From assembly GCA_947470805.1 (NCBI GenBank), contig CANIVU010000013.1:1-64000 (forward strand): a DNA stretch of 64,000 bases, given 5' to 3'. How positions within the stretch are numbered: position 1 is the stretch's first letter; each line of letters starts with the position of its first letter. The notes beneath the pieces are model-generated. The model had not been told where the DNA came from. It did not search any database and saw only the letters and a program-made list of their open reading frames with translations. The position numbers and the translations under genes are program-made. Shown here piece after piece: positions 1-64,000 of the stretch. The DNA comes from Acidobacteriota bacterium. Lineage in GTDB: Bacteria > Acidobacteriota > Terriglobia > Bryobacterales > Bryobacteraceae.

Positions 1-904
1 CCGCCGTCATCCCCCCCGCCTCCAAAAACGTCGGCACCAGGTCCACCCAACTCGTCATCGCCGCGCACCGTTTCCCCGCCGGCAGCCCCGCCCCGCGCGC
101 AATCATCGGCAAATGCACGCCGGAATCATACAGGTTCGTTTTCGCATTCGGGAACGGCATCCCGTTGTCGCTGATAAACACCAGCAACGTGTCCTCCAGC
201 CGCCCCGCCTTCCGTAGCGTCTCCACCACCAGCCCCACCCCGCGGTCCATCCGCTTCACAGCCTCGTAGTATTCCGACAAGTCCTCCCGCGCCGCCGGCG
301 TATCCGCCATAAACGAAGGCGGCTTGATCTCTTTCGGATCAAACGTCGTCTTCCGGTCCACATGAAAACGCGCCCCCGGCCCGCGGTGCGGATCCCCAAA
401 ACCCATATGCAAATAGAACGGCGTATCCGCCGGCACATCGCCAACGAACTTCGCCACCCGCCCGTTCAGAATGTCGACGTCAAAGGTGTCCCCCTCCTGC
501 CGTACGTCCCACTGAAATTGCGACGGCGGATTCACATGGAACTTCCCGATCACCGCCGTCCGGTACCCCGCCTCTTTCGCAATCCGCGACAGCGGCTTCA
601 CCGGCGGCTTCAGATGGAAATTATGGTCCGCCTGCGCCAACCCATACTGCCCGTTCGAGTGATTATACAAACCCGTCATCATCACCGAACGCGATGGCGA
701 ACAACTCGCCGTCGTGCAAAACGCGTTCGTAAACAGGACGCCCTCGGAAGCCAACCGGTCCAGGTTCGGCGTCCGCGCATTCTTGTCCCCGTAACACCCC
801 AGCGACAATCCCAAATCATCAGCCACCAGCAGTACAAGGTTCCGCCGCTTCGGCGCGGTCTGCGCCAGCAACGCGGAGGAGGCAAGAAACGCTCGTCGTG
901 TCAT
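1..904 (-). CDS. Sulfatase (arylsulfatase family), C-terminus cut off by the window edge
   Basis: The minus strand from the ATG at 904 reads a continuous sulfatase N-terminal two thirds (about 301 codons) that runs off the left edge. It opens with MTRRAFLASSALLAQ, a short twin-arginine/signal-like leader, then LVADDLG (first metal-binding aspartates). The formylglycine-type signature CSPSR follows at about residue 68, then TGLYNHSNGQYG and later a DNG metal site. Sulfatases hydrolyse sulfate esters, usually of sulfated glycans, outside the cytoplasm. The cysteine-type signature means it would need a formylglycine-generating enzyme, which is not in this window. It is divergent from the MscS-type gene about 40 bp away. 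The substrate cannot be inferred. Confidence 0.9.
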   Translation of the reverse strand, partial: MTRRAFLASSALLAQTAPKRRNLVLLVADDLGLSLGCYGDKNARTPNLDRLASEGVLFTNAFCTTASCSPSRSVMMTGLYNHSNGQYGLAQADHNFHLKPPVKPLSRIAKEAGYRTAVIGKFHVNPPSQFQWDVRQEGDTFDVDILNGRVAKFVGDVPADTPFYLHMGFGDPHRGPGARFHVDRKTTFDPKEIKPPSFMADTPAAREDLSEYYEAVKRMDRGVGLVVETLRKAGRLEDTLLVFISDNGMPFPNAKTNLYDSGVHLPMIARGAGLPAGKRCAAMTSWVDLVPTFLEAGGMTA

Positions 905-945
905 CACCGCAGTATCCTCTCAAAAACCGATATCCTGCAAATGGA

Positions 946-2499
946 ATGGTAAAAGCCCTCGCCCGACTGCTGTTCGTGGCAACCGCCGTCGCGACCCACG
1001 CCCAACCACCCGCCCCCGTTGTCTTCGAGGGCCAACAACTCTGGGTCATCCAGGCCCCCCGCGCCGAATTCTCCCCCGCTGAACGGGCCGGCGACATCCA
1101 GGAAAACCTCCTCCACGTCGCCGCCGACAATCGCCGCAGTCTGTCCGACGTCCGCGAACTCCACAGCGACACCGAAAGCATCCTCCTCCTCAGCCGCGCC
1201 TACATCTTCTCCATCACCAAGGAAGACGCCGCCGCCGAAAACCGCCCGCGCGCCCAACTCTTCGCCGAACGCAAACAAATCGTCGTCGACGCCATCACCG
1301 CCTACCGCCAACGCCGCTCCATCGCCAACCAACTCCGCTCCGCCGCCCTCGCCGCCGGAGCGTTCCTCCTCGCGCTCGTCGCGCTCTTTCTCCTCCAACG
1401 GCTCTACCAGCGCCTGGCCAACAGCCTCCAGTCCCTCCTCTCCGCCCAGTTCCACAAAACGGGCCTCGCCTCCATCTATCGCGTCTTCGAAGCCCCGTTC
1501 ATCCTCGCCCTCAACGGCTTCCTCCGCCTCGCCTTCTTCGTCTTCGCACTATTCGTCCTCTTCACCCTTTTCTCCTTCGCCCTCAGCCTCTTCCCCGCCA
1601 CCGCCGAAGTCAGCGGCGCAGTCCTCACCAGTGCAAGCAACCTCCTCGCCACCCTCGCCGCCAACGTCATCAGCTACCTGCCCAACCTCGCCGTTCTCAT
1701 CTTCGTCGCCATCGCCACCTACATCGCCATCTGGTTCTCCCGCACCCTCGCCGCCGCCCTCGAAGCAGGCGCCGTCACCATCGGCGGCTTCCATGCCGAT
1801 TGGGCTATCCCCACCTACGGCCTCGTCAAAATTCTCCTCATCCTCTTCGCCCTCGTCGTCGCCTTCCCCTACCTCCCCGGCGGCGACTCCCAAGCCCTCA
1901 AAGGCGCCTCTATCTTCATCGGCGTCCTCGTTTCCCTCGGCTCCGGCTCCGCCATGGGCAACGTCGTCTCCGGCGTCATCCTCACCTACATGCGCCCTTT
2001 CCGCATCGGCGACCGCGTCCAAATCGGCGACACCGTCGGTGACATCGTCGAAAAGTCCCTCCTCGTCACCCGCCTCCGCACCATCAAAAACGTGGAAGTC
2101 ATCCTCCCCAACTCCGCCGTCCTCGGCGCCCATATTCTCAACTACACCGCCCACTCCACTGGCCCCGGCCTCATCCTACACACCACCGTCACCCTCGGTT
2201 ACGACGCCCCTTGGCGCACCGTCGAAGAACTCCTCATCCAGGCCGCCCTCAGCACCCCCGGCATCCTCGCCGATCCCAAACCCTTCGTCCTCCAAACCAG
2301 CCTCAACGACTCCCATATCAGCTACGAACTCAACGCCACCACCCGCGAACCCGCCCGCATGGCCGAACTCTACTCCACCCTCCACCGCCAGATCCAGGAA
2401 TCGTTCAACTCCGCCGGCGTCGAGATCATGTCCCCCATGTATCTCTCCCTCCGCGATGGTAACAACTCCACCACACCGAACCCAGCCCCCAGGGAATGA
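946..2499 (+). CDS. MscS-family mechanosensitive channel
   Basis: About 517 residues. I chose the ATG at 946 because it starts a good signal peptide (MVKALARLLFVATAVATHAQ); the upstream in-frame ATG at 898 would overlap the divergent sulfatase. After a ~110-residue periplasmic domain there are about five hydrophobic segments (roughly residues 130-330), then the MscS pore and beta domain: GSAMGNVVSGVILTYMRPF, IGDRVQIGDTVGDIVEKS, NVEVILPNSAVLG. The long N-terminus makes it a larger MscS homologue than the E. coli 286-residue type. MscS proteins open on membrane tension to release solutes. It ends 61 bp before the HigBA module and seems monocistronic. Confidence 0.9.
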   Translation: MVKALARLLFVATAVATHAQPPAPVVFEGQQLWVIQAPRAEFSPAERAGDIQENLLHVAADNRRSLSDVRELHSDTESILLLSRAYIFSITKEDAAAENRPRAQLFAERKQIVVDAITAYRQRRSIANQLRSAALAAGAFLLALVALFLLQRLYQRLANSLQSLLSAQFHKTGLASIYRVFEAPFILALNGFLRLAFFVFALFVLFTLFSFALSLFPATAEVSGAVLTSASNLLATLAANVISYLPNLAVLIFVAIATYIAIWFSRTLAAALEAGAVTIGGFHADWAIPTYGLVKILLILFALVVAFPYLPGGDSQALKGASIFIGVLVSLGSGSAMGNVVSGVILTYMRPFRIGDRVQIGDTVGDIVEKSLLVTRLRTIKNVEVILPNSAVLGAHILNYTAHSTGPGLILHTTVTLGYDAPWRTVEELLIQAALSTPGILADPKPFVLQTSLNDSHISYELNATTREPARMAELYSTLHRQIQESFNSAGVEIMSPMYLSLRDGNNSTTPNPAPRE

Positions 2500-2516
2500 G
2501 TCCCGCCGCGACGTCC

Positions 2517-2545
2517 TTGTACGCGAGACGTCACTCGTCTACTAT
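2517..2545 (+). promoter_or_regulatory. Promoter and candidate operator of the higBA module
   Basis: A -35 box TTGTAC (2517-2522) and a -10 box TACTAT (2540-2545) are separated by exactly 17 bp. Two copies of GACGTC, itself palindromic, lie at about 2510-2515 and 2527-2532, flanking and inside the promoter. That is where an autoregulatory HigA dimer would be expected to bind. A Shine-Dalgarno-like GGAGAGGG (2546-2553) follows, seven bases before the higB ATG. The boxes are seen directly; operator function is inferred. Confidence 0.6.
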
Positions 2546-2560
2546 GGAGAGGGCAGTTCG

Positions 2561-2845
2561 ATGATTCGAAGCTACCGGGACCGGAACACCGAGAGACTCG
2601 CCAATGGCGTCGTATTGCGCCAGTGGATATCGTTTTTTCGGCAAGCGGAGCGGCGTCTCCGGATCCTCGACGCAGCGACATCTCTCTCCGACTTGGCGGC
2701 TCTGAACTCAAACCGTCTTGAGGCACTACGCGGGAATCGAAACGGACAGTTTTCCATTCGAATCAACGACCAGTGGCGCCTTTGCTTTGAATGGCCCCAA
2801 GGCGCCGCCGGCCCATCCAACGTCGAAATTGCAGACTACCACTAA
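2561..2845 (+). CDS. higB: HigB/RelE-type toxin of a type II toxin-antitoxin module
   Basis: 94 residues, the usual size for plasmid-maintenance killer (HigB) proteins. The C-terminal half carries the typical family block LNSNRLEALRGNRNGQFSIR then INDQWRLCFEW, matching the ribosome-dependent mRNA interferase fold. The ATG at 2561 has a strong upstream GGAGAGGG. The gene order toxin-then-antitoxin is characteristic of HigBA, and the antitoxin starts 16 bp downstream. HigB-type toxins cleave mRNA on translating ribosomes and are neutralised by HigA. Both genes look intact. Confidence 0.9.
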   Translation: MIRSYRDRNTERLANGVVLRQWISFFRQAERRLRILDAATSLSDLAALNSNRLEALRGNRNGQFSIRINDQWRLCFEWPQGAAGPSNVEIADYH

Positions 2846-2861
2846 CCTCGAAAGGAGCTCC

Positions 2862-3161
2862 ATGCCACGCACGCCCATCCACCCCGGCGAAATCCTCGCC
2901 GAAGAACTCCAGGAAATTCATCTCCCTGCCCGCCGCCTCGCCGCCATCATCGAAGTCCCCGCCAACCGCCTCTACCAGCTCGTCGCCGGCAAACGAGCGA
3001 TGACGGCTGACACCGCCCTCCGCCTCAGCCAATATCTCGGCACCTCACCGGACTTCTGGATGAACCTGCAGTCCGCCTACGAACTCGATCTCGCCCGCAA
3101 TCGCTCCGGCCAATCCATCCAGCGTATTCCCAGACGCAGCGATTCCCTCGACGCCGCATAG
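2862..3161 (+). CDS. higA: HigA-family antitoxin with XRE helix-turn-helix
   Basis: 99 residues. It starts MPRTPIHPGEILAEEL, the classic HigA opening, followed by a helix-turn-helix (roughly residues 22-70: ARRLAAIIEVPANRLYQLVA, then TADTALRLSQYLGTSPDFWM). The ATG at 2862 is preceded by AAAGGAG at 2851-2857, which decides the start over longer in-frame options. HigA binds and neutralises HigB and represses the operon promoter. The C-terminal tail RRSDSLDAA is short. A strong terminator hairpin follows directly. Confidence 0.92.
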   Translation: MPRTPIHPGEILAEELQEIHLPARRLAAIIEVPANRLYQLVAGKRAMTADTALRLSQYLGTSPDFWMNLQSAYELDLARNRSGQSIQRIPRRSDSLDAA

Positions 3162-3173
3162 CCCCCAAATAAC

Positions 3174-3217
3174 AAAAGCCCCCATCCCAGCGCCAGGCGC
3201 CACGGATGGGGGCTTTC
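3174..3217. terminator. Bidirectional hairpin terminator between higA and the convergent gene
   Basis: An inverted repeat pairs AAAGCCCCCATCC (3175-3187) with GGATGGGGGCTTT (3204-3216) around a 16-base loop. A-rich sequence lies on the left flank and TTT on the right, so the hairpin can end transcription from both convergent units. It fills most of the gap between the higA stop (3161) and the end of the minus-strand gene (3238). Confidence 0.75.
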
Positions 3218-3237
3218 AAAAACCAGAAAAGCGGAAG

Positions 3238-4299
3238 TTAATCCACCTGCTCCAGAATCGCGAAGTCGCCCGGATTCCACGCCTGTGCGATCACGTACAG
3301 CTTCTTCCCAACCTTCCGGATGATGGCGTTGTGAATGTGCTGGAAATTCGCCAGCCCCAACTCTTCCTTCGCCATAATCGTCGAAACAACCTTGTCGTTC
3401 TCCAGAATGTAGATCGGGGCGCCCTTCGTCCGGTCCGGTCCGTGCAGCGCGCCAACCACCATGTACTTCCCGTCGTAGAACGTATCGCACGGGAACGAAC
3501 CCTTCGGCAGTGCCACCGTCTCCAGATACTTGCCCTCCGGCGTGAACCGGTCGATCTCCGAATTCGGACGATCCGCAATATCAATCCGCTTCTTGCCCAC
3601 CGGAACCGTCACGCCATGGCCGGTGCCGAACTGGCCCACGCCCGTCCCGCGCCCGCCGAAAGCCAGCTTGTTCCACGTCGCCGAAAAATTCTTCCCCGCC
3701 GTCACCTTCGCCGTCAGCACATAGTCCAACTTCGAATAGCCCGTCGGAATGTAGAACATCCCGTTCAAATACTCCACATCGGTAGGAATGAACGGCCCCT
3801 TGGCCTTGAAGTACTCGTTCGCCGTCTCCGCGCCCAGGTCGTCGGTCGCCGTCGGCGCGTTCAGCGTATTCACCAGCTTGCCGTCCAGCGTCGTCGTGAA
3901 CACCTTGTTCGCCGCGTTCCCCGGGAACGTCAAATACGTTTCTTTATTGGCAGACCACAACATCGCGTTATGCATGTTGGTATCTTTCATCGAAGGATCG
4001 GTCGGCAACAGCTTCACCGAACCCAAATCCGCGCTGATCTGCAGAATCCCCGCGCCCGGCAGCGCGAAATAGGTTTCGCCCTTGCCACCACGGCGGTCGA
4101 CGGTAAAACCGCCATGCGCCTGCTTCAAAACCTTCTGTGCCTCGGCGGGCAGATGCTCGGAGCGGTACTTCACACGGAAGCGCAGCTTCCCTTGGCCGCT
4201 CACCTTTTCCGGCGCGGCCTGGTGCGCGCGAATCGTCGCCGTCACCAGCGTCAGGCCCACAAGTCCAAGGAAAAGGAGCGTAATCGGGGATCTTTTCAT
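3238..4299 (-). CDS. Secreted NHL-like beta-propeller protein of unknown function
   Basis: About 353 residues from the ATG at 4299 (MKRSPITLLFLGLVGLTLV, a signal peptide). Another ATG at 4311 would add MSGA and lies one base after the stop of the DUF423 gene. The sequence has repeated short strand motifs with glycine turns (TYFALPGAGILQIS, TYLTFPGNAANKVF, IDIADRPNSEIDRFTPEGKY) as in NHL/SMP-30-like propellers. No catalytic motif is visible. It is probably cotranscribed with the upstream DUF423 gene. Function unknown; the propeller fold is inferred from the repeat pattern. Confidence 0.75.
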   Translation of the reverse strand: MKRSPITLLFLGLVGLTLVTATIRAHQAAPEKVSGQGKLRFRVKYRSEHLPAEAQKVLKQAHGGFTVDRRGGKGETYFALPGAGILQISADLGSVKLLPTDPSMKDTNMHNAMLWSANKETYLTFPGNAANKVFTTTLDGKLVNTLNAPTATDDLGAETANEYFKAKGPFIPTDVEYLNGMFYIPTGYSKLDYVLTAKVTAGKNFSATWNKLAFGGRGTGVGQFGTGHGVTVPVGKKRIDIADRPNSEIDRFTPEGKYLETVALPKGSFPCDTFYDGKYMVVGALHGPDRTKGAPIYILENDKVVSTIMAKEELGLANFQHIHNAIIRKVGKKLYVIAQAWNPGDFAILEQVD

Positions 4300-4312
4300 A
4301 GCTCCCGACATT

Positions 4313-4672
4313 CTATACCGTTTTCGCGCTAACCAGATACGCCAGATACAGCCAGCCGGCAATAAAGGCCACCCCGCCCAACGGCGTCACCATTCCCAAC
4401 GTCCGCACCCCCGTCACCGCCAGCAGGTACAACGACCCGGAAAACAACAAAATCCCCAGCCCCAGCAACCCGCACACCCGGCCCCCATCCACCGGCCGCA
4501 TCATGGAAACGATCAGAATCCCCAACGCATGCACAAAGTGGTAAAAAACAGCTTTTTCGTACACCCCCATCGAATAGGCGTCCAACCGATCGCGCAACCC
4601 ATGCGCCCCAAACGCCCCCAGCATCACCGCCAGCGCCATCGCCACGGCCCCAATCGCATTCCAATGCATCAT
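4313..4672 (-). CDS. DUF423 small integral membrane protein
   Basis: 119 residues, the normal length of the family. It begins MMHWNAIGAVAMALAVMLGAFGAHGL, where the GAFGAHGL block is typical of DUF423, and has four hydrophobic segments (about 5-25, 45-62, 72-90, 95-115). The family is uncharacterised. The start at 4672 is preceded by CTGGGGG as a possible ribosome site. The stop lies beside the ATG options of the next gene, so the two are likely one operon. Confidence 0.85.
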   Translation of the reverse strand: MMHWNAIGAVAMALAVMLGAFGAHGLRDRLDAYSMGVYEKAVFYHFVHALGILIVSMMRPVDGGRVCGLLGLGILLFSGSLYLLAVTGVRTLGMVTPLGGVAFIAGWLYLAYLVSAKTV

Positions 4673-4704
4673 GCCCCCAGTATAGTCACCGCTCGCTACG
4701 CCCT

Positions 4705-5337
4705 CTACAGCCCCCGCACAAACAACAACAACGCCTCCACCTCTCCCTTGCTCCAAGTCGAAATCGGCACCGCCCCAAACGTCTCCCCGCCCTCCAAAAT
4801 CTTCTCCTCGCTCAACCGCAACGTAATCCCCTCCATCGACTTCACCCCCTGAAAAAACGTCCCCGTCCCATCGTCCCCATGGCAATGCCCGCAGTGCCCG
4901 CTGAACGACGCCCGCCCCTGCTCCCACGCAATCAACTCGCTCCCCATCCCCGCCACCCCCTCCGCCGTCTGCGCCAGCACCCGCTGATACCGCACAACCC
5001 CCTTCGCATCACTCACCAACACCGCGAACTTCCCCGCGCCCCCCGGCCCGATCGCCCGCCCCACAAACCCCGCCTCCGCCGTCACCGTCTTCCACACCCC
5101 ACCGCAATCGCCGCCCATCACCACCCGCCCACTCAACCCAAACGCCGTTACCTTCGCCGCCACCGCCCGCACTGCCCGGCAACCCGGCTCGTCCAGAGCC
5201 GCCCCCAACACAACCAGCACACTGGCCTTCTCCGCCCCCGCCACCACCAACCCCGCCTGCAACTTCGTCCGCACCAACCCGCCCGGCTGCCCCACCGCCA
5301 CCGCAACAGCCAACACCCCCAATACCGCCAACTTCAT
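4705..5337 (-). CDS. Secreted c-type cytochrome with an N-terminal redoxin-like region
   Basis: About 210 residues. A signal peptide (MKLAVLGVLAVAVAVGQPGG) precedes about 110 residues resembling a TlpA/AhpC-like fold (VLVVLGAALDEPGC, FAVLVSDAKGVVRYQR) without a CxxC active site. The C-terminal part has one haem-binding CGHCH at about residue 147, and KSMEG supplies a possible axial methionine. I prefer the ATG at 5337 over 5355 because it gives a clean signal peptide. A periplasmic electron carrier is the likely role. It lies 46 bp downstream of arsC on the same strand and could share its transcript. Confidence 0.75.
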   Translation of the reverse strand: MKLAVLGVLAVAVAVGQPGGLVRTKLQAGLVVAGAEKASVLVVLGAALDEPGCRAVRAVAAKVTAFGLSGRVVMGGDCGGVWKTVTAEAGFVGRAIGPGGAGKFAVLVSDAKGVVRYQRVLAQTAEGVAGMGSELIAWEQGRASFSGHCGHCHGDDGTGTFFQGVKSMEGITLRLSEEKILEGGETFGAVPISTWSKGEVEALLLFVRGL

Positions 5338-5383
5338 CGCGCCCCGTCCAGCCAAACCCCAAACCGCGCCTGCTTCTTCTCCA

Positions 5384-5872
5384 TCACTTCCCCTTCTTCA
5401 CTTCCGTCAGATAGAACTCCCGGAACCGCACCCGAATGTCGTCCCGAACCTTCCGGAAAATCGCCATCTTCTCGTCATCGGTCCCGGTCGACTTCGCCGG
5501 ATCGGGAAAGCCAATATGCAGCCGCTTGCCAACCTTCCCCGAAAAGCGAGGACAGTTCTTATCCGCGTCGTCGCAAACCGTCACAACGAAGTCAAAGGAC
5601 TCCCCCACAAACTGCTGCACATGCTTCGGCGCCTGTCCCGAAATGTCGATGCCAATCTCCTGCATCGCCTTCACCGCAAACGGATTCACCCGCGCCGCCG
5701 GCGCCGTGCCTGCCGAAAACAGCGCCAACCCCGGGTCCAGCGACCGCAAAAACCCCTCCGTCATCTGGCTCCGCGCCGAATTCCCAGTGCAAAGCACCAG
5801 AATCCGTTTCCCGCCACCGGCAGCCATCGCCACCCCGGCCAGTCCCATTCCCAACAACGCCCGTCGTCTCAT
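5384..5872 (-). CDS. arsC: Low-molecular-weight phosphatase-type arsenate reductase with an exported-looking leader
   Basis: 162 residues. After MRRRALLGMGLAGVAMAAGG, which looks like a Tat or Sec leader, comes the LMW-PTP/ArsC core. The P-loop C28-T-G-N-S-A-R34 (Cx5R) begins at residue 28; FSAGTAPA and VVTVCDDADKNCP (the resolving-cysteine region) follow, then the aspartate-containing GFPDPAKSTG loop. These match thioredoxin-coupled arsenate reductases that convert As(V) to As(III). The start overlaps the arsR stop as TGATG, so the two are translationally coupled. The leader is odd because this enzyme family is cytoplasmic and depends on thioredoxin. Confidence 0.85.
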   Translation of the reverse strand: MRRRALLGMGLAGVAMAAGGGKRILVLCTGNSARSQMTEGFLRSLDPGLALFSAGTAPAARVNPFAVKAMQEIGIDISGQAPKHVQQFVGESFDFVVTVCDDADKNCPRFSGKVGKRLHIGFPDPAKSTGTDDEKMAIFRKVRDDIRVRFREFYLTEVKKGK

Positions 5873-6225
5873 CAAGCTCCTCCCGATCCACACAAAGGCA
5901 CGAAACTCTCCGGCTTCACCGCCTGGTTTCGCGTACAACACTCGGCATAAAGAAAACCGAGCAACTCCTGCAAAATCGCCGTATTGGCGCGGTACCAAAG
6001 AAACGTGCCCCGCCGCTCCACGGTGATCAACTCTTCATTCCGAAGCTTCTCCAAATGGTGCGACAGCGTCGACGCCGGAATGCCCAATTCGGCCTGAATA
6101 TCCCCCGCCGCCATCCCCTCCGGATGCGCCGCTAACAAAGTCCGCACCACACGCAGCCGCGCCTCATTCCCCATCGCCGCAAACATGTCGGCATACCGCG
6201 CCGGATCCACAACGTCATTCTTCAT
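5872..6225 (-). CDS. arsR: ArsR-family metalloregulatory repressor
   Basis: 117 residues. Winged helix with the typical MFAAMGNEARLRVVRTLL start, recognition helix PASTLSHHLEKLRNEELI and wing VERRGTFLWYRAN. The usual ELCVCDL metal site in the DNA-binding helix is absent; instead there is a C-terminal cysteine pair AECCTRN near residue 96 and another cysteine near the end, as in ArsR variants with relocated As(III) sites. It forms a two-gene operon with arsC and probably represses it until arsenite binds. Only 275 bp separates it from the divergent giant gene. Confidence 0.88.
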   Translation of the reverse strand: MKNDVVDPARYADMFAAMGNEARLRVVRTLLAAHPEGMAAGDIQAELGIPASTLSHHLEKLRNEELITVERRGTFLWYRANTAILQELLGFLYAECCTRNQAVKPESFVPLCGSGGA

Positions 6226-6500
6226 CCGCCCGCCATCCTACCATATTTCTACAACTACGAAACCATAACCCGGGGACAGCCACCTCGTTTACCAATTTTG
6301 TCCTACCCCAAAACTCCGATACCCTCAGCATCCCCCGAGCGACACAACACCAATTAGCAACGAAACGCAAGACATAATACGCCCAGATCCGACAAACCGA
6401 ACACCGCTCTAAGGCACTACAAATGTGATACTTAACACACAAACAACCATCAGATTTTCCCTATACTGGGAACAGAAAACAATACCGATATAATCCACAA
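6226..6500. promoter_or_regulatory. Divergent intergenic region; leaderless -10 box before the giant propeller gene
   Basis: This 275-bp stretch is visibly more A/T-rich than its neighbours. On the plus strand TATAAT lies at 6489-6494, exactly six bases before the ATG at 6501, and no Shine-Dalgarno-like purine run intervenes. That spacing puts the transcription start at or next to the ATG, so the giant gene is probably leaderless. I could not find a convincing -35. The arsR promoter must lie at the left end near 6230-6280, but I see no clear boxes. Confidence 0.5.
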
Positions 6501-9500
6501 ATGGCCCTAACAGTAGGCAACACACGCCCATCTTTTGCCGCTGTCCTTTTCACCCTCATCACCACCCTCGGCGCCGCCAGCATCGGCCCCAAGCCCCACC
6601 CCGAAAACAGCCTCCCCGCCGGCCTCACCCTCGTCGATTGGCATCAAATCCAGGCCGAATACCACCGTCACCGCCACGGCATGTTCCCCGACGCCAACGG
6701 CGGCTATCACGCCCGAACTCACAAACACGGCTGGCTCGCCCGCTTCGATGGCACAGGCGTCTCCCTCACCCCGGACACCCAACCCTGGACTTGGGGCCTC
6801 GAACTGGTCCGCTGGGGGCGTCCCGGACACGAAATCACCCCATCCGCCAAACCGCGAATCCAAACAACCGTCAACCGCCTGGAGTACAACCATAACGGCA
6901 TCACCGAATGGTTCGTCAACGGGCAAGACGGCCTGGAACACGGCTTCACCATCCCTACCCGGCCCGAGGGCGCGGCTGCCGAGCTCGCCATCCACCTCCA
7001 CCTCCGCGGCGATCTCACCCCCCGCCCCGCCTCGAACGGCCAGGCCATCAACTACGAAACCAAACAAGGCGCCCCTGCCCTCCACTACCGCAAGCTGATT
7101 GTCACCGACGCCCGCGGCCGCCGCCTCCCCGCCCGGCTGGCCGCAAGCGAAAAGTCCCTGCAAATCCTCCTCGACGACCGCCAGGCCATCTATCCCCTCA
7201 CCGTCGATCCCGTCGTCCAACAGGCCTATCTCAAGGCGTCCAACACCGGCGCCACCGATCGCTTCGCCAACTCCGTCGCCATCTCCGGCGATACCGTCGT
7301 CCTCGGAACCGATCAGGAGGACAGCAACGCCACCGGCATCAACGGCGACCAAAGCAACAACACCGCCGCCAACGCCGGTGCCGCGTACGTTTTCGTCCGC
7401 TCCGGCGGCGTCTGGACCCAGCAGGCCTATCTGAAAGCCTCCAACACCGGCGCCGGCGACGCATTCGGCGTCTCCGTCGCCATCCAGGGCGACACCCTGG
7501 TCGTCGGCGCGGACCGCGAAGACAGCGACGCCACCGGCGTCAACGCCACCCTCGGCACGGGCGGCTGCACCGACGGCGACGCCGCCTGCCAGCCCGGAAC
7601 CCAGAGCAACAATGCCCTCACCAACGCAGGCGCCGCCTACGTGTTTGTACGCACCGGCTCCACCTGGACCCAGCAGTCCTATCTGAAGGCGTCCAACACC
7701 GGCGTCAACGACGCCTTCGGCACATCACTCACCATCACCGGGGATACGATCGTGGTCGGCGCCCCCTTCGAAGGCAGCACCGCCACCGGCATCAACGGAA
7801 GCGAAAATGACGACTGCGCCCCAAACGCCGGCGCCGCCTACGTCTTCGTGCGTACCGCTGGCACATGGTCCCAGCAGGCCTATCTGAAAGCCTCCAATAC
7901 GGGAGCCGTTGATATCTTCGGCATCTCCGTCGCTATCTCCGGCGAAACCCTGGTCGTCGGTGCCTGGGGGGAAGCCAGCAACACCACCGGCGTCAACGGC
8001 AACGAAACCGACGACTCTTCCCCGGGCGCCGGCGCCGCCTATGTATTCGTGCGTTCTGGCACAACCTGGTCCCAACAGGCCTATCTGAAAGCGTCCAATG
8101 CCGAGGGCGGCGACAACTTCGGCTTCTCCGTTGCCATCTCCGGCGACACCGTGGTCGTCGGCGCGCGCCAAGAGGGCAGCAACGCCACCGGCGTCAACGG
8201 CTCCCAAACCAGCAACGATCTCCCCGGCTCAGGCGCCGCCTATGTCTTCCTCCGCGCCTCCGGCGTCTGGAGCCAGCAGGCGTACCTGAAGCCGTCGAAT
8301 CCGGACAGTGGCGACAATTTCGGCTACTCCGTCGCCATCGACGGCGACACCGTACTCATCGCCGCCCGCTATGAAGCCAGCGACAACACCGGCATCAACG
8401 CCCCCCGCGGCACCGGCACCTGCATGCCAGCCAACGCCGCCTGCGAGCCCGGAACCCAAGCCAATAACGCCGCCGTCGAGTCTGGAGCCCTCTATCTCTT
8501 CCAGCGCATCTCCGGCAACTGGAATCAGCAGGCGTATATCAAAGCGTCCAACACCGGCACCGGGGACCGGCTGCGCGTCGTCGCCCTCTCCGGCAACACC
8601 ATCCTCGCCGGGGCCTGGGGAGAGGACAGCAATGCCACCGGCGTCAACGCCCCCTCCGGCACCGGCGTCTGCGCGGCCAGTGACGCCGCCTGCCAGCCCG
8701 GAACCCAAGCCAACAACGCCCTGCTCGATTCCGGCGCAGCCTATGTCCTGCGCCTCGTCGCCACCTCCCTCGCCCCAGCCACCAATACCGTGCCCGGCAC
8801 CGGCGCCACCGCGCAAGCCGCCATCGTCAACGCCGAATCCTGGCTGCCCTGGACGGCCACTACCAACGCCGCCTGGCTCACCATCACCGCCGGCACATCT
8901 GGCGTCGGCCCCGGCTCGGTCACCTACGACTGCGCACCGCTCACCAGCATCAACGGCCGCACCGGCACTCTCACCATCGGCGGCCTAACCCATACCGTCA
9001 CCCAGAACGGCTTAACCGGCGCCGTTACGCTCTCCCCAACCTCCGACACCGCCCCGCCCGCCGGCGCCACCGCCAAATCCGTCGCCGTCACCTCCAACGC
9101 TACGGATTTCGCCTGGACCGCCACCGCCAACGTCCCCTGGCTATCAATCACCACCGGCGCCACCGGACTGGGCAACGGCGCTGTTACCTACGACGTCGCC
9201 TCCAACGCCACCAGTGTAAACACCCGCTCCGGCACCCTCACCATCGGCGGCCAGACGCTCACCGTCACCCAAACCGGCGTCACCGGTGCCGTAACCCTCT
9301 CCCCCACCACCGACACCGCTCCCGGCACAGGCGCAACCGGCAAAACGATCACCGTCACCGCCAACGCGACCGACTTCGCCTGGACCGCCACCGCCAACGT
9401 CCCCTGGCTAACGATCACCACCGGCGCAACCGGCACCGGCAGCGGCACCATCACCGCCAACGCCGCCACCAACACCAGCATCAACAGCCGTACCGGCGTC

Positions 9501-12269
9501 ATCACAGTCGCCGGCCAAACCTGGACCATCACGCAAGGCGGCATCACCGGCGCGGTCACGCTCTCCCCCTCCACCGACACGGCCCCCGGCACCGGCGCCA
9601 CCGGCAAATCCGTAACCGTCACCTCCAACGCTACCGATTTCGCATGGACCGCCACCGCCAACGTCCCCTGGCTAACGATCACCACAGGAGCAACCGGCCT
9701 CGGCACCGGCGCCGTCACCTACGACGTAGCACCCCTCACCAGCATCAACAGCCGCACCGGCGCCATCACCATCGCCGGCCAGACGCTCACCGTCACCCAA
9801 AGCGGCCTCACCGGCGCCGTCACCCTCTCCCCCTCTACCGATACAGCCCCCGCCAACGGAGCAACCGGCAAATCCGTAACCGTCACCGCCAACGCCACGG
9901 ACTTCCCCTGGACCGCCACATCGAACGTCCCCTGGCTATCGATCACCACCGGCGCCACCGGCACCGGCACCGCCGCGGTCACCTACAACGTCGCGGCCAG
10001 CCCCAGCATCAACAGCCGCACCGGCGTCATCACTGTCGCCGGCCAAACGCTCACCGTCATCCAAAGCGGCGTCACCGGCGCCGTCACCCTCTCGCCCTCC
10101 ACCGATACAGCCACCGCCGGCGGCGCAAACGGGAAGTCGGTCACCGTCACCTCCAACGCCACGGACTTCCCCTGGACGGCCAACGCCAACGCCCCCTGGA
10201 TCACCATCACCGCCGGCGCCACAGGCCTCGGAACGGGTGCCGTCACCTACAACGTCGCCTCGAACGCCACCAGCGTCAATAGCCGCACCGGCACCCTCAC
10301 CATCGGCGGCCAAACGCTCACCATCACCCAGGGAGGGGTCACCGGCAACGTCCTCCTGTCCCCAGGCTCCGACGCTGCCCCAGCCAACGGCGCAACCGGA
10401 AAGTCCGTCACCTTAACCTCCAACGCCACAGACTTCGTCTGGACCGCCGTCGCCAACGTCCCCTGGCTAACGATCGCCACAGGCGCCTCCGGCACCGGCA
10501 GCGGCGCCGTCACCTACAACGTCACCTCCAACGCCTCGAGCGTCAACAGCCGCACCGGCACCCTCACCATCGGCGGCCAAACGCTCACCGTCACACAATC
10601 CGGCGTCACCGGCGCCATCACCCTCTCCCCCGCCTCCGACGCCGCCCCCGTAAACGGAGCCACCGCCAGGTCCATAGCCGTCACCTCCAACGCCACTGAC
10701 TTCGCCTGGACCGCTGCATCAAACGCCCCTTGGCTAACCATCACCAGCAACCCACCCGGAACCGGCAGCGGCACCGTCACCTATAACATCGCCTCCAACG
10801 CCACCAGCATCAACAGCCGCACCGCCACCCTCACCATCGGGGGCCAATCGTTCGCCATCACCCAACCCGGAATCACCGGCGCCATCAACCTCTCCCCCGC
10901 CTCCGATACCGCCCCCGTCAACGGAGCCAACGCCAAGTCCATCACGGTAACCGCCAACGCCACCGACTTCGCCTGGACATCCTCCTCAAACGTCCCCTGG
11001 CTGACCATCACCGCCGGCGCGACAGGTACCGGCAACGGTGCCGTCACCTACAACGTCGCCTCCAACGCCACCAGCATCAACAGCCGCACCGGTGCTCTCA
11101 CCATAGGCGGCCAAACGTTCGTCATCACACAACCCGGAGTCACCGGCGCCATCAACCTCTCCCCGGCCTCCGACACCGCCCCCGCCACCGGAGCCACCGC
11201 CAAGTCCATCACCGTCACGTCCAACGCCACCGACTTCGCCTGGACCGCCACCGCCAGCGTCCCCTGGATCACCATCACCGCCGGCGCCACCGGCACCGGC
11301 AACGGCACCGTCACCTGCAACGTCGCCCCGAACCCCTCGAGCGTCAACAGCCGCACCGGCGCCATCCTCATCGCCGGACAATCCTGGACCATCACACAGA
11401 GCGGAGTCACCGGAGCCCTAACCCTCTCGCCGGCATCCGATACGGTGCCCGTAGGCGGAGCCAACGGAAGGCTGCTCACCGTCACCGCCAACGCACCTGA
11501 CTTCGCCTGGACCGCCGCCTCCAACGTCCCCTGGATCACCATCACCACCGGCGCCACCGGCACCGGCAACGGAGCCATCACCTACAACGTCGCCGCCAAC
11601 ACCGGCAGCGAAGACCGTTCCGGAACTCTCACCATCGGAGGCCGGACCTTCGCCGTATCGCAGCAAACCAAACCGGAACTGCTCCTCACGCCAACCCGCG
11701 CCGCCGTGTCGTTTATCACGGGCGAACCGGTCCCTCCCATCGTGGCCGAACTCGGAGGCACGCCCGGCCTCGCCTTCACCGTCCGGTCCGATGTCCCGTG
11801 GCTGCAGGTCTCGCCCCGGGCCGGCGTGCTAACCGGAGGCCTCAAGCTAACGATCACCCCCAGTAACCAACTCTCACCCGGCGAATACGTGGGAACAATC
11901 ACAGTGCAAGCGGAAAGAGCCGAGGCGCGAACGCTGCTGGTCCGGTTGTCGGTCACAGAACCGACGCAATTCATCGCCCTCCCCGCAGCAATCGAACTGG
12001 AGGGAGCCACCCCGGCCCAACTCTACATCACCTCCCGAGGACGCCAGGTCAGCTACCGGGCGGAGGCCATCAGCGAAGGCGGCTGGCTATCGGTAAGCCC
12101 GGAGATCGGCACAACGCCGGTGAACCTCCGTGTAACGGCAAACCCGTACTACCTGAAACCCGGCCGCTACACCGGTGCCATCCGCCTCACATCCGCCGAA
12201 CCCGGCGGCGGCGGCCCCATAAGTATCCCCGTGACGCTCAACGTACCGGCGCAGCCCCAGCAACCATAA
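6501..12269 (+). CDS. Giant secreted protein: seven-bladed FG-GAP propeller plus tandem BACON-like domains
   Basis: 1922 residues. Signal peptide (about 1-30), then a ~205-residue N-terminal domain of the kind that precedes FG-GAP propellers (NGITEWFVNG, LEHGFTIP). Seven blades follow (about 239-752), each starting QQAYLKASN or similar and carrying a FG-S-A-I-GDT core; blades 2, 6 and 7 have a longer loop with two cysteines ending PGTQ. Next come eleven tandem ~89-residue BACON-like domains (about 757-1720) with WTATxNVPWLxITTGATG and RTGTLTIGGQTxTVTQ blocks, then two divergent domains. BACON modules are linked to carbohydrate or mucin binding and to spacer roles. A large surface-associated or released adhesin-like protein is likely; the ligand is unknown. 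Confidence 0.88.
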   Translation: MALTVGNTRPSFAAVLFTLITTLGAASIGPKPHPENSLPAGLTLVDWHQIQAEYHRHRHGMFPDANGGYHARTHKHGWLARFDGTGVSLTPDTQPWTWGLELVRWGRPGHEITPSAKPRIQTTVNRLEYNHNGITEWFVNGQDGLEHGFTIPTRPEGAAAELAIHLHLRGDLTPRPASNGQAINYETKQGAPALHYRKLIVTDARGRRLPARLAASEKSLQILLDDRQAIYPLTVDPVVQQAYLKASNTGATDRFANSVAISGDTVVLGTDQEDSNATGINGDQSNNTAANAGAAYVFVRSGGVWTQQAYLKASNTGAGDAFGVSVAIQGDTLVVGADREDSDATGVNATLGTGGCTDGDAACQPGTQSNNALTNAGAAYVFVRTGSTWTQQSYLKASNTGVNDAFGTSLTITGDTIVVGAPFEGSTATGINGSENDDCAPNAGAAYVFVRTAGTWSQQAYLKASNTGAVDIFGISVAISGETLVVGAWGEASNTTGVNGNETDDSSPGAGAAYVFVRSGTTWSQQAYLKASNAEGGDNFGFSVAISGDTVVVGARQEGSNATGVNGSQTSNDLPGSGAAYVFLRASGVWSQQAYLKPSNPDSGDNFGYSVAIDGDTVLIAARYEASDNTGINAPRGTGTCMPANAACEPGTQANNAAVESGALYLFQRISGNWNQQAYIKASNTGTGDRLRVVALSGNTILAGAWGEDSNATGVNAPSGTGVCAASDAACQPGTQANNALLDSGAAYVLRLVATSLAPATNTVPGTGATAQAAIVNAESWLPWTATTNAAWLTITAGTSGVGPGSVTYDCAPLTSINGRTGTLTIGGLTHTVTQNGLTGAVTLSPTSDTAPPAGATAKSVAVTSNATDFAWTATANVPWLSITTGATGLGNGAVTYDVASNATSVNTRSGTLTIGGQTLTVTQTGVTGAVTLSPTTDTAPGTGATGKTITVTANATDFAWTATANVPWLTITTGATGTGSGTITANAATNTSINSRTGVITVAGQTWTITQGGITGAVTLSPSTDTAPGTGATGKSVTVTSNATDFAWTATANVPWLTITTGATGLGTGAVTYDVAPLTSINSRTGAITIAGQTLTVTQSGLTGAVTLSPSTDTAPANGATGKSVTVTANATDFPWTATSNVPWLSITTGATGTGTAAVTYNVAASPSINSRTGVITVAGQTLTVIQSGVTGAVTLSPSTDTATAGGANGKSVTVTSNATDFPWTANANAPWITITAGATGLGTGAVTYNVASNATSVNSRTGTLTIGGQTLTITQGGVTGNVLLSPGSDAAPANGATGKSVTLTSNATDFVWTAVANVPWLTIATGASGTGSGAVTYNVTSNASSVNSRTGTLTIGGQTLTVTQSGVTGAITLSPASDAAPVNGATARSIAVTSNATDFAWTAASNAPWLTITSNPPGTGSGTVTYNIASNATSINSRTATLTIGGQSFAITQPGITGAINLSPASDTAPVNGANAKSITVTANATDFAWTSSSNVPWLTITAGATGTGNGAVTYNVASNATSINSRTGALTIGGQTFVITQPGVTGAINLSPASDTAPATGATAKSITVTSNATDFAWTATASVPWITITAGATGTGNGTVTCNVAPNPSSVNSRTGAILIAGQSWTITQSGVTGALTLSPASDTVPVGGANGRLLTVTANAPDFAWTAASNVPWITITTGATGTGNGAITYNVAANTGSEDRSGTLTIGGRTFAVSQQTKPELLLTPTRAAVSFITGEPVPPIVAELGGTPGLAFTVRSDVPWLQVSPRAGVLTGGLKLTITPSNQLSPGEYVGTITVQAERAEARTLLVRLSVTEPTQFIALPAAIELEGATPAQLYITSRGRQVSYRAEAISEGGWLSVSPEIGTTPVNLRVTANPYYLKPGRYTGAIRLTSAEPGGGGPISIPVTLNVPAQPQQP
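8769..11665 (+). repeat. Eleven in-frame tandem repeats of about 264-267 bp encoding BACON-like domains
   Basis: The unit, 88-89 codons, recurs eleven times, with starts near 8769, 9030, 9297, 9561, 9825, 10089 and onward. Each encodes LSPxxDTAPxxGATxKSxxV, then WTAxxxVPWLxIT, then NSRTGxxTIxGQ. The copies are very similar at the DNA level in the middle of the array but differ by scattered substitutions, so the array was probably built by duplication and may still change in copy number. Antisense open frames of the same period are shadows of this repeat. Confidence 0.9.
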
Positions 12270-12391
12270 ATCCTGCCCGCCCCGGCCGGGCCGCACACCC
12301 AAAAAAACCCAATCACAGCCCAAAAACTTTCCCTAACCCACACCCAATCAACAACTTACAATCCAGCCGTCCCGTCTACCCCTTGACAACT

Positions 12392-12445
12392 TGGTATAAT
12401 GAAAGAGTGAGGGCTTGTTCTGCATCCAACAGAACAAGCCCTTTT
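12392..12445 (+). terminator. Perfect 12-bp hairpin with T-run directly downstream of an extended -10 box
   Basis: GGGCTTGTTCTG (12411-12422) pairs perfectly with CAGAACAAGCCC (12430-12441) around a seven-base loop and is followed by TTTT. Eleven bases upstream is TGGTATAAT (12392-12400), an extended -10 promoter motif. The hairpin is a good intrinsic terminator for the giant gene ending at 12269. The promoter motif just before it could instead start a very short transcript that ends at once. Confidence 0.6.
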
Positions 12446-12489
12446 GACATTCGCCACCCTCGGTCGGGCCCACACCCCTCGAAATGGTG

Positions 12490-12645
12490 GAAATAACCCA
12501 GGAAACACTGAAAACAAACAACTTACCCACCAGGTTATCTCTTCCCAGAACCCACAAACCCCGAAAAACCCCAACAAGCCGGGCCCCAAACAGCCCGTAT
12601 AACCGGGAATAACCCAAAAGTGATTGAAAACAAACGACTTCACCA
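12490..12645. repeat. Imperfect 40-bp direct repeat, two copies 116 bp apart
   Basis: Copy 1 (12490-12529) and copy 2 (12606-12645) align without gaps. Both have an ATAACCCA block near the start and the core TGAAAACAAACxACTT at the same offset, with an unmatched eight-base middle. The function is unknown. The position inside a non-coding convergent region makes coding conservation an unlikely cause. Confidence 0.5.
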
Positions 12646-12730
12646 AAACAAAAGCCCAAATAACCCCACCATAAACCAATCATAAACCCACGAAAATACC
12701 CAAAATACCCAGGAAGACTCCCAACAGCAA

Positions 12731-15217
12731 CTACCGCTCCCCCTCCCGCGCATACCGCCGCGCCACCTCCGCCCACCACCCCTTCGCCTTCTTCCCCTCA
12801 AAAGTCGCAATCACCGGCCCCAACACCTTCCGCCCCTCCCCCACCTGCCCGCCCCGGATCAACGCCCCGCCCAGCACGATACTCGCCTGGTGCATCATCC
12901 AGTGCTCCGGCCGCACAACAGGCTTCAAAATCTCCATCCCCTCCCGAGCCACCAACTCCGCCCGGTCCCGCCTCCCCAGGTCCAACAACCCTTGCCCCAA
13001 TAGCACTCGGATATACCCCAACTGCTGCTTCGGCCGCGGCTCCAACGCCTCCGCCGCCCCCAACGCCCCATCCAAAATCGCCACCCCCTCCCGCGACCTC
13101 CCCCGCTCCAACAGAATCGCCGCATACTTCATCTGCGCACTGATGTGCGGCAACTTCCCCTCCCCAATCGTCCGCGCCTGAATCGCCACCACCTCCCCCG
13201 CAATCCGCTCCGCCGACTCCATCTGCCCCGTCACCGAATACGCAATCGCCAGGTTCGACAACGAACTCGCCAGCTCCGAACTCTCATCCCCCAGGAACTT
13301 CCGGTACAACCCATGCGCCTCCTCGTAGATCGGAATCGCCTCCTTCCCCCGCTGCATCGTCGTCATCACATTCGCCAGATTGTTCAAACTCTGCGCCAAA
13401 TCCAGATGCCCCTCCGGATACAGCTTCCGCTTGAGCCCGATCGCCTCCCCAAACGCCTTCTCCGCGTCCGCAAACCGCCCCTGCCGGAAATACAGACTCC
13501 CCAAATACGACAACGCCTGCGCCCGCGCCGACGGCTGCCCCGCCAGCCGCAACGCCTCCTGATACGCCTCCTCCGCCTCCTTGCTCTTCCCCGCGTCCAT
13601 CAACGCCGCCCCCAGGCTCACCGCCATCTCCCCCCGATCCCCCACCCCCAACTCCGATCCCCCCGCCGCGCTCACCGCCGCCTGGCACGCCGCCACCGCC
13701 TCGGCATGCCGCGCCGCCTGGCGCAACTGGTTACAACGGTGCATCCACACCAGCGCCCGCGGCCCCGGCCCGATCCCCTTCGCCAACTCCACCGCCGCCG
13801 CCCCTGCCGCCTCCGCCTCCTTGTGCCGCCCCCGGAACTCCTCCCCCTCGGCCACCATCGCCAGCGCCCGCGCCAGCCGCTCCGGATTCGGGCTCTTGCT
13901 CCCCTCCTCGGACGTCAACAGCTCCCGGTAAGCCAACACCGCCTTCTCGTACAACCCCAAATTGAAATACGCCTCCGCCATCGTCTCCAACAGCGCATGC
14001 CGCGTCCCGTCATTCCCCAACGTCCGCACCCGCGCCGCGCCCAGGTCCAGCAGCTCCCGCGTCGACACCCGGTTCCCCTGATTCCGCTCCGGATCGGCCG
14101 CCGCGAACAACTCCCGCAAAAACCGCGATACCTCCTCCGCCCGGTCCCGTTCCATCTCGATGCTGCGCTTCTGCACCGCCACATACGCCAGCCCGCCCAG
14201 CGCCGCCGCCAACACGCCCAACCCCACCACCGCCGGCACCGCGTACCGGCTCATCAGCTTCGCCGCTTTATACGAAAACGCCCCGGCCCGCGCCTCCACC
14301 GGCAGCCCCCGCAAGTACCGGTTCACGTCCTCCGCCAACTGCTCCGCCGTCGCGTACCGCTGCTCGGCCTCCGCCCGCGTCGCCTTCTCCACAATCGCCT
14401 GTACGTCCCGCGACCGTGGCTCCGCCACCAACTCCCCCAGCATCACCCCCAGAGAGTACACATCCGTCGCCGTCGTCAACAACTGCCCCGCCTGCTGCTC
14501 CGGACTCGCATAGGCCGGCGTATACGGCCGCATCCGCGTCACCGTCGCCTCCCCATCCGCCTCCAGAACCTTAGCAATCCCGAAGTCCAACAGCTTCACA
14601 TCCCCGTTCGCCCGCACCATCACGTTCCGAGGCTTCAAGTCCCGATGGATCACCAGGTGGCTGTGCGCATGCTGCACCGCCGCGCAAATCGTCGCAAACA
14701 GCTCCAACCGCGCCCGCTCCCCCAGCGCCCGCTCCTGGCAGTACTCCGGCAACAGCCGCCCCTCGATGTACTCCATCACCAGATACGGCCGCCCGTCCTC
14801 GGTCGACCCGCCGTCCAGCAACCGCGCAATATGCGGATGGTCCAACAACGACAGAATCTGCCGTTCCTGGGCAAACCGCCGGATCACCTCATTGGTGTCC
14901 ATCCCCCGCTTGATCAGCTTAATGGCCACCGTCTGCTGAAAGCCCCCGTCCACCCGCTCCGCCCGCCAGACGGTCCCCATCCCGCCCCGGCCCACCTCCG
15001 CCTCCAACCGGTACGGCCCGATCAACTGCCCCTTCACCGCCTCCAGCGGCGCCAACTCGGAGTCCAACATCAGCTCCACCTGCCGCCGCAGATCCGCATC
15101 ATCCCCGCACTCCCGCTGCAGATACGCCGCCCGCTGCGCCCTCGGCAATGCCGCCGCCCCGTCAAAAAGGGCGCAAACCTGCCGCCAACGATCTCCGCTC
15201 TCGCGCCCGGCGCTCAT
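12731..15217 (-). CDS. Membrane Ser/Thr protein kinase (PknB-like) with TPR sensor domain
   Basis: 828 residues from the ATG at 15217. An N-terminal leader of the WRQVCALFDGAA type (about 1-60) precedes the Hanks kinase domain (about 67-330). The kinase has the glycine loop VGRGGMGTVW, the lysine motif TVAIKLIKRG, the catalytic loop HRDLKPRN near residue 187, the LLDFGIAK metal motif and TPAYASPEQ. One TM helix (VPAVVGLGVLAAALGGLAYV, about 345-365) is followed by about 400 residues of TPR repeats. The -10-like TACATT sits six bases before the ATG, so the mRNA is probably leaderless. It is divergent from the DUF6351 gene with a duplicated promoter segment between them. All catalytic motifs are intact. 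Confidence 0.92.
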   Translation of the reverse strand: MSAGRESGDRWRQVCALFDGAAALPRAQRAAYLQRECGDDADLRRQVELMLDSELAPLEAVKGQLIGPYRLEAEVGRGGMGTVWRAERVDGGFQQTVAIKLIKRGMDTNEVIRRFAQERQILSLLDHPHIARLLDGGSTEDGRPYLVMEYIEGRLLPEYCQERALGERARLELFATICAAVQHAHSHLVIHRDLKPRNVMVRANGDVKLLDFGIAKVLEADGEATVTRMRPYTPAYASPEQQAGQLLTTATDVYSLGVMLGELVAEPRSRDVQAIVEKATRAEAEQRYATAEQLAEDVNRYLRGLPVEARAGAFSYKAAKLMSRYAVPAVVGLGVLAAALGGLAYVAVQKRSIEMERDRAEEVSRFLRELFAAADPERNQGNRVSTRELLDLGAARVRTLGNDGTRHALLETMAEAYFNLGLYEKAVLAYRELLTSEEGSKSPNPERLARALAMVAEGEEFRGRHKEAEAAGAAAVELAKGIGPGPRALVWMHRCNQLRQAARHAEAVAACQAAVSAAGGSELGVGDRGEMAVSLGAALMDAGKSKEAEEAYQEALRLAGQPSARAQALSYLGSLYFRQGRFADAEKAFGEAIGLKRKLYPEGHLDLAQSLNNLANVMTTMQRGKEAIPIYEEAHGLYRKFLGDESSELASSLSNLAIAYSVTGQMESAERIAGEVVAIQARTIGEGKLPHISAQMKYAAILLERGRSREGVAILDGALGAAEALEPRPKQQLGYIRVLLGQGLLDLGRRDRAELVAREGMEILKPVVRPEHWMMHQASIVLGGALIRGGQVGEGRKVLGPVIATFEGKKAKGWWAEVARRYAREGER

Positions 15218-15243
15218 TAGTACAATGTACAGAACTTCGCCCA
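15193..15243. promoter_or_regulatory. Copy 1 of a ~50-bp promoter segment with palindrome GTACAATGTAC
   Basis: The palindrome GTACAATGTAC at 15220-15230 ends three bases before the kinase start codon. On the minus strand it contains TACATT, which six bases later meets the ATG at 15217. The flanks CTCCGCTCTC and AGAACTTCGCCC are shared with copy 2 at 15360-15410. Such spacing suits a leaderless promoter with an operator overlapping its -10. TACA/TGTA half-sites recall BlaI/MecI-type operators, but that link is only a suggestion. Confidence 0.5.
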
Positions 15244-15359
15244 CGCCGACACGAACCCCACACTCCACGACCCAGCCCCCATCCCCAAACAGCAGCCCGC
15301 CCCGCCTGCGATCCCCACCCGCCAGAGCCCGCACCCCCTGTCCCCTCTTACGCAACCGG

Positions 15360-15410
15360 CTCCGCTCTCCCCCGGTCACTCGTTAGTACAATGTACAGAA
15401 CTTCGCCCGT
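15360..15410. promoter_or_regulatory. Copy 2 of the ~50-bp promoter segment, at the start of the DUF6351 gene
   Basis: The same palindrome recurs at 15386-15396, 166 bp from copy 1, inside a shared block running from CTCCGCTCTC through TTAGTACAATGTACAG to ACTTCGCCC. Here the plus-strand TACAAT (15388-15393) can act as a -10 box. The ATG inside the palindrome (15391) or the GTG at 15409 opens the hydrolase gene. One regulator could therefore control both divergent genes. Confidence 0.5.
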
Positions 15411-17457
15411 GCCCATACGCCCCTCAATCCTCGCCCTCTCCGCCCTGGTGGCCGCCGCGGCTCCGGCCTGGCAGATCTCGACCATCTCCTCCCGCCCCGA
15501 CAAGGTCAGCGGCGGCGACGCCCTCGTCCGCATCGACGTTCCCAACAACGCCCCCCTCACCGGCATCACCGTTCGCCGCAACGGACAGGACATCACCAGC
15601 ACCTTCCGCCCCGACGCCTCCCAGCACGCCCTCATCGGCCTCGTCCGCGGTCTCCGCCTCGGCCAGAACTCGCTCGAAGCCTTTACCGGCGGCACGCCAT
15701 CCGCTCAACTCTCCGTCATCAATTACCCCGCCACAGGCCCTATCTTCTCCGGCCCCCAAGAGCAGCCCTTCATCTGCCAGACCCAGAACTTCAAACTCCC
15801 CGACGGCTCCTCTCTTGGCCCCTCCCTCGACGCCGATTGCACCGTCAAAACCGTCGTCCAATACCTCTACCGCCCCACCGGCTCCCGCGAGTTCAAACCC
15901 TTCGTCAACAACGCCCCCGACGTCGATACAACGACCACCACCACCGGCCAAAAGGTCCGCTACATCGTCCGCGTCGAAACCGGCACGCTCAACCGCTCCC
16001 TCTATCAGTTCGCCATCCTCCACGACCCGGCCGATCCTGCCGGCAAGCCCTGGAACCGCCGCCTCCTCTACTCCTTCGGCGGCGGTTGCACCGGCGGCTG
16101 GTACCGCCAGGGCGCCAACATCCCCAACATCCTCAACGACGACATCGTCGGCCGCGGCTACGCCGAGGCCTCCGCCTCCCTCAACGTCTTCGGCAACAAC
16201 TGCCAGGACGTCGTCGCCACCGAGACCATGATGATGGTCAAGGAACGCTTCATCGAAGCCAACGGGCAGCCCGCCTTCACCTTCGGCCGCGGCGGCTCCG
16301 GCGGCTCTTACCAGCAGCTCCAGATCGCCGACGGCTACCCCGGCCTCCTCGATGGCATCATCCCCTCGGCCACCTTCCCCGACGTGCTCGAAACCACCCA
16401 GTTCCTGGTCGACGCCCAGCTTCTCGACAACTACTTCAACCGCTTCGGCCGCACCCTCACCGACGACCAGAAGAAGGCCATCGCCGGCGTCGGCACCCTC
16501 AAGAACATCAACCCCGTCGGCAACGGCGCCGGCCGCATCAACCCTACCAAATTCTGCCCGCCCGAACTGCCCCAGGAGCTCCGCTACCACCCCACGCTCA
16601 ACCGCGCCGGCGCCCGCTGCGACATCTTCGACCACACCGTCAACGTCTACGGCCGCGACCCCGTCACCGGCTTCGCCCGCCGCGCCATCGATAACGTTGG
16701 CGTCCAGTACGGCCTCACCGCCCTCAACACCGGCGCCATCACCGCCGCCCAGTTCCTCGACCTCAACGAAAAGGTTGGCGGCTACGACAACGACGGCAAC
16801 ATCACCGCCGCCCGCGCCGTCGCCGATCCCCAGGCCCTCCGCGCCGCCTACCAGACCGGCCGCGTCACCTACGGCGGCAACGGCCTCGCGCGCATCCCCA
16901 TCATCGACTACCGCGCCTACACCGACTTGACCGACGCCGGCGACGTTCATCAGAAGTACCATTCCTATTCGTTGCGCGAACGCCTCCGCGCCGCCAACGG
17001 CACCGCCGCCAACGAGGTCATCCTCGTCGCGGGCCAGCACTCCCACAAGGTCCACGCCTACGCCGTCACCAAGATGGACGAATGGCTCACCAACCTCGCC
17101 AAGGACACCTCCACTGCTCCCGTCATCGAGAAGATCACCCGCGCCAAACCAGCCGACCTGGTGGACTCCTGCTACCTCGCCAACGACGTCCGCATCCTCG
17201 AGCCGCAGAACTTCTCCGGCGGCGAGTGCAACAAGACCTACAAGACCTTCCCGCCCCCGCGCATGATCGCCGGCGGCCCCATCACCAACAACGTCCTGAA
17301 GTGCCAGCTGAAGCCCATCGACCCGGCCGACTACGCCGTCCCCTTCACCGACGCCGAGCGCCAGCGGCTCCGCCGCGCCTTCCCCAACGGCGTCTGTGAC
17401 TGGAAGCGCCCCGGCGTCGAACAGCAAAAACCCCTCGGCACCTGGCTCCAATACTAG
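15391..17457 (+). CDS. Secreted DUF6351-type alpha/beta-hydrolase-like protein
   Basis: 688 residues from the ATG at 15391; the GTG at 15409 is an alternative, and either gives a signal peptide ending near AAAAPAWQ. The protein resembles the DUF6351 family: an N-terminal Ig-like domain (about 30-110), then a hydrolase-like core with LLYSFGGGCTGGWYRQG, FTFGRGGSGGSYQQLQ (nucleophile-elbow-like GGSGG, about 295) and a late VAGQHSHKVH that could supply the histidine. Reaction and substrate are unknown; assignment rests on recalled family motifs. It is divergent from the kinase and shares the duplicated promoter segment. Confidence 0.7.
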   Translation: MYRTSPVPIRPSILALSALVAAAAPAWQISTISSRPDKVSGGDALVRIDVPNNAPLTGITVRRNGQDITSTFRPDASQHALIGLVRGLRLGQNSLEAFTGGTPSAQLSVINYPATGPIFSGPQEQPFICQTQNFKLPDGSSLGPSLDADCTVKTVVQYLYRPTGSREFKPFVNNAPDVDTTTTTTGQKVRYIVRVETGTLNRSLYQFAILHDPADPAGKPWNRRLLYSFGGGCTGGWYRQGANIPNILNDDIVGRGYAEASASLNVFGNNCQDVVATETMMMVKERFIEANGQPAFTFGRGGSGGSYQQLQIADGYPGLLDGIIPSATFPDVLETTQFLVDAQLLDNYFNRFGRTLTDDQKKAIAGVGTLKNINPVGNGAGRINPTKFCPPELPQELRYHPTLNRAGARCDIFDHTVNVYGRDPVTGFARRAIDNVGVQYGLTALNTGAITAAQFLDLNEKVGGYDNDGNITAARAVADPQALRAAYQTGRVTYGGNGLARIPIIDYRAYTDLTDAGDVHQKYHSYSLRERLRAANGTAANEVILVAGQHSHKVHAYAVTKMDEWLTNLAKDTSTAPVIEKITRAKPADLVDSCYLANDVRILEPQNFSGGECNKTYKTFPPPRMIAGGPITNNVLKCQLKPIDPADYAVPFTDAERQRLRRAFPNGVCDWKRPGVEQQKPLGTWLQY

Positions 17458-17595
17458 CGATGCCAAGCCCCGCCCCCACCCGGGCCAAACACAACCGACC
17501 GGGGACGCGGCGGGCAGAACCTCCGACAAAACACCCCCTGTCCGAATCAGCAGCCGGGTCCCCCAAGACGCAAAGGCCCTGGACTACATAACCCC

Positions 17596-19074
17596 ATGGA
17601 AATCCCCAACCTCTCCCTCCCCGAGTACGTGATGGAACACTGGGCCGGCTACGGCGATAAGCCCGCCTTGATCGACGCCGCCACGGGCCGCGCGCTCACC
17701 TACGCCGCCCTCGGCGCCCAGGCCCGCGTTGTCGCCGCGAACCTCGCCGCGCGCGGCATGCGCACCGGCGACACCTTCTGCCTCTACGCGCCCAACTCGC
17801 TCGAATACCCCATCGCCTACTACGGCATCCAACTCGCCGGCGGCGTCCCCACCACCGCCAACCCGCTCTACAGCTACGAAGAGCTCACCAAACAGCTCGT
17901 CGATAGCCGCGCCACCGGCATCCTGACGGTGCCCGAATTCCTCGATAAAGCGCTCGGCGCCGCCGCCGAAGCGGGCATTGCCGAGGTCTTCGTCTTCGGC
18001 GAGGCACCCGGCGCGCTGCCATTTTCCCTCCTGCTCGCGGATGGCGCCCCGCCGGTGGCGAACCCCGCCGCCCCGCTCGCCGCACTGCCCTATTCGAGCG
18101 GCACCACCGGCACGGCCAAAGGCGTCATGCTGACCCACGCCAACATGATCGCCGCCATCATTCAGACCATCGCCTACGAGGACACCAACGCCCGCGACGT
18201 CACCATCGCCTTCCTCCCCTTCTTCCACATCTACGGCCAGCAGGTGATCCTCAACTGCGGCCTTCGCCAGGGCTCGACGCTGATTGTGATGTCCCGCTTC
18301 GACTTCGAAGGCTTCTGCCGCGCCGTCCAGCACTACCGCGTCACACGGCTCTACATCGTCCCGCCCATCGTGCTGGCGCTGGCGAAATCACCCACCGTGG
18401 CCAATTACGACTTCTCCTCAGTCCGGAACATCGTGGCCGGCGCCGCCCCGCTCGGCGCTGAGCTCACCCGTACCGCCAGCGAACGCATCGGCACGCTCGT
18501 CCGCCAGGGCTACGGCATGACGGAGACCGCCAGCATCATCTCCATCACTCCCACCGGCCACGAGCCGCCGCAACTGGACACGGTCGGCCTGCCCGTCCAC
18601 GGTTGCGAGACGAAACTCGTCGACGGCGAACTGCTCGTGCGCGGCCCACAGATCATGCAGGGCTACCTGAACCGCCCGGTGGAGACCGCCGAAATGCTCC
18701 TGCCCGACGGCTGGATGCGCACCGGCGACATCGCCGAACTCGATGACAACGGCTGGATCCGCATCGTTGATCGTTGCAAGGAGCTGATCAAGTACAAGGG
18801 CTGCCAGGTGCCGCCGGCCGAACTGGAGGCCCTACTCGTCAGCCATCCGGCGGTGGCCGACGCCGCCGTCATCGGCATCGCCGACGAAGAGGCCGGCGAG
18901 ATCCCCAAGGCCTTCGTCGTCCGCCGCGATGCCATCACCGCGGAAGAGCTCGCCCGGTTCGTCAATGAGCGCGTGGCGCCGTTCAAGAAAGTCCGCCAGT
19001 GGGAGTTCGTCGACGTCATCCCAAAATCCCCTTCGGGCAAGATCCTTCGCCGCCTTCTGCGCTCCAATTCGTAG
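17596..19074 (+). CDS. ANL-superfamily acyl-CoA ligase (4-coumarate-CoA-ligase-like)
   Basis: 492 residues. All core ANL motifs are present: the P-loop YSSGTTGTAKGVMLTH (about 168), YGMTETASI (about 308), the aspartate block GWMRTGDIAELDDNG, hinge IVDRCKELIKYKGCQVPPAE and catalytic lysine PKSPSGKILRR near the end. It should adenylate a carboxylic acid with ATP and transfer it to CoA; the profile is nearest aryl/4-coumarate ligases, but the acid cannot be read from sequence. The 138-bp upstream gap holds no clear signals beyond a TACATA five bases before the ATG, possibly another leaderless start. Confidence 0.88.
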   Translation: MEIPNLSLPEYVMEHWAGYGDKPALIDAATGRALTYAALGAQARVVAANLAARGMRTGDTFCLYAPNSLEYPIAYYGIQLAGGVPTTANPLYSYEELTKQLVDSRATGILTVPEFLDKALGAAAEAGIAEVFVFGEAPGALPFSLLLADGAPPVANPAAPLAALPYSSGTTGTAKGVMLTHANMIAAIIQTIAYEDTNARDVTIAFLPFFHIYGQQVILNCGLRQGSTLIVMSRFDFEGFCRAVQHYRVTRLYIVPPIVLALAKSPTVANYDFSSVRNIVAGAAPLGAELTRTASERIGTLVRQGYGMTETASIISITPTGHEPPQLDTVGLPVHGCETKLVDGELLVRGPQIMQGYLNRPVETAEMLLPDGWMRTGDIAELDDNGWIRIVDRCKELIKYKGCQVPPAELEALLVSHPAVADAAVIGIADEEAGEIPKAFVVRRDAITAEELARFVNERVAPFKKVRQWEFVDVIPKSPSGKILRRLLRSNS

Positions 19075-19086
19075 ACAATCAGTTGT

Positions 19087-22236
<3,150 letters not shown>

Positions 22237-22269
22237 CCGGGGAGGTTGCAGCGGGGATGGGTTCGTTTT

Positions 22270-22293
22270 GGGGACAGGCTGAAGCCAGTCCCC
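22270..22293. terminator. GC-rich near-perfect palindrome after the BNR gene
   Basis: GGGGAC-A-GGCT (22270-22280) pairs with AGCC-A-GTCCCC (22283-22293); only one A-A pair interrupts a ten-pair stem. It lies between the convergent BNR gene (ends 22236) and PAS gene (ends 22326). TTTT precedes the stem on the plus strand, which is A-rich tailing on the minus-strand side. It can end transcription and also looks like a dispersed REP-type palindrome. Confidence 0.5.
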
Positions 22294-22325
22294 GGAGGGG
22301 GCTGCGGCTGCGTGGGGGGATTCTG

Positions 22326-23558
22326 CTACGGCGCTGGTTGGGAGGTTGCGGCATCGAGCAACGATTGCAGGGGCTGCGGCCCCTTCGGCGGGAGAACGTG
22401 GGCGACCAGAATGATGGTTCCGGGTTCGCCTTGCGGGGTGAGCAGGACGCGGAGGTATTGGACTTCGAGCGAGCGGGAGGCGAAGGTCTCGCGGTCGGTC
22501 AGTTCCAGAACTTTGATGCGGCGTCCTAGCATGGCGGCGCTGAGCACCGCGCTCTGTTGCGCGGCGCCGAGGCCGGCCTCCCCGTTGGCTGCCATGAATC
22601 TGCGGGCGGCTCCGTTTTCATACTCCAGTTCGCCTTCGGCGCTGAAGACCCACACCGGGTCCCGGAGAACGGCGAAGATGTCCCGATACTGCGTTTCCAT
22701 TTCGGCGACAACGACTCCGGTGGATTCACGAATGCGCTGGGCGGAGTGGATGCGATTGGCGTTCCAGACGATCATGGCGAACATGCTGCCGGCGCTCATC
22801 AGCACGTGGAGCAGAAGCCCCAGATCGGGCTGCAACAGACCGGCTCGCTGGGCCTGGTGCCGGAGGATGGCCAGCAGAACGGGGATGAGAAAAGCGAGCG
22901 GGAACATGACGCGAGCCGCTTCGGCCTCCGGGCCGCGCTGGGCCAGCACTTTCAACACGCCAGGAGCCCGGGTAGCGGTGGAAAGGATATAGGCGATTGC
23001 CGTGAGGATGGCGAGCGGAATGAGATCGACACGCAGCAGAGACGGCACCGGCGACATGGCTGCGCGGGAGAGCAGGAGGGAGATCCAGCAAGAACTGAGA
23101 TAAGTACAGACGAGAGCGGTGAGGACGGCATCGACCCGGACGTGGGGCAGGCGCTGCTTACTGACGAGACTGAGGCCGATGGCGAGGTAGCAGATTCCGA
23201 TCGGGTGGCCGCCGACAATGAGCGACGCGCCGACGATAATCAGGCAGACGCGCGAGGTCTGGACCACGGCCCGGACGGAGCGGCTGTGGGCTTCCAACCG
23301 CGACATGCGAACGGCGAAGCCAATGAAAATGAGGCCCAGCGCTTCTTCGGGCGAGACCCAGAGCACGGCGATGGCTCCGCCCGTCTGGCCGGTCCAGCCG
23401 CTGAGTAGTGAGAGGATTCCGAGCGCAATAGCCAGGAAGCAGCTGACCCGCAGCGTGAGAGCGGGCCAGTAACGGGCAGTACCATCGCGATTGACGACTG
23501 AATGCACTTGTCCACAGATCGGCGCGTTTTCGGGAAGTCTGAGGGAAATGCCAGGCAT
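22326..23558 (-). CDS. Multi-pass membrane protein with C-terminal PAS-like domain
   Basis: 410 residues. About eight hydrophobic segments span residues 30-265, followed by a short coiled segment (AQRIRESTGVVVAEMETQYR) and a PAS-like domain (about 285-395: IFAVLRDPVWVFSAEGELEY, then ENGAARRFMAANGEA). No histidine-kinase, GGDEF or other output domain follows. It may be a sensor that signals through a partner, or a shortened kinase. It starts three bases after the stop of the upstream lipoprotein gene, so they are coexpressed. Confidence 0.7.
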   Translation of the reverse strand: MPGISLRLPENAPICGQVHSVVNRDGTARYWPALTLRVSCFLAIALGILSLLSGWTGQTGGAIAVLWVSPEEALGLIFIGFAVRMSRLEAHSRSVRAVVQTSRVCLIIVGASLIVGGHPIGICYLAIGLSLVSKQRLPHVRVDAVLTALVCTYLSSCWISLLLSRAAMSPVPSLLRVDLIPLAILTAIAYILSTATRAPGVLKVLAQRGPEAEAARVMFPLAFLIPVLLAILRHQAQRAGLLQPDLGLLLHVLMSAGSMFAMIVWNANRIHSAQRIRESTGVVVAEMETQYRDIFAVLRDPVWVFSAEGELEYENGAARRFMAANGEAGLGAAQQSAVLSAAMLGRRIKVLELTDRETFASRSLEVQYLRVLLTPQGEPGTIILVAHVLPPKGPQPLQSLLDAATSQPAP

Positions 23559-23561
23559 GAT

Positions 23562-24095
23562 CTACATTCGGCGGCGGCGCATGCCGGGAACGAAGCCGCT
23601 GTTGCGGATGTGAATGCGGATGCGGCAAAGGTCGACGTCGGCGGCGAGGCAGGCGTGATCGACACTGACGCGGAGCCGGCCGGCGACGACTTCGCTTTGG
23701 CTGCGAGTTTGAATAGCGAGGGCGAGGCCGGGCGGCACGTCCATGTTCAGCCGGGAGAAGACGGTGGCGGAGGCCAGGGCCATCTCGTGTTTGATGGCGT
23801 GGCCGGATTCCGCGCGGCGGTAGTGGCCTTCGAGCAGTACACCTTCGAGCCCATTTTCATTGGTCGGCGGGGCGTAGGCGGTGACGGTGATATCGCGCCA
23901 TTCTGATTTGGTGGCGGCGGCGGTGGTGCGGCAGGCGTAGCCGCCGTCTCGAACACCGTCTTCGGTAGAGACGCCCTGGTCCCGCAAGGCCTCGCAAACC
24001 CCCTTGGCCCCGCGGCTAAGCGTGGTCTCTTCCTGGCACCCCAGCAGCAGGACCGCCAGAGACACAGCAAGCGTAGATCCGCAGTTCAGCGGCAA
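23562..24095 (-). CDS. Small lipoprotein of unknown function
   Basis: About 177 residues. I chose the TTG at 24095 because GGAGGAGG lies eight bases upstream; a longer frame from a TTG at 24131 lacks a ribosome site. The N-terminus (PLNCGSTLAVSLAVLLLGCQE) is a lipoprotein signal with lipobox LLGC, so it is probably membrane-anchored. The rest has predicted strands and ends with a basic tail GMRRRRM. I recognise no family. It is coupled to the PAS membrane protein downstream. Confidence 0.6.
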   Translation of the reverse strand: MPLNCGSTLAVSLAVLLLGCQEETTLSRGAKGVCEALRDQGVSTEDGVRDGGYACRTTAAATKSEWRDITVTAYAPPTNENGLEGVLLEGHYRRAESGHAIKHEMALASATVFSRLNMDVPPGLALAIQTRSQSEVVAGRLRVSVDHACLAADVDLCRIRIHIRNSGFVPGMRRRRM

Positions 24096-24223
24096 GCTGA
24101 CACCCTCCTCCAACTCGAACCCGACGGTCAATCAAAACTTGTTTGTATGACCAAATCGTCGCATGAAGGGCGACATTTTGACATGCGGCGGACGCACTAG
24201 CGCCCTTAGTTGTGAAGGGGTAT

Positions 24224-25462
24224 TTACGCCTTCACGTCGTAGCACCAGAGGCAGCCGAGATCGCGAATATACATGCGGCCGTTGGCGATGACGGGGTAGC
24301 TCCAGGCGCGTTCGCGGGCATCGCGGCGACGGGGCGGGCTGGGGGGCGTAAAGCGGCCCTTTTCGCGGTAGCCGGCGGTGGTGGCTTCCACTAAGGCCAC
24401 TTCGCCGGATTCGGAGTGGTAATAGAGATTTCCGTCGGCAAGCATGACGGCGCCAGGGCCGAAGGCGGCTTCCTGCCAGTGAATTTTACCGGTGAGGAAG
24501 TCGGCGGCGACGGGGCCTTGCTGGTTCGTTCCGTACAAAACGTCGCCGTGGAGGATCTGGCCGCCGAGGGTGTTGGGCATGTCTCGACCGAGGTAGATCT
24601 GTTCGGCCGAGACGCTGGCGCCGTTGGCGGTGAGTTGGATGAGACCGCCGTTGAAGCGGCGGGCGTTGGTGGAATAAATGTAATTGCCTTTGGCGATGGG
24701 GGAGGCGATGTTGGCGGGACCTCCGGCGGTGCCGGTGTAGCGCCAGAGGAAGGCGCCGGTCTTGGCGTCGACGCCGACGACACCTTTATCGAGGAATTGG
24801 ACGTACTGGCGGCGGCCGGCGGCTTCGGTGACGATGGCGGTGGAGTAGGCGGCTTTGTCGCCGCCGGGGATGGCGGATTTCCAAATGGTCGCGCCGGTCT
24901 TTTTGTCGATGGCGGCCATGGTGGCGGTGGGGCCGCCGGGGGTGATGACGAGGGTATCGCCGTCGATCAGGGGCGATTCGGCGTAGCCCCAGGTGCCGGG
25001 GGTGCCGGCGAAATCGGCACGGGCGCTTTTGCGCCAAATCACCTCGCCCGAGTCGGCGCGGAGGGCAGCGAGGTCGCCATCGGAGGAGAAGGCGTAGAGG
25101 GTGGCGCCGTCGATGGCGGGCGTGGAGCGGGCCATGGGGTAGGGTGGCTGCTGGTTGGGATTGCCGACACCTCCGAGGTGGGCGCTCCATTGGGGTTCGC
25201 CTGTTTTGAGCGAGAGGGCCTGAACGAATTCGTCGTCGAGGCTGTGGTTGCTGATGGCGTAGATGAACTTCGATGTGACGGCGACGGTGCCGTAGCCATC
25301 GCCGATGTCGGGCTGGCGCCAGAGGAGTTTGGGGCCGTCCTTGGGCCACTGTTTGAGGAGGCCGGTTTCGGTGGAGATGCCGGTGCGGGCGGGGCCGCGG
25401 AACTGGGTCCAATCGGCGGCGAGCGCGGGGAGAGTGGAGGCGAGGAAGAGGCGGCGGCGCAT
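24224..25462 (-). CDS. PQQ-like (BamB-type) secreted beta-propeller protein
   Basis: 412 residues from the ATG at 25462 (MRRRLFLASTLPALAADWTQ, Tat/Sec leader). PQQ-like repeat motifs recur: LYAFSSDGDLAALRADSGEV, TMAAIDKKTGATIWKS, VGVDAKTGAFLWRY and ADFLTGKIHWQE, and WTQFRGPARTGIS is the usual opening of these acidobacterial and planctomycete proteins. There are no quinoprotein-dehydrogenase catalytic motifs, so a binding or scaffolding role is more likely than PQQ enzymology. It is the last gene of the redox operon, 38 bp after the FAD oxidoreductase. Confidence 0.85.
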   Translation of the reverse strand: MRRRLFLASTLPALAADWTQFRGPARTGISTETGLLKQWPKDGPKLLWRQPDIGDGYGTVAVTSKFIYAISNHSLDDEFVQALSLKTGEPQWSAHLGGVGNPNQQPPYPMARSTPAIDGATLYAFSSDGDLAALRADSGEVIWRKSARADFAGTPGTWGYAESPLIDGDTLVITPGGPTATMAAIDKKTGATIWKSAIPGGDKAAYSTAIVTEAAGRRQYVQFLDKGVVGVDAKTGAFLWRYTGTAGGPANIASPIAKGNYIYSTNARRFNGGLIQLTANGASVSAEQIYLGRDMPNTLGGQILHGDVLYGTNQQGPVAADFLTGKIHWQEAAFGPGAVMLADGNLYYHSESGEVALVEATTAGYREKGRFTPPSPPRRRDARERAWSYPVIANGRMYIRDLGCLWCYDVKA

Positions 25463-25500
25463 AGTTGTGACCCTACTCAATGTACTCGGATCGGGAGGGC

Positions 25501-27150
25501 TTACTGCTTTTGTTTGCGGGCCCAGGGGGCTTTCGTTCTGGGGCGGATAGGGTCGTGGGTGGCGCGGATTTTGGCTAGCGCCTTGTTTTGGATTTCGAGC
25601 CCTTGTTCGAAGATGCCGCCTTCGGCGATGAGTATCTTTTGCAGTTCGGGGATGTTTATGTTTTGAACGCTGGTTCCTTTGGCGATCGCCTGGGCGGCGG
25701 CGATGCCGGCGGCGTGGCCGAGGATCATGTATTGCGGCTCCATGCGCATGGACGAATAGACGACGTGGCTGGCGGAGAAGCAGACGGGGACTAGCAAATT
25801 TTCTGCCTCGCTGGCTTTGGGCGTTAAGACCCGGTAGGGGATTTGATAGGGCTTTACGGGGACTTCCATGTTGCCTTCGTTCAGAACGATCCCGGCAGGC
25901 GTGGCGTAGCGCTGGACGTTGTGGGAGTCCGAGTTGTAGCTGCCCATGCCGATCGCGTCGGGTTTGGTGAGTTCGGTTTGCAGGTCCTTTTGCGTGGCGA
26001 CGAAATCGCCCACCATGCGGCGGGCTTCGCGGACGTAGAGCTGGTTGGGCCAGTTATTGGTGTCGGTGAATTCGTCCTTGGCCAGGCCCCATTCACTCCA
26101 TTCGGCGCGGGTTTGCGGGTCGACTTGCGGATCGTTGGCGAGGAAGTAGTAGAGGCCTTGCTGGTAATCGATGTGGTCCTGCCAGATGCGGGCGCGAATG
26201 GCGTAGGAGCCCTCGGGGTAATCGTAGTTTTTGCCGATGTAATCGGTGGAGAAGCCGCCGCGGTTGTTGAGGTCCGCTTTGCCGTTGGGGATGACGCGGA
26301 TGAGGCCGACTTCGTTGACCGTGAGCGGGCGGCCGGTGTAATCGGCGGTGGCCTTCAGGTAGCGGGCGAGGAGGGCGTAGCGGTTGGGATCGTAGTTGGC
26401 CGGCTTGGGCCAGGGGACGCGGTTCTCTTTGACCTTGGTGGCGATGACGCGGAAGTTGTAGGCCTGGATGCGCTTGTCGGCTTCGCCGGGCGTGCCGCGA
26501 GGGGCGGGGGAGATTTCGGGGAGGAGTTTGCCGCTGGCGTCGTAGGCGTTGATGTCGGTGGGGAAGTTGTGATTTTCGGTGTGATCCTGGATGCCGGCGA
26601 GCGATTCGCCGTACTGCGCGCGGCCTTCGCGGCCGTAGGTGTAGCTGACGCCGGCCTGGGCCATGAGGTCACCTTCATAGGAGCAGTCGGCGAAGATCTT
26701 GCCTTCGAATCGGGCGCCGTTTTCGGTCTTGATGGCGGTGATGCGGCGGCCTTGTTTTTCGACGCCGTTTTTTTCGACGAGGCGGTGACCGGTGAGGAGG
26801 GTGACCTTGGCATCGGCGAGCATCTGGCGCATGACCTGTTCACCGGCGCCGGGTTCGGGCATCCAGGCGAGTTGCTGGAGGTGGCGATCGACTTGATAGT
26901 GGCGGCCGGCGCGCCAGTAGAATTCCAGCGCCATGCCGCCGATGACTTCGATCTTGCCGACATCGGTGCCGGAGAGGCCGCCGGTGACCATGCCGCCGAC
27001 GTGCTGGCCGGGTTCCAGGAGGACGGTGGAAAGGCCGCGGCGGGCGCCGGAGATGGCGGTCATGACGCCGCCGGCGGTGCCTCCGTAAACGACGAGATCG
27101 TAGCTGTAGGCGGAACCGGCGAGGGCGGCGAGGAGGAGGAGCGTTTTCAT
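25501..27150 (-). CDS. Secreted FAD-dependent oxidoreductase
   Basis: 549 residues. Signal peptide MKTLLLLAALAGSAYS is followed by the dinucleotide-binding motif LVVYGGTAGGVMTAISGARR and VLLEPGQHVGGMVTGGL, typical of the FAD_oxidored family. KIFADCSYEGDLMAQAGVSY and the C-terminal MEPQYMILGHAAGIAAAQAI complete the FAD fold. Substrates for this family are generally unknown. The ATG at 27150 overlaps the stop of the upstream amidase gene by ATGA, showing translational coupling. Confidence 0.88.
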   Translation of the reverse strand: MKTLLLLAALAGSAYSYDLVVYGGTAGGVMTAISGARRGLSTVLLEPGQHVGGMVTGGLSGTDVGKIEVIGGMALEFYWRAGRHYQVDRHLQQLAWMPEPGAGEQVMRQMLADAKVTLLTGHRLVEKNGVEKQGRRITAIKTENGARFEGKIFADCSYEGDLMAQAGVSYTYGREGRAQYGESLAGIQDHTENHNFPTDINAYDASGKLLPEISPAPRGTPGEADKRIQAYNFRVIATKVKENRVPWPKPANYDPNRYALLARYLKATADYTGRPLTVNEVGLIRVIPNGKADLNNRGGFSTDYIGKNYDYPEGSYAIRARIWQDHIDYQQGLYYFLANDPQVDPQTRAEWSEWGLAKDEFTDTNNWPNQLYVREARRMVGDFVATQKDLQTELTKPDAIGMGSYNSDSHNVQRYATPAGIVLNEGNMEVPVKPYQIPYRVLTPKASEAENLLVPVCFSASHVVYSSMRMEPQYMILGHAAGIAAAQAIAKGTSVQNINIPELQKILIAEGGIFEQGLEIQNKALAKIRATHDPIRPRTKAPWARKQKQ

Positions 27151-28148
27151 TGGCGTTTGCGGATGGACGAGCGGGGGATGACCAGGGCCATGGAGCCGCG
27201 GGCGGTTACCACTTCGTACTTCCCTTGAAAGGCTATCAACAAATGGGCGGCCCATTCTTCGAGGCCGTGATCGGTCATGAGCTGTTGGACCATGTCCGTC
27301 GTCGCCATTTCGAGGGCGCGGTCGAGGGAGCTTTGGAATTCGGCTTGCGAGCCGATGCTGATGATGGCCTCCGGCGTTTCGACGCGGGGGCCGGTGAGCT
27401 TGGCGGCTTTGCGGATGGCGACGGAGAACTCGACATCCATGGAGGTTTCGACGCCATTGCCGGTGGGCTCGCCATCGCCTTGGAGGGCGTGGCCGTCGCC
27501 CAGGAAAAGCATGGCGCCGGGGTGAGAGACAGGGAGGACGACGGTTGCGCCTTCACCGATGCGGTTGTAATCGAGATTGCCGCCGTAAGAACCGCTGGGG
27601 CTGGAGGTGGGGGCGAAGTCGCCGGCCGGGGCGACGCCGACGCAGCCGAGCATGGGCTTGGCCGGGAACTCCAGGACGATGGCCTTGCTGCCGGGTTCGC
27701 GGAGACGGACGATGTTTTTCGCGAGGTCGAGATCCCAGGGGACGTAGTGGGCGAAGCCTTTGCGGACGGCGTCCATTTTGTAGTTGGGCGGGTAGGTCTT
27801 TTCGATGTAGTCCGGCGTCATGGCGAAGAGGCCGAGACGATAGCTGGAGTAGCCCCAGTTCCGGTTGAGGCGCATCTTGTGGAAGGTGATGGCAACGGCG
27901 TCACCGGGTTCGGCGCCTTCGACGTAGAAGGGCCCGGTGAGCGGGTTGGGGCCGCCGGATTGCTCTTTGCCTTCGAAGTCCTTGCCGGAGGAGTCGAGGG
28001 TTTTGGTGGTTACCTTTTCGCCGGGTTTGATGCGCTGTTTGACGGGGTGTTTGTGGAAGAACGTCCGGTAGTATTCTTCGGCCGGGAGGGCGAGCGTTAG
28101 GAGGAGGAAGAGAGCGATGGTTTTGGGCACGATGGGACCGCCCACCAA
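27147..28148 (-). CDS. Secreted acetamidase/formamidase family protein
   Basis: Up to 333 residues. The start is uncertain: TTG at 28148, GTG at 28145, or GTG at 28130, which begins VPKTIALFLLLTLALPAEEY as a signal peptide. The core has FmdA/AmdA features: GPFYVEGAEPGDAVAITFH, GCVGVAPAGDF, GGNLDYNRIGEGATVVLPV and LFLGDGHALQGDGE. The family hydrolyses short amides to ammonia and the acid. A secreted form inside a redox operon is unusual. Its stop overlaps the FAD oxidoreductase start. Confidence 0.85.
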   Translation of the reverse strand: MVGGPIVPKTIALFLLLTLALPAEEYYRTFFHKHPVKQRIKPGEKVTTKTLDSSGKDFEGKEQSGGPNPLTGPFYVEGAEPGDAVAITFHKMRLNRNWGYSSYRLGLFAMTPDYIEKTYPPNYKMDAVRKGFAHYVPWDLDLAKNIVRLREPGSKAIVLEFPAKPMLGCVGVAPAGDFAPTSSPSGSYGGNLDYNRIGEGATVVLPVSHPGAMLFLGDGHALQGDGEPTGNGVETSMDVEFSVAIRKAAKLTGPRVETPEAIISIGSQAEFQSSLDRALEMATTDMVQQLMTDHGLEEWAAHLLIAFQGKYEVVTARGSMALVIPRSSIRKRQ

Positions 28149-28149
28149 T

Positions 28150-28920
28150 TTAGCGCCTTCTGGGGTCGATGTAGGTGATGGTTTGTTGAAGGAGGGGCTG
28201 GTTGGCGCGGCGGACTCTCAACGTGACGACGAGTTCTTTTTCGTTCGGGCGGAGGGTGAGTTCGCCGGTGGGCTGGTATTGGTCGAGGATGTCCAGTTGT
28301 TCCTGGTTGACGGTGAGGGTGGCGGATTGGAGCCGGTCGGTTGGGATGGGACCGAATTCACGCCATTGGAGACGGACGGCGCCTTTGGTGGATTGGAGGT
28401 TGAGGGTGACATGGGGGAGGGGGGCGTCCTCGACCGAGGCCGAGACGGGCCAGAAGGAGGCGGCGAGGAGGAGGACGAGGGTGGCGGCGAGGACGGGCCA
28501 CCAGTTTCTGGTTTGTGGCTGTGGTTGCGGTTGGGGTTGTTTCGATTCGGGTGGCGGGGTTCGCTTTGGGACTTTGGGCGTTTCGGAACGGAACGTGGCG
28601 GAGGTGGGAGTGGGATGGTCGCCGGTCCAGATGAGGGCGCTGGCGCGGTGGATCGTAATGGGGGCGATGGCGATGTGGAGGCCACCGGTATCGACATGTT
28701 TGGGGAGGCGACGGTGGATGGACCAGAGGCCGATGGCGTGGGGCTCGATAGTCTCGGAGAATCCGGTGATTTCGGGGCCGTTGGGGCCGGACGTACCGAG
28801 GAGGGATCCGGAGCGTGACTCGCCTTCGCCGGGTTTAGCTGTGAAGGTCTGGAAGGCCAACTGGCAGAGTTGGGACTGGACGTCGGGGGCGAGCACGGGA
28901 GTGGGGAGAGTGGCTGTCAA
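28150..28920 (-). CDS. Single-pass membrane protein with proline/glutamine linker, unknown function
   Basis: 256 residues from a TTG at 28920 that has GGAGGAA seven bases upstream. The N-terminal ~130 residues are soluble (cytoplasmic if the topology is as inferred), then a PQPQPQPQ linker, one TM helix (WWPVLAATLVLLLAASFWPV, about 145-165) and a strand-rich outer domain (VTLNLQSTKGAVRLQWREF). The N-terminal part (GSLLGTSGPNGPEITGFSE) recalls JAB/RadC-like bacterial fragments, but no catalytic motif is visible. It sits between the GMC and amidase genes in the operon, one base before the amidase TTG. Confidence 0.6.
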   Translation of the reverse strand: MTATLPTPVLAPDVQSQLCQLAFQTFTAKPGEGESRSGSLLGTSGPNGPEITGFSETIEPHAIGLWSIHRRLPKHVDTGGLHIAIAPITIHRASALIWTGDHPTPTSATFRSETPKVPKRTPPPESKQPQPQPQPQTRNWWPVLAATLVLLLAASFWPVSASVEDAPLPHVTLNLQSTKGAVRLQWREFGPIPTDRLQSATLTVNQEQLDILDQYQPTGELTLRPNEKELVVTLRVRRANQPLLQQTITYIDPRRR

Positions 28921-28968
28921 CGGGATATTCCTCCGCGGGGAGGAAGAGCATGTTGGATGCCAAACGGT

Positions 28969-30603
28969 CTAGTGCCCGAGATTGCCGGTTTTGGCGTGTG
29001 TGGCCATCTTCTCGGCGGCGCGGAAGGCGAGGGCCTGGATGGTGGCGGTGGGTTGCTGGCGTCCGGAGGTGACGAGGCTGCTGCCATCGACGAGGAAGAG
29101 ATTGGGCACGTCGTGGGTTTGATTGTCACGATTGACCACGGAGCGTCGTTTGTCGTTGCCCATGCGGGCGGTGCCCATGATGTGAACGGTGAAGGCGACG
29201 GGGTCGACGGGGAAGCGCCAGACCTTGGTGGCGCCGGCGGCTTCGAGGATTTCCACCTGACGATCGAGGAGCCAGCGCATGGTGGCGAGGTCGTCGGGCG
29301 GGCTGTCGTAGGTCATGCGGAGGGCGGGCAGGCCCCAGGCGTCCTTGACGGTGGGGTCGAGATCGAAGCCATGTTTTTCGTAGGGCAACGCGGTGCTGTG
29401 GCTGAGCACCATCATGCTACGGGTGAAGGCGTTGGCGAGGAAGCTACGAAAGCCGTTGCCGTAGCGGGGGACGTCTTTGGGAAGGCCTTCGAGGGCGAAG
29501 GAGATGGGGTAGAAATCGAAGCGGGCATCGAGGCCGCCTCCGCCCCAGAAGCCGCGTTTATTGGGGTCGGCGTCGTAGTAGTCCCAGAGGGCGCGGGTGA
29601 CTTGGATGCCCTTGAACTCGTTGAGCTGTTCGGGGAAGAGGCCCATGGCAGCGCCGCCGTTGTCGACCATGAGATTGCGGCCGACCTGGCCGGAGGAGTT
29701 GGCGAGGCCGTCGGGGAATTGGGCGGATTTGGAGAGGAGCAGGAGGCGCGGGGTTTCGGCGCCGTTGGCACAGACGACGACGGCTTTGGCGCGCTGGCGG
29801 TGTTCCTTGCCGCGCGCGTCGAAGTAGATAACGCCGGTTGCGCGGCCGGCCTTGTTGGTTTCGATTTTGCGGACGTAGCAGCGGGTGCGGAGCTGGCAGC
29901 GGCCGGTTTTGAGGGCGGCCGGGATCATGGCGGCGAGGGTCGAGGATTTGGCGCGGACCTCGCAGCCGAAGCGTTCGCAGAGGCCGCAGTGGGTGCAGGC
30001 CTGCCGGCCCTTATAGGGTTTGGACAGAATCGCCACGGGGGCTGGAAAGGGGTGGAGGCCGAGCTTTTTCGCGCCGCGTTCAAAGAGCACGCCGGAGGAT
30101 TTCACAGGCATGGGCGGGAGCGGGTAGGGGCCGGAGCGGGGGGCTTCGAAGGGGTTCGAGCCGGCGAGGCCGGAGATGCCGAGCTCGCGCTCTGCCAGGG
30201 CGTAGTAGGGTTCCAACTCGGCGTAGGTGATGGGCCAATCTTCGAGAGAGGAACCGGCAACGGCGCCCCAGCGGGATTTCTCGCGGAAGTCGTTTTCGGT
30301 GAAGCGCCAGTAGTTGCCGGTGAAGTGGACGGTGCCGCCGCCGACCTGCATGCCGTAGCCGACAGCGGGTTGAACTTTGGCCGTTTCGCTCGAATTGCGG
30401 CGGTAGGTATTGGGCTGGCGGGTGTGATTGTTGGTGAGGTAGAAACGGTGGACGAACTGGAGTTCGTCGTGGGTGAAGTCCTTTTCGGTGAGGTGCGGGC
30501 CTTGCTCGAAGATGACGACGGAGAAGCCGGCTTCGGCGAGTTGTTTGGCGACGACGGCGCCGGCGGCGCCGGAGCCGACGATGAGGAAGTCCGGATCGCT
30601 CAT
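28969..30603 (-). CDS. GMC-family oxidoreductase, gluconate/glucose dehydrogenase large-subunit-like
   Basis: 544 residues. FAD-binding GxGxxG (DFLIVGSGAAGAVVAKQLAE) lies at the N-terminus, with the GMC blocks GYGMQVGGGTVHFTGNYWR and the C-terminal HIMGTARMGND and SLVTSGRQQPTATIQALA. A cysteine cluster CTHCGLCERFGC (about 198-209) matches the position where FAD-glucose dehydrogenases hold an iron-sulfur cluster. There is no signal peptide; in the gluconate-dehydrogenase group the large subunit is carried out by the Tat-exported small subunit, which is encoded directly upstream and overlaps by ATGA. No cytochrome c subunit gene is adjacent. Confidence 0.9.
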   Translation of the reverse strand: MSDPDFLIVGSGAAGAVVAKQLAEAGFSVVIFEQGPHLTEKDFTHDELQFVHRFYLTNNHTRQPNTYRRNSSETAKVQPAVGYGMQVGGGTVHFTGNYWRFTENDFREKSRWGAVAGSSLEDWPITYAELEPYYALAERELGISGLAGSNPFEAPRSGPYPLPPMPVKSSGVLFERGAKKLGLHPFPAPVAILSKPYKGRQACTHCGLCERFGCEVRAKSSTLAAMIPAALKTGRCQLRTRCYVRKIETNKAGRATGVIYFDARGKEHRQRAKAVVVCANGAETPRLLLLSKSAQFPDGLANSSGQVGRNLMVDNGGAAMGLFPEQLNEFKGIQVTRALWDYYDADPNKRGFWGGGGLDARFDFYPISFALEGLPKDVPRYGNGFRSFLANAFTRSMMVLSHSTALPYEKHGFDLDPTVKDAWGLPALRMTYDSPPDDLATMRWLLDRQVEILEAAGATKVWRFPVDPVAFTVHIMGTARMGNDKRRSVVNRDNQTHDVPNLFLVDGSSLVTSGRQQPTATIQALAFRAAEKMATHAKTGNLGH

Positions 30604-31058
30604 TTGGAGCCTTCCGCGTCGTAGTGGCCGAAGGGGGGCGTGAAGCCCATTTTGTTTTCGAAGCCGATGAGGCGCCAGCCGGCTTCATCGATGTTGCCGC
30701 CGTATCTTGGATCGCTGAGGAAGCCCATGATGGTGTGGGTTCTGATTGTTTCGAAGAAGGGGTCGCCTTCTTTGGGATTTTGTTTGGTGGCGAGGCCGGT
30801 GCGGTAGATGGCGCGGTCTGTTTCGGGGGCGGTGGTCAAGAGCGCGTCGATGAAGTAGACGACGCCGGCTTCGCGGGCGCCGGGGCCTTCGTCGGAGGGG
30901 ATGATGATGGAAGCCATGTCGGCGATGCGATCGGCTTCGGGTTGGGTGAAGAATTTGAGTTTGCGTTGGCCGGGGGGGAGGGCCATTTGTTCATGGGCGT
31001 GCTGGGCCGCGGCGGGGGCGGCGAGCATCCACAGTTGCATCCACTCTCGGCGCTGCAT
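30600..31058 (-). CDS. Gluconate 2-dehydrogenase subunit 3-like, Tat-exported small subunit
   Basis: About 152 residues from the ATG at 31058, giving MQRREWMQLWMLAAPAAAQ, a twin-arginine leader; the ATG at 31091 would add eleven residues that overlap the upstream pseudogene. The family block FFTQPEADRIADMASIIIPS, GAREAGVVYFIDALL, then MGFLSDPRYGGN, is typical of the small subunit of membrane gluconate and glucose dehydrogenases. It is needed for export and folding of the GMC subunit. Stop and next start overlap by four bases. Confidence 0.88.
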   Translation of the reverse strand: MQRREWMQLWMLAAPAAAQHAHEQMALPPGQRKLKFFTQPEADRIADMASIIIPSDEGPGAREAGVVYFIDALLTTAPETDRAIYRTGLATKQNPKEGDPFFETIRTHTIMGFLSDPRYGGNIDEAGWRLIGFENKMGFTPPFGHYDAEGSK

Positions 31059-31062
31059 GGGT

Positions 31063-31415
31063 TTATTCACGGTAGCAGAGGTGTGGCTCAACGACGAAGT
31101 GTTTGCGGGGCGGTGGGGTTGGAAGAGTCGCCAGTTTTCGCCGGTGGAGGCGAGAACTTTGCGCAGTCTTGGGTTTTTAAGACCTATTCGAGAACCTGAT
31201 GTTGGAGGCTGCCGTTGGGCTTGGCATCGCCGATCGCAGGTTCATAGTGGTCGTGGAAGCCGGTGAGGATTTTGCCCTTTGCTTCCAAGCGCCACGGACA
31301 TTGGATGTGAAGCGCGAAGGCGCCGACAATGGTTCCTTTGGATTTGCGCAGCGGGCCGAAGTGGAGGTTCCGCATGTTCCCGGCATGACAGAGGCGTGTC
31401 AGTTCCAGGCCGATT
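31063..31415 (-). pseudogene. Decayed gene of a conserved hypothetical family (ALHIQCPWR family)
   Basis: Three successive minus-strand frames carry ordered blocks of one family. Frame 1 (31184-31414): IGLELTRLCHAGNM, then FGPLRK, GAFALHIQCPWRLE and ILTGFHDHYEP, ending at a stop. Frame 2 (about 31105-31192): LRKVLASTGENWRLFQP. Frame 3 (31063 to about 31100): RKHFVVEPH. I recall proteins of about 150 residues with the order ALHxQCPWRL, then E-x-WRLF-P, then HFVV. There is no start codon before frame 1, which begins directly after the Uma2 stop. At least two frameshifts and an internal deletion are needed, so it is dead. Confidence 0.6.
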
Positions 31416-31418
31416 CAG

Positions 31419-32012
31419 CTATTGGGCGGCAGGGACGAGATCTGTGAGGCGGATCACGGCGCCGGGCGCGGCGAGCGGGGAGAGGGCTTCGCTGGCAGAG
31501 TAGGCGGCAATGGATTGATAGCCGGCGGGGGCGGGGGCGCGGTGGACGACGATGCGGTTTTGTTCGATGTCGAGGACCCAGTATTCGGGAATGCCGGCGG
31601 CGGCATAGCGGGCAGCTTTGGGGCCGAGGTCGTATTCGCGCGTGGAGACGGAGACTTCGACGAGGAGGCGGATGTCGGCGGGAGTAGGGTTATCGGTTTG
31701 GATGGACAGTGCCGGTTTATTGAGCACGATGGCATCGGGCTCCGGTTCGTTCAGGGAGTCGAGGCGCACCGAGACTTCTTTGTCCACAAAGTCATCGCCG
31801 AACATAGCAACCAGCCACTTTGCCAGTAGGCGCAAAACATTGGAGTGCAGTCTCGATTTCCCCGTTTTGCTGACGAGCTCCCCGTCGATCAGTTCATAGC
31901 GCTCGAGATCCAGCAATCCGGCGGCGGCGAGTACCCGGCAGTCCTCACGCGTGTATTTCCGCCGGTACTCGGGCGGAACATGCGCGGGGTAGGATTCCAC
32001 TACGGCAGGCAT
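31419..32012 (-). CDS. Uma2/DUF820-family putative restriction-endonuclease-fold protein
   Basis: 197 residues, normal length. Family landmarks: YTREDCRVLAAAGLLDLERYE, then YELIDGELV, SVRLDSLNEPEPDAIVLN (acidic active-site residue), LLVEVSVSTREYDLGPKAARYA with the E-V-S and later lysine, and AAGIPEYWVLDIEQNRI. These PD-(D/E)xK-fold proteins are abundant in cyanobacteria and acidobacteria; their nuclease role is mostly predicted. It looks intact and is followed at once by the pseudogene. Confidence 0.9.
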   Translation of the reverse strand: MPAVVESYPAHVPPEYRRKYTREDCRVLAAAGLLDLERYELIDGELVSKTGKSRLHSNVLRLLAKWLVAMFGDDFVDKEVSVRLDSLNEPEPDAIVLNKPALSIQTDNPTPADIRLLVEVSVSTREYDLGPKAARYAAAGIPEYWVLDIEQNRIVVHRAPAPAGYQSIAAYSASEALSPLAAPGAVIRLTDLVPAAQ

Positions 32013-32035
32013 AACTCAATTCTTATCATACGCGC

Positions 32036-32060
32036 GGGGCGCACCTGGCAGGTGCGCCCC
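32036..32060. terminator. Perfect 11-bp GC-rich palindrome between the astacin and Uma2 genes
   Basis: GGGGCGCACCT (32036-32046) pairs with AGGTGCGCCCC (32050-32060) around a three-base loop. It lies 13 bp downstream of the astacin stop and 24 bp upstream of the Uma2 start on the minus strand. No T-run follows, so it may be a factor-dependent or weak terminator, or a dispersed palindromic element. Confidence 0.55.
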
Positions 32061-32072
32061 GGTTTAGTAGGA

Positions 32073-33530
32073 TTAGAGCCCGAGGCGGTTCTGAACGATG
32101 GTCGTCGTCTTGCCGTTGATGGTGATGTTGGCTTGCCGTTTGTAGAGGATGAGGTTGGACTGCACCTTCACCTGTATAGTGGCCGGGCCGGTGCCGCTGG
32201 TTTTGCTGAGAGACATCCAGGTGGCCGATTCGGTGGCGGTCCAGGAGCAGTACGGGGGCAGGACGATATCGAGCGAGATGGTCTCGGCAATACCATCGAG
32301 GACGGAGCCGCCGGGGGCTACGAACCAGGCGTTGCAGACGATGTTCCGGACGCTGGCGATGTCACCGGCGGAGGCGTTCTGGGACTTGCCCATGGTGACG
32401 CCGGCGGGCATGGCTTTCAGGGGCTCGATGGTGGGCTTACCGTTACTGGAGAACGCGTAGGCGCTGTAATGCATGATGGAGCCGTAGTCGTAGGCGCCAT
32501 AGTTTTTACCGGAAGCGATACCCACCATCTCGAAGTTGGAGACCTTGTCGGTCTTGATGTTGTCGAAATTGATTTTCACGTACTCATCGCGGTCCTGGCG
32601 CATCTGCTCGTGCCAGAGGCCGATGGCGTGGCCGATTTCATGACGGATGGCCACTTCGCCGCAGGAGGGATCGAGTTCGACATACTGATTGCCTCCGGCG
32701 CGGCCGACGACGGTCTGGCAGACTCCGTTAGCCTTTTGGAAGGTGACGTAATCGGTCTCCGTCGTGCGCGGAACGAGGATCCCGGGGAAGAGGGAGTTCC
32801 AATACTTAATGGCGTTGATGGTCGGGTAATTGCTCCAGTCCTCGTAGCCGAGTACACCGATGACGTAGGGGATCCGGAATTTTGACCAGGCGCGGGAGGC
32901 GCCGACGATCTGCATGGATTCACGGTTAGCGTTCTTGCCGGAGGCGGGAGCGTCTTCGGGGAGGACGATATCGCCCTGGAGGACAGTCGTGCCGTTGTGG
33001 CGGGAGGCACGAACCAGATTGTCCTCCACCATCGCGATGACCTCTTCGCCTACGGGAGCACCGGGCGTGGGAGTGAACGTGCGGAGGAACTTCATGGGCG
33101 CGGCTTCGAGCTCTTCGGCGGTCTGGCAGCGGACAGTATCGAGAATGAAGGGGAAATCCGCCGTGGGCCGACCGGCGACGGTGATAGCGAAGGAGTCGCC
33201 GGGGAGCCACTGGGAGACGAAATCGGGCCGGTTGACGGGGCCGTGGCCGAGGTAGGGACCGTGGGCGGTTTCACCGGCGGCGTGGAGATACATCGCCTCG
33301 TCTTTGGCAAGGCCGAGGTAGGCGAACTGGAGCTGGCAGGCCGCGGCGCCGGGGACGTGCACGGTCATGCGGACGACGGATTGGCCGTTGGCGTAGGGCC
33401 GCCAGTTGGGTTCGGCGGGCATGGCAACCGAGTATTGGCCGGGGCTGTCTTCCACCGGAGTAAGGACCGCCTGCTGGGCTACGACGGGAAGTGCGAGGAC
33501 AAAAAGTATAGGTAAATATTGGGATTTCAT
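32073..33530 (-). CDS. Secreted astacin-family (M12A) metalloprotease with C-terminal BACON-like domain
   Basis: 485 residues. Signal peptide MKSQYLPILFVLALPVVAQ, a ~165-residue propeptide or N-terminal domain, then the catalytic domain (about 185-400). It has the astacin zinc motif HEIGHAIGLWHE (HExxHxxGxxHE, about residue 296) followed by QMRQDRDEY, and the Met-turn SIMHYSAYAFS with the tyrosine zinc ligand. The last ~80 residues form a BACON-like module (SATWMSLSKTSGTGPATI, RQANITINGK) like those in the 6.5-12.3 kb giant protein. It should be an extracellular endopeptidase tethered by its accessory domain. Confidence 0.9.
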   Translation of the reverse strand: MKSQYLPILFVLALPVVAQQAVLTPVEDSPGQYSVAMPAEPNWRPYANGQSVVRMTVHVPGAAACQLQFAYLGLAKDEAMYLHAAGETAHGPYLGHGPVNRPDFVSQWLPGDSFAITVAGRPTADFPFILDTVRCQTAEELEAAPMKFLRTFTPTPGAPVGEEVIAMVEDNLVRASRHNGTTVLQGDIVLPEDAPASGKNANRESMQIVGASRAWSKFRIPYVIGVLGYEDWSNYPTINAIKYWNSLFPGILVPRTTETDYVTFQKANGVCQTVVGRAGGNQYVELDPSCGEVAIRHEIGHAIGLWHEQMRQDRDEYVKINFDNIKTDKVSNFEMVGIASGKNYGAYDYGSIMHYSAYAFSSNGKPTIEPLKAMPAGVTMGKSQNASAGDIASVRNIVCNAWFVAPGGSVLDGIAETISLDIVLPPYCSWTATESATWMSLSKTSGTGPATIQVKVQSNLILYKRQANITINGKTTTIVQNRLGL

Positions 33531-33533
33531 AGT

Positions 33534-33571
33534 GAACCGTCTCTCACTGGTCCTAGCGCGAGAGACGGTTC
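33534..33571. promoter_or_regulatory. Perfect 12-bp hairpin ending three bases before the astacin start codon
   Basis: GAACCGTCTCTC (33534-33545) pairs with GAGAGACGGTTC (33560-33571) around a 14-base loop and fills the 55-bp gap between the M23 stop and the astacin ATG. On the minus-strand mRNA it covers the place where a ribosome site would be. It may end the upstream operon, or control translation of the protease. There is no T-run after it in the minus direction. Confidence 0.55.
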
Positions 33572-33585
33572 AAAGTTCTCAACCG

Positions 33586-34944
33586 TTATTGATCGAGTGC
33601 GGCCAGGAGCTTTTCCATCCAGCTGGCGTAGGTCCATTCGACGGGGTCGACGAAGGCGGAGCCGAGCATGAGGCCGAGATGCAGGTGATCGCCGCCGGCG
33701 AGACCGGACATGCCGGACTTGCCAATCTCCTGCCCCTTCTTCACGGTGTCGCCGACCTTCACGGAGAGGTCGCTCATGTGCCCGTAGACGGTGAGGACGG
33801 AGAGACCGTGATCGATGACGACACAGTTACCGTATATGCCGAGGCGGCCGGCGTGGACGACCTTGCCGCTGTTGCCGGCGGGGACGGGCGCGTTCTTCGT
33901 CGACGCCATATCGATGCCGAGGTGCCATTCCCGATTGAGCGATTTGCCGGCGTAGCGGTAGGTGCGGTGGTCGGCGAAGAGCGCTTCGGCTTTGCCGCGG
34001 GGGAGCATGACGAAGGGGCCATCCCAGAGGCGGGCGGGTTCGCTTTTGGCGGCGAGGGCGGCGAGGGTGGCATCGTTGGCGCGGCGCATGACCGAGTTGA
34101 GTTTTGCGAACCGTTCCGCGGCTTCGCCCTGGGCACCGGCGTCGAGTTCGTCGAGCACTTTGTTCATGAGCTTGTCGCCGAGTTCGAGGGTGCGATCGCG
34201 GAATTTGACGGCGGTGACTTTGACAGGAAAGGGCGCGGTAGCTTCGTCGCCGATGGCGTTGCGGGCGTAGAGGAGCGGGACCGTTTCGTCGTCGACTTCC
34301 GGGGGGATGGAGAAGAACGCCAAACGGCGTTCGGGCTTGGACTTTGCGGGCCAACTGGGGAAGGTGAATTTGCCGACACGGACGCCGGCGGCGCTCCAGC
34401 CGCCGCCAACGGTGAACTGCACGAGACCGGTGCCGCCGCGGCGGAGGAAGACGGGAGAGGCGTCGGCGGTGACGGTGGGCTTTTCCAGAACAACGGGGAG
34501 TTCGTGGGAGATTTGGGCCGTTTGACCGCGAAGGTCGTTGGATTGGACTTCGACGACGACGGTGGCTTTGCCGGGGGCCAGGCCGGTTTTGGGTATGTTG
34601 AACGCGGCTTCGCCGGGGGCGGCGGCGGGTGGCCGGAAGGCGAAGCGGACGGCGGGTTCGACCTTCTCAAACGCCACGTTGCGGGCGCCGTTTTGTTCGA
34701 CGTAGACGGTGACGCGGCGGGCGCCGTGGGGGTTGGTCCAACGGATCTTCAACGGCGTGGAGGGGCCGAGTGCGCGGGGGAATCCGCCCGCCACTTCGAC
34801 GGCTGGCACCGTCGATTTGAACCACAAGTACCCGCCCGCGCCGACGGCGGCGAGGAGTATCAAAATCGGGACAGCGCCCAGAAGCGAACGACCTGAACCG
34901 CCGAAGTAACTCGGCTCACGCAACCCATATTCCGGCATTTTCAT
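33586..34944 (-). CDS. M23-family (LytM-like) peptidase, membrane-anchored
   Basis: 452 residues from the ATG at 34944, which overlaps the permease stop by ATGA. A short cytoplasmic tail and one TM helix (LLGAVPILILLAAVGAGGYL, about 17-37) are followed by Ig-like strand-rich domains (about 45-210), a spacer and the M23 domain. The zinc motif HLGIDMAS (H-x3-D, about 338), YGHMSDLSVKVGDTV and the HLHLGL motif (about 419) are complete, so it should be active on peptidoglycan cross-links. Its place at the end of a polysaccharide-export operon suggests a wall-remodelling role. Confidence 0.88.
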   Translation of the reverse strand: MKMPEYGLREPSYFGGSGRSLLGAVPILILLAAVGAGGYLWFKSTVPAVEVAGGFPRALGPSTPLKIRWTNPHGARRVTVYVEQNGARNVAFEKVEPAVRFAFRPPAAAPGEAAFNIPKTGLAPGKATVVVEVQSNDLRGQTAQISHELPVVLEKPTVTADASPVFLRRGGTGLVQFTVGGGWSAAGVRVGKFTFPSWPAKSKPERRLAFFSIPPEVDDETVPLLYARNAIGDEATAPFPVKVTAVKFRDRTLELGDKLMNKVLDELDAGAQGEAAERFAKLNSVMRRANDATLAALAAKSEPARLWDGPFVMLPRGKAEALFADHRTYRYAGKSLNREWHLGIDMASTKNAPVPAGNSGKVVHAGRLGIYGNCVVIDHGLSVLTVYGHMSDLSVKVGDTVKKGQEIGKSGMSGLAGGDHLHLGLMLGSAFVDPVEWTYASWMEKLLAALDQ

Positions 34945-36059
34945 AACACGTCCGGAAAGCTGGGGCGCAGCTTCCGGAACACTCCATATCCGAGGTAGAA
35001 AATTACAAGGCTCATGACGGCCAACTGGACCATGACGGGCCAATCGGGCGGTTTTTCCGAGATGAACAGCAGGCGATATTCGCCAACGAGTTTAAAGATG
35101 GGGCTCTTCTGCAGGATGGCGGTGGCGGCGGCGGGAAGCTTTTCGGTGGGGTAGCAGATGGGGGTGAGGAAGAAGATGAGAGTGAGCAAAAACCCGTTGA
35201 CCTGGCCGAGGTCGCGGGCGAAGAGTCCGACGGCGGCCCAGGCCCAGCAGAGGCCGAGGGTGAGCAGGAGTTGCGGGGCGAGAAGGACAGGAATCCAGAG
35301 TGCTTCCGGCGGGATGCGCTCGCGCGTGGCCATGAGAAAAAAGAGATAGACGATGAGGGCAAGAGCGCTGGAGACGATGCCGGAAAAGACGAGATTGACG
35401 GGCAGAATTTCGACCGGGAAGACGAGTTTCTTGACGAAGTTGCGGTGTTCGAGGATGACGTTGGGAGCGCGGCCCATGGCTTCGGAGAAGGCCAACCACG
35501 GGAGCATGCCGCAGAGAAAAAAGAGTACGTAGGTGGAGGAGTCGGACTTGTTATCGAAGCGGGTTTGGAGGACCACGCCGAAGACGAACCAGTAGGCGAG
35601 CATGAGCAGGAGCGGTTGGGCGAGGCTCCAGAAACGATCGCCGAAGGAGCCTTTGTAGCGGCCCTCGAGATCGCGCTGGACCATGGCCACGATGAGGCTG
35701 CGATTGCGCCAGAGGACCAGCCAGGGTTCGACGGCGAAGTTCACTAGACGGCCAGGGAGGCCGAGCCAGCGAAGCGCCTGGATGGTAGTACGGCGATCCT
35801 TGGTGATGGACTGGGCGCCGTGTCGGACAGCCACATCGACAACGCGCATGCTGGCACCGCGGGAGTAGGCCCAGCCACGTTCGGCGCTGACGGTGGAGAC
35901 GAGTACGCGGTAGTCGCCATCGTCGGTGGGGATGGGGACTTCCGATTCGACGGCTTCGGTGACCCACGGGCCTTCTTCGATAAGCGCACCAGTGCGGGCG
36001 TCGAGGAGTTGCCAGCCCGCGGCTTCGTCGCGCACGGGTTCGAGCGAGACGCGGAGCAT
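34941..36059 (-). CDS. Polysaccharide ABC-transporter permease (Wzm/TagG-like) with extra N-terminal domain
   Basis: 372 residues, about 100 longer than ordinary Wzm. Residues 1-80 are a strand-rich soluble domain (WQLLDARTGALIEEGPWVTE, DDGDYRVLVSTVS) resembling an Ig-like or Wzt-C-like sugar-binding module. The ABC-2 permease part begins near 100 (LIVAMVQRDLEGRYKGSFGD, then WSLAQPLLLMLAYWFVF) and has about six TM helices with TPICYPTEKLPA. It should export lipid-linked polysaccharide, but no ATPase (Wzt) gene lies in the operon. It is two bases after the GT-methyltransferase gene and overlaps the M23 gene. Confidence 0.85.
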   Translation of the reverse strand: MLRVSLEPVRDEAAGWQLLDARTGALIEEGPWVTEAVESEVPIPTDDGDYRVLVSTVSAERGWAYSRGASMRVVDVAVRHGAQSITKDRRTTIQALRWLGLPGRLVNFAVEPWLVLWRNRSLIVAMVQRDLEGRYKGSFGDRFWSLAQPLLLMLAYWFVFGVVLQTRFDNKSDSSTYVLFFLCGMLPWLAFSEAMGRAPNVILEHRNFVKKLVFPVEILPVNLVFSGIVSSALALIVYLFFLMATRERIPPEALWIPVLLAPQLLLTLGLCWAWAAVGLFARDLGQVNGFLLTLIFFLTPICYPTEKLPAAATAILQKSPIFKLVGEYRLLFISEKPPDWPVMVQLAVMSLVIFYLGYGVFRKLRPSFPDVL

Positions 36060-36061
36060 GG

Positions 36062-38089
36062 CTACTGGCCGCCCTCGTAGAGCCAGGCGGGGTAACGTTT
36101 GACGACGGGACCGAGCTTCTTACCGACGGCGTAGATGCCATCGCCACGGAGGTGTTTGGGGAGTTGGTAGCGTTCCAACAGGTGAATCACCCAGCGCTCT
36201 TCGGGGCGCGGTTTATCGAGGAATTCGCCGGTTTCCAGGCGCACGACTTCGAAGCCGGAATCCTGGAGGAGATAGTGCATTTCGCGCGGCGTGTATTCAC
36301 GGGCGTGGCGGGCTTCGACTTCGGCGCCGGGTTCGGCGGGCTTGATGTAGGCGGGAAAGAAGCCGGGATGGTAGCCCTCGAGAATGGCTCGCAAGGCGCG
36401 GATGGAGGCGACGTTGGGCGTGGTCATCACCACGTGACCGCCGGGGCGGAGGATGCGGTTGATCTCGGCCATGAGGAACATCGGATCGCTGGGCAGATGT
36501 TCCAGTAGTTCGCAGCAGAGGATGGTGGCGAAATGCTCGTCGGGATAGGGAAATCGATCCTTTTCGGCGTCGAAGAGATCAACTTCGCAGGTGAAGATTT
36601 CGCCGGTCGCCGATTGCACTTCGCGATGATCGATCTGCCCGGCTGGGCCGTAGTAGCAGCCGCGCACTTCCCCGTAGCCGAGGCGGCCGCGGAGGGCGGG
36701 CGTCATCTGCATGTAGGCGCCCATTTCGAGAATTCGGTCATCGGGGCCGCCGGGCGGGGTGATGTTGAGCGTGCGCTCCAGGCGGGTGATGTGGGTTTCG
36801 GCGTAGTTGGTGCTTTCGGCGTCACGGGCGGCCCAGCCGAGGATGTATTCGGGTTCGACCTGGCGGGGCGCGTCGGGCGGAGGCGGAGCGTCGACGATGG
36901 CTTCGACGGGGATCTCTTCGGTCGTTACGGCGGGCTCGGCGGGTTCGGCGTTGACCCAGGTACGGCCGTCGCGAACGGCGGTGGCGAAGTCGCGATACAT
37001 GCCGGCGACGTGGGCCCAGTTGCACTCGTCGGCCACCCACTGGCGCGCCCGCTCGCCCATAGCACGGGCGACGCCGGGCCGGGAGACGAGCAGGTTCAGA
37101 TATTCGTAGAGCGTGTCCTCTTCGCCGGCATCCACGGGCACTTTCATGCAGATCGCATCCGGGTATTCGGCGAAGCTGCCGACGTTTGACACGACGACGG
37201 CGCGGCCGAGGCCGAGCGAGCGGAGGAGGGTGCCGGAGCTTTCGCCGACGGTGGGAAAGCGGAGGTTGAGGATGATGTCACAGGCCGAGATGTAGCCGGT
37301 GAACTCTTCGATGGGGACGTAGCCCATCATGCGGACGTTCTCTTCCAGGCCCAGGCCGCGGATGAGTTGGGCGACGGGGAAATCGGGATGGGCTTCGCCG
37401 CAGAGGATCATCTTCACGTCGGGGCGGACGCGGACCAGGCGGCGCATGGCGCGGAGAGTTTCGGCGATGCGCTTGTAGGGTTTGAGGAAGCCGAAGACGC
37501 CGATGAGCGGGGTGCTGTCGTCGAGGCCGAGTTTGTCGCGGAAGCCGAGGCGATCGCCATCGGGGAGCCAGGCGCCGTGGGGGATGCGGGCGACGGGGCC
37601 GTTGAAGCCGGCGCGGCGGACGTCGGCTTCGACGGCGCGGCTGTGGACGATAACGGCTTTGGAGGCCTCCAGCAGGCGGCGGAGCATGGGCACGCCTTCG
37701 TAGTCCGGGCCGACTTCGAGGGCGCGGACGCGTTCGGCGAAGGCGCGCGCCGACGGGCCGCCATCGTAGCCGCAGGCTTCAACGTAGGAGTCCCAATCGT
37801 CGCGACGGATGGTCAAATCCGTCATCAGGTGGTGCAGGTTCGATTCGTGGAGGACGACGATGCCAGGGTGGGCAACGGCGGTTTCGTAGACGTAATCGTG
37901 ATAACCGTTGTTGCCGATCTGATAGACGACGGCGTCATAGGCGGCGGCGTTGAAACCGGGGCGGGCGGCGTTGATGATCTCGACGTCGGCGGCGGCGGAG
38001 AGGTGCTCCACCAGAACGGCGGAATAATCGGCGATGCCGCTCTTGGCGGGCGGCATGGGAGAAAAATGAGCGATCTTCAGCGGACCCAC
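36062..38089 (-). CDS. Fusion of GT4 glycosyltransferase and SAM-dependent methyltransferase
   Basis: 675 residues from a GTG at 38089. Residues 1 to about 390 are a GT-B glycosyltransferase of family 4: PMPPAKSGIADYS at the N-terminus, GVFGFLKPYKRI, and the donor site GESSGTLLRSLGLGRAVVVS. A proline-rich acidic linker (about 395-430) leads to a class I methyltransferase: ILEMGAYMQMTP, FPYPDEHFATILCCELLEHL and ILRPGGHVVMTTPN. Adding a sugar and methylating the chain are often coupled at chain ends in ABC-dependent O-antigen export, which fits the neighbouring permease. The GTG overlaps the DUF3108 gene by 13 bp. Confidence 0.87.
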   Translation of the reverse strand: MGPLKIAHFSPMPPAKSGIADYSAVLVEHLSAAADVEIINAARPGFNAAAYDAVVYQIGNNGYHDYVYETAVAHPGIVVLHESNLHHLMTDLTIRRDDWDSYVEACGYDGGPSARAFAERVRALEVGPDYEGVPMLRRLLEASKAVIVHSRAVEADVRRAGFNGPVARIPHGAWLPDGDRLGFRDKLGLDDSTPLIGVFGFLKPYKRIAETLRAMRRLVRVRPDVKMILCGEAHPDFPVAQLIRGLGLEENVRMMGYVPIEEFTGYISACDIILNLRFPTVGESSGTLLRSLGLGRAVVVSNVGSFAEYPDAICMKVPVDAGEEDTLYEYLNLLVSRPGVARAMGERARQWVADECNWAHVAGMYRDFATAVRDGRTWVNAEPAEPAVTTEEIPVEAIVDAPPPPDAPRQVEPEYILGWAARDAESTNYAETHITRLERTLNITPPGGPDDRILEMGAYMQMTPALRGRLGYGEVRGCYYGPAGQIDHREVQSATGEIFTCEVDLFDAEKDRFPYPDEHFATILCCELLEHLPSDPMFLMAEINRILRPGGHVVMTTPNVASIRALRAILEGYHPGFFPAYIKPAEPGAEVEARHAREYTPREMHYLLQDSGFEVVRLETGEFLDKPRPEERWVIHLLERYQLPKHLRGDGIYAVGKKLGPVVKRYPAWLYEGGQ

Positions 38090-38745
38090 TCCATGGAGAA
38101 ATCGCCCATTGCAAAGGGAACGCGCACCAAGGCGGGCGTGCGCGCTTCGTCCCGGGCCAGGAACAAATCCAACTCCAGTTTACCGTTCGTGGTGGCGACG
38201 GTCACCCTTAATTTGTCGGAGTCGAGCGGGGCTTCGGACACTTTGATGGATTCGGTGCCGGTGAAGGCGATGCGGACGTCGTAACCGGCGCCGAAGTAGA
38301 GCTTTTGCGGGCTGGGGATGCGGCCGCGGGCGACCTCCTCCCGGACGAAGAAGAGATACGTCAGCGCGTCGCGGGCGCAACCGGGGACAGCGAATTCGCT
38401 CTTACCGCCACCGCCGGCGGTGACACGGGTGGCCTTGCCGTCGGCGAAGGTGGTGGTTTCCTTGCCCTTGCGGGAGCCGTGCTCGAACTCTTTTTCGAAG
38501 GTCAGGGTGCAGAACTTCTCGTCGACGGTGGACTTGTACTTGTCGAGAACGCGAAAACCGGGGACGGAGGCCTCCACCTGAAACTCGAGAATCCAATTGC
38601 CGCCATCGCGGGCGGCGCGCATCTGAGCTTCGCCGAGGCCGAGACCGCTGGGCCATTTGACCTCATAGCGGAACGTCTCTTCGCGCGGCCCGGCGGCATG
38701 GGCCGACAGCGCGCAGAACACTCCCAACAGGTACAGCTTGTGCAT
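38077..38745 (-). CDS. DUF3108-family secreted protein
   Basis: 222 residues with signal peptide MHKLYLLGVFCALSAHAAG. The family pattern is visible: ETFRYEVKWPSGLGLGEAQM, VPGFRVLDKYKSTVDEKFCT, TFEKEFEHGSRKG, then DALTYLFFVRE and FGAGYDVRIAFTGTE. DUF3108 proteins are periplasmic or outer-membrane-facing and uncharacterised, and are sometimes found beside envelope-sugar genes. It lies five bases after the upstream GT4 stop and overlaps the next gene by 13 bp, so it is embedded in the polysaccharide operon. Confidence 0.85.
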   Translation of the reverse strand: MHKLYLLGVFCALSAHAAGPREETFRYEVKWPSGLGLGEAQMRAARDGGNWILEFQVEASVPGFRVLDKYKSTVDEKFCTLTFEKEFEHGSRKGKETTTFADGKATRVTAGGGGKSEFAVPGCARDALTYLFFVREEVARGRIPSPQKLYFGAGYDVRIAFTGTESIKVSEAPLDSDKLRVTVATTNGKLELDLFLARDEARTPALVRVPFAMGDFSMEWVR

Positions 38746-38750
38746 TGGAC

Positions 38751-39899
38751 TTATCGTCTTCCTACTTGCGCGGCGCCCTGCGCCTGTTTGGCGCGAACTC
38801 CGGCTACCTCATAGTAGACGTCCAAAGTCTGTTGCGCCGTTCCCTTCCAACTGAAACGGGACGCATTTTGTTGGCCGAGGCGTTCCTTGCGGGCGCGCAG
38901 TTCGTTGTTACGAAGCAGGTCGCGCATGGAGGTCATCATGGCTTCGGTGGAGTGGGGATCGAACAGAACGGCGGCGGTGCCGGCCACTTCGGGCATGGCG
39001 GAGGTGTTGGCGCAGGCGACGGCGCGTCCGCAGGCCATCGCTTCGAGAATCGGAATGCCGAAGCCTTCGTAGAAAGAGGGGAAGACGAAGATGTCGCAGG
39101 CATTATAGAGCTGGAGCAGTTCGGCGTCGTCGACGTAGCCGGTGAAGTGGATGCGGTTACCGAAGGGAGAGTTTTCGGCCGCCTGATGGACCTTGGGGGC
39201 GAACCAGGTGTCCTTGCCGACCATGACGAGATGGTGTGGGAGTTCAGGACAGGTTCCGATTAACTCTTCAAAGGCGCGGATGAGACCGAGGGGGTTCTTG
39301 CGGGGCTGCAGGTCACCGACATTGAGGATGAACGGCGTGGTGATCTGGAAGCGGCCTTCGACGAAGGACTTGGCCTTGGGCCGGGAGACGGGTTTGAAGA
39401 TCTCCGAGCAGGCGGCGGGAACGACGGCGATGCGGTCCGGATCGAGGCCGTAGCTGCGGGCGATGCCTTGGCGGGAGAATTCGCTGAGCGTCAGAATCTT
39501 GGCGGCGCGGCGGACGGTGCGTTCGACCGAAATCTGTAACTGCACGCGGCGGGCGGTGGTGAAGAACTCAGGATGTTCGATGTAACTGACGTCGTGAATG
39601 CTGACGACGACGGGCACGGGGCAGAAGAGCGGGGCGGTGTATTGGACGTGCAGGAGGTCCGGCGCATCGGCACGGACACGGCGGGCCAAATCGATGCCCA
39701 GGCGCACGAAAGGATTTTCACTGACCTGGCGCGTCCGTATCCGGGACGGCACATACTCCTCCGCGCCACGCACAGAAGTGTAGGCTATGAACTCCGATTT
39801 CTTGTCTAACGACGCGAAGCCCTCCAGCAGGCTGCGAACGTACACCTCGTTCCCTGTTAGATGCCTGCCGATTGCATGTGCGTCAATGCTAAATCGCAT
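38751..39899 (-). CDS. GT4-family glycosyltransferase
   Basis: 382 residues from the ATG at 39899 (MRFSIDAHAIGRHLTGNEVY, the usual start of this subgroup; an upstream TTG at 39968 adds an unlikely extension). GT-B fold landmarks: VSIHDVSYIEHPEFF, SEFSRQGIARSYGL, FILNVGDLQPRKNPLGLIRA, and the nucleotide-sugar EX7E motif in FPSFYEGFGIPILEAMACG. It resembles mannosyl/rhamnosyl-transferases of polysaccharide assembly, but the sugar cannot be inferred. It is the third of three glycosyltransferase genes in this operon in transcription terms with the two neighbours. Confidence 0.9.
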   Translation of the reverse strand: MRFSIDAHAIGRHLTGNEVYVRSLLEGFASLDKKSEFIAYTSVRGAEEYVPSRIRTRQVSENPFVRLGIDLARRVRADAPDLLHVQYTAPLFCPVPVVVSIHDVSYIEHPEFFTTARRVQLQISVERTVRRAAKILTLSEFSRQGIARSYGLDPDRIAVVPAACSEIFKPVSRPKAKSFVEGRFQITTPFILNVGDLQPRKNPLGLIRAFEELIGTCPELPHHLVMVGKDTWFAPKVHQAAENSPFGNRIHFTGYVDDAELLQLYNACDIFVFPSFYEGFGIPILEAMACGRAVACANTSAMPEVAGTAAVLFDPHSTEAMMTSMRDLLRNNELRARKERLGQQNASRFSWKGTAQQTLDVYYEVAGVRAKQAQGAAQVGRR

Positions 39900-39974
39900 A
39901 AACGTAATTCCAGTATAGTCTCCTGGGGTAACCCGGATATAGGGGCGGAGTCGTACCATTTGCGTCAAAAAATG

Positions 39975-41132
39975 TTACTTCAGATCGCGGCCGGGTCCGG
40001 CCCTATCCAAAACGGCCCAACCAGCCTTGCGATGAAAGCCGGTTTCGTAGGTTTTTCGACCGGATTGTTCCAGGCGGTGGCGTTCGCCGGGGTCGTTGAG
40101 GAGTTCGACGATGGCGCGTTCGAAGTTGTCGGCGCCATCGGCGATGCGCAGGTTTTGGGGCAATCCTTCGGCGCCGAGGGACGTGGAGACGACGGCGGTA
40201 CCGGCGGCCCAGGCTTCGAGTATTTTGATGCGGGTGCCGGAACCGGAGAGCAGGGGGACCACGGAGAGCTGGGCGCGGGCGATCTCGGACATCGCATCGT
40301 CGACGGCGCCGGTGAGTTCGACACGGTTGTCGCCGCATACGATGGAGCGGACAGATTCGGGATTCATGCCGACCAGACGCCAGCGGATGTCCTTGAAACG
40401 GGTCCGGACTTTGGGCCAGACATGGGTGTGAAACCAGGCCACAGCCTGCTGGTTGGGGTGATACTCCATGTTACCGCTAAAGACGATGACGGGCGCCTTT
40501 TCGATGATGGCTGGTTCGTGCCAGCCGATCGTATTCGGGTAGACAACCGAGGGCACGTCACCGAGCAAGGCGCGGTCCTGCTCGGAGCAGACCAGGCAGC
40601 CATCGAACTTCGGCAGGAGTTGGGTTTCGAGCTGACGGCTGAGACCGGCGAAACGGCGGTGAGCCCACGCGGCAGCCGAGGAACCGGCGGAAGCGGCCAT
40701 GGTGTCGAAGAAGCGGGACTCGATGTTGTGGAGATCGCACCAGATCTGGCCGGCGTAGTCGCGAATGACGTCGACATAGGGGGCGAGCCAGAAGTGTTCG
40801 AGAATGGCGACATCGTAACGGCGCCATCCGATGCAGCCGCGGATGCTGGCCTCGAAGCCAGCCAGGCGATCGATGAGCGGCGGCACGCCGCGGGCCAGAC
40901 GGCCTGCGTTGCGAAGCACTCGCGCGGGAAGTGAGCGGCCATTGGAAGGGAGCGGGATGCAGAAGAGTTCGCGAACCAGTTCCGGGGGCGCCTGGCAGGG
41001 GACGAAGGTCAACACGTCGACATCGCAATCGCGCGCGACGAAGTACTCAATCAGTGACGCGATGCGTTGCGCGCCGCCGCCGAGTACAGGAAAGGGAGCC
41101 TCCGGGCAGACCAGTAATACCTGTTTCTTCAC
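39975..41132 (-). CDS. GT4-family glycosyltransferase
   Basis: 385 residues from a GTG at 41132 that overlaps the upstream phosphoesterase stop by GTGA. It begins VLLVCPEAPFPVLGGGAQR, then has DLHNIESRFFDTMA, VFSGNMEYHPNQQAVAWF and the donor-site region LLSGSGTRIKILEAWAAGTA. This layout (short acceptor domain, GNMEYxPN block) is typical of GT4 enzymes in exopolysaccharide clusters. The 75-bp gap to the next GT gene is the largest inside the operon and could hold an internal promoter, though I see no convincing boxes. Confidence 0.88.
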   Translation of the reverse strand: MKKQVLLVCPEAPFPVLGGGAQRIASLIEYFVARDCDVDVLTFVPCQAPPELVRELFCIPLPSNGRSLPARVLRNAGRLARGVPPLIDRLAGFEASIRGCIGWRRYDVAILEHFWLAPYVDVIRDYAGQIWCDLHNIESRFFDTMAASAGSSAAAWAHRRFAGLSRQLETQLLPKFDGCLVCSEQDRALLGDVPSVVYPNTIGWHEPAIIEKAPVIVFSGNMEYHPNQQAVAWFHTHVWPKVRTRFKDIRWRLVGMNPESVRSIVCGDNRVELTGAVDDAMSEIARAQLSVVPLLSGSGTRIKILEAWAAGTAVVSTSLGAEGLPQNLRIADGADNFERAIVELLNDPGERHRLEQSGRKTYETGFHRKAGWAVLDRAGPGRDLK

Positions 41133-42511
41133 TTGGCCGATTTATTCTTCTCCTCGTCGGCCTTTTTCTTTTCTTCTTCGGCCTTTTTCCGGTCGGCGGC
41201 GGCCTTGGCAATGGCGGCCTTCTCCTCCTCGGTACGGAGGTGTTCGGGAACTTCGGCGGGGAGGTTTTCGATCTTGTTCGGCGCGCCGGGGACCTTGGTC
41301 AGGGTGAAGGCGTCGTAGAGCAGGCCGCGCGGGGTGCGGGATTCGTAGCGGAGTTGATCACCGTCGACGCGGATGATCTGGAAGAGCTGGGTGTCTTCGG
41401 CGGCGCGCTGCATCCAGGGGGCGCGTTCCAGGTTGTACATCTTGGGGCCGGAGACGCTGACGACGTAGACGGTACCGCCGATCTGGCCGCTGGTGCCACT
41501 GGCGACGTTGGACCGGCCGTAGGTGTGATCGTGGCCGGTGAGAACCATGTCGATGCGGTACTTGTCGAAGATGGGCTGCCACATTGCGCGGAGGTCCTTG
41601 TTATCGCGGCCGGCGGCGGTGGAGAGGATGGGGTGATGGAAGGTGAGGATGGTCCACTTATTGGGGTTGATGGCGAGGAGTTTATCGAGCCACACGCCCT
41701 GCTCCTGCTGGCGTTCGTTGGAGTTCAGAGAGACGATGCGGACGCCCTGGATGTCACACCAATAGTTGGTTTCCTCCAGGCCTGGGAGGCCGTTGGAGGG
41801 CAGCGTGAACTGCTTGCGCCAATGAGGGGTTAGGCGGTGGACCTTGTCGTCACCGGCCGGATATTCGTGGTTGCCGGGGGTGGCAATGGAGAATACGGAA
41901 CGGTTGATCCATCCGGCGGCGGCGTGCCATTCGCCCCATTCGGAATCGACCGTGCCGCGGTTGGCGAGATCGCCCGCGTGGAGGATGAAGCGGGTTTTGG
42001 GGGCGCTGGCGAAGCCTTGGCGGATGAGCCGGGACCACATGGAATAGATGTCGTTTTGCGCATCGCCAACGTAGAGGAATTCGAGCGGCGCGGGGCGGGC
42101 GGCGGCGGTGCGGAACTGGTTCCAGTCGCTCCAATTGGCGCCATCGCCGACGCGGTAGAGGTACTGGGAATCGGGCTGAAGGCCGGTGAACTGAACGGAG
42201 TGGTAGTGGTCGGCGCCGGGCTCGGTGGCGGCGTTGAACTGTTTGGATTTTTTGGTGAAGGCGGGGCCATCTTCGGCGACGGCGATTTCGGCAAAGGCGG
42301 CGGTGACGGAGGCGTCGGTGCGCCAGGTGACAGCGGCGGTGGTGGCGGGGTCGGCGGCCCAGGTGAGGATGATGCGGTCGGGGATGGGGGTGGCGCGATA
42401 GATATCGGCGTCAGCGACTTTGCGGCCCTTCTGCCCGGCGATCTGATAGCCGAGGGCAAGGATAATGACGGCGCCCGATAAGCCGAGCCAGCGAACGTGG
42501 GATTGCTTCAT
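41129..42511 (-). CDS. Secreted calcineurin-like metallophosphoesterase (purple-acid-phosphatase-like)
   Basis: 460 residues. A signal anchor (about 8-26) precedes a fibronectin-type N-terminal domain (about 45-135: RIILTWAADPATTAAVTWRT, YLYRVGDGANW) typical of purple acid phosphatases. The metal motifs are all present: YVGDAQND, HAGDLANRG, TPGNHEYP, FHHPI and GHDHTYGR. The last 35 residues are a highly charged Lys/Glu/Ala coiled stretch (EEEKAAIAKAAADRKKAEEE). A phosphomonoesterase or diesterase outside the cytoplasm is likely. It is ten bases after the upstream small secreted protein gene and coupled to the GT4 gene. Confidence 0.88.
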   Translation of the reverse strand: MKQSHVRWLGLSGAVIILALGYQIAGQKGRKVADADIYRATPIPDRIILTWAADPATTAAVTWRTDASVTAAFAEIAVAEDGPAFTKKSKQFNAATEPGADHYHSVQFTGLQPDSQYLYRVGDGANWSDWNQFRTAAARPAPLEFLYVGDAQNDIYSMWSRLIRQGFASAPKTRFILHAGDLANRGTVDSEWGEWHAAAGWINRSVFSIATPGNHEYPAGDDKVHRLTPHWRKQFTLPSNGLPGLEETNYWCDIQGVRIVSLNSNERQQEQGVWLDKLLAINPNKWTILTFHHPILSTAAGRDNKDLRAMWQPIFDKYRIDMVLTGHDHTYGRSNVASGTSGQIGGTVYVVSVSGPKMYNLERAPWMQRAAEDTQLFQIIRVDGDQLRYESRTPRGLLYDAFTLTKVPGAPNKIENLPAEVPEHLRTEEEKAAIAKAAADRKKAEEEKKKADEEKNKSAK

Positions 42512-42520
42512 GCGCTCATT

Positions 42521-43168
42521 CTATTGCAGCACAGGGGCGGGCGCGGGGACAGCGATGCGCCAGCGGCGGCCCGTCGTGAGGGCGGCGGCCGATTCGCTTG
42601 CCTCCTCCCAGGCGGGGGGCGGGCCGATGGAGCCACCGGCGTCGAGAGAAGCGTTCCATACCGTCGCAGTGGCGGATTTGACGTTCCAGCGGGCCATGAG
42701 CGATTGTACGGCGGCGCGCGCCTGGGTTTCGTTGGTGACTTCGGGGGCGACGATGTGCCAATCGCCGAACTTGTCGATGAAGATCAGCCGGGGGTAGTCC
42801 GGATGGCGGGCAAGCGGGTCGGCACCGCGGAGGATGCGAATGGTGTGCCGCTTTGTCAGGTGGTTCCAATGATGGACGGACGCGCCGATGAGGGTAAGAA
42901 CAGCGTAGGCCTCGCTGGCGAAGTCACGGGCCTGGAACCGTTTGACCGCCCAGTCGCCGGCGGTCATTTCCGAGTGGCCGGCGAGGCCGAGGACCTTGCC
43001 GTTGGGAGCCCAGTGTAAGCCGGTCCATTGCCCGCGATGTTGCGCATCGGCACGGCGGGAGGCGGCGACAACTTCATCAACCGTGAAAGCAGCCGAACAG
43101 CAGCCGAACTCCTGGGCTTGAACGGAAAGGGCCAGCAAGACGAGCACGCAGGAACTTGCGACAGGCAT
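42521..43168 (-). CDS. Secreted hypothetical protein
   Basis: 215 residues, signal peptide MPVASSCVLVLLALSVQAQ followed by a cysteine pair FGCCSAAF. The mature part mixes alpha and beta segments (VTNETQARAAVQSLMARWN, VKSATATVWNASLDAGGS) with no motif I recognise. The family may be confined to related acidobacteria. It is the first gene of the polysaccharide operon, with its start only 46 bp from the divergent kinase-leader fragment. Confidence 0.65.
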   Translation of the reverse strand: MPVASSCVLVLLALSVQAQEFGCCSAAFTVDEVVAASRRADAQHRGQWTGLHWAPNGKVLGLAGHSEMTAGDWAVKRFQARDFASEAYAVLTLIGASVHHWNHLTKRHTIRILRGADPLARHPDYPRLIFIDKFGDWHIVAPEVTNETQARAAVQSLMARWNVKSATATVWNASLDAGGSIGPPPAWEEASESAAALTTGRRWRIAVPAPAPVLQ

Positions 43169-43213
43169 GTCCCTATTTTGGCCGATTCCTCGCTAGAACC
43201 TGAGAGGCTCCCA

Positions 43214-43393
43214 TTGTCCCACTTAGGCACCCCCTGGCCGAAGGTCGTTGCACTGTACCGCCAAGCGCTTCCGCTGGAAGAAGCGGACCAGATTGCTTTT
43301 CTGCAGAAACATTGCGGTGTGCAGACGCCGCTCTTTTACGAGGTTCGGTCCCTATTGGCAGGTACCGAACCCCGGGTATGGATTGAGAATTAG
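43214..43393 (+). pseudogene. Remnant of a Ser/Thr-kinase N-terminal leader domain
   Basis: A 59-codon frame from a TTG at 43214 with GAGAGG six bases upstream. The product WPKVVALYRQALPLEEADQI then AFLQKHCGVQ and FYEVRSLLAG matches the leader of acidobacterial PknB-like kinases, including WRQVCALFDGAA...AYLQRECGDDADLRRQVELML in the 12.7-15.2 kb kinase of this window. The catalytic domain that should follow is missing, as the frame ends 8 bp before the convergent cytochrome gene. A free-standing small protein is possible but a truncation is more likely. Confidence 0.5.
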
Positions 43394-43400
43394 TGCGTTC

Positions 43401-43709
43401 CTACTTTTTCTGCAGTTCGCGGACGTAGGCGAGCAACGCGTCGACCTGTTTAGGGGTGACGCCCTTCTTTTCGAATGCGTGAGCGGCTTTGGCCTTCTTG
43501 CCGCCTTCAGCGATCATGGCTTTCACTTCGGCGTCGGGCCGCTTCTTGGCTTCGGCGGTCAAGAGATTGGTCCCCGCGAGGGCGGCCTTTCCTTCGCCAG
43601 TGGCTCCGTGGCAGCCGAAACATTTCGTCTTGTAGAGGGCGGCGCCTTCCTGAGCAGCCAGCGGCGTGGCCGCAAGCAGCAGAGTAGCGAATGCAAGTTG
43701 GACTTTCAT
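43401..43709 (-). CDS. Small soluble cytochrome c
   Basis: 102 residues. Signal peptide MKVQLAFATLLLAATPLAAQ, haem motif CFGCH at about residue 30 within ALYKTKCFGCHGATGEGKAA, and a C-terminal helix VDALLAYVRELQKK. AGGAGGT five bases upstream of the ATG at 43709 fixes the start; the frame stays open far upstream by chance. It should carry electrons in the periplasm. Its start overlaps the stop of the frameshifted membrane gene as TAATG. The axial methionine is not obvious. Confidence 0.85.
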   Translation of the reverse strand: MKVQLAFATLLLAATPLAAQEGAALYKTKCFGCHGATGEGKAALAGTNLLTAEAKKRPDAEVKAMIAEGGKKAKAAHAFEKKGVTPKQVDALLAYVRELQKK

Positions 43710-44159
43710 TACGAACCTCCTGTGGTTCTCACTTTTCTCGTGGCCAGCGCGAACAGCGCGCATGCCATGAGAATTCCGGCGGTGATGATGGCTTCGCGCA
43801 GGGGCTGGCGCCGTTGACACCGTCGCGAATCTTTCGGGTTGTATTTGGGCGGCGGGGAGGAGCTTCTGCCTCGCGGCGATGCGGTAGGGCCCGTCTGGGA
43901 CGGGCTCGAAGACAAGGCCGGGATGACCCGCAGGGCAGACGACCCACGGAGAGTCAATGGAGACCGCGTGAATCTTAAGCATCAGGGCGAATTCCAGGAC
44001 CAGGATCGTGAGCGCGGCGCACCCACAGACGATGCCGAGGTGTGTGGCGAAAGGGCGACCGGTGTTTCCGCCGGGCAAAACGCCCCACACTACCAGAGCC
44101 AGCACGATGAGGTGGAAATACAACCCCAACCATAAGGTTCCGCGTGTCAGGAGTGACAT
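43709..44159 (-). pseudogene. Frameshifted three-TM membrane protein upstream of cytochrome c
   Basis: The ATG at 44159 has GGGAGGT seven bases upstream and opens a two-TM sequence (LWLGLYFHLIVLALVVWGVL, LGIVCGCAALTILVLEFALM) that stays protein-like to about IAARQKLLP. After that the protein-like reading moves to a second frame: KYNPKDSRRCQRRQPLREAI, then a TM segment TAGILMACALFALATRK, ending at a TAA that overlaps the cytochrome ATG. The span is 451 bp, not a multiple of three, so a net one-base gain near 43850-43890 fits. A sequencing error is possible. Function unknown. Confidence 0.5.
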
Positions 44160-44220
44160 CCCGGTAACCTCCCATCTGTTTCACCTTGAGCCTAGCACCG
44201 ACAGGCTAGAGAATAAAGGG

Positions 44221-44987
44221 GTGAAACCACTGGATGGAAAAACAGCGATTGTGACCGGCGCGAGCCGCGGCATTGGGAAGGCGATTGCACAGCGACTGGT
44301 GGCAGATGGAGCGCGGGTCGTGCTGGCGGCGCGCGACGCGGCGGCACTGGCGGAGGTGGCCGACGAGATCGGCGAAGGCGCGGCGGTAGCGCCGATGGAC
44401 CTTCGCTTACCCGATACGCCTGCGGAATTGGTGCGACTGGCGTTAGGGCGATTTGGGCGCGTCGACATTGTGGTCAACAACGCCGGGGCCACCAGGCGCG
44501 GTGATTTCCTGACGTTGACCGATGACGACTGGGCCGATGGCTATGCGTTGAAACTGCACGGCGCGGTACGGCTGACGCGCGCGGCGTGGCCGCATTTGAA
44601 GACCACGGGAGGGTCGTTGCTGAACATCGCCGGGACCGGTGGGCGTACGCCGGGAGCGGAGTTCACCATCGGCGGATCGGTCAACGCGGCGCTGCTCTCA
44701 TTCACGAAGGCGATGGCCGATAACGGGCTGCGCGATGGGGTGCAGGTGAATGCGGTGAGCCCAGGCACTGTGCGGACCGATCGCTTTGCCAAGCGGTTGG
44801 CGACGCTCGCCGCCGAGCGCGGCATCGCAGTGGAAGAAGCCGAGCCGGTGTTCGTGCGCGAGGCGCGGGTGACGCGCGTTGGCGAGCCAGAGGATATTGC
44901 AGGGCTGGTGGCGTTCATCGTCAGCCCCGGCGGCCGATTCCTGCACGGGGCACTGATCGATATGGACGGTGGATCGACGAAGACCCT

Positions 44988-44991
<4 letters not shown>
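44221..44991 (+). CDS. Short-chain dehydrogenase/reductase-like protein lacking the catalytic residues
   Basis: 256 residues from a GTG at 44221. The Rossmann part is normal: TAIVTGASRGIGKAIAQRL (TGxxxGIG) and VDIVVNNAGAT. The active site is not: the usual serine region reads LLNIAGTGGRTPG, and the YxxxK helix reads IGGSVNAALLSFTKAMA, so the tyrosine and lysine positions are glycine and asparagine. The C-terminal VNAVSPGTVRTDRF and FLHGALIDMDGGS are typical of the fold. It may bind NAD(P) without classical reductase activity. It overlaps the convergent GH gene by four bases at the 3' end. Confidence 0.85.
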
Positions 44992-46070
<1,079 letters not shown>

Positions 46071-46113
46071 TGGTAGATTATGTCGCGGGCGCGGGGTACT
46101 GCGCAGGGGGCAT

Positions 46114-47508
46114 CTACTTCTTGCGGATGGAGTAGAGCTTGGATTCGGTGCGCAGTAACAGGCGGTCGCCGGCAATGGCCGGGGTGGCCTGCGCCATTTC
46201 ATCAAGCGGGTTCGAGTGCAGAACCTGGAACGTCTCTCCCGCCTGGATGACCCACGTTTTGCCCTCTTCGCTGAGGCAGAAGATTTTGCCGTTATAGGCC
46301 CAGGGCGAAGTGGTGAAGAAGCCGGCCGAGGGATCGATACGCGCCTTGAAAGACTGCGTGCCGGTCTTCGCATCGAAGCGGGTCAGGATGCCGGTTTCGG
46401 TGAGCGCGTAGAGGCCGCCGTTGTAGGCGACGGGCGTGGGCAGATAGGTGCCGCCGCGCGGGGCGGACCAGGCGACATAGGCGTTGGAGGTTTCATTCTG
46501 GCCGAGCGAGATATCGCCCTTGGCGCCGGGGCGAACGGCGAAAATGGGCTTGCCGCGGCCGGCGTCGATGTAGAGCAGGCCGTCGTAGGCGAACGGGCTG
46601 GGCACGGCGACGATGGACATTCCGGCGAGGCGCCACAGCTCCTTGCCCTCCAGATCGTAGCTGACCGTTGCGGCCGGGGCGATGGTCACAATTTCAGTGC
46701 GCAGCGAATTGGCCCAGATGTAGGGCGTGGTCCAGGCGGAGCCCTGCGTGCGGCTGCCGGCGGTCGCCTTCAGTTCGCGGTTTGTACGCCACAACTGCTT
46801 ACCTGTGCGCTTGTCGAACGATGCCATGTACTGCTGTTTTTCGTTGTCGGCGAGGATGATGAGTTGGTTGTCATGAAGAATCGGCGAGCCACCGGTGCCG
46901 AAGTCGAGATAGATCGGGTTCGATTCGAGCGGCGTCTTCCAGAGTTGCTTCCCCTTCAGGTCAAAGGCGTAGAGGCCGAGGTTGGCGACATAGACGAAGA
47001 CACTTTTGCCGTCGGTGATTGGAGTTTCGGAAGAAAAGCTATTTTTGCGGTGTCGGCCGCCGGGAGGATGGCCGGCGTAAAACTCCTTCTTCCAATCCAC
47101 TTTGCCGGTCTTCAGATCAAGGCAAAGGACGAAGTAATGCAGCATCACATCGTTCGGCAATTCGAAGTCCCGCTCGTTGATCTTCTGCATGATCTGGGCT
47201 TCGGAGAGCCCTTGTTTCGAGAGTTCGGCAGCCAGCTCGTTACTATACTCAGTGCCTGTTTGCGGCTTCTTGGAGGGGCCGTCGGTCACGACCGTGGTGA
47301 GGAAGACGCGGTCGCCGGCGACGATCGGCGAGGACCAGCCGCGGCCGGGGATGTCGGCGAGCCACTCAATATTCTCGGTTTTAGACCACTTTTCCGCGAG
47401 GCGGGTGTTTTCCACGGTCGGGTTAAAAGCAGGCCCGCGGAACTGCGGCCAGGTGGGGGGCTCGGCACTGAGGGCGGCGACAGCGAGTATAGGAATCAAC
47501 AGGCGCAT
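46114..47508 (-). CDS. PQQ-like (BamB-type) secreted beta-propeller protein
   Basis: 464 residues. Signal peptide MRLLIPILAVAALSAEPP then WPQFRGPAFNPTVENTRLAE, the usual opening of this class. PQQ-like motifs recur (FVLCLDLKTGKVDWKKEF, LYAFDLKGKQLWKTPL, MASFDKRTGKQLWRTNRE, LTRFDAKTGTQSFKARI). No dehydrogenase active site is present. A TACTAT box lies six bases before the ATG at 47508, suggesting a leaderless mRNA. It is a paralogue in style of the 24.2-25.5 kb protein but differs in loops. Confidence 0.85.
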   Translation of the reverse strand: MRLLIPILAVAALSAEPPTWPQFRGPAFNPTVENTRLAEKWSKTENIEWLADIPGRGWSSPIVAGDRVFLTTVVTDGPSKKPQTGTEYSNELAAELSKQGLSEAQIMQKINERDFELPNDVMLHYFVLCLDLKTGKVDWKKEFYAGHPPGGRHRKNSFSSETPITDGKSVFVYVANLGLYAFDLKGKQLWKTPLESNPIYLDFGTGGSPILHDNQLIILADNEKQQYMASFDKRTGKQLWRTNRELKATAGSRTQGSAWTTPYIWANSLRTEIVTIAPAATVSYDLEGKELWRLAGMSIVAVPSPFAYDGLLYIDAGRGKPIFAVRPGAKGDISLGQNETSNAYVAWSAPRGGTYLPTPVAYNGGLYALTETGILTRFDAKTGTQSFKARIDPSAGFFTTSPWAYNGKIFCLSEEGKTWVIQAGETFQVLHSNPLDEMAQATPAIAGDRLLLRTESKLYSIRKK

Positions 47509-47563
47509 AGATTCATAGTACGAACTGGCGCGCGCCTTGTTTCCTTGAAGGACAATCATAGCT

Positions 47564-48424
47564 ATGCCGCTTCGCCGAATGTTCCCGCTCTTGTTGCTGC
47601 CTGTGCTCGCCGCCGCGCCCGCTGGCTTGAACCATTTCTACGCAACGGTGGATGCAGAGACGTATGCCGCCATTGAAGCCTCGCCGTTTTTGCGCGAGCA
47701 GTTCGCGCCATTTGAAAAACGGACGACGGTACGGAACGACAGCACCTATTCGGGGCTCTATTTTTACGGACTCGGGACGTACTTTGAGTTTTTCGAAGAG
47801 GGACAGGGCGAGCGCAAAAAAGGCGATGCGGGCGTGGCGCTGGGTGTGGAGGACGCGGGCGGATCGGACAAATTGAAGGAGCAATGGAATGCGGTACGCC
47901 CGGCGGTGGTGACGATGGTGACGCGGCAGGTGGGCGGTGTCGCCGCCGATTGGTTTCGCATGACATCGTTCGAGGAGACGCGTGCCAATTCCGCGGTCCC
48001 CGGGTTGCGGCTGTTTGCGATGGAGTATGCGCCCACATTTTTGAAGGCGTGGGAGGCGGGGCCGGTGGGATCCATTCGCATGGCGGACGTGTTGGGAGCT
48101 TACTGCGAGAAGCTGGGACTGGCGGAGGTGCGGAAGAATGCGAAACTCGCCAATGTGAGCCGCGTAGAAATTGCCGGGCCGGCCGCAGGGTTGGCGTTGC
48201 GGGCTAAGCAATTGGAGTTGGCAGGGTGGAAAATTGCACGGCGGCGGGGCGGAGTGTGGGAATGTGTCGGCCCGAATGCCACCGTGGTGTTCCGGCCGGC
48301 ACCGGTGCCGCAGAGTGTGCGCCGTGTGGAGTTCCACCTGCAGCACCCCTACAACGGCCCGGACGTGAAGCTGGGGAGTTCCACGCTTCGTTTTCGTGAG
48401 CGCACGGCGGTGTGGACGTTCTGA
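47564..48424 (+). CDS. Secreted DUF5829-like protein
   Basis: 286 residues with signal peptide MPLRRMFPLLLLPVLAAAPA. The core GLNHFYATVDAETYAAIEAS, FLREQFAPFEKRTTVRNDST and YSGLYFYGLGTYFEFF matches, as I recall it, the DUF5829 family, which has a vicinal-oxygen-chelate-like look. The ATG at 47579 is an alternative start. It is divergent from the PQQ-like gene across 55 bp. No function is known. Confidence 0.65.
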   Translation: MPLRRMFPLLLLPVLAAAPAGLNHFYATVDAETYAAIEASPFLREQFAPFEKRTTVRNDSTYSGLYFYGLGTYFEFFEEGQGERKKGDAGVALGVEDAGGSDKLKEQWNAVRPAVVTMVTRQVGGVAADWFRMTSFEETRANSAVPGLRLFAMEYAPTFLKAWEAGPVGSIRMADVLGAYCEKLGLAEVRKNAKLANVSRVEIAGPAAGLALRAKQLELAGWKIARRRGGVWECVGPNATVVFRPAPVPQSVRRVEFHLQHPYNGPDVKLGSSTLRFRERTAVWTF

Positions 48425-48483
48425 GATAGCGGGGCTTCCCACCGGCGACGGCTGGTGGGAGAATCCGGCTTGGAGGTGTGTCC

Positions 48484-49290
48484 ATGTCTCGACTCGCTCT
48501 ACTGCTGGTCTTGCTTGCGCCGCTCAGATCACAGGATCTCTCCGGCAAGTGGTGTGCGGTTTCGGATCCGCAGGATTGTCTGATCCTCCGGCAGAATGGG
48601 GAGGCGCTGGCCGGCAGCTTTGTGCTTCGCAACACCACGGTGGGAGAGGCCGCCGGGTGGAGCCGCAATGGGAGTGTCGCCATGGGCTTTCGGCGGCTGG
48701 ACAATGCGCAGGTGGCGACGTTCAACGCGGTGCTGGATAGCAGCGGCAGACTCCTCAGCCGCACTCTGAATCCCGATGGCGGGCTGCGTTGGAATGGAGT
48801 TTATACACGAGCGGGCAATGCCGTGGCCGCCCGCTGCGGGATTCCGCTGGAGCCCGGTACCGACCGCTATGCCGCCGACTACAAGACCGTCGGAACCGGC
48901 GACCCGAATGCCTGCTGCCTGGCCTGCGAACAGGACCCGAAGTGCCGGGCGTTCAGCTGGGTGGCCTCGCAAAACACGTGCTATTTGAAATCCACGGCGC
49001 CGCCGGCCACCAGTGTCTCCGGAATCACGTCCGGCGCGAAGGGCAGCGCACCATCTGCCGTATCAACGCAGAACCGGCGTTGCCGCATTGCGATTGAAGA
49101 CAACAGCGACAGGTATGCGTCCGACTATAAGACGCTCGGCACCGACAATCCGGAGGCTTGCTGCATTGCTTGCGACGACGATCCCAAGTGTCGCTCGTTT
49201 TCCTGGGTGACCAGCCAGCGGACATGCTATTTGAAATCGTCGACGCCACCGAGGACCGCCGCATCCGGGATCGCCTCCGGAGCCAAATAG
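48484..49290 (+). CDS. Secreted protein with two PAN/Apple-like cysteine repeats
   Basis: 268 residues. GGAGG seven bases upstream fixes the ATG at 48484. The signal peptide (MSRLALLLVLLAPLRSQ) is followed by a ~95-residue beta domain (LSGKWCAVSDPQDCLILRQN). Two ~65-residue PAN-type modules follow (about 115-180 and 198-268), each with RYASDYKTLGT, then ACCxACxxDPKCRxFSWV and TCYLKS; six cysteines per module can pair. PAN domains bind proteins or carbohydrates. The two modules are close paralogues and so arose by recent duplication. It is convergent with the CRTAC1 gene, 5 bp apart. Confidence 0.85.
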   Translation: MSRLALLLVLLAPLRSQDLSGKWCAVSDPQDCLILRQNGEALAGSFVLRNTTVGEAAGWSRNGSVAMGFRRLDNAQVATFNAVLDSSGRLLSRTLNPDGGLRWNGVYTRAGNAVAARCGIPLEPGTDRYAADYKTVGTGDPNACCLACEQDPKCRAFSWVASQNTCYLKSTAPPATSVSGITSGAKGSAPSAVSTQNRRCRIAIEDNSDRYASDYKTLGTDNPEACCIACDDDPKCRSFSWVTSQRTCYLKSSTPPRTAASGIASGAK

Positions 49291-49295
49291 TCCGG

Positions 49296-50948
49296 CTACC
49301 TGTACGGCAACGCCCGCGGCGCTTCGCCTTCCACACAGTGGTAGGTGCGAGCAGTGGGAAGATTCTTGAACTCATCGACTCTCCCACTGGGCCAGTACAC
49401 CACCACACGTTCGGCGACGGTTAGTTTCCCAACGCCGAATGTGGCGGCGAGTGAGCTTGACGAAAGGTAGCTGGAACCACCGCGAATCATCCGCATCTGC
49501 GGACCGCCGGGGCCGAACAGACGGATCACTGCGCCGATGCCATCACGGTTGGATTTGCGGCCTTCCAGGCGGAAGCGGATGGACTGATTGCCGTTGTTGA
49601 CATCGTTGCGAAATAGATAGGCCGGGCCGCCGTTGGTCGTAATCAGCACGTCCAGGTCGCCGTCCCGATCGAAGTCCCCGAGCGCCAATCCGCGGCCCAC
49701 CTTCGGCGCGAAAAACTCGCGGCCGGCCTCCGAAGCAACGTCTCGAAACTGACCGGCGCCGTTATTGAGAAAGAGGTTCGGGGACTGCGCGTGCACGATG
49801 CCTTTGTTGAGATTCCGTACCGTGTCGTCGATGTGGCCATTGACGGCAAGCAGGTCGAGATGTCCGTCCAGATCGGCATCGAGAAACAGGCAGCCGAAGC
49901 CCAGGCGAGTACGGGTGGGTGCACCCACGCCACTCGCAGCGGCGCGATCGGCGAAGCCGTTCTCTCCGGGCTCAAACAGCCCCATCATTTCGTTGTCGAA
50001 GTTGGTCACCGCGATCGATTCGCGGCCGGTTCGGCGGAAATCGCCGGCGTCGACACCCATGCCGGCGCGGGCGCGCCCGTCGTCTCCAAACGCCACCCCG
50101 CTGCGAACAGCGGACTCTCGAAATGTGCCGTCGTGATTGCTGCGGTAGAGCTTATTGGGCTGGGTGTCGTTGGCGACAAACAGATCGGGCCAGCCGTCCT
50201 GATCGAAGTCGAGCATCGTTACGCCGAGTGATTTTGAAGAGGCGTCAAACAGCCCGCTGCGTGCGGTGATGTCTTCGAACGTGCCGTTACCGCGGTTGCG
50301 AAAGAGCCAGCACGTGGTGCCGCGAAACGCCTCCGGCGTGCAGTAGGACTTGGCCTTTCCATCCAGGCTGCAGAAGACGTCCTGCGCCGCCGCCCAGCGG
50401 ACGTAGTTACAGACGAATAGGTCCAGGTGCCCGTCGCGATCGATATCCACCCACATCGCCGACGTGGAAAACGATTGGCGGTTACCCAGGCCGGCGGCCG
50501 CGGTGACATCGATAAACGCGCCCTTGCCGTTGTTCCGGAATAGCCGATTCTGACCGACGCAAGTGATATAGAGATCCGGAAACCCGTCGTTATCAAAGTC
50601 CGCCACGGCCACGCCGAGGCCGTACATTTCCACGTCCAGCCCGGCCGCCTTCGTCACATCGGAGAACGTGCCGTTGCGATTGTTCCGGTACAGGCGCGGG
50701 GTAGAGCGTTGCCGCTGATGACCGGGCCAGTCCTGTCCGTTGACGAGCAGAATATCCAACCAGCCATCGTTATCGTAGTCCAGAAACGCGCAGCCAGGCC
50801 CCATCGTCTCCGGCAGATACTTTGCCCCAAACGCGCCGGTGTTATGGCGGAATGCAAGCCCGGCAGGCCCAGTCACATCCGCCAACTGAAAGCCCGGCCC
50901 GGCAGGAGCGGCGGCAACCGCCGACAGCAGCAGATCCCGCCGCGTCAT
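49296..50948 (-). CDS. CRTAC1-family FG-GAP/VCBS repeat protein with ASPIC/UnbV domain
   Basis: 550 residues. MTRRDLLLSAVAAAPAGPG is a Tat-like leader. Calcium-type FG-GAP repeats recur: FLDYDNDGWLDILLVNG, VADFDNDGFPDLYITC, MWVDIDRDGHLDLFVCN, MLDFDQDGWPDLFVAN and LGDFDRDGDLDVLITTN. The C-terminal ASPIC/UnbV block is RDGIGAVIRLFGPGGPQM through VYWPSGRVDEF. These secreted propellers are abundant in acidobacteria and of unknown function. The start overlaps the response-regulator stop by ATGA, so a two-component system and this protein share an operon. Confidence 0.9.
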   Translation of the reverse strand: MTRRDLLLSAVAAAPAGPGFQLADVTGPAGLAFRHNTGAFGAKYLPETMGPGCAFLDYDNDGWLDILLVNGQDWPGHQRQRSTPRLYRNNRNGTFSDVTKAAGLDVEMYGLGVAVADFDNDGFPDLYITCVGQNRLFRNNGKGAFIDVTAAAGLGNRQSFSTSAMWVDIDRDGHLDLFVCNYVRWAAAQDVFCSLDGKAKSYCTPEAFRGTTCWLFRNRGNGTFEDITARSGLFDASSKSLGVTMLDFDQDGWPDLFVANDTQPNKLYRSNHDGTFRESAVRSGVAFGDDGRARAGMGVDAGDFRRTGRESIAVTNFDNEMMGLFEPGENGFADRAAASGVGAPTRTRLGFGCLFLDADLDGHLDLLAVNGHIDDTVRNLNKGIVHAQSPNLFLNNGAGQFRDVASEAGREFFAPKVGRGLALGDFDRDGDLDVLITTNGGPAYLFRNDVNNGNQSIRFRLEGRKSNRDGIGAVIRLFGPGGPQMRMIRGGSSYLSSSSLAATFGVGKLTVAERVVVYWPSGRVDEFKNLPTARTYHCVEGEAPRALPYR

Positions 50949-51568
50949 GCCAGGCTGACCAGCCCATGGCGAATGGCGTGGACAACGAGATCGGCGGTGT
51001 TGTGTACCTGGATGGCGTCCATGATGTTGGCTCGGTGCACCGCCACAGTGTTGACGCTTAACTGCAGAGTCGCGGCGATGTCCTTGTTCGATTGGCCGGC
51101 GACAATCATCTGCAAGACCTCAAGCTCCCGCGTTGTCAGCGGACGTTTCCCTACGGCCGCCGAGGCCGCCTGGGACAGACGAGGATCCTGCATCCACCCG
51201 CCCTGTTGCACCTGCTTCACGGCCTGCACCAGTTCCAGGTCGAGAGCGTTCTTCAGTAGGTACCCACTCGCGCCCGCTTCCCTGCTCCGCGCCACGTAGC
51301 TCGGTTCAGAGTGCATGCTCAGTATGAGGATCTTCGCATCCGGCCGCGCCGCCAGAATCCGCCGCGCCGTCAGCGCGCCATTCTGCCCGGGCAGCGCGTA
51401 GTCCAGGACAATCACATCCGGCTGCAATGACGCCGCCAACTCTTCGGCCTGCTGGCCATCGGCCGCCTCGCCGACGACTTCAATCTCCGCGTCGTCTTCC
51501 AACAGGCGCCGAAACCCGCGCCGCACCAGCGCATGATCGTCCACTAGCAGCACACGTAGCTTAGCCAT
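50945..51568 (-). CDS. NarL/LuxR-type response regulator
   Basis: 207 residues. Receiver domain with VLLVDDHALVRRG, phosphorylation aspartate in VIVLDYALPGQNG (about residue 53) and the lysine switch YLLKNA; LuxR helix-turn-helix LTTRELEVLQMIVAGQSNKD then SVNTVAVHRANIMD at the C-terminus. It is the cognate partner of the upstream histidine kinase (eight-base overlap) and its own stop overlaps the CRTAC1 start, so the CRTAC1 protein is the nearest likely output or accessory. Confidence 0.93.
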   Translation of the reverse strand: MAKLRVLLVDDHALVRRGFRRLLEDDAEIEVVGEAADGQQAEELAASLQPDVIVLDYALPGQNGALTARRILAARPDAKILILSMHSEPSYVARSREAGASGYLLKNALDLELVQAVKQVQQGGWMQDPRLSQAASAAVGKRPLTTRELEVLQMIVAGQSNKDIAATLQLSVNTVAVHRANIMDAIQVHNTADLVVHAIRHGLVSLA

Positions 51569-52907
51569 TTTCCTGACCTCCGGACGTTTCTGGAATCGGC
51601 GCCGTCAACACAACCCTGGTGCCGTTCGGATTTACATTCCCGATCTCTAAACTACCCCCAATTAGCGCCGCGCGCTCGCGCATCCCCGCCAGGCCAATTC
51701 CGGCCTTGTAGGAAAGCGGGATTCCGCCACCCGCGTCGACGACCTCCAAGCGCAACGTCTCAGGTGTAATCGTCAGACGCACTCGCGCTTGGGTGACGCG
51801 GGCGTGGCGGGCGATATTGTTCAGTGCCTCCTGCAGAATCCGAAACACGTGGATCGCCGCCGAAGTCGCCATCTCCGGCGTGTCCACAGCAGGCGGCTGA
51901 TAGTCGATCGTAATCCCGGTTTGCCGTTCAAACACCGAAACATACCACTGCACAGCGGCGGCAAGTCCCTGCTCATCCAGAATCACCGGCTGCAGCGATT
52001 GCGACAGGCCGCGAATCTTCTCCAGGCTCTCCTGCACCACTTCGTTGGCTTCCCGCACCTGCTCCTGGAAATCGGATGGCGCCAATCGCCCCGCTCGTTT
52101 CAGCATTGCGCCGACGGCCGTCAGGATCTGTCCGAATTCGTCGTGCAAGTCGCGCGACACCGCGCGGAAGGTGGATTCCTGCGTCGAGATCAACTCCTGC
52201 GCCAGTTCGCGGCGCTGGTCGGAGAGTTCGCTCACGCGGTCGAAGAGGGCGCGGTTGGACCGGATAATCGCGAAGCCGACGCCCACCACAGAGGCAAGCG
52301 AAAGCACCAGAAACAGGTAGGCGTTGTTTTCAATGCCGTTATAGATCTCCCGGATTTCAGCCGCCGCCCGTTCCTCCGATTCATTGTTCATCACCAGCAG
52401 CCGTGCAGTCAGGGCGCTTAACGACTCCTGCCTCGGCAAAAGCGATTGACGCACAAGGTCGCGCGCCGCCTTCTCCTCTCCCCGCTGGGCCAACTTATTC
52501 ATGTGCTCCACCGCGGACCAGAACTGTGAAAACGACGAGAGCAGGTAGGTGGTTTGCTGCGGGTCGCGCCGGGAACCGGCCAGTTCGGATTCCCTGCGAA
52601 TCGCATCGTCCAGGTTGTCGCGGATCCGGTCCAGTTGGCCCGCCCAGGCGCTTAACGGGTAACCGTCCAGATTGTCCAGCATGTCCCGCATTGCCAGCGC
52701 CAGCGCATTCAGGTCGCTTTGAATGCGGATCAGTTGGAGCGATGCCTTGCGATTCTGGTCGATGATGTCCGTCTGCACCTGCCGCATGCGCCGGACGGAT
52801 TGCAGCGTGTAGCCGGCATAGGCGCCGATGACCAACAGCGTGAACAGCACGCCGGCCAGAAGCCGGCCGGTCGGCGAAGAAAGGCGGCCGTGCACAAGCA
52901 CAGCCAT
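51561..52907 (-). CDS. NarX/DesK-type sensor histidine kinase (HisKA_3)
   Basis: 448 residues. Two TM helices (about 15-36 and 195-216) enclose a ~155-residue all-helical periplasmic sensor domain with an acidic/glutamine-rich four-helix look. The phosphoacceptor histidine is in FRAVSRDLHDEFGQILTAVG (about 250), followed by the HATPase motifs HVFRILQEALNNIARHA, EVVDAGGGIP and GIGLAGMRERAALIGG. It should phosphorylate the LuxR-type regulator encoded next. The signal sensed is unknown. Confidence 0.92.
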   Translation of the reverse strand: MAVLVHGRLSSPTGRLLAGVLFTLLVIGAYAGYTLQSVRRMRQVQTDIIDQNRKASLQLIRIQSDLNALALAMRDMLDNLDGYPLSAWAGQLDRIRDNLDDAIRRESELAGSRRDPQQTTYLLSSFSQFWSAVEHMNKLAQRGEEKAARDLVRQSLLPRQESLSALTARLLVMNNESEERAAAEIREIYNGIENNAYLFLVLSLASVVGVGFAIIRSNRALFDRVSELSDQRRELAQELISTQESTFRAVSRDLHDEFGQILTAVGAMLKRAGRLAPSDFQEQVREANEVVQESLEKIRGLSQSLQPVILDEQGLAAAVQWYVSVFERQTGITIDYQPPAVDTPEMATSAAIHVFRILQEALNNIARHARVTQARVRLTITPETLRLEVVDAGGGIPLSYKAGIGLAGMRERAALIGGSLEIGNVNPNGTRVVLTAPIPETSGGQENG

Positions 52908-53000
52908 CTAGCGCAACCCGCCTTTCATCCGCGGCAGTTCAAGGTCCAGGCTTTTCAATCTCTGCTGTACGATATCGACGCTCCCATCCGGGCCGCAATA

Positions 53001-54038
53001 CTAGAAAGCAATTAGCGCCGCCCTGTACACGGCTAACGTCTCGCGCGCCGTACGCTCCCAACTGAAGGTCGCCGCCCGTGCCAGTCCCGCCGCTCGCAAC
53101 GCCGCCCGCCGCTCCGGCCGCTCTAACAAATCCGTCAACGCAGCCACCCACTCCGCCTCCGAATGCGCATCGCAATGCACCGCCGCACCGCCCGCCACCT
53201 CCACCACGCTTTCATCTGTCGACGTCACCACCGGCGCGCCGCATTGCATCGCCTCCACCACAGGCAGCCCGAACCCTTCGTAGAAAGTCGGATACACCAC
53301 CGCCAATGCGCCCGAGTACAGAGCCGCCAACTGCTCCTCCGGAACCGGCCCAAGCACTTCCAATCCGTCGCCGGATTCAAACCGCGGTCCATCCTCGCGC
53401 CGCCGTCCCGCCAGCACCAGCCGCACCGGATGGGAGCGCCGTACGGCTCGCCAAGCCGCCACCAGCATCGGCAGGTTTTTCCGCGGCTCCAACGTGCCCA
53501 CGTAAAGCAGATAGGGCTCCGCCGGCGCCGCAACCGCCACCGGTCGCAGCGTTTCCGAGGCGGCCAGCGGAACCGCCACCACACGCTCCGGTTTCAACCC
53601 GAACTTCCCGATCGCCCGTCGCCGCACCGCTTCGCTGAGGGTGAGAACCATTGTTGCCAGTCCCATCCGCAAAAGCCACGGCGTCCGCGCGCGCACCCGG
53701 CCGACTCCCGCTCCATGCCAGGACGACTCCATCCACGGCGACAAATCGTGCAGGGACAATACGGAAGCGCAGACCGGGACGTACGGCACGGAAAATTCGG
53801 TGCCGTGAAAGACGTCGAACCCCTCCCGTCGCAGCAGCATCGGCAACCCAGCCAGCCACCACTTCCGCTCCAACCAACCGCCGCCCGGCCCGAGGGAGCC
53901 AGGCACATCCTGATCCGTCACATAGGCGAACTGGTCCCCGGCGGACACCTTCTCCAATCCGGCGCGTAACTCCCGCACATACCGCGGCACGCCACCGGTT
54001 CCGGACACGAGCGGCGTCGCATCCAAGGCGACCTTCAC
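53001..54038 (-). CDS. GT4-family glycosyltransferase
   Basis: 345 residues from a GTG at 54038. MKVALDATPLVSGTGGVPRY, SLHDLSPWMESSWH, LLYVGTLEPRKNLPMLVAAW and the EX7E donor motif YPTFYEGFGLPVVEAMQCG are all present. Its start is directly adjacent to the stop of the sulfatase gene upstream, with no gap, so they are cotranscribed. It could act on a surface glycan, but no other sugar-assembly gene is in this transcription unit. Confidence 0.88.
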   Translation of the reverse strand: MKVALDATPLVSGTGGVPRYVRELRAGLEKVSAGDQFAYVTDQDVPGSLGPGGGWLERKWWLAGLPMLLRREGFDVFHGTEFSVPYVPVCASVLSLHDLSPWMESSWHGAGVGRVRARTPWLLRMGLATMVLTLSEAVRRRAIGKFGLKPERVVAVPLAASETLRPVAVAAPAEPYLLYVGTLEPRKNLPMLVAAWRAVRRSHPVRLVLAGRRREDGPRFESGDGLEVLGPVPEEQLAALYSGALAVVYPTFYEGFGLPVVEAMQCGAPVVTSTDESVVEVAGGAAVHCDAHSEAEWVAALTDLLERPERRAALRAAGLARAATFSWERTARETLAVYRAALIAF

Positions 54039-55784
54039 TTATACGAATCCCTTCTTCAAGTTACTAACATATCCCCCGGCCCGGCCCTTTTCCCCGTCCG
54101 GCAAATCTTTCACCTTCGCGCGAATATCAGCCGGCGCCCGGTCACCCATGTTGGACAACCCGTTCAACGCCAGCATCGCCACGTAGACGCCATGTTTTCC
54201 CGCATCGCCCAAGGCCAGCAGCGCCTCGGCCGCCGCCCGTGCCTCCCCCGGCGCGCCGAAGCAACCCACCCCTTCCGCCGCCACCGCCCTTACCGAAGGC
54301 GAGGCGTCGCCGGCCAATAATCCAGGACTTTTACCGCGCATTACAAAGCCCAGCGCCGCCCAGTACCGCACCGCCGAATCGGCATCTTTCAGCCCATCGG
54401 CCGGCGGCTCGCCCGTCATCGACGCCGCCCGGTCCGCCATCGCCTTCACCTTCGCCACATCGTAGGGCCGCTCCGCCACATGCAACTCCGCCTCCGGCAG
54501 GAACCCGCGATCCCCGGAGGAAACCAGCCACTCGTCCAGCGCCTTCCGCATCCGCGTCAGCACCGCCTTTTCCTTCCCGGCCAGGTTATCGATCTCGTCG
54601 CGATCGCGAGTAACATCGTATAACTCTTCAAACGGCTTACGCTCCCAGAAACGCCGTTGCACCGCGTTCAACTTACCCGCATCGTACATCTCTTTCCACA
54701 CGCGCGTGGTCGGAGTTTCAAACATATAGGCAATATGCTGCCCATAGATCTTATGCGGCATGTAATTCCGTATATACACGTAACGCCCGTCAAATGCCGA
54801 CCGCACCATGTCATACCGCTCATCCATACGCCCGCGGAATCCAAACACATACTGCCGCGCCTTGCCGCCCGTAAAATCCACGCCCTGATGGTAGGGAGCG
54901 GCCTTCTCGCCGGCCAGGCGCAGAACCGTTGGCGCCAGATCCACGAAGGAGATGGGGCGCATCGTTTCCGCTCCGGGCTTGTACTCGGCCGGCCGCAGCG
55001 CCCGGTATTTCTCCGGAATAGACAAAATCAGCGGCACCCGCAAGCCAGAGTCGTACGGCCAGCGTTTGGAGCGCGGCATCCCGCTGCCGTGGTCGGAGTA
55101 GAAGAAGACGATCGTGTCCTCCAATAACCCATCGGCCTCCAACTGCTTCAAAATCCCCCCGGCCCAGGCGTCCATCGTCTCGATATTGTCGTAGTACTGC
55201 GCCCAATCCTTACGTACTTCCGGAGTATCGGGCTGATACGCAGGAACGCGCACGCCTTCAAAAGAGTGCTTCCACTCATGTGGCCGCGTTCGAATCTGGC
55301 TCTCATGCGTTCCGATGAAATTGAAAACGCTGAAGAACGGCTGCCCCGCCGCCCGCTTCCGCCAATGGGCGCGGGGACTGCTCTCATCCCAAACCTTTCC
55401 GGTAAGTTCCAGGTTGTAGTCTTCCTTGGAGTTGTTCGTCGTGTAGTATCCGGCGTCGCGCAGTAACTGCGGAAACATCTTCCGTCCCGCGCCCATTCCC
55501 ACAAGGCTCCGCATATGCTCGGCGCCCATCGCCGGCGCATACATACCGCTGATAATTGTGGTGCGCGCCGGAGCGCAGACCGGAGCGTTCGACCAGCACC
55601 GCCGGTAGCGCAACCCCTTCGTTGCCAACCCATCCAGCACCGGCGTTTTCGCGAAGGAATCGCCGAAACAGCCAATATGCGGCCCCATATCCTCGCAGGT
55701 GATCCACAAAACATTCGGCCGGCTGGGCTGCTGCGCCCCTAAAACGGCGGCGGACACGCCCCCCAGAAAACTCCGTCTGGTCAT
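54039..55784 (-). CDS. Tat-exported sulfatase with C-terminal HEAT-like extension
   Basis: 581 residues from the ATG at 55784 (MTRRSFLGGVSAAVLGAQ, twin-arginine leader); the longer frame to 55820 is less likely. Sulfatase core: LWITCEDMGPHIGCFGD, signature cysteine in APVCAPARTTIISGMY (CxAxR, about residue 70), DTIVFFYSDHGSGMPRSKRW and GLRVPLILSIPE. After about residue 460 there is a ~110-residue alanine-rich helical tail resembling HEAT repeats. It needs a formylglycine-generating enzyme. Its substrate is unknown. Confidence 0.9.
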   Translation of the reverse strand: MTRRSFLGGVSAAVLGAQQPSRPNVLWITCEDMGPHIGCFGDSFAKTPVLDGLATKGLRYRRCWSNAPVCAPARTTIISGMYAPAMGAEHMRSLVGMGAGRKMFPQLLRDAGYYTTNNSKEDYNLELTGKVWDESSPRAHWRKRAAGQPFFSVFNFIGTHESQIRTRPHEWKHSFEGVRVPAYQPDTPEVRKDWAQYYDNIETMDAWAGGILKQLEADGLLEDTIVFFYSDHGSGMPRSKRWPYDSGLRVPLILSIPEKYRALRPAEYKPGAETMRPISFVDLAPTVLRLAGEKAAPYHQGVDFTGGKARQYVFGFRGRMDERYDMVRSAFDGRYVYIRNYMPHKIYGQHIAYMFETPTTRVWKEMYDAGKLNAVQRRFWERKPFEELYDVTRDRDEIDNLAGKEKAVLTRMRKALDEWLVSSGDRGFLPEAELHVAERPYDVAKVKAMADRAASMTGEPPADGLKDADSAVRYWAALGFVMRGKSPGLLAGDASPSVRAVAAEGVGCFGAPGEARAAAEALLALGDAGKHGVYVAMLALNGLSNMGDRAPADIRAKVKDLPDGEKGRAGGYVSNLKKGFV

Positions 55785-55945
55785 TCCAGATACGCTCCTA
55801 TGCAAAAAATCACCATGCAAAGTGGAAGTCGATTGCTTCTGGCTAGCATATAATTATCCGTGAGCTCGTAGCTGCTGAATTTTGCGCGTTCTGTTTCGAT
55901 GGGATAGAAACCCATGAACTCCGCGTGAGCCTGGGAGAACCAACA
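55785..55945. promoter_or_regulatory. Divergent promoter region between sulfatase and PEGA genes
   Basis: An A/T-rich 161-bp gap. TATAAT lies on the plus strand at about 55848-55853, about 95 bases before the PEGA start, without a clear -35. A short inverted repeat, ATGGG ... CCCAT, lies near 55898-55914. The GGGAGA at 55933-55938 serves the PEGA gene. No operator can be named. Confidence 0.4.
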
Positions 55946-58318
55946 TTGAACCCCGCCCAACGCAATGCCCATTTTGACGAACTCAACCGCCTGGACGCGG
56001 AAATTCGCCGGGCGACCGATGTCTACACGCTGAAGCCGATTCACGAGCGTTTGGAGGAATTGTCCCGTCTCTATGCCGCCGATGCGGCCATGATGAACGC
56101 CATCTCCTCCCTCCGGTCCACAATGGTCGCCCACGGCCAACGGCTGATGTCCAATTCAGGCCAGCAAACACCGCCCACCCAGCCGCCTACGTCCAATCTC
56201 CCCCCCGGATCCTTGCCCACGCAGGCAATGCCCGCCACAGGCCCCGCCCCGCGCCCGCCCTCCGGCGTCCACCCGCCACCGCCCCAACAGCCACAACAGC
56301 AACAGCCCCAGCCGCCGAAAGCGCCCGCCGCGGCTTTCAATTGGAAGCGCGCCGCCGCCGTTGGCGGTGTGATCGGCCTGCTTATTGCCGCTGGCGGCAT
56401 CTACACCATTCAGAACGCGCGCAAGGCCAAAGACACCACAACAACCAGTGGCAATCTCAAGGTTGCCGTAAAGACGAATCCGCCCGGCGCGTCCATCCGC
56501 ATCAACGGCGAAGTAAAGTGCACCTCCGATTGCAACATCGACCTTCCCGCCGGCCCCTACGAAGTCCAAGCCGTTCTGCCTGGCTATGAAACCGCCACTT
56601 CCAAACTGGAATTAAGCGCCACCACCCCGGGCAACGTCGACCTCACCCTCCAGCCGCTGCCGCTCTCGGTCCGGCTCTATACCGATTTCACCGCCGGCAA
56701 GGTCACCTTCGACGGCGCCCCGTACGGAGACCTCCAGGACGGCCAGCTCATTCTCGATCGCATCGCCGCCGGCAAGCACACCATCAAGGTCACCTCGCAG
56801 GCCAACGAAGCTCAGTTTGAGTTCGACGCCCAACCCGGTCGCCAGCCCGTGATTTCCGGTCCCGTAACCGCCAAGAACACTTTGACGATCCTCGTAGCCA
56901 ACGCCGGCCAGCAGACGAAGATCCACTCCTCCGTGCCGACCCTCAAAGTCGCCATCGACGGCAACCCCGCCGGCGATGCCACCCCCGCCGGCCTCGAAGT
57001 CAATAATCTCCAACCCGGCGACCGTGAATTCTCCGTCGACGACGGCGGCACCAAACGCAATCTCGTCGTCTCCGTCTCCGCCCAGCCCACTCTAACCGCC
57101 TACCTGAAGCTAGACATCAACGCCGGTTCCCTGCTAATTGCAACACCCGGCGAAGACGATGTGGCCGCATTCCTCAACGACCGGCCGGCCCGCGTCAAGT
57201 CCAAGGGCGGCCAGATGCGCCTCCCCGGCATCCCTGTCGGCACCTACACCGTCCGCGTTGTGAAGGACGGCTACACGCCGGACCCGCCGCAGAAAATCGT
57301 GATCGCTAAGGGCCAGGAAGCCCGCATGGAGTTCAAGATGAAGATGATTCCGCGCCTGGCCACGCTCCGCCTTCGCGGCGCCGCCGCCGGCACACAGGTC
57401 CTCCTCGACGGAAATGCCATCGGTTCCGTCCCCGCTTCCGGATCGTTTGAATTCGCCCAGGTCGCCCCCGGCGAACACGTCGTCGAACTCCGCCGCGACC
57501 GCATGGCGCCTAAGCGCAACCCGCGCCAGTTCCGCGCCGGGGAAGCCATTGAGCTCTCCGGTAGTGACGTCAACCTCTCCGCCGCCGGCGGCACCATCCG
57601 TCTCAACGTCACCCCGGCCTCGGCCCAGTTGACCATTAAAGGGCCCAACGACGCTGCCCCGCGCCCCGTCTCCGGCACCACTCTCCAACTTGGCGAAGGC
57701 TCCTACGTCATCTCCGCCAAGGCGCCCAACTACGCCGACCGAACCCAGACCATCGTCGTCGCCAACGGCGACAACAAGACCATCGACATCCCCCTCACCG
57801 AGCAAAAGCAGTCCGCTCAGAAACAGGCTCCCCAACGCCGTACCGGCAACATGACCGATTGGGACGACCCCGGCACCTGGATCCCCGAAGGCGGCTGGTA
57901 TAAGCGCAAGGGTGGCGGCGTCGTCACCTACGGCATCACCCCCGCCCAGGGCACGTTTAGCTTCAATATCTCTCGCATTGAAGGCCGCCGGCTCCAATGG
58001 GCCGTCGACATCCAGGACGCCCGCAACTACGTCCAGTTCCAGTTGGAGCGCAAGAACTTCATCCGCCGCGAAATCGTCAACGGCAAGGACCGCAACGAAC
58101 TCAAGGTGGAGCACAAGCTCCCCGACACCAAGAACTACAGCGTGCAGGTGGAGATCTCGCCCAACACCGTCAAGACGTTCATCCTCGACGGCACCGAATG
58201 GCGCACAATCGACTCCTGGTCCACCAACAGCCGCACCCTCACGCAGGGCAAGTTCGGCCTGGTCATCCCCGGCAACGACGTCTTCGGCCTGACGAACTTC
58301 CGCTTTATTCCGAAGTAG
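55946..58318 (+). CDS. Single-pass PEGA-domain surface protein with C-terminal LamG-like domain
   Basis: About 790 residues. I favour the TTG at 55946 (GGGAGA seven bases upstream) over the GTG at 55925. An N-terminal helical segment is followed by a Pro/Gln-rich linker (PPPPQQPQQQQPQPPKAP) and a TM helix (VGGVIGLLIAAGGIYTIQ, about 140). Several PEGA repeats come next (VKTNPPGASIRINGE, GPYEVQAVLPGYETA, GTYTVRVVKDGYTPD, GEHVVELRRD, SYVISAKAPNYADRTQ). The last ~150 residues form a jelly-roll-like domain (YVQFQLERKNFIRREIVNG). PEGA proteins act at the envelope. The gene overlaps the convergent Wzz-like fusion by 14 bp. Confidence 0.82.
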   Translation: MNPAQRNAHFDELNRLDAEIRRATDVYTLKPIHERLEELSRLYAADAAMMNAISSLRSTMVAHGQRLMSNSGQQTPPTQPPTSNLPPGSLPTQAMPATGPAPRPPSGVHPPPPQQPQQQQPQPPKAPAAAFNWKRAAAVGGVIGLLIAAGGIYTIQNARKAKDTTTTSGNLKVAVKTNPPGASIRINGEVKCTSDCNIDLPAGPYEVQAVLPGYETATSKLELSATTPGNVDLTLQPLPLSVRLYTDFTAGKVTFDGAPYGDLQDGQLILDRIAAGKHTIKVTSQANEAQFEFDAQPGRQPVISGPVTAKNTLTILVANAGQQTKIHSSVPTLKVAIDGNPAGDATPAGLEVNNLQPGDREFSVDDGGTKRNLVVSVSAQPTLTAYLKLDINAGSLLIATPGEDDVAAFLNDRPARVKSKGGQMRLPGIPVGTYTVRVVKDGYTPDPPQKIVIAKGQEARMEFKMKMIPRLATLRLRGAAAGTQVLLDGNAIGSVPASGSFEFAQVAPGEHVVELRRDRMAPKRNPRQFRAGEAIELSGSDVNLSAAGGTIRLNVTPASAQLTIKGPNDAAPRPVSGTTLQLGEGSYVISAKAPNYADRTQTIVVANGDNKTIDIPLTEQKQSAQKQAPQRRTGNMTDWDDPGTWIPEGGWYKRKGGGVVTYGITPAQGTFSFNISRIEGRRLQWAVDIQDARNYVQFQLERKNFIRREIVNGKDRNELKVEHKLPDTKNYSVQVEISPNTVKTFILDGTEWRTIDSWSTNSRTLTQGKFGLVIPGNDVFGLTNFRFIPK

Positions 58319-59294
58319 CCCGCTGCCCCTCGGTCAGCGCAGGTGCCGTGGCCATTCCCAGGATCCACGCCAACACCAGCGCATTGGCCGGGATGTAGAG
58401 ATTAAAATCCACCATCGAGTGCATGCCCATGGCGGCAACCGCGCCGCACGCTCCTGCCACCAACCGGCTACGGTCCAGGCCACGTCCCATCCAATACAGG
58501 CAACGCCCCATCACGCCCAGCGCCAGCGCGAAGCCAATCAGGCCCAACTCCGCCAGATACTGCAGATAGTCGTTGTGGGCGTAGTCCACCGTGGGAGCGG
58601 CATTCTCAAACTTCTTGGTCACCCGGCTCAGCAGCATATCGCTCTGGATAATCCGCAGCTGGGTCTGGATGTCCACCTGCATCCCAAATCCCTCGGAATC
58701 GGTCGCGACCGGATTCACGTTGGACATGTTCATGAAGTTCCGGTTCATCTCCTGAACTTCCAGCGTCGTACTGGCCGAATAGATCGGTGTCATCGGCAGC
58801 GTGTACATGATGGCCAGAATGCAGCCAACCGCGCCCGCAAGCAGAATGGTCCCCTTGCGCTGCCGGACCAGCCGCCAGTACTCAATCAATCCCGGGCCGA
58901 TTCCCTCGTCTTCATCGGCAGTCCCGGGAGGCACCGGATACCCCGGCACATACCCCGGCGGCAACGTCAAAGCCTTGTAGTGAACGCCAGGCTGCAACTC
59001 CAGCGGAGCGCCCCAGGCACCCGGATGCGGAAGCTGCGGCGGCACCGCGCCCCCATTGCCACGCCCGCGCCCGGAACTGGCGCCACTGTTGCTGTTACGC
59101 GTCGCCGACCATCCGCCCCCACCATTCGCGCCCGCCGCCGCTTCGCCATTTGCCGGTGTTTCCGGCGGCGTTTTGTCAAACAACACACCCTTCACCGCCG
59201 CGCGACCCCGGCGCCAGGCGTCCTTCGGGTCCTCCGGCGTGCTGCCCGCGTTCCCGGTCTCCGGGTTGACTTGTCCGTTCAGGTTCTCGTCCAT
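58305..59294 (-). pseudogene. In-frame chimera: Wzz-like N-terminus joined to O-antigen ligase C-terminus
   Basis: 329 residues. Residues 1-130 are a low-complexity Pro/Gly tail facing the cytoplasm. A Wzz/chain-length-determinant start follows (EYWRLVRQRKGTILLAGAVG, TM at about 150-170, YSASTTLEVQEMN, IQTQLRIIQSDMLLSRVTKK). Near residue 232 it turns into the end of a WaaL/O-antigen polymerase: VDYAHNDYLQYLAELGLIGF, then TM segments to VLAWILGMATAP. A Wzz protein should continue for hundreds of residues with a second TM, and a ligase should have about ten earlier TMs. Neither is functional in this form unless the fusion has a new role; a deletion is inferred. Confidence 0.75.
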
Positions 59295-59318
59295 CGTCTG
59301 ATTCCTTCCGGTCCCGGC

Positions 59319-60283
59319 CTAGCGGCGGAACACCGCCAGTCCGGTACCGATCGTCACCGCTGCTTCCAGCGATTTCAGAGCCAGCTTCTTCCCTGTACTC
59401 GACGGGATGAACAGAATATCGTCCGGCTCCATCGAGACATCCGCCTTCTTGCCCTTGAGAATCTCACTCAAGGCGACCAAAATCTCCTGCCGTTCGCCCC
59501 CGTTCGCCGTCCGTCGCAGGATCTTCGCGCCATTCCCGGCCGCTTCCTTATCCAGACCTTCCGCCATCGAAAGCGCCTGCAAGGCCGTCACCCGCTCCCG
59601 GTCGCCCAGGATAAACCCGCCGGACTTCTTCACGTTGCCGACGACATACACCAGCTCCGCCTTCGGCACCGAGATCACATCGAACGGCTGGATCTGGATG
59701 TTCTCCTCCGGGCTCTGCGCGTTCATGATCCGCTTCACGCTGATCTCGGCCACAATGTACGCCCCGTCGGATCGGTCTTCGCGCTCGCCAACGGGATCGC
59801 TCCGTACTCAATCTTCCGGGTGATCTTGATCTGATGGCCGGCGTCGGGCTTCAGCCCGCCCACCACCGAGATCACTTCCAACAAGGTCTTCCGGCCCTGC
59901 AACTGGTGCACGCCCGGCGTGGTCACCTGGCCAATCACCGAGATCGGCTGGCTCTTGTACTCGACAACCGCCACCGTCACGCTCGGCGTCTTCAGGTACT
60001 CTTTCAGCCGCTCTGCCACCGCGGCTTCCAGTTGTTCCACCGTCTGCCCGGCGGCCTTCATCCGGCCGATCATCGGCAGATTCACCATCCCGCGCAGGTC
60101 GATCCGGTAGGCGAACTCCTTCGTGTTAGCCCCGCCGCCACCGTTGAACTCTTCCAGGTCCAACACGCGCACCGTCACCTGGTCGTCCGGCCCCAGGATG
60201 TAGGTCTTGCGCTCTACCTGTTCGCCGGGTTGGCTAAAGGCAGACACCGCCAGCAGCAAGAACAGCCCGATTACCGCGCCCAT
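59319..60283 (-). pseudogene. Wza-like polysaccharide export protein with a one-base frameshift
   Basis: Two overlapping frames make one protein. The first (60283 to about 59765) has signal peptide MGAVIGLFLLLAVSAFSQPG, YILGPDDQVTVRVLD and VTVAVVEYKSQPISVIGQV (poly-export and SLBB parts). It drifts into RTLWPRSA and stops. The second frame (from about 59765 to 59319) continues AYIVAEISVKRIMNAQ, IQPFDVISVPKAELVYVVGNV. The span is 965 bp, one short of 322 codons; restoring one G to the GGGG at 59762-59765 (CCCC on plus) gives TGAYIVAEISV in one frame. It should form the outer-membrane polysaccharide channel. Confidence 0.75.
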
Positions 60284-60549
60284 GTCGCTGCCCTCTGCCC
60301 GCGTTCCAGCCGGCTCTCGATCTCTTCCATCTGTTCGCCCAAACGGGCAACTTTCTGGTCGAGCTTCCGCACCCGGTCCTCCAGGTTCTGCGGTACCGAT
60401 TCCATCGGCGGCGCCAGCATCCGGAACATCGCGTCCCGCGCCAGATCCGAGACGCTCCGCGCGCCCTTGGTCTCACACAGCTCCTTCAACTGCCGGTACT
60501 CATCATCCAGCAGGCGGATGCTCACCATCTTGGTCCTACGTTTGATCAT
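60271..60549 (-). CDS. Small ribbon-helix-helix/coiled-coil protein
   Basis: 92 residues from the ATG at 60549, which overlaps the NusG-like stop by ATGA; the in-frame ATG at 60558 is less supported. The N-terminal TKMVSIRLLDDEYRQLKELC followed by ARSVSDLARDAMFRML looks like a ribbon-helix-helix DNA-binding fold. A coiled coil follows (LEDRVRKLDQKVARLGEQME, EEIESRLER). It probably regulates, or assembles on, the exopolysaccharide operon. It overlaps the wza-like start by 13 bp. Confidence 0.7.
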   Translation of the reverse strand: MIKRRTKMVSIRLLDDEYRQLKELCETKGARSVSDLARDAMFRMLAPPMESVPQNLEDRVRKLDQKVARLGEQMEEIESRLERGQRAATWAR

Positions 60550-61061
60550 TGCGGCCATATCGGCTCCAGGTCCAACCGCTCCACGCTTACGGCGACGGAG
60601 CGTTGCAATAGTTCGATGTTTACAATTACCCGGTGCCGCCCCTCGGCGCTCGCCAGGATTCCTTCGACGTCCTTCAAAGCTCCCGTCCGGAGCCGCACTC
60701 GCTGCCCGGCCGCCAGATACGGCCACGGTAGCGTCTCCTGCCCGCACCCGACGATCCGGCGCAAGGCAGCCATTTCGTGATCTTCCACGGGGACCGGACT
60801 CGGCCCGTTACCCACAACTTGTAGGACTCCAGGCGTCTCCAGCACCGGCAGGAACCGCCGCTCGGGCACCTGGCAGAACACATACCCGCTAAACAGCGGC
60901 AGGTCCACTTCCTTTACCCGATCCGACCATTGACGCCGCGCCTTGTACATCGGCAGGAAGCAGGAAATGCCTCGCGCGTCCAAAGACTGGGCGGTGGCTC
61001 GTTCAAAATTTGAGCGAACACGGACGGCAAACCATGCCCCCCAGGATACATCTGACATCAT
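60546..61061 (-). CDS. UpxY/NusG-like specialised transcription antiterminator
   Basis: 171 residues. NGN domain with WFAVRVRSNFERATAQSLDA, ISCFLPMYKARRQW and LFSGYVFCQVPERRFLPVL, then a C-terminal KOW-like part with GQRVRLRTGALKDVEGIL. This is the architecture of operon-specific NusG paralogues (UpxY, LoaP, RfaH type) that let RNA polymerase read long capsule or exopolysaccharide operons. It is the first gene of the export operon here, followed by RHH, wza-like and wzz-like genes. Confidence 0.88.
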   Translation of the reverse strand: MMSDVSWGAWFAVRVRSNFERATAQSLDARGISCFLPMYKARRQWSDRVKEVDLPLFSGYVFCQVPERRFLPVLETPGVLQVVGNGPSPVPVEDHEMAALRRIVGCGQETLPWPYLAAGQRVRLRTGALKDVEGILASAEGRHRVIVNIELLQRSVAVSVERLDLEPIWPQ

Positions 61062-61077
61062 CAGATTCCCTCTCTTT

Positions 61078-61133
61078 GCCTGTTCAGCGACAGGCTTCGC
61101 CCCCTTCAGTCACAGGCCGGGTGGGGAACCTGT
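61078..61133. promoter_or_regulatory. Leader hairpins upstream of the NusG-like gene
   Basis: GCCTGT (61078-61083) pairs with ACAGGC (61090-61095) around six bases. A second pair, ACAGG (61112-61116) and CCTGT (61129-61133), reuses the same words, so alternative pairings are possible. It lies 17-72 bases upstream of the NusG-like start on the minus strand, where recruitment or pause hairpins of antiterminators would be. Function is inferred. Confidence 0.4.
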
Positions 61134-61154
61134 AGCCGCTGGGCATAACATTCA

Positions 61155-61178
61155 GTGGAACTACTTAAGTGGAACTAC
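61155..61178. repeat. Tandem GTGGAACTAC repeats in the divergent promoter region
   Basis: GTGGAACTAC occurs at 61155-61164 and 61169-61178 with a 14-bp period, joined by TTAA. A weaker third match, TTAAGCGGTACCA, lies near 61231-61243. The region separates the NusG-like operon from the divergent TPR-like gene. Direct repeats of this spacing are typical of regulator-binding sites; no regulator is known. Confidence 0.45.
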
Positions 61179-61252
61179 CAGAATCATGGAACGTAAGGCA
61201 AATGTCAATCGAAAACTCCAGTACAAACCCTTAAGCGGTACCATATGAAGGT

Positions 61253-62425
61253 ATGATTCGCCTTATTCCACTGGCGCTCGCGCTGGTTAGTGTGATGGGT
61301 GGGGGAATACTCGCTTGGTCTCGCTTGGCGGAGTTGCCGGGCGAGCACGTTCTCTGCCACGTTGGCTTCTGTGAACCCGGTCCGCCAACGATTACTTCGG
61401 AACCACTTAACCCATTCTCCTGGAGTGATTTAGCGGAAAGCAAGGCAGCCGCTGGCGACATCGCGGGGGCCCAGGAAGCCTTCGCTCGCTCAGTACTTCT
61501 AGGACCTCACGTAGCACCGGTTTTGATCCGCCTTGTAAATTTTGAGGTGGCCAATGGTGAACTGGAGCGAACCGTACCCACTCTACGGCATATCCTGGAG
61601 CTCACATCGGCGTATGACAGCGTCATTTTTCGCTACCTGGTCCGGAGCCGGATCCCGCTCGAACGGATCCAGACGGATGTCATACCGGATCCGGGAAAAG
61701 GGTCGGCGGAAGTGGCAGCGGCGCGCGCCAAGGCGATCGCGGCGCATGCAGCGCTGCCGGATGGGGACGCCCGGCCTCGGGGGGAGGCGGCTCGCGGATG
61801 GGTGGCGTACCTTATCGCCGACCGGCATCCCGAAGCCCCCAACGCCTACCGCTACGTGGCGGAGCGGGGGGGCATCACGCCGGACCTCCGCAATCAGTGG
61901 ATAGAGTACCTGGTGACGGTCCGTAAGGAGTACCAATTCGCGCTGGACGCTTGGGCCGAAGCCCATCCGCGCGACGGCTATCCGGGGAAGAACCGGATCT
62001 TCAACAGCAAGTTCGAGGGCGCCAAGCCGAGTGGGCGGATGGACTGGGCCATCTTCCGCCATGAGCACGCTACCGCCAAAGCCGGCGCCGGGTTAACGGT
62101 GACCTTTGACGGGAAAGACAACCTGATATTCGGCAATGTGTCCCAGCAGACCTATCTCCAGGCAGGCCGGTGGAAGTTCGAAGCAGTTGCAGAGGCGGAT
62201 GGGCTCACGACGGACCAGAGGCCGTTCTTCCGGATCGCCGATGTGGCCGACGCGCGGCGGCTGGACGTTTCGACTCCCATGGCGCCGGAGCGGATGGCGG
62301 TGGAGTTCACGGTCCCGTCCGGTGGCAGCTGGGTGTCGATCACGCTCCAGCGGCGGCAGTCGGAGAAGTTTGACAACAAGATCGCCGGGACGCTCCGGTT
62401 GAAAGAGGTTCGGCTTGGCCAATAG
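61253..62425 (+). CDS. TPR-like protein of an exopolysaccharide locus, function unknown
   Basis: 390 residues. An N-terminal signal or anchor (MIRLIPLALALVSVMGGGIL) is followed by TPR-like helices (WSDLAESKAAAGDIAGAQEA, FARSVLLGPHVAPVL). After about residue 260 there is a carbohydrate-binding-like beta domain (FNSKFEGAKPSGRMDWAIFR, LTVTFDGKDNLIFGNVSQQ). I recall proteins of this layout next to O-antigen ligase genes in acidobacteria, which fits the divergent exopolysaccharide operon. It overlaps the next gene by 11 bp. Confidence 0.65.
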   Translation: MIRLIPLALALVSVMGGGILAWSRLAELPGEHVLCHVGFCEPGPPTITSEPLNPFSWSDLAESKAAAGDIAGAQEAFARSVLLGPHVAPVLIRLVNFEVANGELERTVPTLRHILELTSAYDSVIFRYLVRSRIPLERIQTDVIPDPGKGSAEVAAARAKAIAAHAALPDGDARPRGEAARGWVAYLIADRHPEAPNAYRYVAERGGITPDLRNQWIEYLVTVRKEYQFALDAWAEAHPRDGYPGKNRIFNSKFEGAKPSGRMDWAIFRHEHATAKAGAGLTVTFDGKDNLIFGNVSQQTYLQAGRWKFEAVAEADGLTTDQRPFFRIADVADARRLDVSTPMAPERMAVEFTVPSGGSWVSITLQRRQSEKFDNKIAGTLRLKEVRLGQ

Positions 62426-63056
62426 ATTACTGCTGCTCCACGCGGCGCGGCCGTCGGTGGACCCGGTATCGGAGTTCTATCTCCGGGAGGCGGGGGACTT
62501 GGCGCCGGTGAACATCCTGGACGAGGGGGTGATGGGACACCTGCGGACGCAGAACTGGGGGCGGGCGGTGACGCGACTGCGCAGCCTGATCCTGCAGGCG
62601 GTGGAGGAGTACGGCGTCGACACGGTGCTTGTGACCTGTTCGGCGCTCGGGCCGGTGCAAATGACAGCGATCCGCGAAGGTTTGCCGGTGCGGGCGCTGA
62701 AGATCGATGAACCGATGCTGGAACGGGCGGCGCTGACCTTCGCCGGGCCGATCGGACTGGTGGCGACGTTCCCATCGACGGTGGACACGTCGGTTGCCTG
62801 GCTGCGGCATTTCCAGCCGGAAGCGGAGATTGAAGTGAGCTGCGACGCCGGTGCGCTGGAGGGATTGCTGCGCGGGGAGCGGGCCGAACACGACCGGCGG
62901 CTGATCGCGGCGGCCGAGGAGATGGCGGCTCGCGGAGTCGCCGGAATCGTTTTGGCACAGGTCTCGATGGCGCGATTGGCCGAAGAAATCAGAAGCCGGA
63001 CCGGAATCCCTGTCTTAGAAAGCTTGACGACTTCATTGGCCGGGATACGCGGCTAA
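62415..63056 (+). CDS. Asp/Glu/hydantoin racemase-superfamily protein with one catalytic cysteine
   Basis: 213 residues from a TTG at 62415 with AGAGG six bases upstream. The fold markers are LLLLHAARPSVDPVSEFY, VDTVLVTCSALGPVQMTAIR (first catalytic cysteine, about 75) and LTFAGPIGLVATFPSTVDTS. The second cysteine expected near GIVLAQVSMARLAEEI is absent. One-cysteine members include decarboxylases and isomerases instead of racemases, so the reaction is open. It precedes aroDE by 42 bp and may be cotranscribed with it. Confidence 0.75.
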   Translation: MANRLLLLHAARPSVDPVSEFYLREAGDLAPVNILDEGVMGHLRTQNWGRAVTRLRSLILQAVEEYGVDTVLVTCSALGPVQMTAIREGLPVRALKIDEPMLERAALTFAGPIGLVATFPSTVDTSVAWLRHFQPEAEIEVSCDAGALEGLLRGERAEHDRRLIAAAEEMAARGVAGIVLAQVSMARLAEEIRSRTGIPVLESLTTSLAGIRG

Positions 63057-63098
63057 TGATAAGCTGTATGACCGCGCCTCACTTTTCAGCATAGAACC

Positions 63099-64000
63099 AT
63101 GCCCGCCCAGCCCACCCTCCCTAAAATCTGCATTGCCCTGGGTCTCAACACGGTTGAGAAACTGATGGCGCATGCCCGCTCTGAAGTCGAAAGCGGCGAG
63201 AAGTTCCTTGAATTCCGGTTGGACTATCTGCCGCACCCGATGGACGGCGTGAAAGCATTGCCGCGTTTCCTGGCTGAAAACCCGGAGTGCACTGTGTTGG
63301 CGACGGTTCGCCGGCACCAAAACCACGGTAAGTTCGACGGTAGCATTCCGGAACAGATCCGAATCCTGGAAGCAGCGGTGGAAGCCGGGGCCGTGGCGGT
63401 GGACCTGGAGATTGAAAGCGCCGAGAACGCCACCGATAAGTTAGAGACATTACGGAACGGCTGTAAGTTAGTCATCAGCTACCATAACTTCGAGGGCACG
63501 CCCTCCATTGAACCGGTGTTCAAACGGATGGCTAAGATTCCGGCTTACGCCTATAAGATTGTGACCACGGCGAAGAAGCCGAGCGACGCCCAGAAGATGC
63601 TGGCGTTGGCCAAGGCGCATCCGCGCGAGAAGCTGATCGTGCTGGCGATGGGTGAGCCCGGTTTTTCGACGCGGGTGCTGGCGCCAGCGTTTGGCGGGTT
63701 GTACACCTACGCGGCGCCGAACGCGGCGGAGGGCACGGCTTCGGGTCAGGTGAGCGCGCGGATGTTGCGGCACCTGTACCGCGTAGACAAGTTCACCAAG
63801 GCGGCCAAGATCTATGGGGTGGTGGCCGATCCGGTTCGCCATTCCATTTCGCCGAACGTTCATAACCGGGCATTCCAGAGCAAGCGGATGGATGCGGTGT
63901 ACCTGCCGTTCCTGGTGCACGGGAACCAGTTGAAGGACTTCTTTGTGATGGCCGATGCGATGCCGCTTTCCGGGGCGAGCATCACGATTCCGCACAAACA
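63099..64000 (+). CDS. aroDE: Bifunctional 3-dehydroquinate dehydratase / shikimate dehydrogenase, cut by the window edge
   Basis: From the ATG at 63099 one open frame runs off the right edge (300 codons seen). Residues 1 to about 225 are a type I dehydroquinate dehydratase: FLEFRLDYLPHP, VISYHNFEGTP with the catalytic histidine, and AYAYKIVTTAKK with the Schiff-base lysine. From about 240 the shikimate dehydrogenase begins: YGVVADPVRHSISPNVHN and GASITIPHK with its lysine. It catalyses two steps of the shikimate pathway to aromatic amino acids. Such fusions are known in plants and several bacterial phyla. Confidence 0.92.
   Translation, partial: MPAQPTLPKICIALGLNTVEKLMAHARSEVESGEKFLEFRLDYLPHPMDGVKALPRFLAENPECTVLATVRRHQNHGKFDGSIPEQIRILEAAVEAGAVAVDLEIESAENATDKLETLRNGCKLVISYHNFEGTPSIEPVFKRMAKIPAYAYKIVTTAKKPSDAQKMLALAKAHPREKLIVLAMGEPGFSTRVLAPAFGGLYTYAAPNAAEGTASGQVSARMLRHLYRVDKFTKAAKIYGVVADPVRHSISPNVHNRAFQSKRMDAVYLPFLVHGNQLKDFFVMADAMPLSGASITIPHK

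Follow-up and report, generated by a model that had tools for sequence, protein, structure and literature searches.

A Wzz–ligase chimera as the very probable remnant of a collapsed exopolysaccharide cluster in an acidobacterial genome

Introduction

In Wzz proteins the periplasmic domain lies between two TM helices, and those of the PCP-2a type additionally carry a kinase (PMC10030265). Here we describe a chimeric open reading frame (ORF) in the first 64,000 nucleotides (the window) of contig CANIVU010000013.1 (C13) of an Acidobacteriota assembly (G000), in which part of such a protein is joined to part of an O-antigen ligase. With PCP-2a chain-length kinases of the Wzc/EpsF-G type, represented by proteins of 858 aa in the related genome G149 and 959 aa on contig C66 of the same assembly, the chimera has in common the Wzz N-terminal domain and the TM1 region; it lacks the GNVR region, TM2 and the tyrosine kinase. 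Since both TM2 and the kinase are absent, the chimera is not a PCP-2a member. With Wzy_C/PEP_O_lig_1-like ligases (402 aa each in G149 and in a further relative, G205) it shares ~100 residues at the C-terminus, which are 75% and 88% identical, respectively, and include the AHNDYLQ motif, and it is without their first ~300 residues. Among the entries listed in literature searches of open-licence PMC papers, no title or abstract start reports a Wzz–ligase fusion of this kind.

The closest published parallel found is in Salmonella O-antigen clusters, where wzy was deleted stepwise and in a lineage-specific manner with IS elements, after an alternative gene had been gained elsewhere (PMC3715488). 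The present locus is like these wzy remnants in its serial deletions that differ by lineage and in the involvement of IS elements. It differs in that a single polymerase gene was concerned there, whereas here the interior of an acidobacterial cluster is missing and the join is accidentally in frame. The process in the window is of the same kind on a larger scale, an ordinary kind of gene loss.

The chimeric open reading frame

The chimera encodes 329 aa, starts with ATG and contains no internal stops (Table 1). A stretch resembling a ribosome site (AAGGA, judged by eye) is positioned 8 bases 5' of the ATG, and the ends of the chimera and of the PEGA gene overlap by 14 bases. Pfam places Wzz (PF02706) at residues 136–228 (E 5.5e-11), followed by Wzy_C (PF04932) over residues 228–258, which correspond to profile positions 118–148 of 149 (E 4.3e-6), although the latter match scores 27.0 bits, under the curated cut-off of 31.7. 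The ligase assignment stands apart from this weak match because residues 228–329 are 75% identical to the end of the full 402-aa Wzy_C protein in G149 and 88–89% identical to the ligases of G205 and G203. Pfam and homology to relatives thus agree with the original prediction of a Wzz-like first ~230 residues and an O-antigen-ligase last ~100. Residues ~1–135, ahead of the Wzz domain, are poorly conserved among the Wzz proteins of relatives.

Table 1. Features at the window site (C13) and their intact counterparts in G149 (contig C15)
Feature	Location	Strand	Basis
PEGA-domain protein gene, repeated PEGA domains, flank anchor	C13 55925-58318	plus	Pfam; syntenic in G149
Chimeric ORF, Wzz/PCP-2a N-terminus + Wzy_C ligase C-terminus	C13 58305-59294	minus	ORF list, Pfam, homology
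Putative deletion join, position uncertain by a few codons	C13 58593-58616	minus	alignment to Wzz and ligase relatives
SLBB/Poly_export (Wza-like) gene, frame broken	C13 59319-60283	minus	ORFs 59735-60283 and 59319-59753
Small ORF preceding export gene	C13 60271-60747	minus	ORF list
UpxY-family (RfaH/LoaP-like) NusG paralogue, intact, head of former cluster	C13 60546-61061	minus	Pfam
TPR-like protein gene, other-side flank anchor	C13 61253-62425	plus	Pfam matches below cut-off; syntenic in G149
Export gene	C15 130736-131695		between flank anchors
Wzz-kinase, 858 aa	C15 131722-134298		Pfam Wzz + GNVR + AAA_31
Ligase, 402 aa	C15 146288-147496		Pfam Wzy_C

A search of the chimera against its own genome matched residues 53–231 to the wzz-kinase gene on C66 (50% identity) and residues 228–327 to the C66 ligase (68%). 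As these are two separate genes, the halves are of different origin, with the switch at about residues 228–231. A simple hydropathy scan found one hydrophobic segment in the Wzz part (150–168) and the rest in the ligase part. Relative to the Wzz proteins of relatives, TM2, the periplasmic domain, the GNVR region and the tyrosine kinase are absent; the ligase part amounts to ~100 of 402 residues, so that the portion with most of the hydrophobic segments is missing.

Wzz-like sequence reaches approximately KKF (codons from 58616 down), and ligase homology is clear at TVDYAH (codon at 58592) and likely begins already at FENAAP. The join thus lies at about 58593–58616, in agreement with the originally predicted 58585–58612. 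The FENAAP of the chimera resembles the FKNVAP of the ligase, with 12 of 18 bases common with G205 (counted by eye) and two ligase codons missing, and identity at the join is limited to a few bases. A deletion may have occurred between short similar stretches at this point, in parental sequences that are now gone, and it happened by chance, at one in three, to leave an open frame.

An intact counterpart in a related genome

The same-genus genome G149, an Acidobacteria MAG from groundwater, carries a whole cluster at the corresponding site of its contig C15 (JACPNQ010000014.1). Both flanks are collinear with C13 over ten genes with 59–89% amino acid identity (C13 49296–66235 versus C15 124776–156463; genes past C13 position 64000, where the window stops, were read from the same contig). 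Six genes at C13 49296–58318 match C15 147483–156463 and four at C13 61253–66235 match C15 124776–130127, with order and relative orientation kept on both sides. In addition to the export gene, Wzz-kinase and ligase, the G149 cluster holds a NusG-type gene, glycosyltransferases, a WecA/MraY-type transferase, a PEP-CTERM protein and three ORFs with no Pfam match. The window site retains only the NusG-type gene and the small ORF, followed by the export gene, which is broken, and the chimera.

Mapped onto G149, the joining points fall near kinase residue 219 and ligase residue 298, ~14.8 kb apart. The size of the putative deletion (~15 kb) is taken from this one counterpart, and such clusters vary in extent, as the 37 kb spacing of kinase and ligase on C66 shows. 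The arrangement in G149 is what the original prediction entailed, namely a deletion of the end of wzz, any intervening genes and most of the ligase.

The export gene immediately upstream of the chimera is a second inactivated cluster gene. It lies in two frames, matching residues 6–173 and 160–319 of the G149 protein. In G203 the gene is also in two pieces, with a different break (7–248 and 251–319). It is unbroken at nine places in the genus, with 61–100% identity to the G149 protein (G149, C66, G004, G078, G185, G202, G169, G177 and G161). The different break points in the window and G203 argue for loss of function and against sequencing error. The small ORF preceding the export gene is 92% identical to that of G203 over 95 compared residues.

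The same site across the genus

The flanking PEGA gene was matched in all 19 genus genomes searched (own included), in 18 of them with long coverage; it is in two pieces in G192 and G206, and G200 gave a 53-residue match only. The site itself was read in nine of the 19 (G000, G149, G205, G204, G197, G113, G201, G203 and G192), of which seven are informative, the contigs of G113 and G201 stopping within ~100 bases of the PEGA gene. The comparison with close relatives that the original prediction had proposed found the locus intact in G149 and cut differently in others.

In G205 the 402-aa ligase is complete and is preceded by a portion of the next cluster gene, where the contig ends; a search of this assembly (83% complete) yielded no close homologue of wzz or of the export gene. 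G203, whose contig is identical to L046 (CAMATG010000372.1, Candidatus Sulfopaludibacter sp. SbA3 MAG), retains the broken export gene, the start of wzz, a transposase fragment and the last ~180 ligase residues. The transposase is a truncated member of the IS256 family (L046 2973–3617, profile positions 1–171 of 338). In G204 the PEGA gene and a TPR-gene stub enclose a short ligase stub (L048 2598–2642), with 15 residues at 87% identity in one comparison and 35 at 57% in another. In G197 and G192, the 7.5 and 18.6 kb, respectively, past the PEGA gene contain none of the cluster genes that were searched for and no gene of the left flank. One site in one genus thus presents the whole cluster, a kept ligase end, two different collapses, a bare stub and no trace, a small natural series of polysaccharide-cluster loss.

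In a PEGA-gene tree of eight sequences, the window and G205 form a group (ultrafast bootstrap 93), with G203 just outside (86). If the cluster was inherited vertically, this one-gene tree would make the losses in the window and in G203 separate events.

Search for other fused homologues

Full-length homologues of the same architecture in many genomes, which the original prediction had named as evidence against it, did not appear among the matches listed. Among all 30 matches in the 19 genus genomes (own included), the fused architecture was found in the window only, and none other was present among the matches listed for 200 family genomes including its own, with at most 11 candidates scored in most genomes. 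At least eight of the matches listed in the family search span the join by at least 9 residues. G190:C20 (query 184–318) is a plain ligase that aligns with the G149 ligase over 16–392, and G118:C206 (query 113–250) is a plain Wzz-kinase that aligns with the G149 kinase over 98–825. Others (G097:C10, G196:C757, G015:C296, G190:C63, G199:C336 and G126:C54) are in frames of 762–1138 aa, the length of a Wzz-kinase. The join-spanning match in the genus search, G197:C124 (133–255), is a long Wzz-kinase match.

Other clusters in the genome

The G000 assembly is a draft of 220 contigs with 100% completeness and 3.1% contamination. A second exopolysaccharide cluster, on C66, is intact; its kinase and ligase are encoded on the same strand, ~37 kb from each other. 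In a whole-genome search, the full G149 kinase matched C66 (78%), a distant C52 paralogue (40%), the chimera and four kinase-only sequences at 24–36%, and the full G149 ligase matched C66 and the chimera only. Neither a detached wzz C-terminal half nor a ligase N-terminal half was found elsewhere in the assembly. C52 carries another export gene and kinase, a third and more distant pair.

The C66 export gene and kinase are ~80% identical to the G149 genes at the site of the window. The C66 cluster has its own UpxY-type antiterminator; one end of the contig carries an IS3-type fragment, and an IS21 IstA/IstB pair lies close to the opposite end. The acidobacterium Solibacter usitatus has been described as having numerous paralogues and mobile elements (PMC3174227).

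Substitution rates

For the ligase tail, dN/dS is 0.08 against G203 and 0.13 against G205, compared to 0.05 for the PEGA gene. Between the window and G203 it is 0.17–0.18 for the export-gene pieces and 0.17 for the NusG-type gene. The first 50 Wzz residues (ω of 0.76 against G203) were left out, as they include stretches that are out of frame in G203. Relative-rate tests of the ligase tail counted 3 window-only changes versus 1 for G205 (p=0.63) and 4 versus 1 for G203 (p=0.38). The Wzz part showed a tendency only (17 versus 10, p=0.25; 17 versus 9, p=0.17). For the first part of the export gene, the counts for window and G149 were 26 versus 14 with C66 as the outgroup (p=0.08) and 8 versus 13 with G169 (p=0.38), and those for window and G203 were 3 versus 11 (p=0.06).

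Over the Wzz core (133 residues), the window is 53–56% identical to G149 or C66, which are 72% identical to each other; decay is here inseparable from older divergence because synonymous sites are near saturation and the comparison is without a Wzz from a closer relative. The rates show no significant decay, and the call of a remnant therefore rests on anatomy, which is its chief weak point. Rates this mild would suit a recent deletion, and the tail may retain some constraint.

Discussion

The chimera is very probably what remains of a collapsed exopolysaccharide cluster that encoded a PCP-2a chain-length kinase. Through a deletion of ~15 kb, the chain-length protein would have lost its periplasmic, TM2 and kinase portions and the ligase its first ~300 residues, and the intervening genes would have disappeared. 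The fusion product is probably non-functional, and we conclude that the loss of the cluster was recent. Judged by its gene content, the remaining cluster can no longer make or export polymer, because it has lost the assembly genes and the reading frame of its export gene is disrupted. The second cluster may have made this loss tolerable. Among the three options offered by the original prediction, a dead remnant is best supported, by the broken export gene, the different collapses in relatives, the lack of another fused homologue among the matches listed and the intact C66 cluster. The kept start, ribosome-site-like stretch and open frame speak against it, as does the lack of significant acceleration in the ligase tail.

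In a variant of this reading, one IS256-linked deletion would have been ancestral to the window and G203 and been trimmed differently afterwards. The cluster interior is missing in both, and an IS256-family fragment lies between the G203 stubs. Such a common collapse is improbable, as it is G205, with its full ligase, and not G203 that groups with the window in the one-gene tree (ultrafast bootstrap 93), and the two remnants retain different parts. An assembly misjoin, in which the middle of an intact cluster would have been left out during assembly, would fit the draft state and contamination of the genome. It is nevertheless unlikely: apart from the diverged intact C66 pair, no leftover wzz or ligase halves were found in the assembly, a k-mer misjoin would be expected to show more than the few identical bases at the join, the damage extends to the upstream export gene, and G203 has its own collapse at the same site.

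That the ORF encodes a functional new short protein, such as a truncated co-polymerase that disturbs or adjusts the Wzz oligomer encoded by the second cluster, seems very improbable. The open frame, start codon and ribosome-site-like stretch are kept, as are the TM1 region and C-terminal hydrophobic segments, and the ligase tail is not measurably accelerated. However, the fusion occurs in one of 19 genus genomes and, among the matches listed, in one of 200 family genomes; the product would be without TM2, the GNVR region, the kinase and most of the ligase, and the adjoining export gene is broken. Positive evidence for the short copolymerase proposed originally was not found. In its most specific form, the in-frame fusion would be expressed as a membrane protein, enter the C66 Wzz ring via its TM1 region and alter chain length, a gene born by deletion; this we regard as extremely improbable. 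Automatic annotation could label the ORF as a Wzz or as a fusion protein, and most likely neither name applies.

A scan found three terminator-like sites (2.4 expected, sd 1.7) and two promoter-like sites (0.7 expected, sd 0.9). Ahead of the lost cluster, the UpxY-type antiterminator and the small ORF are still open, with dN/dS values between the window and G203 of 0.17 and 0.08, respectively.
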